Source: Polytrichum commune
Taxonomy: Eukaryota; Streptophyta; Polytrichopsida; Polytrichales; Polytrichaceae
NCBI GenBank assembly: GCA_950295325.1
Contig: OX485809.1
Coordinates: forward strand, 26,786,001 to 26,850,000
Direction of reading: 5' to 3'
Length of the DNA: 64,000 bases
Part shown: piece after piece, positions 1 to 64,000 of the stretch
How the letters are laid out: each line of letters starts with the position of its first letter
Numbering within the stretch: the first letter of the stretch is position 1
Program-made: the position numbers and the translations under genes
Notes under the pieces: model-generated
What the model was told of the DNA's origin: nothing
Databases searched by the model: none
Seen by the model: only the letters and a program-made list of their open reading frames with translations

Positions 1-1038
1 CACTTGAACACATTGAAATACTCAAATTGCCCAAAACATATAGCCTTGCACTTCAAAACACAACCTTAAACTTAATTCAACACAGAGAAAGTCTTCAACA
101 ACAAAAAAAATGCTAGAATAACTTACAAACAAACTACCTCCTCCTCTTCCCCAAGGAGATCGGTGTTCAAATCCCATTGAATGGAGGAGCCCACAACCCT
201 AGAGATTCAAAGTCATGAAATAGGCTAAGGATTGAACATCATGTTGTTGTTGGGGGGGGGGGGGAGGGGATGGGGACAAAAGGGCGTATGGTGAAGGCCA
301 ACCCTTTCAAAGGTCCTTAATGACCCTCAATTGTTGATTCAAGTTTTGCATTCTTACCTTGTTTTTCCGCAACTTTCACAATTTCTTTGTCTATGTCCCC
401 CTAATAGCAATTAATGTCTCCACCTCAAATTTCTTCCACTTAACACCTAAGCCTTTCTGACCATCTGAACATTCTTCCATCACTTTTTAAATTTTTTCTT
501 GGTGGTTTTTGATACACTTGCCTTCTCCATTTTCAGTTACTGTCATCCTACATTCCTTGGTCTTCCACATTTTTCTCACTGCACCTTTTTTGCTTCCTCT
601 ACCTTCATATCCATGACCATTTTTTTTCTTCCCTTGGCTAACTTGACAGATTGTAGTGTTTGCAATCTTTGTTCCAACAAATTGCAAATCTTCGTCGTTG
701 CAAGGTAACCTCATACATGGAAATTGAGAAACATGTATGAAGAGCAAAAACACACTCTTGCTGCAAAAATCCAGTGCTCCTAACGATGGAGCATATTTCC
801 AAAAACTCAGCCACCATCCATGGAGAAATTTGGCTCCACCTTCGACACTTTGAAACAATATACATCTAACGATCGTTGCTCCGTTGCAATCCAACAAACA
901 AGATGCGCACGTTCTCACCTACGTGCAACTATGGTGGAGAAGAGCTTACAACAACAACAACAACAACAAATTAATTATTAATTTTAAAAAAAAAACTCTT
1001 TTCTTCTCCTTCGTAGAGACGACCTCCTTTTATTACTA
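1..1038. other. Intergenic, no gene supported
   Basis: AT-rich DNA with a run of about 15 G near position 250 and an (AAC)n run near 950. Short open frames occur on both strands but lack splice context, domain signal or coding character. I see no gene. Confidence 0.5.
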
Positions 1039-1485
1039 CAGTCCACCCTCTATAAATGTTACACCTATAAGTGTTAACCCTCTCTAAATGTTAACTTTCT
1101 TCTACTCCCCACATATTGCACACTATAAATGTTAAACGTGTTAACTGTTAACAAAATGGTGTTCCCTTCTTTGTAAATTTGACTCTATAAATGTTAACGA
1201 ATGAAATACAACCATAATATGGATGATAAAAACTACACATCTAGAACCATTGATTCATACTTCACCCGTGATTTGTAAACTTGATATTGAATAAAGTTTT
1301 GATTGGGTTTGCAATTTTATGAATGGTATTCTCTCACAAGGACTCTTCACAATTGCTTATATTTATAAATGTTAAGATTTGTATATTGCTCAAAAAAGTA
1401 ATTTTATAATTGTTAACTGTTAACACCTTTATAAATGTTAACTTTGATCCACTCCCGAGGGTTAAGATTTATAGAGGGTAGACTG
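1039..1485. mobile_element. Pogo-like MITE, 447 bp, TA target duplication
   Basis: The left end reads CAGTCCACCCTCTATAAAT and the right end, reverse-complemented, reads CAGTCTACCCTCTATAAAT: one mismatch in 19. Both ends are flanked by TA (1037-1038 and 1486-1487). A CAGT start with a TA duplication is typical of pogo/Tigger-type Tc1/mariner elements. The interior is non-coding and repeats the motif ATAAATGTTAAC many times. It is a non-autonomous derivative; no related transposase is visible in the window. Confidence 0.85.
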
Positions 1486-1951
1486 TACAGAGTAGTCACA
1501 CACAAGACAACCTTCTTCTCCAACAACAGCAGCGAGTCCCCTGCAGTGAAGTGAAGTGAAGTGGCCATGGGCCCTCAGCAGGCTCTTCGTGTGTGAAGGT
1601 GACCCTTCGACACCACGAAGACCAAGCACATGTGTTGTGGTCGCACTTTCCCGTGGGCCTCCATGTTATTGGCTTGCAGTTCGCCGTCCCCCTCCACACT
1701 TGGCCACACCCTGGATCCGATAGTGCCTGGATTCATGGGTACCGCACAAATCCAGTGACCAATACTTTACTTCTTATGCCTCACATGCGAGTCGATTGGG
1801 AGCTAGGGGCCAATACCAATACAGCAGCAGCAGCAGCAGGCACAACCTTATTAATCACCATCTCCACACACGTGTCAGTCGATCCACACAAAAAAAGGGC
1901 GGAAAGCTACACGGCTTAGCCCCAACTAATAAGTTAATGAGGGAGGGGGCG
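1486..1951. other. Intergenic, GC-richer, no gene supported
   Basis: This stretch is less AT-rich than its surroundings and holds a short (CAG)n run near 1828. A 108-codon plus-strand frame is present but is low in coding character and recognisable in no family. I do not call it a gene. Confidence 0.4.
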
Positions 1952-2460
1952 AAGGGCCACTTCACACACACGCCAAGAGCCGTGACCATGAAATGGTGAG
2001 AGCCCGAAAGAAAGTGTCCAAAGGCCGTCCCGACACACCTCCGAAATCATGTAGTGTGGTCACCGACCCACGAGTGGAGTGTGAAGTCAAATGTGACCGG
2101 GTCCTCAACCAAATGCTTTTTCAATAAATTTCTATTCACGTGGGTTCTTGCGCATGATAAAATAGAATAAATCAACGGTTGTGAGCGTTCGGAGTGCCAT
2201 GGTCTCATGGTTTTGTGTTAGGCCTACTTTCAAGAGGTGGTTTTTGAATGTAGTCCAAGTGGCCACGAAACACAATCCATTAGATGTCATGTAGGAATCC
2301 GTGTAGACTTTGCATCCATCTTGCATTCACATACGTACTCCGTTGGTCCCTCAAGCGTACTAGTGTGAAGCGAACTTGGATTGGCTTTGCCTTTTCCATC
2401 ACGAGAGTGCTTGAAGTGTAATGGTCACGGGCATTTAGTCTCGTGTGTGAAGTGGCCCTA
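1952..2460. mobile_element. hAT-like MITE, family with AGGGCCACTTCACAC ends, copy 1
   Basis: The left end reads AAGGGCCACTTCACACAC and the right end, reverse-complemented, TAGGGCCACTTCACACAC. Both are followed by a variant of CCGTGACC, giving TIRs of about 35 bp. A second, diverged copy lies inverted at about 3929-4502. No clean 8-bp duplication is visible. The superfamily assignment rests on the (T/A)AGGGCC terminus and is tentative. Confidence 0.7.
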
Positions 2461-3928
2461 GTACGGAGCATGGGCAATTAGTGAAGGTGATATTGAATTT
2501 CTTGACGCTACAAAACGAGTCTCACCAAAAGATCTAGGAAGCAATGTTCATCCTAACATGATTCACCGAAGTACCGACATTATTTATCCTGACATTGTTC
2601 ACTTGTTGCATATCATTAGTTGTATCATCATTCTACGAGTACCTTAAAACACACATTGATTTTCTTGAAATGTATGATTGATTAGCATGTGTTCATGAGT
2701 TTAGTATCACTCAATGAAAAATTCAGCCCTCGCTAATTGTGAGATTTGGCAAATAGCATGTGTTTCGGGGATCAATACTACATGCACTAATTGGGATAGT
2801 TAGTGTATTGTGTATTTGACAACACAACCAATTGATTCACACAAAACATAGAGTAGTGAGATGGACTAAATCGTATTTATTGCGGTCATTTTCATAATCA
2901 AGACAACATCAAAGAGGGTCCTCGCAAAGATTGGCCACCATGTGTTGGGATTTGGGGGCATTGGTCAGTGAACTCCAATCAATTCTTGCATACACAAATT
3001 TAGCCATTGGAAGAAAACTTATCCATTACAATCATCTGTTTCAACTTGTTCATTGCAGCTCATGACAAGAAGATGCATAGACAAATCATTTTGGTTGTCA
3101 AATATGGTTCTTTGGTTTCCAATTGTCCATAAACCATAACCAGAAAATATATGTTTGATAATCAAAATCATGTATCTATGTTTTTATTATTAAATATCAT
3201 GGGTTGTATGGATAAGTTGCAACGGATGGTTGTGAAAGACAAGTTTTCTTCCAGTAACCTTTGTTAGAAAAAATAATGATATATGTTTTTGTTTGCTGCG
3301 TAGCTTTATATATTTTTAGTACTTCCAAAAACTTGATCACAAAAATGAAGACTTTATTTTTTGTGCCTTGTAATTGTTCACCTCTAATAATATTAATTTG
3401 ATTCTTTTGTCATTTATATGTCAAGGGTAAAGGTGTGTGTTTTGAGTGCTCACTCTTCTCTTATGTGGTGACCTATTTTTTGGTATTAATTGGCCAGATG
3501 TTGAACCTATTTAAGTGTGCAACATACTACTTCCATGATTCTAATCACATATAGATCATGAGTGGCATGTGCATTGAATTCTTCTCGATACATAGAAACC
3601 ATCCTTCAACAAACACTAGCAATCTTGGTGGCTGAGGCACCACAAAGATGTTGAGATGTAACACAAGGGGTGGGGGGTTGACCATTGATAGCATTATCCG
3701 ATCGTAAAAAAAAATGTGGCATTCTTTTAGATTTACATGTTCTATTCTTAAGATGGGATTGTATTAGGGTTTGGGTCCAAAAAACTTAGGGTCCAAAACA
3801 CCTCCTACATGAAATTTAATACTGGACTTGAGATTGTATCCAACTTCAAAGATCGGTTTCTCATACTAATCTATAAGTGTTTATTTTAGTGGAGACCAAT
3901 GAAATTTGATTGGTGAGTGATACCACAT
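2461..3928. other. Intergenic between two inverted MITE copies
   Basis: This is 1.5 kb of AT-rich sequence without a credible reading frame. Because the flanking MITEs are inverted relative to each other the segment could be the middle of a larger composite, but each MITE has both of its own ends, so two independent insertions are simpler. Confidence 0.5.
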
Positions 3929-4502
3929 TAGTGCCACTTCACTTGTTCCCACCTTGGACCTAGACCCTATTGTGAAACTCATCGGATCCAAGATTTTGCT
4001 CTCGATCAATAGTATCACAAGATTTCTTTGGTTTTGGACCTTAGGGTCACTTCAGACACAAGATCGAGGGCCCATGACCATTGCACTTCAAACACTCTCA
4101 TTGGTGGAAAAGGTGGAGCTGGTCAAATTCGATTCACATTACACTTGAAGGACAAATGAAGTACGTGGATGCAAGATGGATGCAACATCCCTACATGGGA
4201 TCAAGTGGATCATGTTTCGTGGTCACTTGGACTATTTTCAAAAACCACCTCGTGGAGGCAAGTCTAATACACTTTAAACCAGGAGACTACGGCACTCCGA
4301 AATCTCACAATCATTGATTTCTTATATAGTAATCCATTGAAACAACATTTGGTTGAGAGCCCAATCACACTAGACTTCACACTACCTTGAGGGCCCATGA
4401 CCACACTACATGATTTTGCAAGATGTCTTGGGACGACCTCGGGACACTTCTTTTGAGCTCTCACTGTTTCATGGTCACGGCTCTTGGCTCGTGTGTGCCC
4501 TT
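3929..4502. mobile_element. hAT-like MITE, copy 2 (inverted relative to copy 1)
   Basis: The reverse complement of this segment aligns along its length with 1952-2460. Shared blocks include GCCAAGAGCCGTGACCATG, AATCATGTAGTGTGGTC and GTGGTTTTTGAA. The ends read TTAGTGCCACTTCAC on the left and GTGTGTGCCCTT on the right. It contains indels relative to copy 1 and no coding capacity. Confidence 0.65.
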
Positions 4503-5368
4503 CCTTCGTTGCAAAGCCACCCTTATTGACATTGTTTACACGGAAATCTAACAGTATATTTGGGTCCCAGAGGAGGGGGGGCTTCTTGGAAATGCCCACA
4601 ATAGGCGCCGCGCACACCTTAAATTGGAAACGGATGGCACCACAAGTCATGACTGAGTCAAGCGACGATGAAGAGAAATGCTAGATGAGTATAGTTCGGA
4701 GTCCTGAAGGCTGGTGAGTCACCCCGGGGCCAGTTTGACATGCATATTTTTTTCCCGCAATCTTCGAAAAGAATTGTAATCAACTCAGTAAAGTGAAGTG
4801 CGTGGAATTGCAAAGTGTCTGTAAGAAAGTCTTCAACCGGGGAATATGGGCAGTAGGTTAGGTTTAGGGAGTGGGCCAGTATAGGTGTAGCTAAGTTAGT
4901 GCCGGTTCCCTTCCTTCTAGCGCAAGCTAGCTAAGCCAGCGCAGGCAGGTAGCTAGGTAGCAGCGTCGAATTGTCCATTAGTAGCGCCTCGGCTGCGGTC
5001 CGGGAGTCATCATCATCGGCAGCCGCAGCATCGTCACATTCCTTCTCCCTGCCTGTTCATGTGACCTCCTGCTTTCGGAGTTGCATCCGTCTACCTTACC
5101 AGGTTATAAGCTTTGCCTTGCCTGCTAAGGCTTGGCTGTTAGTGTTTGGAGTTTAGCTTTGAAGCCTAAAAGTTGGTGCCATCATTTGGTGGATCTGATC
5201 TTCACAGGCAGACAGACAGAGACGCACACACAGGCACACGCGCTGCCCTTTTTCCCTTCCTTTTGCACTATTTTCTATCGTCCTTGCAGTACCGCAGTCA
5301 GCCTGCTGCCGCTGCCCCAAGTTTTGTCTTACTGAAGGAGCTAGCTTGAGAGTGGTGTGAACGACAGC
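4503..5368 (+). promoter_or_regulatory. Upstream region and probable 5' UTR of the HMA-domain gene
   Basis: This non-coding stretch precedes the HMA gene. From about 4,900 it becomes more GC-rich, with GCTAGCTA-type repeats and CAG/CAC-rich tracts, as in a plant 5' leader. I see no unambiguous TATA box and cannot place the transcription start. Confidence 0.4.
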
Positions 5369-6620
5369 ATGGCTTACATGGGCGACAGGTTCATGGATGA
5401 CCGGTATATGGGAGACAGGTTCAGGGAAGACCGCTTTGAGTTACCGTCCATGCACGAGGTATGAATCATCACTCCTCATGTTTGTGTGGTTTTTGGATCC
5501 GTTTTCTGCTTTTGGTTTTATTTATTTGCTGGTTGTGGTTGTGGTTGTTCTTGTCGTTGTCGTCGTCGTCGTCTGGGATCGGGTGTTGGGGGTTTTGGGT
5601 CTTAATAGTTGCAGTTAAGACGTGCACGAGTGGATCTTGGGTTTCACACTTGTGTCTGGTCGTCTTTCTCGTTTGTGTGGCAGGTGTTTTATGGGCGCTC
5701 TGAACCAACATTTATTCTCAACAATCAACAGCCGCTGGTGCCACACAGGTATCCGCCTCCGCACCGCGGTGAAATGGTCCGGCCATTACAGGAATACACT
5801 CAAGATATGCCACCTCCTGGATACCGCACCAAGGCACTCGTGGGTCCTCAAAATGGTGCCGTCAGCCGCATCATGCACCAATCACCGGTATGTTCCTGCT
5901 GCTTAACTCCATTGCCCCTTCCTTTAGGACGAGCCCGATGCCTGCCGAGTTTGTGTAACAGTCTTCACCAATCTGTTGAAGAATTTGAGCCAGAACTTCG
6001 TTTGTTGAAGCATTTTTTCTTAGAAAGCTGTGGGTTTGGGTGGCTTTGTTCAGGGGCTCGTGTTGAGGGTGCCAATGTGCTGCGAGAACTGCATAGAGAA
6101 GGTGCGCATGTCGCTGATGGGGTTGAGTGGAGTTCGGGGAGTAGTTTGCGACCAGTATGAGCAGAAGGTGGTCATCTCCGGAGACGTGAATCCAGAGGAA
6201 GCTCTTCGCCGTGTGAGGCGAGTGAAGAGGAAATCAATGTTCTGGAACATGGCCACGCAACCTTTGAAGTTTACCTCTGGACATGGTCCCGAAATTGTCC
6301 GCTCCCGCCCTCTCATCAGTTCATACCAGAGCCCTTCCTCCTACTCCACATCTGCTTATCGTGCACCATCTTCGGGATATTCTGGCTTTGTGAGCCCGCC
6401 TCGTCAATATCGATCGAGCTATTCACAAGCTCCTTACAACAACCCTTACATTGACAGTGCATACAGATCTGGGTATGGTGAGCGCCGCCATGGAGGTGAC
6501 TACTTCAACAGGTTCGGCTACGGACAGCCTCGCTCGGACTCGTTCGAGTATGTGAACGGTGCTTACTTCTATTCTGCTGGCACCCCATTCATTGCCATGA
6601 ACGATGGGGCTTATAATTAG
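5369..6620 (+). CDS. Heavy-metal-associated (HMA) domain protein, 3 exons, 286 aa
   Basis: Exons are 5369-5458, 5684-5887 and 6054-6620; every intron has GT/AG borders and the phase stays open. Residues 1-30 hold repeats of M(G/D)DR. Residues 31-98 are Pro-rich with no known domain. Residues 99-161 form an HMA fold with the metal-site motif MCCENC (Cys108 and Cys111 as the CxxC pair), followed by GVRGVVCDQYEQKVVISG, which matches plant HPP/HIPP proteins. The remaining roughly 125 residues are rich in Tyr, Ser, Pro and Gly. The C-terminus, DGAYN, lacks a CaaX box, so this is an HPP-type rather than a farnesylated HIPP protein. Plant members bind Cu, Zn or Cd ions or act as protein-interaction modules; the ligand here is unknown. 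The start is the first ATG of the open exon, with tandem in-frame ATGs after it. Confidence 0.88.
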
Positions 6621-7260
6621 TAGGGGCATTTGTGTACAGATAGTTACTGTGAATCCTCGACACCAGTCAGTTTTTTCGTCAGTGAGCGGCGACGACACAT
6701 CAATTTTGAAGTTTGAAGTATGACCCGGGTTTACTGTCTCGATGTGAAAGCCGTCCAAATTTTGGGATAAATTTATTCAAGGGCACATTGGTTGGGTATG
6801 AGTTACTGCCTCCGATGCAGTGCGCTGATACAGAGCAGAGCTCGGAGTTTTTGTTGGATCCGGAGCTGGATAGATGCGAGCCTGCCATTGTATAATACGA
6901 AACGTTAGTTTACACCTGCTGTGCCTTCGTTGCTCCTTATAGCAACCTAGGCCACCAGGTACTATAGATCTTCTGGCCCTCATCAGCTGTGTCCCACTTG
7001 AAACGGTGTAGCGTAGACTCATGCAGGAAAAATTACCCGTAGATCCCTTCCCTGGACTGTCCACCCTCTTTTGTACAAGCAAGAAACATAGGGTGGTAGC
7101 TGGACAGGAGCACTACACAGGTAGAAACAAACACGTTGGACATTCTCTCCGTGTCCTCTTTGTTGTAACATAGAAGGTAGGAATGAAACCGAATTGGGTG
7201 GTCTTCTTTCATCTGTGAATAAAAACGTGGTATATTCAGTGTACATTTATGTCCCTGCAA
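6621..7260 (+). other. Probable 3' UTR of the HMA gene
   Basis: Non-coding sequence following the stop codon. A canonical AATAAA lies at 7218-7223, about 600 bp after the stop, and would be a reasonable polyadenylation signal. Confidence 0.45.
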
Positions 7261-9408
7261 CTTTGGATTGCGATGGTCTTCCAGTTTGCAGCGCTCCCTG
7301 ATGCATGCCGCACTTTCATTAAAACCTAACCTTGCATCCAGGAATGACTAATCTTCCTGCCCTCGGATACACATCAGAACCCGGGTTTTAATACGCGAGA
7401 ATATAATTTCCAAGCTATGTTTGTGAATACATTATGTCTCTGCCTAACATGGAAGTTTTCATGTATGCCATCTCGGCCGAGCTTTGAGCAGTGCGCTCTG
7501 GGGGTTGAGACGTGCAACACACGCAGTAGCCACAGCTAGATCTCCGGTTCTAATCAAGGATGCATTGTCTGATTTAAGCTGTGGTTAAAAATGACACCTC
7601 TAATTGCAGTTGGTTCTTTAAACTTTAACTGAAAATACACGGGAGTTGTGGCCTTGCCTGGTTCGTCAAGATCGGGAGAGTAACAATATGCAAGAGAGGG
7701 TTCAAACTTCAGAATTGTTCTTGGGCGATGTGACGAGCTTGAGGGGCCCTCCCTCCAAGTGGGCGTGCTTCGTGATTCTTAATTAATCTTTGCCACGGGC
7801 GGGTTTGCCGTTTTCTTTTTTTTCCTTTTTCTGTTCCCATTAAAGAAAGGAAAGAATTGCGCGGTTAAAATGAGGCCAAAACACATTAATGTGATTTTGG
7901 TGCCCAGGATCCTCAGCTAGCTCAATATTTGGCCACAATCGAGGTGGTGAGTGACTTGCAGTCGTGTAGCAAATCCTTGCAGCGATTTTGGATGCAAGGA
8001 GTTTGGAGAGTCCGAGGTTATCTACATCAAAGCAACTTGTTTGTGCATCATTAACCCATCCTGATGCGATATATTCTTGTAATCACAGATTATAACAACA
8101 GAATTGGTTACGCCCTTTACGTCTGCACACCATTCCTTCACTGGTGGCCACAAACGAGGTAGTAATTAGGCACCATTTTACCAATACCGTAGCCAAGTTG
8201 AATCGCAGGATATTTTGACTCTGGGGTTGTCCACACCAGTGCATTCCAAAAACAGTGTCTACTTGCCAAATAGTACCATAATCAGCGTACTGGTAAATTG
8301 TGTGGGCAGACATATAGAGTGACTCATCCGGGGCAAGCATATAGTGTGGCCTGCAATATTACACCTATACACAAGAAAATAAACTGTAACTCTAGTTACA
8401 CCCCATGCTCCTCTGATAAACCCACATCCTTTCCCTAGGTTGGAAGTCTATGAAATGCACAAAACTATTTCAACCCCATAAAAATAGTGCAACTTACAAC
8501 GCAGAACTTTGGAATTTAATACTTTGGGTTGGTAAATATTGCGCACCCATAGTGTTATTTCAATATTTTTAGTGTGGAGATTAGCTCATTTTTGTAGTCC
8601 ACAATATTCACCACAAACAGTGTAGCTCATAGTAGTTAGATCACGTAATATATCATTATCCGAGTAGCTAGCTACCCAACCTCACGAGGGGGGGCCAACC
8701 CACACATTGGCTCCTTGTTGGACAACTGCAACCCTACCTCCAAGGTACCAGTGTACGGGTTGTTTTGCCTCAACCCTCACCACAACCTCACCGCAGTGCG
8801 ATATATTATATCCACTCTTGTTCACGTGATCTTTTGCACTAGGGATGAGTAGCCTAGTGTGGCAGTGTGCACCATAGATTAACCTCACCGTATTGCAAAA
8901 TTATGGAATTATCAATAAACCCTAAAATAGGAATGGGAGGGGGGAATTGACAAAAGGCATGACTTTCTAGGATGCTTTATAAAATAGATATTCCTTATTA
9001 AGCAATGATCACAAAAAAGTGATGTTGTTAGGCATATCACAATTTAAAAGTGATGGTTGCCATTGGATATGTATCATCCAACTCGTTTATATTTGTATTT
9101 CCACCCAAGAGTGGCCTTGGTGACCTTGTGCATCTCAATCACTCCTATAGGAATAACTTAAATTACTACATAAAGTATTACATGAAGATTGTTACATAAT
9201 TATATGTTTCCGCTTTTTTCAAAAATGAAAAAGGCCCTTTCAAAATTGTAAGTCACAAAAATGATCACCTCATTGCTAATTAAGGATTTCCCCATATATT
9301 TAACTTCCATGTTATTTACATGCTTCATTGACAGTTTCACTTTGGGAATGACGTCCCAATCGATTGCATATATATTGAGTGAAAGTGAAAATCTCTCTCT
9401 CTCTCTCC

Positions 9409-9443
<35 letters not shown>

Positions 9444-10927
9444 TTGGATATTGGGTCTTGAAGGTGGGGTGCACCCAACATGGACTTTGTGGAGAAGGCG
9501 ACTTTCAAGAATGTAAGGGCAACTTTCTTTGACGGCCATGCATGACAACCGATGTTTTTGTGGTAAGGTTTAGAATGGTTTTTCGCGGGTTACCCAAGGA
9601 TTGCGGGTCGTTGGCCTCGACCCATATTGTATGAGGAGACCCCCCCCCCCCTCCCCCCACCGCAAAAAAAAAGCTCGTGTGGGAAAGGTTTAACGCCGGC
9701 CACACATTCTTTGGGTGGCCATGCGTTGCAGGTGTTGAGAATCTGGGTGCTAATTCCCACCCAAGACCATGAGAAAACCGAGTCCACGAATCAAACGCCC
9801 AAACAAGCTAGCTTAGAGAGGGAACTTCTGAACGTGGAGAGCCTCTTCCAGGGATGTTTCCCATGCGAATCTCGAGGAGGAGATTCTCCACACGCATTAC
9901 TGGAGAAGGGACGCGTGTGAAATTCCAAAGTGGGCTGTGGCTGTGGCTGTAGTAGGTGGTCCTCCTCCTCCTCCTCCTGTACCTGTGTGCTGGATAGAGA
10001 GAGAGAGAGAGAGAGGGACTCTACTTTTGCACGGCCGACCGTTCCGTATGTTGTGGCTGCGCCTTGAGCCCTGCGAGGAATATTCTGAAAAAGAACATTA
10101 AAAAGGCCGATGGTAGCCATAGCATTTGTCCGTGTTATCACAACATTCCTTGACACGTTGTGAGTCCACATTGTTACCAAGTCGCCTTAAGGACGATGTG
10201 GCACGACCATCAAATCCCGGCCTCGAGAGATGCTTATTGCATTGGCAGCCCATCGTCATCATCATCATCCCATCTTCATGGTGAATCTACACACGATTTT
10301 TAGGCAGTGTGCAACCATCGTCACCTTCCTCCCTCTTTACGAGTCGGCCGTTCACCCTCCCCAGTGAATAGTTCCTTGAGGGGACAGATCGATCGACAGA
10401 CCTCGATGTCAACTGCTCACCATGCATGCACTGCACGCAGGCAGCATCGAGGCTCTCAAAAAACATTCTGATGATGCTGCAGATGCGCACATTGACCTGA
10501 AAATCGAATCCAAGGCAGCCGGCGCGTGCTGCCGCAAGGCATAAGACATAATTAATCACGCGAGTTGCTTGAGCCCTCGATCGGGATCGCATTGGGCACA
10601 TGTTGGTGTAAGTAGATACTCGGATGTGTTCAGCTCGTTCATGTGACAGTCTGCGAAACTCTGAGGCGCCAATTCGACCTTACAGCTTTTTGCTTGCTTT
10701 TTTTCTTTTTTCTTTTTCGCGTTCGAGGCCCATGCCAGAGTTGCACCATTCGATGCAATTTCCTCACGGAAAATCGGGTGTCAGGTCGGGGGGCTTTTTG
10801 GATCATTGCCAGGTACAAAACATTGGAAGCGTTGCGAGTACAGTCCAGGGGTGGCAGGCAGCAACAGATTTGTGTCATCTATATTCTACTCATCACATGG
10901 GTCAAATTCTGGGGAAGAGAACAAAGT
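7261..10927. other. Intergenic with microsatellites
   Basis: No supported gene. It contains a compound microsatellite (CT)n-(AT)n-(AC)n at 9392-9443, a poly-C/poly-A block near 9640-9670, and (TCC)n and (GA)n runs near 9960-10016. The sequence around 9,800-10,900 is more GC-rich and could be leader or decayed exon, but no frame is convincing. Confidence 0.5.
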
Positions 10928-11146
10928 ACGCTAAATGTGATATTTAGTGTCAGTTTCTACTTTGAATTACGCAACACTATAACTGTTTACTGTACACCTT
11001 AATTTTTTAACCAACAAAGTTCAAACTGGTTGTTTGGACATTACATTCACATCGTTACTTGGTTAAAAATGACATCAATAGTCAAAAAGATATTGGAACG
11101 TGTAACTCCGAATAGTCAGTGACACTAAATATCATGTTTAGTGCAC
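10928..11146. mobile_element. Small TIR MITE, family with ATTTAGTG ends, copy 1
   Basis: The left arm reads GATATTTAGTGTCAG then CTTTGAATTACGCAACAC. The right arm, reverse-complemented, reads GATATTTAGTGTCACTG then CGGAGTTACACGTTCC. Arms are about 50 bp at roughly three-quarters identity. The outer part, CTAAATRTGATATTTAG, is itself palindromic. Two relatives occur at 16747-16941 and 61630-61721. The target duplication is not resolved. Confidence 0.65.
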
Positions 11147-11936
11147 TCAAGACGTCGTCGGCGTGTTGTCATGTTTGTTGAGTCCCATGGGCGTTGTAAA
11201 ACCTTTTCACATGCCCAAGGTTAAAGTTTACATGTTGGCCAATCATATACTTTAAACTATTGCCAAATCACAATGTTTATGTGTAGCAACCTATTGATAG
11301 TAATCATCATAAGGTATCCTACCACTAAATAGGTATCATGTTATTTGCTAGGGGTTTTCTGGGTCCTTTGCTTCACCACACAAATATCAATGGGGAGGGG
11401 AAGATAAAATGTAAGGACATATAATAATAGGGACGAAGGTACTAGGGGGATATGACATGCTTAAGTAGCTTAGTAATTAGGTTCCAATTCAAATGAAGTT
11501 ATTCTCAGGTTATTCGGGTAACCTAAGTATGATTCTATTGGGGGTGCATTTCTTCAATTGAGTCTTGGTAGATGGAAGAAGATTTTGTGTATAGAGATAA
11601 GCATCAATGAGGTGTCGGTCAATGGGAGCTTGCCGCTTGACTATGCTCGGCATCCATGCATAACTCAAGGATTTTTGATTCTTGGCAATTTATTCTTGAA
11701 GCTAGTATCTATTTTGGACCTCAAAGATAAGGGGAATGATGTCAAAATGGGCCCGCCACTTTGAGAGGTGCTTAAATGCATCATGGGAAGGAATAAGGGG
11801 TCTCTAGGGAAGTATTGTATCGCTAGGCAATGGACAAGTGTGCTTCCTTCCTTGAAGCAGGAAAATGCCTCGTGGAACTCAGATGCACCCATCTCCAAGA
11901 GACACTTAAAAGTTCTTTGAACAATGATATCTCCTC

Positions 11937-11981
<45 letters not shown>

Positions 11982-14226
11982 GTTTGTTTGTTTGTTTGTT
12001 TGGTTTTTTTGTTTTTTGTTTTGTTTTTTGTTTTATTCATAAATGAATGTGACTCGTCTTATTGAACTTTATGAAGTCTTCTCATAGACATTGAAGTTGC
12101 CTCCTAACTCTCAACCAATTAGACTTAGAGACCATTCTAATATCATTCTTCATCATTATGTATTTTTGATGATCCCTCTTAAACACTTAAAGTTAGGAAG
12201 TGAGCTTGAGCACTTTAAATTTGCCTTCTCAAAATCTAATCATTACCAAAAACACGTTCAATTCCTGCGCAAGGGGTCATTTCAAAGATTGCCCAAGCGA
12301 TCTTCAATTTCTTGAACATTTGGGCATGCAACTTTATGTCAAATTCAGGCAAATATCTCAATACTTGAATCATCCCACCCTTAAGTCAATGCACTTTGAT
12401 TGCCCACAGTAACTACATACTCCATCCAATTTTAGAGATTCAAAAACCCAAATGTGTGTCGTGATAAACTATCATGAATGATGGATCATTTCTCATCTCA
12501 TCACCCAACTTTAGGAAATCGCAAATTGTGAATGTTACCCAAAATCAAGCACTCTTAGTTTGAGGGGGTCGCACAATCTTAAGTATGATCCAAAATACCA
12601 CAAAATTGTGCTAAAGAGATGGGTTTTGAAGTTAGCTATGTGCTCCAAGTGAACAATGAAAGTTTGATACAAATGAAGTTTCTGAAATGATGGAAACATA
12701 GAGCAAGGTCAAATTGGGCCTCTCGTACCTCTTTACCCCCTTGAGCAATTATGGTTATTGAAAATAAAGAGAATCAAGCTCACTTTGACCTCTTATAACT
12801 CTATAATTGGATAGTGTTTGAATACTTGATCTGATCCAAAGACCAAATTTGTATGTGGAGTTGGAAGTGCTCATAGTAGGCTCCAAGCCTTAACAACACA
12901 CTACATGTATATTGGGTCCAAGCACGACAACATTGAACTTTGACAGTTACCTCATAGAGCCACAAACTATCAAGAAACAACCTTTGAAACTTGGATCCTT
13001 CCATTTAGTATAATTTTTTGGGTAGGGGTGATTGATCATTCTAATGTGATAGTGAGAGCCATGTGCGTGATGAAGAGATTGAAGTCTATACATACAAACC
13101 ATAGACTTAATAATAATCTCATGTATGTATGTAACAATTTCCAACTCCTAGAGTAAATTGTCTTAATTATGTATAAGGGCTCCATTTCTTTGAGTGACAT
13201 GAGATGATAGCAATGACATTGCGGGGTGTAATGCATATTTGGATGCATAAGACCCTCATATGAGAAGTTGCACTGTGAAGGGGGGAGGGGGGGGGGGGGC
13301 TTTGGGTACAATAGCTCAAATACCATTTTGTACACCTCAACCACAACACATTATGGTGATGCACAATGTGATTGTCAATAGGTAGGTGTGTCAGCACATG
13401 CCCACCCAAGTCACCTTGGGGTCTACACATGACATATACTCTTGGTAACTCACACATGAATTACTCCCAGTGAATGTAACTCTGGTAGTGTTTCAATGCA
13501 ATAATGCTACATTATAGTAATCTTTTAATGTTTAAGTTAAGCTGACATTTAAGTTTAGTTGGACAAACCACTTGTCCCAAAATAAAAGGGACGTGCACTT
13601 GTGGAGACAAAAACATCAAACGATAACAACTAAAGCAACAATACAACAACCACAACTTCGAATGTGCATATTCCATGTTTGCCAACCACCATATTTGTGT
13701 AGTTTTGTGATCTAGTGCACATCGTATTGGCGGTTGGAAATGTTCAAAAATCATGCATAAATCTAGATATACTTAAATCCTAGTTGTTACATTGTGTTCC
13801 CATTTGTTGTTTAATGGTTCTTGATGATAAACAACAAGGAAGGATGGGAACTTGATGTTCTCCACTAGAATGATGTTGGAATGGAATGAATGTGGATTCA
13901 CCCCCCCCCCCCAAAAAAAAAATCCCAATAAAAGAACTAAGTCCCTTGGTCTTGTGTTTGATTCTAAAACATTCAAACACTAAAAAACACTAAAACACTA
14001 GGACTCTAAAACATCGTAACATGGAATGAGATATCCACCAGGATGATTTACCCAAGCTTGGTGGACACCTTTCCCAAGGGATAATGTGGCCAATCTTGAG
14101 TACAAATTACATCAATAAAGATCACTATTGTATTTTGTGCTTGGGTAAGAAATTCCCCTCCCAAGTTTGTTGTGAATCCATTCAAGCTAGATCCTACAAC
14201 ATGAAATTGGGACTTTGATTGCGATT
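11147..14226. other. Intergenic, no gene supported
   Basis: Three kilobases of AT-rich DNA with scattered short frames and no domain signal. It includes the (GTT)n microsatellite annotated separately, a G run near 13,285 and a C/A run near 13,900. Confidence 0.5.
11936..12003. repeat. (GTT)n followed by (GTTT)n microsatellite
   Basis: About fifteen GTT units pass directly into several GTTT units and then a T/G-rich tail. It is a simple repeat; the Cys-rich frame across it is an artefact. Confidence 0.95.
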
Positions 14227-15165
14227 TAGGGATTGCTTACACCATGGACCATGAAGTCGTCCCATGGCCATGTAAGAGCGTTCATTGGTTGTTGAACTCG
14301 TTCCGGGACCACTTCAGTTTACACCAAGGAGAAAATGTCACAGGTTGAGGTCCCCAAAAGACATATTGTAAGGCCTACATTATCCACTGACATGGTCCAA
14401 TGGATTTTGCAGTGAGAGAGGCAAAAGAGGTGGCCTGGTTGAAAAAGGCAAGGGCCCATGGCAAAGAAGTGCTTTTATAATAAAATTCATATGAATTTTT
14501 TTTTGGGGGGCTTTATATACAACTCTTCCCACTAGGCAAGGCTCACAAAATGTGCTTTATATATACTCTTGAGAAGCAAGTTTTCCCTCTATGTGCCTTG
14601 ATCATATCATAGCCCATGAGACACACCATTTCTTCCATGCACTACCCCTTAAACCGGCTCCCACATGTTTCACCAAACAATGTTGGACATCTAGAACTTA
14701 GGAATTTGAGTACACATGGTGAAGCGGGTTGCAAATAATGCTCAACGTACAACACAAGGTACATGTCACATATAAATTACATCGAACATGTACAAATTAA
14801 ATCGCTCATTTTTTTTTTTGTAAAAATTGTTGTGAGAAGATTTGCAAGCCACATCTTCGACACATCTAGCAAGAAGTGAAGACAAGTGAAGCCCAAGAAT
14901 AGACAAAAGAAAGGTCAAACTTGATTTTTTCCTTTCAAAACTGCCCTTTTTGGGCATATATTAAAAAAAATCAGCACATTCATTTTTTGGTGCATGGTCA
15001 TTCTTCTTGGTCCACATTCGGTTTATACCTAGTAAGGGGCTCAAAGGCTTTGTAAATTGATTTTTTAAGGAATCAGACTATGGAAGGTGGACCATCAAGT
15101 TGGACCATGGAAAAGGCCATCTTCCATGGTCCGACTTCATGGTCCATGGTGTAAACCGACCCTTA
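14227..15165. mobile_element. hAT-like TIR element, 0.94 kb, non-autonomous
   Basis: The left end reads TAGGGATTGCTTACACC followed by ATGGACCATGAAGTCG. The right end, reverse-complemented, reads TAAGGGTCGGTTTACACC followed by the same ATGGACCATGAAGTCG. The interior is non-coding. The flanks show no clean duplication. The start (T/A)AGGG resembles the other hAT-like families in the window. Confidence 0.7.
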
Positions 15166-15565
15166 ATGGGTCAATTTAGCTCAAAATAGCAACTAGGAGG
15201 GCTACACAATGTGTCTCCTCGTTTCACACTCCCCCATGACAAATGTCGTGAAGCGTTACCCTGTCTTTGCATGTCACTATCTTAGCTTGTTGTCTTGAAC
15301 AACCTGCCACCCCCGTGCCAATTTAAACATGTAGGTAAACCATTTCAGTTTTGGGTCAATCCTTCCCATCACAAAGTTACTTAGAATTTTTTCTTTCTGA
15401 ATCTAGTTCAGATATTTAACTACAACAGTTATTAAGTATGCGCAGTCCATTGACACCAAACTATAATTCACACATGATGTTGTGCGACTCACACTATTCA
15501 TCAATCGTCCAAGGACATGATCTTGCAACCACTTGACGGGCAACCATAGAAAGTAAGATGGGGCA

Positions 15566-15884
15566 CTAAGGTAGAGGGGCACATTCCCGCTCGAATTTCA
15601 GATTGGCATGTTCATTGGGGAGTTATTAAGGGGGAATCAATCTTGGAAGATGTGCAAAGTACATTGGAAATTGGACCAATTGGAATAATTAATTTTGGAT
15701 TAATATTGAATTAGTTATGAATTTTGGAAGGAGAACTCATAGGGGTACCCAAAACCACTCACCCCAAAAATGTACACCATGATTACATAGAAATTTGAGG
15801 TACGAAGCTATAATGTACCTCTTGTTTGGATAGGTCTAGTGAGCGGTTTAAGGACCCGAGCGGGAATGTGCCCCTCTACCTTAG
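15566..15884. mobile_element. MITE, 319 bp, near-perfect 28-bp TIRs
   Basis: Both ends carry CTAAGGTAGAGGGGCACATT followed by CCCGCTCG, in opposite orientation and without mismatch over 28 bp. The interior is non-coding and AT-rich. High arm identity suggests recent activity. The TIR matches no superfamily I can name with confidence, and the target duplication is unclear. Confidence 0.8.
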
Positions 15885-15950
15885 TTGCTCAAAGAGACCT
15901 CATGCATGACATTCTAATCAACTTGGCACATCAATTCCGGTGCCACACTA

Positions 15951-16525
15951 AGGGCTGATTCACACTAGGGCAGAAGGTCGAGAGGTCGTTGATTTCCACC
16001 AATCGGATTGCAAGAAACTAGGTATTTGGCCTCTCGACCCTTCACATTAGAGGCCAAAGTCAAGGGCCGTCGCTCACTAAAATGCCTACATGGTAGTACT
16101 TTTGACCAAAGCGACAGACTCTCGAAGGAAGTTTGGGTCGGACAGGAATGAAAACCCAAACTATGGTCAAGAGGCCGTTGATTTTATTTCATAAAAAGAT
16201 CAAAAACTGATAAGATCTTAGCTGTTAGGTTGGAGGGGTTGTTTTGGACATGGAATAAAGTGGGATGCTCCTTCTTCCTCTGGACTTGGCCTTTGCAGGT
16301 GTCACACTATGGCCGTCCAAGTCAAGAGACCGTGGGAGTTCATGGCCAAAGGTTTGGACTTTGGGCTTGGCCTTTGAAGGCTTCACACTGCGCCTGGCTG
16401 AAAGCTCCAATTCCTATATTTTATTGGCTATGTATTTTTAGCCCATTTCTTTGGACTCTCAACAAAGTTTGGCCATTCAATCCCAGAGCTTCTCGACTTG
16501 GACGGCCATAGTATGAAGCGGCCCT
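15951..16525. mobile_element. hAT-like TIR element, 575 bp, with internal inverted repeats
   Basis: The left end reads AAGGGCTGATTCACACTA and the right end, reverse-complemented, TAGGGCCGCTTCATACTA. Both continue with a variant of GTCGAGA. A third partial arm (CACACTATGGCCGTCCAAG) lies inside near 16,305, so the element looks like a fold-back of repeated ends. There is no coding capacity. Confidence 0.65.
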
Positions 16526-16746
16526 AAGTCACAAACGAACAAACAAACAACCACAAAATTAATTATATAGTGTACCTAGTTCAAGAAACGCGTGGGTTGT
16601 CAGGCAACCTTGGCCTATGGATCTCCAACCTCCTGCCGTCAGCATGACATTTTCAACAGGATACTGCAACTTCTAGCTAACTTACACAAGTTGGAGTAGA
16701 AGGCTTGCGTAACTTAGTCTGTAACTGTATACAACTATAACTTAGA

Positions 16747-16941
16747 CCATTTAGTGCATGTTACTCTTTGGAATTACATAATGCAATAACGTCTTGCTCA
16801 AGAGTTCAATTTCTACTAACGAAAATTCAATAGGTTGGTCATACATTATAAAATGTAAATGACTATGCTTAATAAAATGTCACATTCTCGTTAAATAATT
16901 ATGATAGTGCGTAACTCCAAATACTAACACACACTAAATGG
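16747..16941. mobile_element. Small TIR MITE, ATTTAGTG family, copy 2
   Basis: The left arm is CCATTTAGTGCATGTTACTC then TTTGGAATTACATAATG. The right arm, reverse-complemented, is CCATTTAGTGTGTGTTAGTA then TTTGGAGTTACGCACTA. Both match the arms of the element near 10.93 kb. It is non-coding. Confidence 0.65.
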
Positions 16942-18959
16942 GATAATCGGTGTGCTATATTTGACTCCGAAAACCAAAGAATTACATTGCCAATTTATTT
17001 ATTTAAAATTTTAATCATCAGATATTCATTAATGTAGCCAATCGCAAGTGGAAGACCAAGTCTTCAAAGATTTACTTGGAATTTTGTAGAGTGACGTCAA
17101 CAAAGCTCCCAAAGAGCCTTGCACCTAGTATTCTTGATACCGTACATCATGGCCCTATGATGGGGACCAATTTGCATGTGGACTAACTATGGAAACCTCC
17201 TCCAACACCTACACTATATATGATATTTGGTGTCACCTACATCATTTGCAATGGGCCTAAACTAGATGCCTAGAGGTTTCAAAGTGTCACATCCGCTAAT
17301 TGTCAATACCAAATTATTTGTCGATGGAAGTAAAAATTTTAAAATGAAAATTCATTTACATCATGACATTTGGCTTAGCACATTGGGATACTTGAGATAG
17401 TAGGTTTGCATTCTAGTATGGAGCATGCTAAAGGCAAGTGTCATGTGTTTGCATTTTAGTATACAAGAGGAAGATGTTTTGAGCATACTAATGTCAAGAG
17501 TCATTTGTGTACACTTCCGTCAACTTGTCGACCATTGTGTAATATAAGCCTACACCTCATAACATTATTGAACATACTCATACCAAGATATTAGTAAGTG
17601 TACTTAAATGCAGAGTATTATGAGGTAACACTAATAGCAAAGTTCTTGATCATCAATGTAACTTAGCATATGCCTAAGAAAGGGTAAGTGACACTATTAT
17701 GCATGTGACACTAAATACCATAAATGGTGCAACTACGCTAAAAATTGATTTTTGAAAGATGTTTTGAAGTTAGAAAAATATTGCCTATCTCCAACAAATT
17801 TGCTTTGGCATCAATGCCAAAGGAGACAAAAGAGGGTAAGAGAGGCATGGAAAAACAACTACTAGAAGATGTGACACCATGTGGGACCCATCATTATCAT
17901 TCCTTTGCATCAAGGGTGGAAAAAAACTCAACTTTTTCTAGCCAATGCATTGGGTTTTTGGTTTTAATGCAAATACCTAATTTCTGCAAATAAAATCATG
18001 GTTTTATTCCAAGTGCCACCATTTGTATTCCGGTTGGAAATTATCATCAAGGGTGGGAAAACCCCAAATTTTTTAAGCTGATGCATTGCATTTTTTGTTT
18101 TAATGCAAAAAGCCCAAATGAAACTGAATAAAACCGGATTTTGCTGGACTTCAAATGATTGAGTTAAAAAAAAAAAAAAAAACTAGAAAAACCCAATTGT
18201 AAAAACCCGTGTAGTGCTAGCTCTGCTTTGCATGAACAATTTACTTTGACATGGGATACCAAGCTTTTCCAACCCCATTGTTAAGCTTGGTTGGAATTGG
18301 ATTACTTTCACATTGCTCTAATCTAAAAAAAATTGTAACTAATGATGCGCATGTATCCAATCATGGCAACCTTCTTGCACATCAAGTAGGTAACCAAGCA
18401 CAACCACCTTTTGGCACATCAAGCATGTAAAGTCCAAACATCAATGCTATGATCTTAGTTACATATATGTTTCTTACCACCAAAAAGTCATAGGAATTTG
18501 AAAAACATATATGAGGTTGTCAAACCATATCTAGGTGCCAAGAGTTGCCTTCCACACCCTACCAATAATCTATTCAACATGATATGCATCTTCCATGACA
18601 CATACTTAAGTCGCAATTGTATTGCATTTACTCATCACTAAGTGGCAAATCCATCATCCAAGTTTCATGTGCTTTTGTATACGAAACAACAATGTAACTT
18701 GGTTTCAATAAATAACTAACCGTAACAAGAATAATGCCATTGCTTTTGATTATGTGTGTAGAGCCCCTACCTCACCGTCAAAGAATGGAAAGTCCACCTC
18801 AAAGTGACACTAACTACCACTTGTGGGGCTTAATGCTCTCACATACTTTGACAAGATTTGTAGGTTGCTCTCCTTGTCCGATTCATGCATTCTTTACAAT
18901 ATTGGAGAACCTTCGAAGATAACATTTGAGAGGTATTTCAATTGTCCATATCAAATAAG
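16942..18959. other. Intergenic, no gene supported
   Basis: AT-rich sequence with a poly-A run near 18,170 and an isolated half-copy of the ATTTAGTG MITE arm near 17,705-17,725. No coding signal is seen. Confidence 0.5.
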
Positions 18960-20505
18960 ATATCAAGTTTAGGTAATTGAAAGAGTGTTGTGGTCCCTAG
19001 GACTGGTAAAAGTCCCAATTTTGCGTCCTTGAAACTCATGCCTATTGCCAAATGTGGAGATTCAAAGCTACTAGTAGAGGCCATGAAATCCTACCCAAAG
19101 GTAGAAGATGTGAACACTAGGGGAATTTGTGCGTGGAAGGGTAGTAACCATTTGGAACTACTAAACAAAAACTTAGACCACCACCAAGTGCTAATTGAGA
19201 CTCCCATCGACTTGACAGAGTGAATTATTCCATTTCTCACCCTAAACCTGGACAACTTGTCAACACATAAAGAAGTTGTTGAAATCTCTAGAGAATTTTG
19301 TGGCTCATGCCACATCCATGTTAGAAATTGACCATCCTATTTCTTTTTGCACATTGCAAGATTGCCTCCCATTTCTGCCAAAAAGATATAGGACAATGCA
19401 AGCCAAATACAAGGATTTTGTGTAATACCAAAGGTAGACCTAGCAAACATGGTACCCCCTACTCCAACATACAAAGGGCTCAAGAAGGAGTTCCATTCCA
19501 CCAATAATGTGGAGTATGAGTTTGGCTTTTGCCCTAACAACATTAAATGTTGTGTAAGTGGCAACAAGAAGAAGTATGTATTGGACTAGCCTATAGTACC
19601 CAACACGTGGTTGGTGAAGATAGGTACCAATCTCTTGAAGGAGGAGGTGTTGGCACTTGAGGGTGTTGAATTCCAATTATAGCAGAAGGAGGCACTTTCA
19701 CCTTGCTAGATGTTTTCAACAACTGTGACATTTTTGATACCTTGGTCGCATTTCCTTGTGCCACCAAACCATGATGCACACCCAACTTCTATATTCTCAA
19801 AGACATTGCCTCGCACTCCATCAACATCCATGGCATATCACAAAAAACAAATGGGAGAGCGCCAAACTCATCGATGGATAATGTGTTGTTGGAGTGGGTG
19901 TTATTTCATATCTAGGATTTGAAGTGATAATGAACATCATCTCTAAAGAGGGTATTTCTCCTACTGACATGTTAAAATTGGCAACATCCCATTGTGCACG
20001 TATCCGGATTGCGCAAAAATGTGTTCTCAAGCTTTGACAAAGAAAGGGGTATGGGTGTAGTGTAGACATCTTTATTATGTGTTTATGTGCAAGGTGGATT
20101 ATGATAGTGATTTGTTCATTCATGCTCCGATGTATACCTACAAGGAGATCATGCGACTACTTGAATTTGTTGGTGTTGTAGAGCGTGAGGAATGTTTCAA
20201 GCATCAAGTTCAACCACATGTTTAAGACTGTCAATGAATGACATTTATTGGTTTGGATTGTTATTATAATAAAAATCAGCAATGGATTGAAATATTTTCC
20301 AACATTACATGGTAATAGTTTCCCCCTTTACTTTTGTTCATTCAAAATGTTTGAACTTTATAGATAAATAAGAGAAATTAATACTATGCTAAATTTGGAG
20401 TATGAACCTTAGACTTGTGCACATTTACTATATTTGGCTTTATGTTACCAACCACTACTCATGTGTCACTGTTCACTGTTCATTGCTCATTGCCTAGCTT
20501 CCCTC
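18960..20505 (+). pseudogene. Remnant of a SWIM/MULE transposase element (3' part)
   Basis: In several broken frames this segment matches the C-terminal half of the intact transposase at 45685-49016. TGKSPNFASLKL matches TGKGPDSASLKL, CGDSKLLVEAMKSYP matches CGDPKLLANAMKSYP, and the tail KVDYDSDLFIHAP matches KVDYSSDKFIHAP. After the coding relic the homology continues through a heptamer-like run (GTTCACTGTTCATTGCTCATTG) and stops after TAGCTTCCCTC, the same boundary as in the intact element (reverse-complemented). The 5' half is missing or diverged beyond recognition. Stops and indels show it is dead. Confidence 0.85.
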
Positions 20506-21313
20506 ATCATGGTGCCTAGATTTGGTTTGAAAATCTCAAACATGTTTTCAAACTCTTGCAACTTTTTATGGTAACAAACATGTATGTAACTGAGATCAAA
20601 GTGTCAATGTTTGGATGGTATGTGCTTGATGTACCAAAAGGCGGTTGTTTTTGGTTCCTACTTGATGTATAGGAAGGTGGTCATGTTTGGATACAACTTG
20701 TTGAAAAATTAACATATTTGATTTTGTTTTGTCAAGACACGCACATTGCAAAAATGATTATTTGACAAAGAAAGATCTGCAAAATATGACAAAATCCTAA
20801 TTTATATACTTTAAGAAACAATTTGGTCAAATAATCACTCTATGTTTTTTTTTTCTTTCAAAAACAACAAAGTATGCATGCAACTAAAATGTGTTTGTAA
20901 ATGTCATTTCTATATTAGGGTCTACCAATACAAGTGCACATATGTATTTTGATTAAGTCCAAATTTCATGCATAAGTGTAGATTTACTTAAAACCTAAGT
21001 CTTATACATGCATGTCATTACTTACATTTTGTAGAGCATGTTAGAACAACGTGAAATTGATCCAATTCCAAATCAAGCTCTGCAACGGGTTGAGAAAACT
21101 TTGTCTATCATGTCAGAGTATAGTTACAAACAAAATTGATTACACTTTGAACATACCCATCTTCAACAAACAACCACGAACAATTCACAGGTTTTCTTTT
21201 CGAATTTGAAAATTGGATATGATATTGTACAAACTTGTGCACATGTATGCTGCAAAGCCAACTGAGAAACTATATACATATACTCAAATTTGTTCATATT
21301 GCCTGCAAAATCT
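20506..21313. other. Intergenic, no gene supported
   Basis: AT-rich sequence between two transposon relics. No coding frame or clear repeat is seen. Confidence 0.5.
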
Positions 21314-22311
21314 TTAGTAATTGGTCCAGTAACCCCTACTCTTCAATACAATGTCAATTCTTTGTGGCATGCTCTCATAAAGCGCCATGCAATCATGTTC
21401 ACTGAAATTGGGATACAATGAACACGCACGTTCCCATAATTCTTGGATACCTCTTGGACGTGTCATAAATTTGTTCAAGCACCATTTGAGAAGTGGCCAT
21501 AAGGTTCAATGGATTCAAATCCAGAGATTGTGTAGGCCACTGAAGGAGAGGAAATGGTTGTGATGCCAACCATTCTTGCACGATCTTGCTCGTGTGCTTG
21601 GGATCATTATCTTGTTGAAAGACCAACTTGGATCTAGATTGTAATTATGTATAGTGGACCACAAGAAATTTCCTAAAGTAATTTGTACAGATGTTTATCC
21701 ATCCTACTTTCAATTCTGTACCATACTCCCAACTCAAAAGTTGTCATGCATCCCCAATCATCGCTAACCCATCACCATGCTTCACGGTCTAATGGACATG
21801 TTAAGGTCTAAGACGTACTCCAACACCATGACCTATCATTTGAGTTAAACCTATTTATCTTTGTCTCATCACTAAAAGTCACGCGTTTCCAATCATCAAT
21901 GTTCCAATTCTCATACCTCTGAGCAAACCTCAGGCATGCGAAAACATGTTTACAACTCAAAAATGGTTTCCTTTGTTGCATTTGTGCACCCAATCTAGCC
22001 TCTCTTAAAACACGCTTCACAGTGTTGTCATACAACAATTTACATGTTTTAGATTGAATTTGTTATGTTGTTGCAGATGCAGTTCCAAATCAACCTTTAG
22101 TAACGAGAGTGACACAACGCCTCTTCTCTCGGTTTGCAAGAAGTTTTGGACGCCTTTCTCTTTGTTTCTCAATCTCGCCCCCTACATCCTACCTCAGATG
22201 CACTATAGAAGATTGGCTCATGCCCACTAAAGTGGCAACTTTGCAAGTAGAAACACCGCTTCTAAGTTGCATAAGAACTTGGTGCTTTTGTTCTTGAGAC
22301 AATAAAGGCAT
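21314..22311 (-). pseudogene. Tc1-like (DD34E-spaced) transposase, inactivated
   Basis: Reading from ATG at 22311, the N-terminus shows a helix-turn-helix (QVLMQLRSGVSTCKVATLVG) followed by an in-frame TAG. A central block holds RVTFSDETKIN (first catalytic Asp region). A third block starts FQQDNDPKHTSKIVQEWL (second Asp) and continues to WPTQSLDLNPLN. The tail ESMPQRI, typical of Tc1 transposases, leads to a stop at 21314. The spacing from QQD to the last catalytic position is 34 residues, but the Glu of PIE is Asn here (PLN). Overall size, about 330 codons, matches the family. Frameshifts separate the blocks. Flowering-plant mariner elements are normally DD39D, so a Tc1-type DD34E copy is unusual. 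Confidence 0.85.
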
Positions 22312-23199
22312 ATGGCTATAAATGATTCTAAAAATTGCACCTCACGTACGATGAAACCAAGGCTACACAATGCACAAGAAATCTCACGACGATCTCAGCT
22401 ACACAATGCACACATAGATGTCAATGTTGAAAGAGTGGCGGCAAACAAAAGCGAGTATTGTCATCCTAACCACTTCGACATTTCCTATCTTAGAAACCCT
22501 AAACCCTTCTCACTTTTTGGTTTCACATTTATGCAATTGATTGCTTGGACTCTTGCTTTGATCACTTCATCACTATGTTTGTGATTTGAATTAGTTGACA
22601 ATGGGAGCCGAAGTTGAGTTTGTGTACAATGTACTCAGTTATGTTGGTAATTGTATAGTCTTCATGCGTAGGAATGAGGGTGATGGGGCCCACATGTCAC
22701 CACAATTAATGGCGATTGCTTTACCCCAACCTACCTCTCTTACCCTCTCTTACCTCTTTTGCGCACTTGTGTTCCAAACCTCTCATCATTTGTGTCACTG
22801 CATGCTACACTGTAATTGTTTGTTTGTTTGTTTGGTTGTCTTATGCCCCCTTTACACTATAGCTCAAGTCGGGGGTTTGACCTTGGAGTTCGCATAATTT
22901 TTTGATCTTTAGGATGAACATGAAAACATCTACAAAATAGATTGTTTCTTTGAGAAACACAAGCAACGTTTGAAGGTGCTATCATCATTTGTATTAGGTA
23001 GAGGCGTTTCTCGAAGGTAGATTTTGGTGATGAGCACCCTTTCATTGGGCATGTGTTTGCTTCAAGGACAGAAAACCACTCGTGAAATAGTTAACAATAT
23101 TGTATAGCATGGTATCCTATTCCAATGAAAATACCGTAATCATTTGGAATTTGAAGTGTAAAATGATTCCTGAACTTTGGACCAATTTGGAAAGAACAA
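22312..23199. other. Intergenic, no gene supported
   Basis: No credible gene. The downstream half leads into the degenerate tandem repeat that starts near 23,200. Confidence 0.45.
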
Positions 23200-23620
23200 A
23201 TTTGGTTGCACAATGAATCTCTATATCTAAGGAATTCAAAAATTTGACTAAATGATTTACCAAAAAAATGGAGACTAAAATTTCCTATCGTTTGTAACCA
23301 CCAGGTTGGGTTTAGAGGGGTTTCCAAACATGTGGATTACTAGGAGCAATGTATCAATTGGAAATTGAGTTACAAAATGAATCTCAAAATTTGAAGCAAA
23401 TTTGAAGGAGTTCATAATCTCAACTGAAGCTTTGACCAAAATATGCAGACTAAGATTTCCAACTTTTGCAAACCCTCTGTTAGTTTTCTAAAAATATGTG
23501 GAAGATAATCATTGTATTATACAGAAAGGAGTTGAAAGATGAATCTCATAATTTGAAGCACATTTGAAAGAACTCAAAATCTTGACTAAAGCTTTGAATA
23601 AAATTTGCAAATTAAACTTT
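23200..23620. repeat. Degenerate tandem repeat, about 163 bp unit, about 3 copies
   Basis: The phrase ATGAATCTC-(AT-rich)-TTTGA(A/C) followed by GACTAAA(G/T)(C/G)TTTGA recurs at about 23,211, 23,375 and 23,538. The spacing is about 163 bp and drift is heavy. It is non-coding. Confidence 0.6.
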
Positions 23621-23856
23621 GCATTTGACGGTGTCATAATGTAAATGCGTACACTATATAGATGTGTACTTATTTTGTGTTGCATTGTGATTCTTTGATT
23701 TGGAGGAAAGTAAAAGGGAATAGAAATAAATTACCTTTTTGTTTACTCATAGTTTATTCTAAGTGACTTTTAGTTTACCCTTTTAATCTTATCTCTGTTT
23801 TTTACTCTTAGTTTACTCTTAGCTTATCTCTTTTAGTCTTACTAAAGAGATACAAA

Positions 23857-24336
23857 TCAATATGCTTCGAAGGATAAATCTGGAAGAGCCTTCATAACAA
23901 AACGAATCGAAAGATGATCTAGAAGAGCCCCAGGAACAAAACCAACACGTTGAAATCTCAAGAAGCAAGATGGTGTTTCATGTTGTGAAGTGTTGCATTC
24001 CAGAGATTTGTGTTTCGTGTTGGAGTTGGTGCTGACAGATGACGGGGAAGGAGCAATGGTAGGTTTCCTGGTAATAAAAATCGCAATGTTTTCAATGCTG
24101 AAATAAGGAAGCATTGATTGACATTCACTTATGCATTGGCAACAATGTTTGGGGAGAATTTCGGGCATAAGTCCAACCGGTTGCACGTTGACATCGTCCA
24201 GATTTTCTGTATTAATTTGAGGGTCATAGATTCCTCTAAAATGATCAGTAAGTTTCCTGAAGTCTTGAACTTCAACCAATTATTTCTCAAACTCAACCGG
24301 TTCATCTGTAACTAGTGGTCGGTTCTCCCCATTCAT
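23857..24336 (-). pseudogene. Uncharacterised 160-codon frame with one internal TAA
   Basis: From ATG at 24336 the frame is open to 23857 except for TAA at codon 19. That TAA could be a CAA-to-TAA change and is followed immediately by LVEVQDFRKLTDHFRGIYDP. The C-terminal part includes CCQCISECQ and ends PDLSFEAY. I recognise no domain. It lies about 300 bp downstream of the P450 stop on the same strand and could be a separate decayed gene or a lost exon. Composition is more gene-like than the surroundings. Confidence 0.35.
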
Positions 24337-24634
24337 CGATTGGCAACATTAAGCCCTAAACTTTGCAAGTTACCAATTCCCGTCGTCAAAGCCCAAGTAC
24401 TCTAGGCTTTTAGGACGAGTGTTCTAGGGTTCATGTGGGCTTTTGTTAGTTGAATGTTGTCTGTTGAATGCTGAATGCCATGGATAAGAAAAGTATTCTG
24501 ATGGGAAAATTTAACTTGATATGATGAACCCTTCCGATCAAAAATTTGAATTTTCTTGAATAGATTATATTGCATCATGAATGTACAGATTCACTTCTCT
24601 GGATCACCGATGACTTTTTTACACCCGAATTTGA

Positions 24635-27600
24635 TTAAGAACCTTGTTGTTTCTCTTGTTGCGGCCTCGCGTGAACAGTCACCGGCAATCCATCCTTCAT
24701 GGCCAATGTCAAACTCTGTGCATATGTCGGTGAGAAATTATCTGGTACACTGAATGTGAAGTGCTGTAGCAACCCGGCGACAATGATCTTCATCTGTATC
24801 ATTGCCAACTCTTTGCCAATACAGATGCGCGGACCCGCCTGCACAACATACAGACAATATTTTTTCCTCAAAACATTGAATCAGAGATTCATGTGATCTT
24901 TGTAAGAAATGCACGACTTCCAATTTTTCTCCCACTCTACTGCCAAAGGTTAGTTCATTCTGGAGATTTCTTAACTGACCAAAATCATCTCACACCCATC
25001 CCATGGTAAAAATTGCAGCACATTCAAGAGCTCCCACAGGGACCCTGTGCACTGCCATCTAAGGCACAAATGCATGTGTCCCGTTGCTCATCGCTGCGTT
25101 GAATCCAAGTATGTTATTCCTAGAGGTTGGTCACATGTTCTCTGAGATGGGACCCAGAGTTTAGTCATCTCCTCACACATTATGTAAATTTACAAAATTT
25201 AAAAGTTGGCAAGTTTGTGAGACGTCACGTCGAGGTTACTTATTCGAAAAGCGAAGAAAAGTGGAAGCCCCAAAGCTTTTTTGTAATCTGTTTCAAATCA
25301 GTGCATGGTATCAACACTCCATACCAGTCAAAGCATGTGAGAAATCGAAACCTCTCTGTAATGGTCACTGGTCAAATTAGACTTGGCTCAGGTTACTAAA
25401 TTTCTATCCGACCTAATCGAGACTCCACTCAGCAGTTCTTGTAAAATTGACAATAAGTTAATGTGCTTCCCAATCTGCTCATACATTCTCTAGTTTCAAA
25501 TTGGACCTGGCAAACTGTAAATATGTAGATTGCCCTGATTTCTGAAGCAATTCAAGAGTGCACAAGGTGGATGAGTGTTGCAGAATAAAATCCCTTCCTG
25601 CATCTAACAGACATTCTCGTGTCCTCAGAAAGAAACCCATTCGAGGGGCCCAGATGCTTAACGGTAACGAATGTAAGTTAGCACACTCACAAAAGGAATA
25701 AGAAGGAAAAACAAGATGCTCATCATGGACTACGAAAAGACTGTCGTTGATCCAGGGTTTGCGATACATCAGACTTAACAAATTCAAGTGTGTTCTTGAA
25801 TGCCAGAGAGAAACAACCGCTACTACATGTATGCGTATATTCTTAAGGGAGAAATGATTCAGTCTAGTCTTAACATTCGAAAGCTCCTAAACGCCTGAGA
25901 GTAGAAGAGGAGGAGAAAGAAATATGACCACACATGGAAGACGACGAATTTGTAGTTGGCTTGGATTTACCCGAAGAGTGCACACGGTGGTCCAATTTTC
26001 TAAATGCTTCAGTGACTAGACTAGTCATAATTTGAGAGAAATTGACAAAGAAATACACTCACATGGAAGATGACGAATTTGTAGTTAGTTGGCTTAGAGT
26101 TACCCTGGTTTCGACAGACAATAAGAGTGCACATGTGCTTCGATTGTCTATCTGCTCCAGTAACCAGACTCATCATGGTGTGAGAGAAACCGATGAAGAA
26201 ATGATGCACTCACATGGAAGACGGCGAATTTGTAGGAGCTATCTGGCACGAAGACGCCATCGGTGAGCCATCGCTGAGGCCGAAACTCCAGACAATCATC
26301 GCCCCAAATGGACGGCATACGCCCCATGGCGTAGGCGCTGTAGGCCACTTTGACATTCGGGTTGATGCGAGAACCATCGGGCCACACATCATCACCCGCC
26401 GCTTCCTTGATGTCCATGGGCACCGGAGGATAAAGACGCATCGATTCGGTGATGGCAGCATGCAAGTAGTGCAGTTGCTTCAGCTCCTCGAACGAGAGAC
26501 TAGTGGGTTGCTTCGGACTGAGGTTAGGTTGTTGTTGTTGTTGCCCCCGAGATTGGAGAACAGTGAGCAATTCTTGGTAGATTGCATCCTCCACATGGGG
26601 GTTACGGGAGAGGAGCCAGAAGAACCAAGACAGTCCCGAAGATGATGTATCCCTTCCTGCCAGAACAAAACTGATCACGATGTCACGTAAAAACACATCC
26701 GAATACACTTGCCTCCCAAATTGCTGCTGCTCATTCGAGCTTCCTTCCGCAACAAATCCCACCTCAACTTCCTGGGGATAATCCTCTGGAGCAAGGCCCA
26801 TGAACCGTGACAAAAGGTCAAGTTTCTCAACCCCCTGGTCACCGGAATCAATTAACCCTCGGCCCTGCATTTGCTTCCTGCGAGTCTGAATCACATACAT
26901 TGCAAATTCATCGACGTCAGCCACAGCTTCCCGCAACAACTTCTCAGATCCGACGTCAAGCTTGTGCATCGCCTTCCACAGAAACGGGTAACTGAAGAAT
27001 CGTTCGCTTGTCAACGAGGTCGCTGCATCGAACGCATGTGCAATTTTCACTGCAGGTAGCGAAGGAGCCAAACACGCTGGGTCTACCCCGAACCCAAGCT
27101 GGCAAATAGTGTCGAAGGTAAACCTGGTGAGGAGGTCTTGCAAATCAATCGACACTCCAGTGGAGCAGAATCTGGTGAGAAGTGGGATCAAGCGTCCGTG
27201 AAGCTCCTCCATAACGGAGCCAGCCATGAAGCTCCGCAGTGAGCGTGTGGTAAATTCGCGGTTTGCCACTTGCCTTTGTAATTTCCACATCGAACCGTCT
27301 GCGTTAAAGATCCCGGAGCCCAGGAAGTCCCCCATTGTCTCATGCACATCTTGGCCTTTTGGGTAATTCTCGAAGTTTGTCTTGAGCATGTACTCCACGT
27401 TTACAGGGTCTGCTGTGATCCAAAACTCTGTACTCATGGGTCTGCTCATCCTCATCGTCATGTTGGGGGATTTCTCGATCATTCTCGTCACCCAGTCATG
27501 AAATTTGTCCTTGTTACATATAGTTTCCGGGAAGCAGCCCAGCACGGGGTATGATTTCGGTCCTGGATTCTTGCCATACTTCGGATGGTGGTACCATGCC

Positions 27601-27695
27601 AAGTATGCAAGCGTGACGGCAACTATGAGCATGGAAGTTGAAACACTTGGAGATAGCCATTGGAGAAACTGTTGGGGTGAAATGAAATTCCCCAT
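24635..27695 (-). CDS. Cytochrome P450, CYP86 clan, CYP94-like; 2 exons, 561 aa
   Basis: Exon 1 runs 27695 to 26214 (494 codons) and exon 2 runs 24838 to 24635 (67 aa plus stop). The intron is GTGAGT...GCAG, phase 0. A hydrophobic anchor spans residues about 20-35, then the proline hinge NPGPKSYP. The I-helix motif AGRDTSS is at 346-352, ExxR is E417-SMR420, and the PERF-type motif is FRPQRW (471-476). The heme loop FHAGPRICIG has axial Cys500 and is split exactly by the intron between His494 and Ala495. FDTICQLGFGVDPACL and GKELAMIQMK match plant fatty-acid omega-hydroxylase-type P450s; CYP94 members oxidise fatty acids or jasmonoyl-isoleucine. The substrate here is not deducible. The start is ATG 27695; an upstream in-frame TTG is not a plausible eukaryotic start. 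All catalytic motifs are intact. Confidence 0.9.
25934..26216 (-). repeat. Tandem copies of the P450 exon-1 end and splice donor
   Basis: On the minus strand the sequence encoding YKF(A/V)(V/I)FH plus the following intron start occurs three times, with His codons at 26214-26216, 26063-26065 and 25934-25936. Unit lengths are 151 and 129 bp. The first two copies have the donor GTGAGT; the third has GTGTGG. Units two and three lie in the intron. Splicing at a downstream donor would retain sequence with a stop codon. Confidence 0.9.
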
Positions 27696-28854
27696 ATTCA
27701 AGATGTTCAGGATTGCCAGCGAGAATTGCCGGGAAAATACTGGTGCATGCTTGCATCTCCTTCGGAAACCTGTGAAAATTCACAAGCTCAATCTTGTTGG
27801 AAATGGCGCGGAAATTTCGTTTCTCAGTTTCAAACTAAGATTGCAGCAGTTGTAGAGAATTCAAGAAACTTGGTGACTGGAACCGTCTGGTTACATTGAA
27901 TTTATAAATTTCTGCTAACCTCCCATACGTCTTTGAAAGTGACACAATTAATTATACAAGACAGGACCTCAATGAGCATGAGAACTACATGACAGAGCGA
28001 CAGACTCATGATCGAATGCCTTAGAAGGCCTGTGAAGATCAAGAGGCCTAATCCTGTTGGAAAATGAAGCGGATAGGATGTGAATTTCCTGGAAATGGAA
28101 TGCCGATTTAGCAATTACAGAGATCTCAGAAGTTGGAGGATGGGGCACCTATGGAACGATGCTGTTGTAAGAAAGCGATTCTCTCCTAAACCATAATCTC
28201 AAAAGAAGAGGAAGAGAAAGAGGAGGAAGAAGAAAGCAGTTGTAGAGATTTGGAATCACCTGAAAAGACATTCAATCTAGCTACACGGACATTGAGAATT
28301 TCGAAATTGGTACTCTTGAGAATTAGAAACTCAAACGTGTTGAGGCTGCTTGCCTGTAGAGCTGCTCCAAACTACCACCGAGAACCACCGAGGAAGGATA
28401 CCAACTAGCCCTTCACAAAAGCCATACCCAGAAAACGGAGCTCCACAAAATATACCTCCCTCGAAACGGGCTCACATGGGTTTATCTTTTAGATGGGGTG
28501 GTTGGTTGATTTATCTCTGTAGGAATCACTTCTTAGGGTTTAGTGGTGATTTTAATGTCTTGATTACAACAAAACCTCTGAATTTTTTTGTGCAACCTCT
28601 GAAATCTTCACAAAACCCTTCAATGGCCTTATAAACTATAATGAGCCAATTGGGCCATGATGAGACAATCTGTACTGATGGGAACGTGCATTGGGAACTT
28701 AGTTCACGAGCAAATCTCCGTGAAAATGACATCATTGACAATGTTTAGAACAACAGGAAGGTCATCAAGATAGAATACCACATTGTTTCAAACACATTGG
28801 TTGATTCATATAAGCTACAAGGGCACATACTGCTGCACAAAATAAAATTTAGGC
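27696..28854 (-). promoter_or_regulatory. Upstream region of the P450 gene
   Basis: Non-coding DNA before the P450 start. Two imperfect copies of a block containing AATCYTGTTGGAAAATG with AAGCGGA/GGCGCGGA lie about 240 bp apart (near 27,790 and 28,045). They may be leader duplications. No core promoter element is certain. Confidence 0.4.
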
Positions 28855-29525
28855 CAGATGTAACCATGGGTGTTCACCCGTGACCAACCAACACCACGCA
28901 ACACATGAGTCTAAATCCGGAACACAAGCCCAAGTGACCAAAAGAAGGTTGACACCACTAAGAAACAACCATGCGCATGACAACAAATGTGTTAAAAAAT
29001 CATTGGTCTAATCATAGAAGCCATAATGGGCACTTAATACTACTCAGAGTAGAAGGATACATCTAACCACGGGTGTTTACCCATGACCAACCAACACCAT
29101 GCAACACATGAGCCTAAATCCATAACACAAGCTCAAGTTACCTAAAGAAGGTCAACACAACTAAGAAACAACCACGCGCATGACAACAAATGTGTTCAAA
29201 TATCATTGGTCTAATCATAGAAGCCATAATGGGCACTTAATACTACTCAAAGTAGAAGGATACATCTAACCACGGGTGAAAGTCCATGACCAACCAACAC
29301 CACATAACACATGCAGGAAGGTCTACAAGACATACCCGACTACACAAAAAAAAGGTCAACACAACCAGGAAACCACCGTGCGCATGACAACAAATGTGTC
29401 CAAAAATCATTTGGTTGAATCATAGATGCCACAGTGGGCACATAATATTACACAAAGTAGATAGATATATGTAACCACGGGTGAACTCCCGGAGACAACC
29501 AACACCACGCTACTTACACGGGCGG
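28855..29525. repeat. Tandem repeat, 203-205 bp unit, about 3.3 copies
   Basis: The phrase TAACCAYGGGTG starts at 28861, 29064, 29267 and 29472, giving periods of 203, 203 and 205 bp. Each unit opens with a copy of the dispersed palindrome (CCACGGGTG...CACCCGTGG type) and then runs through a well-conserved block with CAACCAACACCA, ATGACAACAAATGTGT and CATAATGGGCACTTAATA. Non-coding. Confidence 0.92.
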
Positions 29526-32189
29526 GCCAATCTATAACCATTAAGGTCCGCCTAAACACAAGAGGAGTATGAATCTTTAATCCTTTTAAATTTCATGTTA
29601 TGAGGGTCTCTTTGAGCTGCAGTCCATTGCTTGCACTTGACCTCTTCAACCCAAAGATTGTCATTCATCAAAATTGTAGCTTCTCGAAGTTGTTTCACTG
29701 TTGCAGCCATGTAATCAGACATTGATGAGGTAGTCTTGGGCGAACTGCACCTCCAACATCTAGAACTAATTCTAGAACCTGTGGGCTTATTAGGGTGAGG
29801 GGTTTGGAGAGCAGGGTGACTCTTCACCCGAGCGTGTGGAGTAGTGACTGGAGTTGCAACCGCGACCAGAATAACAACCGGAACTGCAACCACAACATCA
29901 CATGTTTGGAGCATCTATGTCTAACACAACAAAAAAATTAAATGATATTAGAATCCTTAGGATAAAGACACAATTACAAAAGGGAATTCAAATGGAAAAT
30001 GAATTACCTTAGGACAAGGAGATGTCCCTTCAACGAAGTCGGCATTAGCATCTGGAGCATGTTGTCGACGAGGTGGAATGACAATATGGTTTTTAAGTCG
30101 TGTATGCAATGGGGAATGTTGTCAAGATACATGGAGGTTATTGCATGGAAGAAGTACATTATGTGCAATAGTCCATGGAAAAGTTGAACAAGTGCAATAA
30201 GAATGGATTATAGCCGACTGAGTCCAAAATATAAAAAATGACATAGCAAATTACATGATGCCCAAGAACACAACTAACAATGTCCAAGTGGTCTGATACA
30301 ATCATTGAATCAACTACAAGCTTGCCACGGGGGAACGCCCGTAGGACAATGACAGACGAATACCACATGCAGCCTGAAAAACATAGATGCGCAACGTTCC
30401 CAAATTCTTATTGGAAATAGCCGGGTAAACTCTAACAACGTCGTGTTGCAAAATAGTAGATTCCCATATACATATATTCATGACCATAACGACCTTACAT
30501 TAGGAAATCTACAAAACCAAAACGAATTTCAAGTGAAGTTGAAAGCCAACAAAGTTTGAGTTCCACATATGTCCAATAAAAATTACACTATGTGCAAATG
30601 TGCACTATAGGCGGCTCCAATAGGGTGTCTACATAGACATCTGCGCCTCTGGAATCATACGGGTAGAAGTCAATATTTTATGTCTAGCCAATGTATGCTT
30701 ATAAATTTGTGAACTTGGCAAATCTAGATTGAAGGGTCCGTGGCCTGATGGATAAGGGTTACTCCCCACAAAATCTGAGACACAATGTTGAGAACTCAAG
30801 AGCCTTTGCAGGTAATTATGGAGAGTATCCAAGCTTTGATTTGAGAGAAATGGGGGAGGGTTGATGTAGCTCCCATGAGGGTTCGGGATGCATTTGGAAG
30901 GGGAGTCATCAACAATTAATGTAGTTTTATGAGAGAATTGCTTCGCATGTGGCATTGGATGCATCTAGTTCCACTCAAAAAATGCCCATAGGTCCTTCAT
31001 GAAGAAGCTTGAATCAACATTCACAGGACTAGGAAGATTTTGTCCTCTCTCATATTTCAGAATGTGACACATTTCTTGTCCAAACACAAACTCAATATGT
31101 CTACAACCTTCGAAGAAGTGTTGGACAATTGGCTTGATATTCTTCAGAAGCTTTGACGACTAGGCGACAACATGGAAGTTTGAAAACACAAAACGCAGAA
31201 AGCGTCCCAGTCCTTTCCTAGGTATAAGGGCATTATATGAGAGAAATAGTGGAGCCAACTCTCCACTTATCATGGGACTATGTTGTGATTCAAGAGTCTT
31301 ATTGGTGTTGACATTGTTGTACTTTGCTAACCTCACAAGAATCTCGTTGACATTCAACACTAATCATATATTCTTTCTCCGATGGACAACAATGCTTGGA
31401 GAGGTGAGGATCTGGTGATAACAAAATTGAAAGTCATTCTAAAGGATTTTAAACCAAGGAAACAATAATATGGGTAGACATGATGTGAGGCCAAACCCAC
31501 CACCCTTAAGCGTCATAGTCCGGGTATGGGTTTGAGAATCACATGTCTTATGTCGAAAATCGTAGAAACATGAAATTCAACTTCAACTCTCCACCGATGC
31601 ACTAGTCGTGCTAGTCTTTATATATTAACTTCTTCCAAGAGTTCACAAGCACCCTTCCTCCTACTCACCCCTTAGAGCGTGTTCCACTCTCCATGTGAGA
31701 GTGACTAGCTCACTACTCCTCCTTTTTAATGATTTTCATTTATTTTGAAACTTTCTTAGCTTCACACTTTGCTTGAGATAATGATGCCTCGATACCACTA
31801 GTATCGTGTATGGTTACTCCCTTAGCCGACTCAAGCTCCCAAGTCATAGTCTTTGCTACACATGCCCTTGCTGATATTCCTCTTGAGCTTTTGGTCTTAG
31901 CAAAACTTTCACTTGTTGAATCCATGAATTAATGGCCAACTCCTCAGCTTGATAGCAACCCCGCACTTGATGTCCACTCCGCAACTTAGTGTCAACTCCA
32001 CGTTTAATGTCAACCCCGTAGCTTAGCACCAACTTTGTATTTTAATGCCACCATGTAGCCACACACTTAACCAACAATCTAAGGTAGGGTGTAGCTTGAA
32101 CTAACCAAAGACTAATTAACTGGGAGGCTAATTAGGCTCGTAGGCACTAATTAACTAATAAACCCAGCTCTTAGCTGCGGCTACTTCTT
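29526..32189 (-). other. Fragmentary minus-strand frames, no gene resolved
   Basis: Frames of 120 codons (29914 to 29552), 111 codons (30964 to 30629) and 66 codons (31360 to 31160) lie on the same strand. The first contains WTAAQRDPHNMKFKRIKD. None shows a known domain, and no splice chain could be built with confidence. They may be remains of one transposon-borne gene together with 33445-34128. A palindrome copy lies at 30325-30343. Confidence 0.3.
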
Positions 32190-32420
32190 ACTAAATAAAC
32201 CCAGCTCCTTCATAAACCCAACTCCTTACTTCTAACTAAATAAACCCAGCTCCTTCATAAACCCAGCTCCCTACTTCTAACTAAATAAACCCAGCTCCTT
32301 CATAAACCCAGCTCCCTACTTCTAACTAAATAAACCCAGCTCCTTCATAAACCCAGCTCCCTACTTCTAATTAAATAAACCCAGCTCCTTCATAAACCCA
32401 GCTCCTTAGCTGCGGCTACT
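32190..32420. repeat. 45-bp minisatellite, about 5 copies, with TAAACCC units
   Basis: The unit starts TAAATAAACCCAGCTCCTTC and continues ATAAACCCAGCTCCCTACTT plus CTAAC. It repeats about five times with few changes. Each unit contains two TAAACCC heptamers, identical to the plant telomere unit on its C-rich strand, but spaced rather than tandem. Confidence 0.92.
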
Positions 32421-33211
32421 TCTAACTAAGCTTCTCCACCCTCAACCACAAAAACCAGAAAATGAACACAAGAGAGCTTCTCCAAGGCCTCTCCCTAATT
32501 CACCTACCTAATTCCACTAATCCCACTAAGTCCCCTACCTAATTCCACATTTTTTCCCGAGCTCTAAGAGCTCAACTTCCTAGAGAAGAGAGAAAGAGAG
32601 AAAGAGGAGAAGAGAAAAAGAGTGAAGAGAGGAGGAAGAAGAGGAAGAGAAGAGAGAAATGGAATGAGGGAGAGAGAGGAGGAGGGTGAGAGGATAGGAG
32701 TGAAGGAAGGTGCACCCAAGACCATAACCTTCTAATCCTCTCCTACTTAGTAGGACCTTATCCTATCCACTAAACCCTCACCCCCTAAACCGACAAGAAC
32801 ATGTTCTAATTCAAACATTTAAATCAAAGACACTTCCCCTTGCCTCGTCAAGCACTACTCCTCTAATCAAAACACTCCCTAATGTCACTAAGCTTCTAAT
32901 TCACCACACAAAATGGCTTAAGGCCTAAACATAAATCCACACCAAGCCACACTCTTTTTATACTTTTGATTGTTTTAACACACTCCAAATGCAATTCTAA
33001 GTAGGTTCTAGACATAAAACAAATATGAGCACTCATTTTGGGCTCATACATGAATAATGCATTTGTAAGAGAGAAAATAGCTACACATCCAACTAGTTTT
33101 GCGACTTCAGACAAAATATCATACCGAAGGATGCACTTGGTCCTTTGTTAAATGACATGTGACCACACACACACACAGCTTATGAGAACCACATGGTCAA
33201 ACCCATGCTCT

Positions 33212-33336
33212 CCCACAGGCGTTCACCCGTAGACATAATATCAAAGAGCCCAGGTAGATCTGTTAGTCATGAGAATATAGTTTGTGTGGAAATAGAGAAG
33301 TATAAACCGGTGGACCCACGAGCGTTCTCCCGTGGG
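33212..33336. repeat. Two copies of the dispersed palindrome
   Basis: One copy at 33212-33232 reads CCCACAGGCGTTCACCCGTA. A second at 33315-33336 reads CCCACGAGCGTTCTCCCGTG. They are about 100 bp apart in non-coding DNA. Confidence 0.8.
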
Positions 33337-33444
33337 ACCAAGTTCCTTTAAATTACACTATACATGATACCTTGAGCTTGTAGGTAGGGGAAATCCACAA
33401 CATGTATAGGGTCGACATGAGAACTCGTTGGATGGACATCCTCT

Positions 33445-34128
33445 TCAGTCCCAAGCAACACATGTTGCAAAGAACATTTCAGGTTTCATGACGACCTTGC
33501 TTCTAAAATTGAATACAAAATTGCAATGGGGGGAGGTATATCTAACCATTTCGGACGATGCCGCATGAGCCCCAACAAATCGACTGTTATTAGGGTTTGA
33601 GGACTCAACAGCTGCGACATAAACTTTGCTCCTCGGAGTTTCTAGTACACCACTAATATCAATGATCTCCAAGGTAGAGTTCTCAACAATATCAGCTTGC
33701 GCGATCGTGAATCCCTGAAATTGACCTCGTCCTTGACGTTCTTTTGGAGCTTCAAACGTTTTCCATCTCTTTCTCATTTTTTGTAATGAAGCGGTATGAA
33801 GAATATATTTCACCTTGATTGCTTCACAAAACGTTGGAGTGGATAGATAAGCAAACATCTTGTGATAGTCATATGACTTGTACATGTACGTTAGGTTTAA
33901 TTGTACATTCTCAGCAACCTCCGACAAATATTTGTCCACGAATGGAGCAAAATTCACATTATTTTTCTCATCCGATTCCTTGCCCTTGTCTTTGTCCAAT
34001 GCCTTTGGTGGAGGTCTTACAACAAACATCAGGAGAGGGTCATCAACGAAGTTGAGTTTTACCTTGCTATACCCAGGCTTCCCATAATCTTCATCCTCGA
34101 AATCGTTTGTCATGTAGTCGGAAAACAT
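33445..34128 (-). CDS. Uncharacterised protein fragment, 227 codons open
   Basis: A clean 227-codon frame starting with ATG and MFSDYMTNDFEDEDYGKPGY. It has a Lys/Asp-rich segment (residues about 42-52) and a Lys/Arg-rich patch (KMRKRWK). Composition and length exceed chance for this AT-rich DNA. I recognise no domain. It could be one exon of a transposon-borne gene continuing into neighbouring frames; the palindrome family flanks it at 33.2-33.3 kb. Confidence 0.45.
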   Translation of the reverse strand: MFSDYMTNDFEDEDYGKPGYSKVKLNFVDDPLLMFVVRPPPKALDKDKGKESDEKNNVNFAPFVDKYLSEVAENVQLNLTYMYKSYDYHKMFAYLSTPTFCEAIKVKYILHTASLQKMRKRWKTFEAPKERQGRGQFQGFTIAQADIVENSTLEIIDISGVLETPRSKVYVAAVESSNPNNSRFVGAHAASSEMVRYTSPHCNFVFNFRSKVVMKPEMFFATCVAWD

Positions 34129-34606
34129 TCCCCGAACATGATATGGAACTCAATCTCTCACCCTCACCTTCACATCTCATTCCACGTGTCTTTCGGACAT
34201 ATCGTCATCACTATCCAAGCAAATGACTTTGGTTCGAATGACCACCTTTGCCTCATTGGACGGTGATGCGGTTGTAGGCTTCTCCGCCACCATAACTGTA
34301 GTGGACTGCACATGTGGTCACCCTTAGCCTAGAACCTCGAGAACGGCAGCAACCTCCTCCATAGGTGAGCTGACATTCAAATCGGCGTTTGCCCCTTCAA
34401 CATACACGGCTTTGGACCTCTCCACATCTGGCGGAACATCTTCCTCATTCTGAGGTTGAGTTTCATGCAAAGGGCAATTGGCTACATTTTGAGTTTGTGT
34501 TACATCCTCATGGGCCTTGACAATGTGCCCACAGATTGGTGCACAAACATTATTGTAGTATGTTTTTGCTATGTCTCAAAACAACAAAACCCAAGGAACA
34601 AAGTCT

Positions 34607-34949
34607 CTCGGGGGGGGGGGGGGAGTAGTCATTGGTTGGAGTAGCAATATACGTGCGAACAAATGATAGGGTATTTTAAAAACATGGGGGCTAAAAATTA
34701 TAAATGGACTTAAGAGTAATATAGGGTATCAAAAATGGCACTGGACATCTTTAAAGTACTATAGGGTATGGAATAATAGGTAATTTGGAATTATAAGTAA
34801 TGCAAGCCATTTTTCTATTAACCCAAAGTAGAAATTTACATAATGATAGCATGTGAAAAAAAAAAGAGAATTGAAAGTAATACCCCCCTATAAAATAGTG
34901 GTTGTTCGCACCTATATCCTTAACTTTTTAACACACTGCCCCCCCCAAG
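34607..34949. mobile_element. MITE with CTCGGGG ends and 8-bp TSD CAAAGTCT (copy A)
   Basis: The left end is CTCGGGG(G)n and the right end, reverse-complemented, CTTGGGG(G)n. The perfect duplication CAAAGTCT occupies 34599-34606 and 34950-34957. The subterminal motif ACGTGCGAACAAATGATAGG on the left and GGTGCGAACAACCACTATTT on the right are shared inward signals. A close copy lies inverted at 37168-37494. It is non-coding. An 8-bp duplication fits hAT or P-type integration, but the CTCGGGG terminus is not a classical hAT end. Confidence 0.9.
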
Positions 34950-37167
34950 CAAAGTCTCCAGGATGACTGAGATAGTGTCTATAAGGGTTAATGTCACATT
35001 GGATTAAGGTTCTTAATAACATCTTAGGGTCTTTCTTCCTTCATTCCTTCATTATTCCCCTTATTCCCCACTCTTATGGTTCCTTGTGCTTTCTCCGTCA
35101 AAAGTGATTCTGTCCTATCTTTAGGGAAAGTTTCTATCACTCTATGTCTTTGACCTATTTCAGTCGTGAAGCTCAAAAGCTTGGCAAGTAGTCAATGGCT
35201 CATAGTCAGGACAAAGTCCGGGGTAATGTCTTTTTGTAACCGCATAGTCTTTGCTCATCGTAATTCACAATTGCAATAATTCAACGATTTAATTCCTTCC
35301 TTAATCAACTTACAACCATCATGCAAGCGTCGCAAAGCTAATAGCCATCACCCCCACTTATCGGGTAAACCTGGCAACTCATCTCAAAAACATCCACATT
35401 GTCAATACATAAAGCCATGCATGATAGGCTAGGCGATATTCTGTGTTAAAGCTTTAGTCTGCTGATCTTATTCAGAAATTACACAAGGTATAATCTTACT
35501 TTGTGATGGTAATATCTCCTCCGTCTCAAGTAACTCTCTGTCAGCCTATGGCCTACCAGCTACTGTCTCTTGCCTTCGTCTCTCTCTGATACACAGAATC
35601 TACCTAGGCTATATTCTACCTCGGTAACTGCCAGGTAATGTCTATCTCTGTCATTGTGACTTAAGACTTTGAATCTGGCTATGGCCACTTAGTCTATCTC
35701 GGGGTAATGGCCTGGCTTATCTCAAGCCTCTCAGCCTTTACTACGTCCTTTCAGACTACTTGCCTCTTTTACTTCTTCTCAACATCTATTCTACTTTAGC
35801 CTCCTGGCTAGGTATTTCCTTTGTCTTACTGATGAACAGGTGATCGCCCCTCTCAAGCGACTCGTCCTCAATTCTTCCTCTCTGTCCCTCTGGTTATACC
35901 CTGATTATCACTCCTCGACAATGGCTTAAGGTTCTCACAACCTGCACTCTTTATCTTGCCTCTCAGACCACCCGGTATGCCCTCGGCTATTGCCCTCAAG
36001 GGTTCTGATTATGGCCTGATACTTCTCAACATTAGTTTTCCCAGACATTACTCTTCAAATTCTCACTTAACCCTCTCTTCTCTCTGGCCTATCGCCTGAT
36101 ATTTCTTTCACTTCCTTTGTCAATAAAACAACTTTACTCTCCCAGTCGGACACTTCTCACCAGACCACTTGCCTGACTCACATTCGACTATCAAGTTCTT
36201 ACAGATTCATGTCAACATTCCATTCCAAGACAATTGCACAGACACACAACACTACTTGCACTCCGAACTCGTCAAGATTATAGCACTGGTATTATATTTC
36301 ACTTCAATGTCACAGATCAAAAACTACCAGAGTCCGAATCACTCGGCTCTAAGAATTCTATGTCTAAGCCCACAAGCATCTCACCTGGGGTTGCCTATTA
36401 GCCACCCAACCTCAATCTCTGAGTGTTGGTGCATCCTCTAGCCTATTGCCTTCACTACGAGACTATGCCTGATTTCTAAACTGGAAAATAGCCTGTCGTC
36501 TACCTCGGCTGTCCCCTCCTCATAGTGTCAAGAGAGAAAGACAGTCGGTTAGCCTTGTAACCGCCTCTGCCACGGCAATAGCCCTTCATTTTCACACTGG
36601 ATGGTCTCCAGTGGCTAATAGCCGGATGAATCTCATCAAAATTCGAAAATGGTCAACTTCGGCTAGGCGATAGCCAAAAAATTGGTTTTACAATTATCAT
36701 CCTTTGTCTATTGTGTTTCACCACCAACAACACCTTCATGAACTTGGCCAAACTCATCCTCACGATAAAGACTAGAAGGTTCGATAACCTCTTCAAAATG
36801 AAAAGTTTCTCTAACTCTAGGAAGACGTAGAGATTTCCTTCATTTTCAAAAAGCTTTCATTTTCTTTCTCATAGCATGTTTTGATGTGGACCTTGGAGTA
36901 GGATTAGCTTCTAGCCGAGCCTCTTGTGCTAACTGCGGTGCACCAACTGGACATCGATCATCTTCAAATTCTTCCAACGATCAAACATCTAGTTGTTCTT
37001 GACTTGCTCTAGATGTATCAAACTGTCGATACCCTCGTCCCGATGTAGATGGAATCTCAAATGAAAAAAATCCCACATGGAGATGGAGGTTGTGATCGGG
37101 CCATGGACATATAGCCTTTTCTAAGATGGATACCTCATCTCCTCCCTCCCCCTTCACAACCCCAACG
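34950..37167. other. Non-coding segment between two inverted MITE copies; pyrimidine-rich
   Basis: The segment is rich in C and T, with recurring short phrases such as ATGGCCTG, TATCTC and CTCTCAGCC between about 35,500 and 36,100. This looks like a very old degenerate repeat. No credible gene is seen on either strand. Confidence 0.4.
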
Positions 37168-37494
37168 CCCGGGGAGGGCAGTGTGTTAAAAAGTTAAGGA
37201 TATAGGTGCGAACAACCACTATTTTAAAGGGGGTATTATTTTCAATTTTTTTTCACATGCTATCATTATATAATTTTCTACTTTGGGTTAATAGAAAAAT
37301 GGCTTTCATTACTTATAATTCCAAATTACCTATTATTCCATATCCTATAGTACTTTAAAGATGTCCAGTGTCATTTTTGATACCCTATATTACTCTTAAG
37401 TCTATTCATAATTTTTTGCTCCCATGTTTTTAAAATACCCTATCATTCGTTCGTACGTATATTGCTACTCCAACCAATGACTACCCTCCCCGGG
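37168..37494. mobile_element. MITE with CCCGGGG ends (copy B, inverted)
   Basis: Its reverse complement aligns over its whole length with copy A at 34607. Both ends read CCCGGGGAGGG inward. The flanks CCCCAACG and CCCCCACA agree at 6 of 8 positions, a decayed duplication. The right border abuts a copy of the dispersed palindrome. Confidence 0.82.
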
Positions 37495-37496
37495 CC

Positions 37497-37569
37497 CCCA
37501 CAGGTGAACGCCCGTGGGCAACCTCGTCTTCCGGCCTCTAAATAGGTCCCACGGGTGAACGCTCATGGA
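37497..37569. repeat. Two copies of the dispersed palindrome
   Basis: CCCACAGGTGAACGCCCGTG at 37497-37518 and CCCACGGGTGAACGCTCATG at 37548-37569, spaced 51 bp apart. Confidence 0.85.
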
Positions 37570-37941
37570 AGAACCTGCCATCCCCTCCACCCTCAATATC
37601 TCCCATGACCTCTTCATCCCCCTTCTCCTCCTCTTCTTCTTCAGACATCCCTAGGTCATGCAATTGGTTATGTTATGGGATATATTGTTGAGCATGTTCA
37701 CCTTGCGGATCTAGAACATCTTCCTCCTCTTCCTCAACCTCCTCCTCATAAGTGATATTGGTATGCATGCTTCTTCTCTGGCGATCAATATCTGAATCCA
37801 TTTCATTATGACCTTCTTTTTCAATATTCTAGTCAACCATTTTTTCTTCTTCATACCACATTTGTAGGCTTTAGTCAACTGCTGCAAACATTTTCATCTT
37901 GGCATTCTCAAACATTTCGATGGGCACAATGTTAACAACCT

Positions 37942-40290
37942 TCATACCCAAGGCCTGCAAAAAACAAAGAATAAACTAAATATTATTGGAAAGGTAAAAC
38001 CAATATATATTGCCAAGGCAATGATATACACCAAAAATTCAATAAATACTAAGGGGAAAAAGTGTTGAATACTAACATGGGCCACTATATGCGTTTCATT
38101 TTCTCCACAAATATTCAGGAAAAATGTCCCCTCAAAACATGAAGATTTGATGATGTCAATGTAGGTCTGCATCCTCAACTCCTCCTTGAATAGGGTCTTG
38201 GACGATTCATTAAGATACGCCATTTTCACTGAATATTGCTTATATTGCCCCAAGTCATGCACGTCCAACATCTTGCGACCTCCGCAAAGTTGCACAACCA
38301 CCTCCGAACTTGGTTCGCCTCTGCTGGAAAAAAATGCAGGTTTTAACCCGAAGAGCATTTGATTCGAATAAGCAATCACGCGATGCAATTTTCTCCTCTT
38401 TAGTCCCATGGTAGAAGGCATCACAAAACCTTACTGTACTTGGCAGGAACGTCTTTAGAACATTGTGAATGAAATGCCGATTTGGATATTCGGAAATTAG
38501 TGTCCACAATTGGGGGGCTTCAAAAATATCTGGAAAATCCCGACGAAGACCTTGTAGAGTGTCATCCACAACCTCCTTAATATACGAGCCACTGTTGACT
38601 CCCACTTGGACTCCAGGAAGAAACCTTGTGTCCATGTACGCATGGATTATTCTCGGGGAGTTCACTAGACATATATATATGTACACACGTGCGTGACAAG
38701 GATATTTATTCAAGGGGTATTTATTTATCCATCCTTAATTTTTTGTATCGTATTATTATATAATTTGCTAATTTACTATTTTTTAAATGACCCTATAATT
38801 ACTTTTAAATTTGATGAAACTCTAATTTTAAGCTAGGTATGTTCATTATAATTATTTGATTTTGCTCCAAAGGGTTTAAGAGCATTCAAAGTACTAAGTC
38901 ACCAAAATCCAAGGCACAACAAGGTTTTACATTAAGGGTGTTCATAACCAGTTTCAAACAACAAAATCAACCCATGTTCCTCAATCAAGTTCCACGCACA
39001 ATTAAACACAACGGTACTGAGTGTCAAAAAAAACAATTAAAACACCAACAACAAAGTAAGCAAAAATAGGGTCCATGCAATAATATAGAAGGGTATAGAG
39101 TTAATATTACAACATCTTGCTTGAAGCATACATATACAAAATCAACCAAAACTCCTCTAATTTATCTTGAGAAATTGTTTCCAGCATTTAAAAACACTAG
39201 CAAAACTGTTCATAGCAAATGAAAGATGTCATGTTCATCTTGGAAAACAATTCCTAGCTTTTAAGAATACTAGTATATAATCAACAAATAATGCATGCCT
39301 TTAATATCTATAATCTGTTACGTCCCAGCACCCCAACTTCATCGTCATAGCCTTCAGCGAGCTATCCGCAAACATTCTCCAATACTTGCACTCCAGCTTC
39401 TTAAATCCTACGGTATATTTTTACAAATATTTTAAAAATATATGTTATTTGTATCAAGCCTATATTATTTATAATACAAATTTTATCATACATATTCACC
39501 TATATTACTTCTAAGAAAATTTTAAGTTTTTTCTTTTGTGAATATAAATTACCCTATATTTTCCCGCACGTTGTTTTCTAATATTATCACAATGAACTCC
39601 CCGAGGGATTATTGGTACAAACGATTGTCCCATACCATTGAAGTGATATGTGTTGTCGATAGACAACATGACATGTTCCTCCAAGACTTCAGTGGAGGTA
39701 GTGACTAGTATATTTGTCACTCCCTCTTCAAACCGTTTAGGAATAAATATTCTTTTTTTCGTGGGGTTCAAAGTTGCAGTAAGGTACTTCCCTCCAAGCA
39801 AGTCCACAAGCCACTCTCGCTGGAGTTTCTCAAAATTGTTCTCTTGCTTCCACGCTCTCCATTTCGCCCGATCAATAGTTTCCTTTTGCTCCCTTTGAAT
39901 AAGATACGAAGGGGTGGAGTTTAGACACTCTGCCAGTGCAATGTACGTCTCGTACTTCTTTTTCTTATTCACCGCCCACTTGCCAACAATCTTCAAAGTA
40001 TGCCGAGGATGCTTCCCACCCTATCTGGTGACAAGAACTTGATCCGCTCCCAAGTCAAGCTTCATCTATGTCAAACCTCGAATATGCTTCAAGTCATTCT
40101 TGACCACTTTCTTGGGTTTAAAACCCTTTGTATCCTTCATGAGACCAAAGGTCTTTGGGTCTATATACCCACCACTCTCATGGTCCTTGATTATTTGCTC
40201 CCACTTATTTCATACGTCATCGCTCAATATAGGCAAGACATGCTTCATGATAAAATAGCCTCTTTCCTCCACCCGAAACATCCCACATGA
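37942..40290 (-). pseudogene. Uncharacterised gene interrupted by a MITE
   Basis: Reading leftwards, an upstream block (40290-39990) carries frames such as KDHESGGYIDPKTFGLMKD broken by TGA and TAG stops. It continues into an open block from 39996 with LVDLLGGKYLTATLNPTKKR and ends VMLSIDNTYHFNGMGQSFVP. A 954-bp element then interrupts. Removing the element plus one duplication copy rejoins ...FVPII to HAYMDTRFLPGVQVGV in frame. A probable frameshift near 38,400 leads to a further block with KLHRVIAYSNQMLFGLKPAF and ends before an intron-like AT-rich tract. No known domain is recognised; it may itself be of transposon origin. Confidence 0.6.
38652..39605. mobile_element. TIR element with CTCGGGG ends, 954 bp, 8-bp TSD GGATTATT
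   Basis: The left end is CTCGGGGAGTTCACTAGAC and the right end, reverse-complemented, CTCGGGGAGTTCATTGTGA. Both carry an ACGTGCG motif about 40 bp inside. The perfect duplication GGATTATT lies at 38644-38651 and 39606-39613. The interior is AT-rich and non-coding. It belongs to the same family as 34607-34949, 37168-37494 and 59966-60249. It has split a coding exon on the minus strand. Confidence 0.93.
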
Positions 40291-40379
40291 CGCACGTAAT
40301 GAAGGCATGTGAAATCAAAGACCGGAAATAAATCGCAAATTCATGTGTTATCCAACATCAGCCACATCGAAGCCAGTCG

Positions 40380-41838
40380 CCCACGGGTGAACACCCATGG
40401 GTGTCGCTGAAATGAGACCCTCAAAGGACCTAGGTTAGAAAAGACCTTCCACTTCTTGAAAGCATGTGAGTTGATTGTCTTCTCACGCACAGTTCGTTGT
40501 AGTCTTCCTCGTCTAATCCATGTCTTTCTAGCGTGCTGAATGCACTCCACCCATGATGGGAAGTGCTAGCTGTATTCACCATCCAAGTTAAGAACGCCAG
40601 AAAGGTGGAACAAAGGGTCGTCAAATGAGAGATCATTGAAATACCTCTATGCACCTGAATGAAACACCCACTATCTATTACATTTGTCTATGTACAACCC
40701 ATACCCTTTCCTACTCAAAAACACAACCTCATATTGCAAGGCCTACGGGTGAACGCCCGTGGGACACCCCCCCCTCCCTTCCTCATTCCTCCCAAGTCCC
40801 ACAAGGACCCTAATTTATTTAAACCTGAAGTAGATAAACACCGTCACATTATATTATTTTGTTTTCCCCTCGCAAATACCCAAAATCCTTAAACACATCG
40901 TATCCGCTCCCAACCACGAGAATCCCCAAACACCTCCACATCCCTTCTTATATCTAATCCCCTCCCAAATACCGCAAAAAACAAACAACACCCCAAAATA
41001 GCACCCCAAAACGTTTTGTTGGTTTAGGATTTGTAAATTTGAGCAGCTTACTCAACCGCATATTGCAAGGCCCACGGGTGAACACCCGCGGGACACCCCA
41101 CTCTCTTCCTCACTCTACTTTATTCTTGGTCCCCCTCCTAAACACGTCTAAACCCTAAACAAATCCACATCGATTCTTTTTTTGAAATTGCTTCCAAATC
41201 CTCAAAAAAAACAACCACAGACACCCTTTTCTTGGTCGCTTCACATACACCTCACTTCTGTAAATTAGTCATCATCCGTCCCTGCTTTAACCACCCCTCA
41301 TAACGCCTACACCCGCACATCAAACACGTCAAAACCCCAAACTCATCACCATCGATTCATTTTTTGATCACCCAAATATGCCAAAAACAACATCCACAAC
41401 CTTTTCTTTAGTCCGTTCACAAACATATCCCAAACATATCCACATCTTTAGTCCATTCACAAACCCATCACTTCCGTAAATTTTTCCACAACCATTCTTT
41501 TTTTTTACCCCCTCGTAAATATACCTACACGGCACATTTTTCTAATCCCCTCCAACATACGTTCAAATCCCAAACCCATCACCATTGATCCCTATTTTTA
41601 ATTCGCTCTCAAAAACCTCAAAATCGTAAATGCGTGGAGATCCAATCCCTTTTGCTCGTCTAGGGTTTGAGCATTTGAGCGGAATATTTTTTTCGTTTTG
41701 CAAGGCCCATAGGTGAACACCCATGGGACCCCCCCCCCCCCCTCTTCCTCACCCTTTCCAACTCCCACAGGTGAACACCCGTGGGACACTCCACCTCTTC
41801 CTCACTCATCCCAAGTTCCATGGGTGTTCACCCGTAGG
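40380..41838. repeat. Degenerate long tandem repeat carrying six dispersed-palindrome copies
   Basis: Palindrome copies lie at 40380-40401, 40742-40763, 41071-41092, 41706-41727, 41764-41785 and 41817-41838. Those at 40742, 41071 and 41706 share a wider context: TTGCAAGGCC before, and GGGAC(A)CCCC then CTTCCTCA(C/T)TC after. Their spacings of 329 and 635 bp suggest a unit near 320-330 bp with one lost palindrome. The interior repeats phrases like AACCC(C/T)AAAC. Non-coding; a C run lies at about 41,730. Confidence 0.75.
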
Positions 41839-41965
41839 ACTTGAAATAATTACTTTCACACTGACAAGTTGGAAATATCTACTTTCACACGGTCAAATTG
41901 GAAATAACCACTTTCAAACTGTCAATTCTCAACGTTTAAAATAACCGCTTTCACACTGACAACCC
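41839..41965. repeat. Short tandem repeat, about 36 bp, 3-4 copies
   Basis: The phrase AAATAACYACTTTCACACTG followed by (A/G/T)CAA recurs about every 36 bp. It lies directly after the last palindrome of the cluster. Confidence 0.7.
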
Positions 41966-42094
41966 TACATACGCACATTTAATGGGAACTCACCAACTTT
42001 CTTTGGTGGGCTCATTGCAATTGTTGTTCAATTTCAATAGAAGTTCCTCCACAGAAAAAAAACAAAAGTGCAAGTGTTTCAAACAAATATGCAT

Positions 42095-42580
42095 TCAAAC
42101 ATTCATATTTTCATACATTGAAGAACACAATTTCAAAACCTATTGCAACACATTCTTCACATAATTTCAAAACCTATTGTAACACATTCTTCACACAATT
42201 TTAGAACCTAATGCAACACATCCTTCACACAATTTCAGAACCTCATGCAACATATTTTTCACACAATTTCAGATGCTAATGCAACACATTCTTCACACAT
42301 TCTTCACACAAATAAAAAAACAACACAATCTTCACACACAAGCAAGACATTCTTCACACATTCTTCGCACATTCTTGACACAAATAGAAAACAACACATT
42401 CTTCATACAAGCAAGACATTCTTCACACAAATAAAAAAACAACACATTCTTCACACAAGCAAGGCATTCTTCACACATTCTTCACACAAATAAAAAAACA
42501 ACACATTCTTCACACAAGCAAGACATTCTTCATACATTCTTCACACAAATATAAAGCAGCCTTTTTCTACACACAAGCAA
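42095..42580. repeat. Minisatellite with ACATTCTTCACACAA core
   Basis: The first part repeats AATTTCA(A/G)AACCTA(A/T)TG then CAACACATTCTTCACAC at a period of about 38 bp. The second part repeats CAAGCAAGACATTCTTCACA with ACAAATAAAAAAACAAC at about 65-70 bp. The two halves share the ACATTCTTCACACAA core and probably evolved from each other. Confidence 0.88.
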
Positions 42581-44096
42581 CACATTTTCTCCACACATTG
42601 CAAACAAGAACATGAATTGTAGCAAATTTCAGAAAAGAGGGAGGAAGAGATAGACAAACTTACAACAAGTTTCTGGTTCTAACAATTGTGGTTCCAAGAT
42701 TCTTCTCACAAATTTCAGCATCTAAGATTCTTCCAACAAGTTTATAGGTCCAAGTCACTCTAACAATTCGACTTCTAACAATTTTGCTTCTAACAATTTT
42801 GGTTCCAAGATTCACACTATTCTAGGGTTTTGGATTCCCTCCCCAACACCTCAATAGTTTCTGATTTGATACCCTACAACTTATTTGGGTTTCCCACAAC
42901 TTGTTTGAGAGAGTTGTCTGTTTTCAAAGCTTGATCTTCCTCTTTTCAGAGGCCTTTTCCATACTATTCTTCATCAAAATAAATCAAGGGTGGGTGGGTG
43001 GGTGGGATTTTCTCTCATCACAAGTCTATTTCGCACCAAAGCATAGTATCTGTCATTATAGCCATGAATGTAGTGATATGTTCTACATCATATATACTAA
43101 TTTGAACTTTCAACAAGGAGTATGTACCCTCATTAGAGTGGTCATATATGTTATCAAGTTTCCTTGCTTTCAAATCAAAGTTTGATAGCATAAAATACTA
43201 AAATGTAATGATGTGTGTCATGTTCACAAAAACATTACATATGGTAGCTAAGCTCAAAACATAGTCTAGTATGTCACTATATTATACATAACAACTATTG
43301 TTTCAACCAAGTAATAAGTTAAGGATGTAATGTGTAAACTTACATACCTCATTTGTATGTATTCTCAATATCTCAACTACATTCCATAGTTTGTGTATAT
43401 ACCAACATACTAGTTCAAAGTAAAATAGTAACTTTCACAAATATAAGACATAAAGTGAAAGAATCTCCAAACATGAGTAATGTACTATTGTTGGTGTTGA
43501 AAATGTGAAGAGCTAGCCTCACCTGCACCCGTGCCAACCCAAACATACAATTGTGTGTTAGAAAGGCGTGTGTCAGGGGTCTTCAGCTAAGCTCAGTTGC
43601 AATCCATGTCACACATTTACCTCACCTGTAAAGTCCATTGAATGTTTGTAACTACCAATACTCACTATAAAACAATGAGTATACAAACTTGCTCTTTTGC
43701 CATATTGTGTAACTTCTTGGATAGTAACAATTTGTAGTACACCAAACACCATGCACCTCCACACTATTCATGTATCCACCTTCTTAGCCAAGAGTTTGCT
43801 CCTCCAAGCATGTAAAAGAGTTTTCACATGGAGGGGCTTAGGGTTTAAGTATTGGTTTAGTAAGTTATAGTGGCCACTTTAGGTCACTGAAAACCCTAAA
43901 ACGTGGAGCATGGTAACCCTCCCTTATCATGGTAAGTTAACTCATGGTTAGGTTTAGTTTATTGTTTTAATTGTGGTGTAGATTATACTAAGTGTCTTAG
44001 TCTTAGTATAAGGTCTTAATCAAAATTTCAAGACTGTTACATTTAAGTTAATCTCAATGGCAAAATCTAGAGCAAAGCGGGAGAGAGAGAGAGAGC

Positions 44097-44148
<52 letters not shown>

Positions 44149-44269
44149 TGGTGAGGGAGTATGAAGTGACATGATGGAGATGTGAAAGGACGCGAAAGGA
44201 TGAGAATGAGACGACAAGAGTACAATCTGATGTGTGGGCGGTATGATGGTATTAAGAGTGGAGATAAAA
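42581..44269. other. Intergenic, no gene supported
   Basis: AT-rich sequence without a credible gene. A (GA)n microsatellite fills about 44,080-44,142. The final 5 bp, TAAAA at 44265-44269, is the target duplication of the LTR that follows. Confidence 0.5.
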
Positions 44270-45242
44270 TGTTGCGCACCTCTCTATGAGGAGTGCCCGA
44301 AACACCATGGGCACAAGGGGGACCCCGGAGTGACACCCAGGACTTGTGGCGCCGTTGGTGAGAGGGCCCAAGTGATCCTAGTGTGGGTGAGGGCCCCGGG
44401 CGTTGGGAACGCCTCCCACCCACAAAGACTAGGAGGCACAAGGGTAAGGCCATGAGTTATGCGTAGCTCATGGCGTGGTGATTCTAGAAAGCTCAAGAAC
44501 ACCTCAATCGGAGGTGTGAGCTAGGAGTTATGGCCATTTGAGTGGGGCGCTGTCCCGGGACAGCGCCCTGGTAGAGCAGTGCCTGGGAGTGATTCCTGGG
44601 ACTGCCAAGGTTCAAACAGGCATAACTTCCTCAATACTTGCCCAAATGGGGCAAGTGAGGAGTCCATCGGCATCTACGTGAAGCATAGATGAAGATGGAG
44701 TGGTTGTTTGTTATGATCAGACATCAGACAAGGAAGTTATGATGGTCTGAAGCTGCTGGGGGGTTCTAGGCCCAGCAGCTAAAGGAAAATGTCCACTTGG
44801 CCCCAACTCTTGGTAGAGAGACAAGAGGTTGGTTGACGGTGGGGTAGGGGCCCCGCGTAAAGTCCTAGAGGCTTATATGGGTGAGGTGGTGTGGCCTCAC
44901 CCACCCGAGGCCGAACGGCACAGCCTCTATGGGCATTGGCCCAATGTGAGGCCATAGTTGCCTAGTATGGTTCGGGTTGTTGTAGTGTTGCTCCGGCAAT
45001 GCGATGATCAACATAGGATTGGACTTCCATGGATGGAAGTCCACATGTGGAAATGGGTTACGGATTAAGGGGTGAGTCCCGAAAGCAAAGTAGGAGGATT
45101 GGTTCCCTCCTATGAGCTATATAGTCCGGGGTAGGAGGAGCTAACCATTAGCATGGCGGAATGCGAATGGTTAGCGCTCGTAACCTTTGCTAGAATTGAA
45201 AATTGGCAAGATTGTCAAGGGGGGCTAGCAAGGGTTGCGACA
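44270..45242. mobile_element. Solo LTR, 973 bp, 5-bp TSD TAAAA
   Basis: The segment starts TGTTGCGCACC and ends GGGTTGCGACA, giving the TG...CA ends of an LTR with imperfect inverted termini (TGTYGC). TAAAA precedes it at 44265-44269 and follows at 45243-45247. It is GC-richer than the surroundings. A 24-bp perfect palindrome lies at 44545-44568 (GGGCGCTGTCCC then its reverse complement). No internal retrotransposon region or second LTR is present, so it arose by LTR-LTR recombination. Copia or gypsy origin cannot be told. Confidence 0.9.
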
Positions 45243-45269
45243 TAAAATATCATGCCCGTGAGCATGTGT

Positions 45270-45354
45270 TTAATGTGTATTAACATACTTTTATGTTGAT
45301 GTTCAAATTCTGCATTACATTGGATTGTTGAGGAAAGACTTGAAGGGGAAGGCG
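45270..45354 (+). pseudogene. Left part of a transposase-like exon cut by the 11-kb MULE
   Basis: An open frame starting after TAA near 45270 reads VQILHYIGLLRKDLK and then GKA in the target duplication. The same frame resumes on the far side of the 11-kb element at 56430 as GKAVVLFDDEDRALCDG. The fragment thus belongs to the gene annotated at 56430-59326. Confidence 0.75.
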
Positions 45355-45369
45355 GAGGGAAGCTAAGAC

Positions 45370-45436
45370 ATGAGCGATGAGCAGTGAACAATGAGCAGTG
45401 AGCGGTAACACGTGAGCAGTGAGCAATAACACGTGA
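45370..45436. repeat. Left subterminal heptamer array (RTGAGCR)
   Basis: Imperfect head-to-tail copies of a 7-bp unit, ATGAGCG/ATGAGCA/GTGAGCA/GTGAGCG, interrupted by AACACGT. The array is inverted relative to the array at the other end of the element. Confidence 0.88.
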
Positions 45437-45684
45437 TCGATGGTGCCAAATATAGTAACTAGGCACGGTTTTAGGGTACATATTCTAATATTGGCATTTT
45501 TTCTTTGCAATTTAAGAATTATAAAGTACTCACATTTTGATTGAACAAGAGTGAAGGGAGCACATTATCATAGATATTTAAAAAAACCATCAGTCCTTTG
45601 CTGATTTTTATTATAAAAATCCACACTAATACATGTCACTTACCAAAATTCTCAAACATGCGGTTGAATACAACACTTGGAATA

Positions 45685-48600
45685 TTACTCACATTCTACA
45701 ACACCTGCAAGTTCAAGGAGTTGCATAACCTCATTGTAGGAGTATGTTGGAGCGTGAATGAACTTGTCACTACTGTAATCCACCTTACACAAAAATCTAA
45801 ACACATAGTAAAGATGTTTGCAATACACCCATTTCCATTTCTTTCCCAAAGATTGAGATGACATTTTCGTGTAGTCAGGGCATGTACAATGTGGCATGTC
45901 AGCAATTGTGACACAATATTTGATATTTTCCTTGGAGACGATGTTGAGTAGGACTCCAAATTCTGGATATGGAATGGCAGTTACTCCAACCACATAGTAA
46001 CCGTCCATGAGTCCAGCGCTCTCCCATTTATTTTTGTGATCTGCCGTTGGTGCTCCTAGATTGCGGCGCACCGTCTTTCCAAACCTGGAAGTTGGATGGG
46101 CATCTGGTTTTTGTGGTACACGAAAATCCGTCCGAGGAATCGGGAGCGTCGCAATTGTGGAAAGCCTATGGCGAGGAGAGAGAACCTCCCTTTGTTGTAA
46201 TTGGAATCCAGCATCTTCGAGCGCCAATACCTCCTGCCTTGAGAGATTGGTACCTATCTTTACAGGCCATGTGTTGGGTACTATAGGCCAGTCTAACACG
46301 TATTTCTTCTTGCTACCACTTACACAACATTTGATGTCGCCAGGGCAAAACCAAAACTCGTACTCCACATTGTTGGTGGAGCGGTATTCTTTTTTCAATC
46401 CCTTGTATGTAGGAACAGGGGTGCCATGTTTGTAAGTTCCAACTTTGGCATTGCACAAAGACCCTGTATTGGCTTGCATCGCCCAACATCTTTTGGCAGA
46501 GTTGGATGGCAATCTTGCAATATACCAATGAGAAGAAGGGCAATCAATCTCTAACACCGATGTGGTATGTGCCACACCATACTCTGCAAAATTCAAAAAT
46601 TCCTCTATGCATGCCCTTTTAACCCTAGTGTTAGGACGAGGAATCGAGTAGTTCACTTTGTCGGGTCGATGTGAGTCGCAATCACCTGGCGGCAGATCAA
46701 GTTTTCGTTTGGTAGATCCAAACAGCTCAGACCCCTCCAAAGCACAATCCCTTGTATTGAGATCTTCAGCCCCCGGATAGGATTTCATGGCATTTGCTAG
46801 TAGCTTTGGATCTCCACACCGGGTAGCAGCCTTCAACTTCAAGGACGCAGAATCAGGGCCTTTACCAGTAAAACCTCCTCTCAACCACGATCTATAATTT
46901 GCAATCTGTATGAATGCACGGATCAAATCGTCCACTGTTGCTTCATAAAGATAAGTCATCTTGTTTCCAGACTGTTGGAGCCATTTGTTGTGCATTGTCT
47001 CTGCAAGGTTACACGTCGGCATTTCTGCACGTTCATCTATATTCATATCCTGCAAACATTACACAAATTATAGTAGATTGTATATATCATGGATATTCAA
47101 AATTAAATAATATTGGAAAAACATAGTAATGATGCACTTACAAGAATCATATGACCACCCCATTGCCTATAACGGAAGTGCCAAAACCCCAACCACTCGG
47201 AGAGCCCGTGAATATCTTCTTCCGTGGCAGCTCCAGATGACAACCACCATGAACAAATAACATGATATTTGGTTTCGGCTTCATCCATTATTTTCGCGTC
47301 TTTGTAATCTTTGCATAGTTGTTTGTGCTGAAACTGCAAAGATGCCTTGATATATTTTTGCGTCACCTTATCCAAGTTTTGTGACCAATGGAAAAGACAA
47401 GTGCGCTCACGACCCACCATTGGCAGACTTGGGTCACCTCCACCATATATCTTCCTGACCGCATTCCAATTTGCTTGAGCACTGTCCGCCATAAAACCTT
47501 TGAAATTCACGGTTAACACTCCATTCTCCGCCATAACAATATTCAAGTTTTCCCATAAAAGAGTTTGAGCTGCACCATCTTCAGATCGCATGTCACAACA
47601 CGCAATGGTCAACACCTTACAATACTTGCTATCGTACACATGACACGCAAGGGTGGTCCAGTCCTTCAGACGTTTAACGTGGTCAAACATTATCCATGAA
47701 TTCTCCATATCTCCTCCCTCCTGCATACGCATAACAAGATCCACACCACTCCCCGGAAGATCTACTGACATTTTGAAGACAAATACTTTGTCATTGGACT
47801 GTCCGGGGAACCTACTAGCATGAACGTACTTAAAGCTCGAATGGTCTTTGAGCGCCATGATACTATCCATCGTACCCATTCCACTACGAACAAATCGCTT
47901 TGAGCCGGATACAAAATTCCGACAATTTGGAGAGGCAAGAGTACTAAATTTATCCATGGCGACCTCCAAAGATGAACCTATCAAGTGATGTCTTTCACTG
48001 TCTGATGGAAATTTTAGGAGGTAGTCTGCCAAAAATTGTTTGCTCGCTGCCATTACTATAGCGGAGTTTCTGGCAGTGGGTGTTTTTGTGACCTCATTGG
48101 CAACATATTGGTATGCAATGTCCAAAGATTCACGGCATGTACCATTGGACACAAGGTGGTCATACACGCCTAGATGAATACAAGCCCTGGCCATTTCAGA
48201 AGATGTGGAGTGCACATATATTATGCGAGCATGGCATAAAGCTATGCATATAGGTGTGGAATGACAAACCTTACATTCCAATTTGGACCTCTCAGGGGCA
48301 ATAATACCCATAGAGAATGGGGTAGGAGTTGATCCGGCCCATTCGGTGTTGTTGCGCTCGCCTGCATTGCGATGCATATAATCACAAAAATCATTAGAGC
48401 ATTGGAGATGACCTGCACAAGTAGAACGTCTGAAGGTTAATCCAAAATGATTTTGGATATTTGTGGTTTTGGTGGTGCACCAAGGGTGTCCGTCGCACAT
48501 CTTATCCATGCCATCCATCGAACGACCATAGGCGCTTGGAACTCCAAATGGCACAGGGGGCAATACAAACAAAATGTCACCGTCAAAAGAGGAGGGCAAA

Positions 48601-49016
48601 TACTTAACATCTCGCACCTCTATGTTGTCAAAATCAATGGACGCAAAATCTGACTTGGATCTTTTCCTAGACTTTGTTTGTTTCAATGCGTCGACAATAT
48701 TCATACCCACTAATGAAGAAAAATTGTGTAGCGGGGGACGTTGTGATACTGAACCATGGTGTGCCACCTTCACATACAGAGGACTGTAAGGAGATTTGGG
48801 AAGATCCATAGGGGGTTTTGAAGGGATGGAATCTTTACTTCTAAATGGAAATGGTGATGTATTAGAAAGGTCAACAGCAGCACAAATGTCATCTTCAGAA
48901 TCCGACAACACTATTACACTATCATCAGTAGGTTCCAATTTAACAGTGACGATACTTGGAACTTGAACAGTTGATGTACCAGATTCATTTGTCAAAATGA
49001 CAGTAGAAGCTTGCAT
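45685..49016 (-). CDS. MULE transposase with zinc finger and SWIM domain, 2 exons, 1,079 aa
   Basis: Exon 1 is 49016 to 47142 (625 codons) and exon 2 is 47049 to 45685 (454 aa plus stop). The intron is GTAAGTG...TTGCAG, phase 0. The N-terminus is acidic (VIVLSDSEDD) with a basic patch (KSRKRSKS). A Cys/His cluster at about 180-214 (HPWC...STCAGHLQC...FCDYMH) looks like a FLYWCH/WRKY-GCM1-type finger. The MULE catalytic core shows FDHVKRLKDW (Asp445), GFMADSAQANW (Asp514 region begins at Asp511) and CLFHWSQNLDK. A SWIM finger CTCPDY...WVYCKH has Cys1013, Cys1015, Cys1035 and His1037. The frame continues upstream to ATG 49277 but for one TAG at 49065-49067, so the ancestral protein may have been about 87 residues longer. 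It is expected to bind the element ends and drive transposition. Confidence 0.92.
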
Positions 49017-49705
49017 CTGAGAATCAGAGAGTCCAATAACTCTATATGAACTAGGTCCTAAACTCTACATAGAACCACCCTCACTTCTATTCTTTTGCAT
49101 CAAGATTGTTCTAGACACCTCTCCACCTACATAGTATATCTCTTGCTCGACGTACATGGTTCCTACTTGGAGGTTGAATCTCAAACCAAGCAAATCTTCT
49201 AGAACAACTACACAACCATCACTTTCAAGAGGCAAAATGAAGGGTATAAAGGATCCATGAGCACGGATGGTAGCCATGAAGAATGTGTGGATGCAATGTA
49301 CATCATACTATGGAAAACATGACCTATTTGTATTGTGTCTTGGCAATCTTAATCCGTGGACTTGAAAAATATACTATATGAATGTCTATTGAAAGAAATG
49401 GTGCACATGGGCTGGTAGGTGTAAAGAAGGTAATGCCAGTTGTTGATTATATTGGGTAGACAATGACCAATGTAAGGAAGATATTTTAATAGCATATCTT
49501 TAGCTTTCAAATCAAATTCAATATCTTAATGTTTGGGTTCTAAAGATGGTGGTGGTGGGCCTTTAATAATTCCTAAATCCCAAAGAAGAAGAAGACATAA
49601 TGAGTGATGATCTGTTTCAAACTTCTTACAGCTTCAAAGTGAGGTAGCGCTTTTAGGTTATGCAAAAAGCGAATGTAGAGAATTGATAGATTTTTAAGGT
49701 TGCAA
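49017..49705. promoter_or_regulatory. Divergent intergenic region between transposase and ParB-methyltransferase
   Basis: The two element genes are transcribed away from each other from this stretch. Its left third (49065-49277) encodes, on the minus strand, an upstream extension of the transposase frame (HGSFIPFILPLESDGCVVVL), separated by a TAG that could be a mutated CAG. The remaining 430 bp are AT-rich and presumably hold both promoters. Confidence 0.5.
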
Positions 49706-50469
49706 ATGCAAGAACGGGATTATGCGACACCAACAAAGCGGAAGAGAAAGAGGGGTGGTTTTAAGTACTCCACCAAAAAAACATTGGCGAGATCAAGAAT
49801 GGGGAAAAGATTGAGTAGGGTCGATGAGGGAGAGGCATTTTTGACATTGAGAACTATATTGTTTAAGCCCGGAAACGAAGATACTTACACCGATGGGCTC
49901 GGCTCAACACCTTACATTGGAGGCGAACCCAATACAGAAAGAATTACGGACACCCAAGAATCTTCTAGAGCCGAGGATGAAGGGGAGACTCAATATACAA
50001 GAGAAGTAAGACTCAATATTCATTTCTCACTTTGTAAATTCAATTGCAAGTTTTATACACATGTTGAAAATACAATTGATATGAAGGTAAATACATATAT
50101 TTTTTGTGGGCAAATATATGTTAAAATTTTGAAATTTGAGATTTTGGGTAATACCTAAGTGAAGTCGTTCTTGAAATGGATGTCATTGAGGTGAAGGTTA
50201 TGTAGTTGACCATATACATTGTTACATTTACGGTTTAGAACTCAAATAAGTCATAGTTGACGTGTGTATCCTTGAGGGTGAAGGTAAACATCGAGGACAA
50301 GGAAGAAGAAGACAACTTGAATGAAGATGAAGAAGAAGAGGACGGTATAAAAGATGAACTAAGAGGAGGCTTGATAGATGAAGCAAGAGGAAGGATGGAA
50401 ATCGATGGAGGAGGCGACTTCACCGCCGCCCAAAAATCTCAGGCAAGCATTTTGAAAGTGAACTTGAAT

Positions 50470-51545
50470 GCTTGAAATGTTTCTTAAAGATTGAGGACAC
50501 GGATTTCATCACTTCCTCCTTACCCTTGGTTTCATAAGGTGCTCAGAATGAGACATTAACCCACAAAATAAAGAAATAATGAAGCAAGAAAACCCTAAAA
50601 TGAGTCTCGGTTCCGAGATTAGGTTTTTTGAAATTTCAGGGTTTTCTTCTTGCCTCTTCAATTCTTGCTTTTGTGTTTCTTTTCGCACTTCTTTGTGTTC
50701 ATTGCTTATGTCTTGCTTTGATATACATGCTTAGAAGTTATTATGTAGTTTGCTTGATGGATTTGTAGTGTATTCAAAAATTTCAATGAAGAAGCTTCAT
50801 TGTTGAAATTGAAGCTTGAAATGGTTCTATAAGGTTAAGAACACGGATTTGATCACCTCCATCCCACCCTAGGTTTCATAAGGTTATGAAAATTAGGCAT
50901 TTGTGACCACAAAAGCAAGAATTGAAGAGGCAAGAAGAAAACCCTAAAATCTCAAAAAAATGAGTCTCGGTTCCAAGACTAGGTTTTTTGAAATTTCTGG
51001 GTTTTCTTCTTGCTCTTCAATTCTTGCTTTTGTCTTTCTTTTTGCACTTGTTTGGGTTCATTGCTTGTGTCTTGCCTTGATAGGTATGCTTACAAGTTAT
51101 TGATAAGTATGCTTGATGGGTTAGTATGTGGTTTCAAAAATTTCAACGAAGAAGCTTCAAGCTTGAAATGAATCTATAAGTTTGAGGTCACGGATTTCAT
51201 GACCTCCCGCTCACCCTTGGTTTGGTAAGGTGCTGAAAATGGGGACATTGATGTGTACAAAAAGAAGAAATGAAGAAGTTAGAAAAAACTTCAAAATTCC
51301 GAAAAAATGAGTCTCGGTTCCAAGATTTGTTTTTTTGAAATTTCTAGGTTTTTTTCTTGCCTCTTCAATTCTTGCTTTTGTCTTTCTTTTGCACTTGTTT
51401 GGGTTTATTGCTTGTGTCTTGCTTTAATGTGTACACTTGGAGGTTGTTAGATAGTTTGTTTGTTGTTTTTGTGGTGTATCCTAGAATTTTAATGAAAAAT
51501 CTTCAAGGTTGAAATTGTTGCTTTAAATGGTTCTAAGAGGTTGTT
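50470..51545. repeat. Intronic tandem repeat, about 345 bp, 3 copies, each able to form a hairpin
   Basis: The phrase (A/T)CACGGATTT(C/G)AT starts at 50497, 50841 and 51188, giving periods of 344 and 347. Each unit contains ATGAGTCTCGGTTCC followed by GGGTTTTCTTCTTGC(CTC)TTC. In copy 2 that is complementary to GAAGAGGCAAGAAGAAAACC upstream, forming a stem of more than 25 bp with a loop of about 45 bp. It lies in an intron of the methyltransferase gene. Confidence 0.88.
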
Positions 51546-54195
51546 GGTTTAGTTTTTTTTTCTTTGAATAGTTAATTTTTATGTAATTTGATTGAATGTT
51601 ATTTGTGGTTTCATAGTTATGTGTTAATTTGATTTCATTTGTTATTTGAATTTCAGGATGGTGGAGATGAGGATGGCGGTCCCCCACTGCCCAATGATTT
51701 GTTAAATGTGGAAGAGACTATGTCTCATATGTGAGATTTACAAAATACAAACTTCAATTCTTTGATTGGAGGACTTCGTATGAAGCCGTTCTCAAAGTCA
51801 AGAGTTTCAATCCTTCTTTGTCGGTTAATACCGTTGCCTATTGTGAGGCCAATATTGGAAATCGATGTTCAGCTTTTGGAGAATGAATTTGTGAATGGTT
51901 ATAGGGAGGGTGATAGGGTACTGTATGTATCTCCATATGATAAAGATAGAAATACTATGGATATTCGGGACGAAGACACTTGGGGAGAACATTGGCAATC
52001 TTCCAATAATTTTTTTGAGGAAATCCTTAAGAATGATAAGAATTATGAAAGGTTTTGTGGTAAAATGTTCTTTGTTTGGGAGGGTAACCATCGGGTAACA
52101 GCTTGGCGCCGCCATATCGATAAGGTCCATGGAGAAGATAAAGAGTGGCATTACTCCGTTGATTGTATAGTACTTGAATCAACCGGTTTGGTGGCTCTTC
52201 TTCTAAATGCTATGCATGATATGAACATGTATGTTTCATGTTCCGATTTTTTTTTTTTTTTAAATTTATAATTATCAAATTATAAAATTCATTGATCTTT
52301 TTTTTGTCATCTCTCTTAGGTCTACGGAATCAAATCATGTCAAAATAAATTTGGTTCACAAACTCCATCGTGTCCAAAGTTTTGGAATCAGGAAGTTAGA
52401 GGAATTTAAAGACCTTCTTACCCCTGATCAATATTCCAAGTGTTTGAAGAAAGGTGGAAAGGGAACTTGGTATACCCTTACTTTGGAAGTCTTTACTCAA
52501 TTTCTTTACAAGGTGGATATTCTAATTCATGCTAAGCTTTGTTATTGAATATATTTTTGCTAAAGGATCTTAAACTAATTCTTAGTTTTTGGTTGTGTAG
52601 CGTAAAATAGCATTTATGACCGAAGAGGCATCTCGTAAATACAATGAGAAAACTCCACTTCAATCAAGGACATGAAAAGGTATTTGGGATGTCATGCAGA
52701 ATGCAACAAACAAAGCAGTATCATCAATTCATGGAAAAAATTTCGAAAAACTTCTCGCTGTCGCAAATCCAGCCAATGGCTTCGATTTCTTGGAGGAAGT
52801 AAGTCATTATGTTTTTTTATGTAGCATTCATTTCGGTATTCTATATGAAAGATTTTTATTATTTTCACCTTCCATTTCGCATATCAATAAGCATTTTGGA
52901 GATCGCTCTGAGCCTACCATGACCCTAGAGAAACTGCAAATGATTGCAACTACTCCAGTGAATTCGGTGTTCAAAATCAAATGGTTAAGGTGGTGGAATT
53001 CTAGCGACATGTCCCGTGAATCTCTACGCTTTCTATTGGGAGATATCAAAGAAAAAGAACTTGAGAAATAGTTGATTAAAGCATCATTTTGGGCCCAAAT
53101 TATTCCATATTCTTAAATATCTAAGTGTTTTCATTTCAATTTTTGAATTTTTTATGATTTATTCAATGGTCGTGATGCATATGTGTCATTTTACAGTTGG
53201 AAGATGGTTTTGTGAAACAATTTGAGGATATGAAAAAAGAAATGAATGTGAAGATTATTTGGAATGTACATATATTTATGCCTTTTGAGTACATTGAAAA
53301 GTGGCGTATTATGCTTTGGACAAAAACATTCCGACATTTTTTTGGTGGCATGAGTGCATTTACAAAATCTACTCTACTCGGTAAAATTTTTGGAGGAGGC
53401 ATTGCTATCAAACGAGTGGTATTCAGGTAATTTATTTTTTCTTTCTCTCATAGCTTCAATTCGTTCATTGCATACTTGAAGTTTGTCATGACGTAATCGA
53501 TTCACTAACTTCAATCAAATGGTTATTTTGTCTCAAAAGTACATAAAAAACGAGCTATTGGCTTCAAGCGCCATCTCCCTTGGCTCCATTCCGAGTTGTT
53601 TCTCTTCATGGGCTGACAAATCTAGTGACCTTTGCATTTTTACGGCAACCCAGATAAGAGTTTGGGCTTATGCGACTTTGCAGTCTTGTCGATGGTTTAT
53701 TGAGTGTCCTCTTACGTTTTGTCCAAGTGAGGAGGAGGAGCTCAGGAAACAGTCATGTCCAATAGAGTTGCCTCCTGATGATATTGACATGATGAACAAC
53801 GAGGATGTGTGTGTAGTGAAAGTAATCAAACCGAAGGAAAAAACTAAACGTAAGCGTGGCTCAAAGGTAGATGAGGTTAATCCAACACCTTCATCTCAAA
53901 CCGGTGTTATGGCACACAATCCTAGTCCTTCAACACCTACACCTAGCACTCAAGATAATGATGGACCTAAGTTTTCTCCCATTTCAAGATCACTACGATT
54001 TCAACATGTGTCAAAAACCATTGTCAGTGGTGCTTCACCTTCTGAGGTAATTTGTTCAGTGATGTTGGAGAAGATTTCAATTCAAACATTGATGGAGAAT
54101 GGTGGTCATGAGCATCCGTTAATGTTGAAAACATTTGAATTTGTGACTAAGGTCAGTATACTCAACATTGAACTTATTTTTATTTTATGATATAT

Positions 54196-54470
54196 CACTA
54201 GTAGAAAACATGGTAAAAAAGAACCGCATTCGTTTTTCCATTGCGGTTCTTTTGACCACTAAACGATTGCAGATTTTTCTTTTTTGTTTTACGACTACAA
54301 TTTTAAGACCTTTCCAGCGATATATTAAAAGCCCCCAAATTCCTAAAAATTTAGTTGGTAAACCAAAAAAGAAAAATCTGCAGTCGTTTAATGACTGCAG
54401 ATCAGGGTGGTCAAAAGAACCGCAATGGACAAACGACTGCGGTTCTTTTTAACCATGTTTTCTACTAGTG
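54196..54470. mobile_element. CACTA-type MITE, 275 bp, TSD TAT
   Basis: The left end is CACTAGTAGAAAACATGGT and the right end is its inverse, with TIRs of about 20 bp, flanked by TAT at 54193-54195 and 54471-54473. Inside are further inverted pairs (AGAACCGCA.../...TGCGGTTCT and CTGCAGTCGTTTAATGACTGCAG). CACTA ends and a 3-bp duplication define En/Spm-type elements. It lies in the intron between the exon ending at 54151 and the exon encoding methyltransferase motif IV. Confidence 0.95.
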
Positions 54471-55853
54471 TATGGTGTTGATGTTGCAACATGTTTTGGA
54501 CTTGAGTGTAATATTGTTTTTTGGTTTTTTTTTTGTAGGTGGGTTCCGGACGCAATAGGAGGGTTTATTCAGAGGATTGTAGTTTTGGAGGTTTTGACCT
54601 TATTATTGCAGATTTGCCAGAAGGTTTGCTTGTACCTAACGTTTCATCTCCTCCACATATAATCCCAGCTTGGAACGACCACAAGAGAAAGAACATTGAG
54701 GCTCTATTTGAATTTGCATGTGCATATGTCACCGATGATGGCCCCTTGCTTTTGTTTGTTCCTGAGAAGAAAGATGTCAGAGAGGATGTAAGGACATTCG
54801 CAGCCTCCTATGATTTTGTATTGCGAAAAGATTGGTGGGGCTTCAACGAGTTGCCTTTGTGTTATCCACTTGATACATCATTGACGGTATACATTAAACT
54901 CTATTATTTATTACTTTGAATTCTACTTTTTCATTGTATTGCAATGTTCTCATCAATTTTGTAATTGAATCCCCCGCTGAAGGTTTCTCGTGGTTTATAG
55001 ACTCGTCGTTTCCACATCATGTTGTTTCTTCGTTCTACTCCCAAGTCGGAGTTTGTTTTTCAAAAAAAGAACGCAAATACTGAGGTGGATGTGGAGGCCT
55101 TGGATGTGTTCTTCAATCTCACATTGTCAAGCACTCAACTCATGAACGGAAAAGTGCCATGGAGAGGTGGTAGGGAGAAAGACTCGGAATCAATGCAAAT
55201 CTTAATAGAGGCTTTAACAACTCCCGCATCGATTGTCCTCGATGCTTATGCATCTACAGGTTGGTTTATCTCTTACTCAAAAGACCTATTATATCATCTC
55301 CCAATGTGTTTTAATGAAATCATTGTAGTGTTGTCAGTGGCTTGTGCAAATTAACTGACATTTCAACATTTCATTGGCAGGTGCATCTATTCATGCTTGC
55401 AGAAATAGTGGCCGCCATCTAGTGGCATATGAGGAAGATTTTGCATTGTTTGATGTCATTTTATCCCCATTAAGTGATCCACCACCAACTGCTACTGTAG
55501 GTGGATTTATGCCATATAATGCCTCCATCGATTCCGATGAAGAGCATGTTAAGAAGGTTGCGAGAAAAAATCGATTGAGTACGTAAGTTTTCAATTTCTC
55601 CATATTGTTTGTTAATTTGGCCCTCCAATGTCTGATATGTGTGCACTAGAAGTCTAACACTTATGATGTCAATTTGCAGAAAAAAGAAAAACATGACTTC
55701 ATCTCCGAATATGGGTTTGCAATATATGCAGAAAATGTTGCTCAGATCATGGCAAGATCAGTGACGCCAACTCCTCGCCGTATATCTACACGAATTGCTC
55801 GTAACCCGTATGTAGATGATGAGGCGATTCAATGCAATGATCTAAGTGATTAA

Positions 55854-56364
55854 GCTAAACTAGTTTAAGGACATTTAGGTAGTTGTCAATACCATCCACT
55901 ATGTGTTTGATTGGATTGGATATGATTGGATTAGATATTACTTGGTGGATGTGTGACAAAGTTTGGATTCATCATTTGAAATTACCACAATTAGTGGACA
56001 TTGAATTGTGTGAGCAATTTCCTCTTATTCCTAAACCCTATATCCTAAAACTTAATTACCTCTATCAATCCATTTCTCAAACTTACATGAATTTTAGAAA
56101 TACAGTTTAGAGCAATACTTGGAAGGTGCTTGCATTGTTATTACAATTGGATGTTGCATCCAACAACAACATTAAAAATATTTTCAAACCCTCATGCCAA
56201 GCTTGCAGTTGTTGAATTTAAAAGTAGAGTTAGGTATTCATGAGGATAATTACATTTTTTGACTATCCATTAATTTTATTATAGAAAAAATATTATTATT
56301 TATGCCAAAATACCACGGATATAGGGTACTAGTGCGTGTATTTCCAAAAATCTTTCCTCACCTA
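55854..56364. other. Non-coding right arm of the MULE
   Basis: AT-rich DNA between the methyltransferase stop and the right heptamer array. No reading frame of interest. Confidence 0.5.
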
Positions 56365-56414
56365 CCGTTCACAAGTTACTGCTCATCGCTCACCGCTCAT
56401 TGCTCACTGCTCAC
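56365..56414. repeat. Right subterminal heptamer array (YGCTCAY)
   Basis: Consecutive units TGCTCAT, CGCTCAC, CGCTCAT, TGCTCAC, TGCTCAC: five clean heptamers preceded by GTTCACAAGTTAC. It is the inverted counterpart of the left array, 15 bp from the element end. Confidence 0.92.
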
Positions 56415-56429
56415 ATGATTGCACTCCCC

Positions 56430-59326
56430 GGGAAGGCGGTTGTCCTCTTTGATGATGAGGATCGTGCTTTGTGTGATGGATTGACTTGCAACACAAGTCC
56501 GTTGGATTGTGTTGACAATAACATCCTAGGTGATGAGGATGTTGGAGTTATTATCATGACAATGTTATTTCACGGTATTGGAAGAATACTCTATACCGTT
56601 GGCCCCTTTCACTCACCAAATTTGAAGGACATACATTGGCGGAAATATTGTTGGTCCATCATAATGCGACCCACGAAGATGAGAGTCATCGGCGTTTACT
56701 TGGAAAACGCCAATACAACACTGTGAGGATATGTGCACCTCGGGCACCTAAGAAAAAAACTTGGGGAGCCACTGAGGAGCATGCTCGGATGTTATCAACG
56801 GTGGATTGTTGTTCAGAGCATTGTTGCCAGGTATTTCCAAAGCCTTTGTTGATTAGTATTCGGGAACACCATTTCGCCTTGCCATTCAATGCTCAGGAGC
56901 TCATAGCCCTATCGATGTTCCAAACGATCTAGAAACAAGAGCACAATGATAGGGAAACGGTTATTGTGGAAGGGAGATCAATTTGCACTCGTGCATGAAT
57001 GAACATCTATATGATATCAAGGGCATAATATAATAGGAACAAGGCCGAAAGCTCGATGGGGGTTAGATCTCAAGATCTTAGAAATACAGGAACTAAAAAA
57101 ACCAAGGGTGAATACAGTGCAGACACGAGCCACCCTCGGAGTATTGGTTGAGGGTAGGGCGGATGCCATGCCCCATGACTCGGACTCTTCCAACCAGTGA
57201 AAAGATAGGTACGGAGATGCTCCCTGTGGGAACAACTTGGTCCAACTTGTTGCAAGAAGTGAACGAAGTGGACAGAGACCTAGGGTACACGCCTATCTCT
57301 ATGTTGAGTTTTAGCCGCCTACATCGACAACATTTCAAGCAGTAGGTTATAAAGAGCCCTGGTGACAACTTCTCGCGTTGTGGAACTTACGCAACTTTCA
57401 AGGATTTGTTGCGAATACACACAAAGAACACAATTGGTCCCTTGGCCATCTCAAAGGCTAGCCTTCGTCATCTGACATTGCAAGAGTCTCATAGAAACAT
57501 TTACTATAAAGATAGGATTTTATCAAAGTATTCTCCCAATGAGGTGTTTTGTATCATCCATGACAAAATGGATTATTGGAAAACAACGCTTCATGTTTTC
57601 GCGCACAAAAACAAATGTGTTGGCAAATACGACCGTTTCCCAATATCCATTGCGGGGATGATTGCACATGGTCACTGTGATGTGAATTATGCGCATTATG
57701 TTTTGATATGTACCCATCTGATGCCAACTTCACAATCACCTCCATTATGAAGTTGTTTTGTCAATTTGAGGTACAACATGTCTACTCTAGTTGACACATT
57801 CCTATTTCTTCCATAGGTAACCCTTTACACGATGCACTGGTGGTTGGTGTAGAGGAGTGTTCAGGACTACTTCCCTTGCCACCGCCCGAAATTATTCCAC
57901 CTACAGGTTTGTCACCCCTCTTGCTTGTTCAAATGGACAATTGTGCGAAGGACAACAAATCAAAATACAACATGTTGTTTTGGTATGCTCTGAGTGCAAA
58001 GGAAATCTTTCATGAAGTCCGGGTGTCATTCCTTATTGTTAGACATACACATGAGGATGTGGATGCAATGTTCAGGAGGTTTGGACAAAGGCTGAAGATT
58101 GAGGATTGCCATACACTCCTAGACCTCATGGCATCGTTCATGGCTACTAGGAATCCCACTATAGTCCTGTCTTTGATCCACGAGGTTGCTGATTTCAAGG
58201 AATGGGTGAAGGGATACTACAATGAGTTTGGTCAAGATCAACTTATTGGGCATTCCAAGGCGCACCAATTCTATTTTTATGTAGACCCTCAAGGAGTGCC
58301 ATTGATGCAATACAAAGTGTTTTGTACAATTTTAAGTTGGGCACCTGAAGGAGGAATTGCTTTTTGGAATGTGGACCCTATCACAAAGAAAATCATGTTC
58401 CCTACAAGTTAGTGGGTGTCTTGTTTGTATTGCTTTGGAAGTGCACTAGGAAATACATGGTGTGAAGTATGTGGCCCACGGGTGATCACCCGTGGGCAGT
58501 TAGTCCATGGTATTGCTTTGAGCTCTTGTATGTTTGTTTTTGTAGGGTATCCCCGTCCTATTCCAAAAAGGGAGATGAAAGATTTTGTGCATATAAAGCT
58601 TGGGGTGAAAGGTTTTATTAAATATCGGAAGGATACTGCAGATCAAGATAGTTCGGGTCAATATATGGAGTCCATTGCGCCAACAATTTTATATTGGGAG
58701 AATGTGCTTGTGGCTATGGATCATCCTTCACCCCCAACTCCATGTGAGCTTAGCGAGCCTTTATGGCCTGCTACACAGTTCTCCATTCCACCAACCCTAC
58801 ATGTGGATAATGTGCATTTACTTGAGGAAAACATCACTGACTATGCTTACGTGGGGCCGGCTAGTTCTCGACATGCTGAGACCTTCCGTCCCGGCGCACA
58901 TATACGGGTCGGCCAATATGTCTTCTACATCCTAGTGAGGATTGTCCTAATCCAGTGTGGATGGGACAAGTGATTTTTGAGCCGAATTTGACACATCTCA
59001 GTCCTCATGCTCGTTCCATTGAGATTGTATATTATGTACCAGTCCTTGGCCAAAGGAATAAGAAGACCTTAGATGAACGTTATGAGAAATGGGACACGGA
59101 AAAATCTTTTAGATGGATGAGGCTCAAGGAATATGCACCAGCTCATCAATCTCTAGATGATGTTGTGGCATCATGGGCAAGATAGAGGAATGCGTCCGAT
59201 GATAATGTAGTCATCCCAACGAGACAAATACTTTTTGCAAAGGATTATTTAGATCAATACACTAGAGGTGAGAAAATGACCGGTGGAGATCAATTTGAGG
59301 ATGGGGTACCAACAAAAGGCCTCTAG
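56430..59326 (+). pseudogene. RNase-H-like transposase-derived gene (DUF7869-like), broken
   Basis: This is the continuation of the exon cut at 45354. The frame GKAVVLFDDEDRALCDG shifts near 56,600 into FEGHTLAEILLVHHNATHED. Then come a Cys-rich block CCSEHCCQVFPKP and stops before a block with VFCIIHDKMDYWKTTLHVFA. The best-preserved block, 57840-58395, has LLLVQMDNCAKDNKSKYNML and FLIVRHTHEDVDAMFRRFGQ, matching the DxC..NK and HTHEDVD signatures of the plant DUF7869 family, thought to be an RNase-H-fold transposase. A GT/AG intron (about 58394-58546) follows. The C-terminal part shows ETFRPGAHIRVGQYVFY and, after a frameshift, PNPVWMGQVIFEPNLTHLSP. Multiple stops and shifts show inactivity. 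The family name is from memory. Confidence 0.7.
58474..58497. repeat. Perfect 24-bp copy of the dispersed palindrome, in an intron
   Basis: GCCCACGGGTGA is followed immediately by its exact reverse complement. It lies within the GT/AG intron of the transposase-derived gene and is the most symmetric copy seen. Confidence 0.95.
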
Positions 59327-59965
59327 ATTAAAGATGCATTGCTCAATCCTTGGTATCCACAGGTGAATTTCCGTGGGTGGGCACCCAAGGTTGACACCAT
59401 CTATCATGTTTGATGCTCAATTTTGATTTTGTGAGCATTAATTAGGGAGCCCCACACATTGACATTTGTCCCACAGATGTTCAAATTACCATTTAATGGC
59501 ATCCTTGATGTAAACTTTCATGTGCATTGTTATATATTGCAAACATGTTTGCTATGTATGGGAGTCCTCCAATGTGCCTGGTGGGAACAAATTATCCACA
59601 GGTGTTCACCCATGGAGTGTAGGCACAATCCTTTTGTCTTCATTGATGGGATCTTCCATATTACAATTGATTTTTTGCCCGGTTTTATTGGAATACTTGA
59701 GTTATATTTTAAGAAACCTCTACGGGTATTCTCTCGTAACAAAAAAAACCATCATTACGTTCCCATCACGTTCCCTACATTAAATTGAGTGGACCAATTG
59801 TCTCACTTTAGTTGATAAGGCCATTTCACAAGTGCAAACTCATTCGCCAAATTCCATGTCGACAACCCAACAGATACGTCCGACTTGAGAACCTTGAGAA
59901 TTTCAACTAGAGCATTGTACCAAAGACGCCGAAGAAACTCATTGCAGGATTGAGTCCACCGTAGT
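59327..59965. other. Downstream of the transposase relic; two palindrome copies
   Basis: Mostly non-coding. Palindrome copies TCCACAGGTGAATTTCCGTG (from 59356) and TCCACAGGTGTTCACCCATG (from 59595) lie here. The last 8 bp, ACCGTAGT, are the target duplication of the next element. Confidence 0.6.
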
Positions 59966-60249
59966 CTCGGGGGGTTCACTCCCTCTTATATTTTGCATAC
60001 ACGTGCGTTCGGGACCTATTTATTGGGGGGCTATTTACCTTGCAGAAAAGAGTATAAGGTATGGTATTTTTCAAAATAAAGGTGTGATGGTATTTTACAT
60101 GTGATGGTATTTTACATGTAATCCTTTTTCACTATTTAAAAACCCCCTATATTATATGTAAGTTTTTTACAAAATTTTCTACAATGAATATATTAGACCC
60201 TGTTTTTTATCGCACGTTGTTCTATGATTTTCGCCAGTGAACCCCCGAG
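59966..60249. mobile_element. MITE with CTCGGGG ends, 284 bp, 8-bp TSD ACCGTAGT
   Basis: The left end is CTCGGGGGGTTCACTCC and the right end, reverse-complemented, CTCGGGGGTTCACTGGC. Both have ACGTGCG about 40 bp inside. ACCGTAGT lies at 59958-59965 and again at 60250-60257 without mismatch. Same family as the elements at 34.6, 37.2 and 38.65 kb. Confidence 0.93.
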
Positions 60250-60257
60250 ACCGTAGT

Positions 60258-61629
60258 CACTTGCCGAAGACTTCATATAAGCAGCCATGGTGGCCAAAAT
60301 GCTTCTGGAGCAACATGCATCAAACTGCAAGTTGTAGCGTCATCTCGATAACGTTTTTTAAATTAAACACTGCATGAGATGCAGAAACTGACGGAGGATG
60401 ACATCTTGCAGTTTCAAGCAATTGCAACAGACAGAGCAGCATTTCTCACTCGCTCCATGATTACAAACGAAGGTACCCAAAATTAATAGGAAACGGCATT
60501 ATTTCACGCCCATGAATGTGTGGGTGTGAAATAATGGGAATCTTGAAATCGGGCCACTTCATCCACTTCTGTGCTGGTGATCGAAGAGCGTACGGTTGTG
60601 AGTGCCAATGCCTTCTATGTTTGATTTTTGCACTGTCAAGGTGATTCTCATGCCATGATTCTCTTGGCTTTTTGTGGCAGCATTCTAGTAAAAGTATGGG
60701 CAACAGCATGCATTTTTGCCTTGACTTGACTGTGAAAAGTGCATTGTTCCTTTTTTCTGTTCCTTTTTCTGTTTCTTTTTCTTTTCCTTTTGGAACACAA
60801 GAGGCGCATGGCCACCTGGCTACGCTAATGCCCCCTGCCCACCTGACTTTACCAAATAACCAAAGTCTTTCCTAAAACCCGGGTTAAGCTCTCTCCGTTA
60901 TAGCGGAGGGACTAAACTATCTCAATGCACCTACAAGAATTTGCTCCGGAGATTTTCAAGTAGGTTTTAGTTGAGTAGTTTTCACACATGTTCATTGTTT
61001 TATCTATCAAGCAATGACATGTTGGATAGTGTTTGTCCCATCCCCAAATGCCTTACTACTCATCTATCTTATCATCGGTTTTTGTTAATGAAGCTCCTCG
61101 TGCCCTCATCGCTAAGACTGAAAGCAACCAATCAGAAGGGCGGGAGGCGGCACTTTTAAAAGTCCTACATTCTTGCCTCATGTCTAGGTATTGATGTGAG
61201 GGTTGGTGCTTGAGGCTTAAAACCTCCAATTTTAAACCATGCCACATCGTTTGCCAACTAGGCTCAGGACTAGATAATGTCGATGGTGTGAAGGCCGTGC
61301 TTTTAAAACCAACTTTTAGGCTTAGCTAAAGTCAAGTGGGAAGGGGGCATAAGTGTGATAAATAGTGTCATATGGTATTTTATGTCATTATCGCAACCTC
61401 TCATATAACACTTCTTATGAATAAGTGAACAAATGATGTTATGGATGATGGATGAGTTCATCCATTGGCCAAAACCCTACCTTCTTTTGTAAGCAACTTG
61501 TGATGTAATACTGTCATGGTTGATTGAAATTTGGATGAAAAATCACTTGGTAAGTGACAGTAATTTCAACACTGTAAATCTATAATACCTTCAAAAAAAT
61601 TCAAGGAATGACAAATAATGTTGGGTTAA
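60258..61629. other. Intergenic, no gene supported
   Basis: No credible gene. It is slightly GC-richer near 60,600-61,200. A T/C-rich tract lies near 60,750. Confidence 0.45.
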
Positions 61630-61721
61630 CATTTAGTGTTGGTGACACTATACTGCAGTTTATGGTTAATATTGAGCAAGACAATTAGAATTGGTGATAC
61701 TAAATATCATATTTAGTGTAG
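61630..61721. mobile_element. Short relative of the ATTTAGTG MITE family
   Basis: The left arm is ATTTAGTGTTGGTGACACTA and the right arm, reverse-complemented, is GATATTTAGTATCACCAATT. The arms resemble those near 10.93 and 16.75 kb. Only about 90 bp remain between the outer ends, so it may be a deletion derivative. Confidence 0.5.
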
Positions 61722-61877
61722 TTTTCCATCAAGTAGAGAGAAGATTTCACAATTATTGGGAATTGAACCGTCAACCACTCCGTTCGGTTTGGAGCACCTC
61801 TCCCCTATCATGCACTACTTTAGGGTCATATTGACCATAAATTGCTCCTTTTCAAATGTTAGGGTTTAGGAGTTACC

Positions 61878-62660
61878 ATGTCTATGAATATTAGATTATT
61901 CACTTGTGCAAATGATTTTAGTGAGCCCGAGTTGTTGGGTCCTTTACACGCACCAAAGAAAAAAAGGTTTGTTAAGTTCAAGAAAATATTGGATGGTGAT
62001 AGTATTGTGGATAAACCTTTTGAGTTATGGGATGGGGATTTGAAGAGTGTTATCCAAACAAAATTAGAGCCATTTAATATCTGAGGTGTAGATGTTTTTG
62101 TTATCACAATATTTAATGTTCTTGTGGACAACAGTAAGAAAAGGAGAATTGAGGTTTTTGCCTTTAATGAGGACACTCTCACTCAAGACCACGAGATGAG
62201 CCCTTAGAGTATGATGACCCAAATGTGCCTCTCCCTCCTTGTGCTTCATCTAGCGTTAGCGCTAATGGTATTATTGTGGTTGAGCCATAGTTGAGGTTGT
62301 TGTTGATCCCCCAAGAAGGTCATGGACAAATACATATCAACCATGGATAAGTTGAAAAAATAATTAAGTCTAATATTGCTCAAGGATCATGTGTGATCTT
62401 TAAAATCTTGGGATCATAATGGTATAGACATTGTAAAAATGTGGTGTGGGGAGTGTTGCAAAGACTTTGGTGATGCTACCGGGGATCACTTTAAGGTCTC
62501 AACTAACAATGTGTTCACAAATTTCAAGAAGAGCCATATAATGGCTAATATCTACATTCATAATAGGTGTCATCGAAAAGGTTTTGATTTCTCTAGCCAC
62601 CCACAATTTGTGGCACCTAAAGGTAAGTTAGTTGTTCTAATAGTTGTAGATCGTAGAGCC
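61878..62660 (+). pseudogene. Transposon-type gene relic with Cys/His finger
   Basis: The first block begins MSMNIRLFTCANDF and contains KPFELWDGDLKSVIQTKLEP. It is followed by a TGA and a frame with DVFVITIFNVLVDNSKKRR. After a break, a frame with DKLKK-stop-LSLILLKDHV-stop-SLKSWDHNG leads into MWCGECCKDFGDATGDHF and SHIMANIYIHNRCHRKGF. That block resembles a BED-like zinc finger as found on plant transposases. The stops are TAA and TGA where CAA and CGA would restore sense. The family is not identified. Confidence 0.5.
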
Positions 62661-64000
62661 GCCATTTTTTAAGGAATTGATATACAAAAGGTTGTTTATG
62701 CCAAAAGTGGGAGTGATTCCCCACCTTTTGTCTTGGTAGGAGATCTGAATGCCACTGAGCTCAAATCCTTTTGGTAAAAGGTTGGATGTACATTTTGCAA
62801 TGAATTTTTCCAACTTTGCCCACCCAAAAAACATGTCATGCCAATCCAAAGAATCATCTAGAGGACACCAAACATGCCAAGATGGTCAAAACCTCCCAAG
62901 ATTCTAATCTTCCTACCACATCAACACTTTCAACTTATCACCATGGCAGACTGTCCACCGTCTTGAAATCAATACACATAAACTAGCCACTCGGGGCTCA
63001 GGCCTTACCATTGGTGGGAGGAGGAGGCCCTCTTAGGAGAGGCAATGTTGCAATGACGTACATCACTTTACACATGGGCAATCTCATGCATTGTGAACTT
63101 GAAACTTGAAACTCCAATAGTTTGCTTACACCAAGTTCATCTAAAAGGCAAGAAAAAAATGCATGATTGTTCAAACCTTATTCAATCATGATATGCTCAA
63201 TATGTATGCGAGCTCAATATCTACATGTCCATGTGCCGAGGGTGCTCAAATAAGTCTTAATCAAAAAAAGCCCAAATTCTCATTAAAGACTACTAAGTCG
63301 AAAGCAGAAAAAATATATTGCGCAACTCACTCACAACACTTAGGTGACATCAAGTCAAGAGAACAAAGAAGTGATTGGAAGTCTCAATGAATTGTAGAAG
63401 TTGGCAAATAAAAATGCATTGTATCTTGAATCTAATATATCTTTAAGATTGAAGAAGCACATAATCCACTTCTTTCAATTCACTTCTATAAAGTGTTAAG
63501 AGCCTTTTGCATGGCATACCAACATCAATTACATAAGCGAGTACATCAAAGGTCTCGTAATAGTTGAGGTGCTTCTAATAGATTTAATTACACTAGTAGT
63601 AAGAGGCGCTTCAAATGCAAGCAAAATAATTTTTATTCTCCGTACTTCTTTCCTCTAAAAGTTTTTTGCTTCAAACCCTACTTCTAACCCCTCCTTTAGT
63701 TTTCTTGGAAAGAATGTGGGCAACTCCACTTGAACTCCGGATACTCAGTGGAAGAATGAAATGACATGGACATCTCTTTAAGCATACTCCATGTCAACAT
63801 GTCCATGGGTGCGCCCATGATGTTTTTGCCATAATGAAAGGAATCATGTTGTGCTTAGAAGTGGGCATGGAATAAAGTCTGACGGGACCAATTTTTTTAA
63901 TAATCTTTAGGTTTTGTTGTTTGTGGTTCTAGATAACATGACATGAGTTAATCCAAATGCAAATGCTTTTTGAATATCAACAATAACCTTGGTTGATATT
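62661..64000. other. Intergenic, no gene supported
   Basis: AT-rich sequence with short frames on both strands and no domain signal. A weak, shortened palindrome-like sequence (CCATGGGTGCGCCCATG) lies near 63,803. Confidence 0.45.

Follow-up and report, generated by a model that had tools for sequence, protein, structure and literature searches.

Transposons of brown, green and red algae have already been reported to carry ParB-methyltransferase cargo (PMC12477816). In the Ectocarpus system described there, the carrier is a Sola1 element of 21.5 kb, the cargo lies on the strand opposite the transposase, and ParB-like and N4C/N6A methyltransferase domains are joined in one protein; marking of the element's own DNA by an active methyltransferase was suggested for the algal elements (PMC12477816). 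VANDAL elements of Arabidopsis, which are MULEs, encode the accessory protein VANC, whose targets are rapidly diverging, non-coding tandem repeats (PMC10398659). The order ParB, then beta-class methyltransferase, is also found in bacterial and phage fusions (Bce_0392, named as such a fusion in PMC5512222; L097, L099 and L100). The bdelloid N4CMT gives a eukaryotic case of an N6_N4 methyltransferase domain of bacterial type and is tied to transposons, on which it acts (PMC8885841).

The locus described here lies in a window of 64,000 nucleotides from the moss Polytrichum commune. As in the algal class, its accessory gene is within the element and opposite to the transposase, a likeness drawn from the description of the algal elements; unlike the Sola1 carrier of a brown alga, the carrier is a MULE-like element with 9-10-bp target-site duplications in a land plant. 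A literature search for MULEs or land plants gave no report of ParB-methyltransferase cargo. The first-pass annotation likewise knew of no plant MULE with such cargo. The kind of cargo is known from algae. What differs here is the carrier, the host group and a degenerate catalytic site.

Borders and transposase of the element

The element occupies positions 45355 to 56429 of the window (11,075 bp, GAGGGAAGC...CACTCCCC; no strand assigned), and homology to other copies begins and stops at these positions. It is bordered by a perfect 9-bp duplication, GGGAAGGCG, at 45346..45354 and 56430..56438, and the next base, G, is also common to both borders. The same rule held for the duplications of 7 other copies, of which one was imperfect: a perfect 9-10-bp duplication was present in 7/8 copies with two ends read and the remaining copy matched at 8/9 positions. 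In a ninth copy (C1:59.16M) both ends were examined and the right end was not found by the end pattern. Just inside the borders, the repeat listing gave a GAGCAGT-type heptamer array at 45371..45439 (plus strand) and an inverted one at 56366..56413 (minus strand). The two arrays are inverted copies of each other and thus form terminal inverted repeats; similar left ends were seen in 5 other copies. Target-site duplications in the MULE/Mutator superfamily measure 8-11 bp, and some MULE families are without terminal inverted repeats (PMC6446971). The duplication and the inverted arrays had both been annotated from the letters of the window and are upheld. The element had also been called complete, which holds for its structure but not for its coding capacity, since stop codons private to the window copy interrupt the divergent gene.

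The transposase is encoded on the minus strand by two open exons, the number first annotated, separated by a GT-AG intron (47050-47141) read from the sequence. Exon 1, as open in the window copy (47142..49064, 653 codons), contains a D...D...CxxH order (GFMADSAQANWNAV...CLFHW), which we take to be a transposase pattern. The frame extends farther upstream in several other copies; in the six nearest, it measures 734-736 codons in four, two of which have no stop in the match, and 635 and 576 codons in the other two. Exon 2 (45685..47049) ends in a SWIM-like C-x-C...C-x-H, and the SWIM zinc finger (PF04434) occurs in many MULE transposases. PF04434 matched this exon at E 0.58 (10.2 bits, cut-off 19.6, model positions 1-34 of 38) and PF19713 (DUF6208) fitted it better at E 0.006, both below cut-off. 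With exon 1 or its core as query, one core query having one deviating residue, the MULE catalytic domain PF10551 gave no match at E 10. The genome has 271 candidate PF10551 places, and the 150 of them that were scored do not include the window locus. None of the solved structures searched with exon 1 matched.

The absence of a PF10551 match, together with the closer fit of exon 2 to DUF6208, favors placing the transposase in some other superfamily that makes 9-bp duplications. That alternative is set against the 9-10-bp duplications themselves, the SWIM-like finger in its expected place and the D...D...CxxH order, and it has also to account for four SWIM places above cut-off that each face a related ParB-like or methyltransferase exon head-to-head (the fourth taken from a hand-picked list without control). 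We consider it quite unlikely. The SWIM/MULE identity first given to the transposase is weaker than stated: it is carried by duplication length and a sub-threshold SWIM-like finger, and membership of the MULEs is unproven. As PF10551 found no match, the transposase is therefore labelled MULE-like.

The divergent gene, its ParB-like region and its methyltransferase domain

The divergent multi-exon gene of the first annotation was recovered within the element, on the strand opposite the transposase (plus), with at least nine exons. A candidate N-terminal exon (49679..50005) is a basic open reading frame (KRKRKR) whose start is not fixed and for which the corresponding position of L093 gave a weak match (E 0.010 over 33 residues). 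The 5' non-coding part of the gene holds a tandem array with a unit of about 347 bp (50431..51542; no strand assigned). It is followed by the ParB-like exon (51657..52228; VRP..DVQLLENEF..GYREGDR, EGNHRVTAW), by an exon continuing the ParB-like region (52320..52512) and by linker exons at 52601..52798, 53197..53427 and 53540..54151. The methyltransferase region comprises exons Eg (54539..54886, with DLPEG at the motif IV position, 54611-54625), Eh (55001..55259, PWRGGREK...VLDAYAST) and Ei (55381..55583, the end of the SAM-binding motif, GASIHACRNSGRHLVAYEED), and the last exon (55680..55853) stops at 55851-55853. Two TGA codons interrupt the window copy only. The one at 51732-51734, in the ParB-like exon, is a sense codon in 12/12 other copies and the one at 52673-52675, in the first linker exon, in 8/8, each at 75% identity or above.

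The assignment of the ParB-like region rests on motif register and weak matches, and the statistics do not confirm a domain. GNHR is present in 40/51 loci and aligns to the G-x-R-R of ParB. PF02195 found no match in sets of 7 and 12 members, nor at any family copy genome-wide. The 'ParB-like partition protein' profile phrog_1033 matched 2/7 members (0.17) and 4/12 members (best 0.048), and for one member a profile without known function, phrog_9020, gave the better match (0.0074). Against bacterial ParB domains, hhalign scored 14.5; shuffled controls averaged 12.3 and ran up to 24.3, so that the score falls among them, and the reversed profile gave 14.1. After removal of the insert and under loose gap settings, 7/80 shuffles did equally well. 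The best matches in PDB scans of ParB-like members were unrelated, single-sequence AlphaFold of the window exon gave a pLDDT of 41.8, and a search of viral contigs with the ParB-like alignment gave no relative. The annotated ParB/Srx-like domain is weaker than first stated: it is carried by the motif and its register, and homology is not shown by profile.

The C-terminal part of the gene was confirmed by profile as a beta-class N6/N4 methyltransferase domain. PF01555 matched it at E 4.4e-5 (24 bits, slightly below the cut-off of 26.7) and matched 6/7 family members, best 1.5e-6; DpnA matched at E 1.7e-5 and CcrM across the whole domain at 0.029. In profile-profile comparison, hhalign against three bacterial or phage ParB-methyltransferases gave 94%, E 1e-7, and the alignment covers the methyltransferase parts almost from end to end. 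The amino-methyltransferase fold is accordingly retained, so that profile searches with ParB/Srx and N6/N4 models bore out one half of the proposed combination and not the other. The plant gene differs from the bacterial and phage fusions in its introns and long linkers. The SAM-binding region is conserved (LDAYASTGASIHA and, farther along, an acidic residue), and motif IV retains its first D in 28/34 loci. The catalytic motif [DNS]PP[YFW], however, was found in 0/34 loci read; L097, L099 and L100 retain DPPY. Because the catalytic motif is degenerate, the protein is probably no ordinary methylase, although an altered motif IV can retain or change activity.

The conserved SAM-binding region and the retained D, and also the Ectocarpus gene of ParB-like and methyltransferase domains opposite a transposase (PMC12477816), could mean that the accessory protein actively marks the element's own DNA, by methylation at N6 of adenine or N4 of cytosine. 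This is unlikely in view of the missing catalytic motif: in the bdelloid N4CMT, a host gene with intact SPPY where the plant gene is transposon-owned and has lost the motif, changing SPPY to APPA abolishes 4mC addition (PMC8885841). Of the prokaryote- or phage-type DNA-modification module proposed initially, the prokaryote-type methyltransferase domain on a transposon family remains, and the modifying activity is put in doubt by the loss of the motif in 34/34 loci.

Pairing, selection and tandem arrays

Transposase copies were surveyed for a constant lack of the methyltransferase gene, which would have spoken against the first-pass annotation; instead, 58/78 scored copies have a head-to-head second gene within 9 kb (0.11 expected). 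With the unselected list alone, a divergent pair was found in 50/78 copies against 0.17 expected. ParB-like and methyltransferase exons lie within 8 kb of each other in 30 pairs (1.0 expected), and a methyltransferase exon is downstream at 28/29 distinct ParB-like places. The copies without a scored partner number 20/78 within 9 kb and 17/78 within 20 kb; a 794-codon transposase class is among the 20. The pairing of transposase and second gene is not by chance, and it recurs across several subfamilies and numerous copies. Bacterial contamination of the locus was ruled out by the introns and by the 150 scored places for each of two exons, nearly all in seven large contigs. The self-incompatibility family PF05938, with 40 matches, did not discriminate between land-plant groups as host.

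The divergent gene is under purifying selection. The median dN/dS was 0.17 for the ParB-like exon (19/20 pairs under 0.5), 0.21 for methyltransferase exon Eh (66/69) and 0.48 for Eg (27/52). MULEs capture genes, and Pack-MULEs take host fragments, so that the second gene might be a passenger captured by chance. Such a passenger would not be expected to show a constant head-to-head geometry, dN/dS near 0.2 in two exons, or a multi-exon gene preserved in subfamilies whose ParB-like exons are down to 39% identity. The pairing and selection results contradict this explanation, which we regard as very improbable.

Tandem arrays stand upstream of the ParB-like exon in 25/33 loci, 11 of these being near relatives of the window copy, and downstream in 1/33; no upstream array was seen in 8/33. 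Control pieces contained tandem arrays in 2/16 and 3/34 cases. The array units fall into 8 clusters and are unrelated between subfamilies.

A putative self-recognition role

Our leading interpretation, held tentatively and at a little under even chances, joins two statements: that the window element is a decayed member of a large land-plant family of MULE-like DNA transposons, and that its accessory protein binds DNA of the element itself. With its ParB-like part the protein would read the tandem array of its subfamily or the terminal heptamers, and the SAM-binding, probably non-methylating beta-class domain would serve as a DNA-gripping or partner-binding part. An element so bound may escape host silencing, or may be cut more readily by the transposase. 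The protein would then work like VANC of VANDAL elements, with other protein parts. We know of no relation of VANC to methyltransferases, and the plant gene is likened to it by description; both are element-encoded and both are associated with diverging tandem repeats, the anti-silencing function being putative here.

Any accessory role would be consistent with the head-to-head pairing and the selection, and the repeated terminal heptamers are putative binding sites. The gene may thus aid transposition or maintenance of the element directly, for example by binding its ends, instead of acting on silencing. Such direct aid is unlikely, with some appreciable probability left to it, and would leave unexplained the array beside the accessory gene and the change of its unit between subfamilies. 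Returning to binding of the element's own DNA with escape from silencing, a more specific form of it appears possible though doubtful: that the plant lineage evolved self-recognition independently of VANDAL/VANC, by a phage-type ParB and a non-catalytic methyltransferase reader co-evolving with a private array in each subfamily and shielding the element.

If the leading interpretation is true, bacterial-style ParB-methyltransferase cargo would reach beyond algal transposons to a very abundant transposon family of land plants, and catalytic loss would separate binding of the element's own DNA from its methylation. Matched pairs of protein subfamily and array unit would provide a direct test of self-specific anti-silencing, the question studied in VANDAL elements.

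Element borders and state of the window copy

The element at 45355-56429 is flanked on both sides by the duplication GGGAAGGCG, and its termini, GAGGGAAGCTAA on the left and CACTCCCC on the right, were found again in other copies in the 408 Mb assembly, most of which is in seven contigs; the window itself is C7:26786001-26850000. GRAS genes matched 70 exons in this assembly and none in 14 prokaryote control genomes, which points to a land plant as host. Heptamer arrays, mutually inverted, lie just internal to both ends. Duplications were read at both ends of eight copies, the window copy counted in. Six further copies have perfect duplications of their own (CCTGGGCGA, GTGGTGGCT, CTTCTGAAAG, GTTGTGACCA, TGGGGACATG and AGTAGGATC) and one has an imperfect duplication (aagagggtc/gagagggtc, 8/9 matching). 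Both ends of the copy at C1:59.16M were retrieved, its right end not being found by pattern search; at some further loci right ends alone were retrieved. The inverted arrays and 9-bp duplications described in the first-pass annotation were borne out, the duplications being perfect in 7/8 copies, and the further copies with border duplications for which it had called were found (seven besides the window copy).

Transposase exons 1 (47142..49064) and 2 (45685..47049) lie on the minus strand, separated by a 92-bp GT-AG intron. The divergent accessory gene, on the plus strand, consists of a basic N-terminal candidate exon, the ParB-like exon (51657..52228), linker exons (one near 52893-53065 having an uncertain 3' border) and three methyltransferase exons, Eg (54539..54886), Eh (55001..55259) and Ei (55381..55583). 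In the window copy the accessory gene has two private stops and the transposase frame is shorter than in four of its six nearest copies. These exons are open in other copies, though some have stops of their own. The window copy is decayed; the element had been called complete, which holds for its structure but not for its coding capacity.

An intron of the accessory gene contains a 275-bp CACTA-type miniature element (54196-54470; CACTAGTAGAAAA ends, TAT duplication). A form of ~334 bp is present in five copies (L041, L042, L044, L045, L046) and no match to it was seen in L040 and L043. Elsewhere in the window, the minus-strand interval 26148-27779 is one long open frame that resembles, as judged by eye, a plant cytochrome P450.

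Pairing of transposase and accessory gene

Scored places in the genome numbered at least 150 for the ParB-like exon, at least 150 for one methyltransferase exon and, for exon 1 of the transposase, at least 78; candidates at first look came to 1348, 1206 and 2532, respectively. Among scored matches, 30 pairs of ParB-like and methyltransferase exons lay within 8 kb of each other (1.0 expected at random). They represent 29 distinct ParB-like places, and in 28 the methyltransferase exon follows downstream in the same orientation. Another ParB-like exon, taken as second query from an element whose transposase belongs to the 81%-identical group, retrieved its own set of places. With both ParB-like lists, 58 of the 78 scored transposase copies have a head-to-head ParB-like exon within 9 kb (median distance 4.9 kb) and 61 within 20 kb, whereas random placement gave 0.11 pairings, at most 1. 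The unselected list of the second query alone paired 50/78 (random 0.17, at most 3). At C3:58.79M, a transposase copy without a ParB-like partner has a methyltransferase exon 6.2 kb off. The accessory gene beside the transposase, first seen in one element, is a trait of the family, and the family of element and accessory gene is real and abundant.

At four loci (L050, L051, L053, L060) the right end is similar to the window type and exon Eg is 87-89% identical. The same loci adjoin fragments of a more distant transposase (exon 1 58-61% in L051, L053 and L060; exon 2 41% in L050), a pattern that would fit a new pairing of ends and cargo.

Tandem arrays (period ≥20, score ≥150) were present within 1.5 kb upstream of the ParB-like exon in 25/33 loci (L070 offering 856 bp only) and downstream in 1/33, a 26-bp repeat at L070 529-692. 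Control pieces, a fairer comparison because the downstream stretch is partly exonic, had arrays in 2/16 cases from elsewhere in the genome and in 3/34 from the window outside the element. By blastn the array units fall into 8 clusters. The window-type unit is 338-361 bp, and the distance between transposase and accessory gene differs among copies of this type.

Domain identity of the two genes

The SWIM profile placed itself as expected on the transposase, at E 0.58; DUF6208 (E 0.006) beat its score, likewise below cut-off. Of the 57 SWIM places at or above cut-off in the genome, three have a ParB-like exon from the list of at least 150 places standing head-to-head to them at up to 20 kb (random placement 0.29, at most 3), and three pair with a methyltransferase place out of 29 picked by hand, a count without a control. 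The transposase appears to be MULE-like, a label used because a PF10551 match is absent, SWIM stays below cut-off on the transposase itself and four distinct paired SWIM places, both partner lists together, exceed it. Of the SWIM/MULE transposase proposed initially, the two-exon gene stands, and its membership of the MULEs is less secure than proposed. MULE transposases have a D-D-CxxH pattern, and Pack-MULEs pick up host fragments.

The methyltransferase assignment was confirmed by profile searches. PF01555 matched 6/7 family members (best 1.5e-6), with the window copy at E 4.4e-5, slightly under the curated cut-off. PDB matches included DpnA (1.7e-5) and CcrM (0.029, the alignment spanning motif IV to the end), and PHROG DNA methyltransferases matched down to 3.6e-8. 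In hhalign, comparison with the methyltransferase regions of three ParB-methyltransferases (two of them encoded on viral contigs, the third on a small contig in the same assembly) gave 94%, E 1e-7. Motif IV comes first and the SAM motif last, which is the order of the beta class. In the 34 loci read, most of them near relatives of the window copy, motif IV is DLPEG in 16, and the catalytic motif [DNS]PP[YFW] is present in none; variants are DIPEN (L069), DIPEG (L095), DVPEN (L094) and QFPDG (L093). According to PMC8885841, N4CMT loses its activity when the S and Y of SPPY are replaced by A.

Across 44 non-redundant copies of the ParB-like region, the VRP, D...L..EF..GYR.GDR and GNH..AW motifs are conserved; GNHR is present in 40/51 loci, and a loose alignment sets this motif onto the ParB G-x-R-R. 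The score of that alignment was matched by 7/80 shuffles. With hhalign the score against ParB (14.5) lay inside the shuffled range (mean 12.3, maximum 24.3), the reversed profile giving 14.1. The phrog_1033 profile, 'ParB-like partition protein', matched 4/12 members (best 0.048), phrog_9020, which has no function assigned, matched one member at 0.0074, and a PDB scan returned unrelated structures only. The region is likely, but unproven, to be ParB: motifs and register agree with the ParB/Srx-like domain first proposed, but the statistics do not support the family, some shuffles scoring as high.

Three small, bacterial-looking contigs of the assembly (C10, C12 and C23; L096-L098) contain two successive ParB genes, a fusion of ParB and methyltransferase of 443 aa, and a ParB-methyltransferase of 711 aa in which an intein-like insert was recognized by eye. 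They are probably contamination or associated bacteria.

Known cargo and selection

In the open-licence PMC literature, at the level of titles and abstract starts, no transposon with a ParB-methyltransferase gene was found besides PMC12477816, nor any MULE or land-plant transposon with one. The nearest case, described in PMC12477816, is Sola1 of Ectocarpus, and green and red algal ones are cited there; these algal transposons carry the same kind of cargo, a ParB-methyltransferase.

In pairs with dS 0.1-1, stop-bearing matches excluded and pairs being non-independent, median dN/dS was 0.17 for the ParB-like exon (<0.5 in 19/20), 0.21 for Eh (<0.5 in 66/69) and 0.48 for Eg (<0.5 in 27/52). Transposase fragments compared with the window copy gave 0.18, 0.23 and 0.08 in three cases, two not being computable. 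Any mechanism for the accessory gene, the epigenetic module suggested at first included, is an inference. The accessory-gene family itself is under selection, and its kind of cargo is already known from algae.
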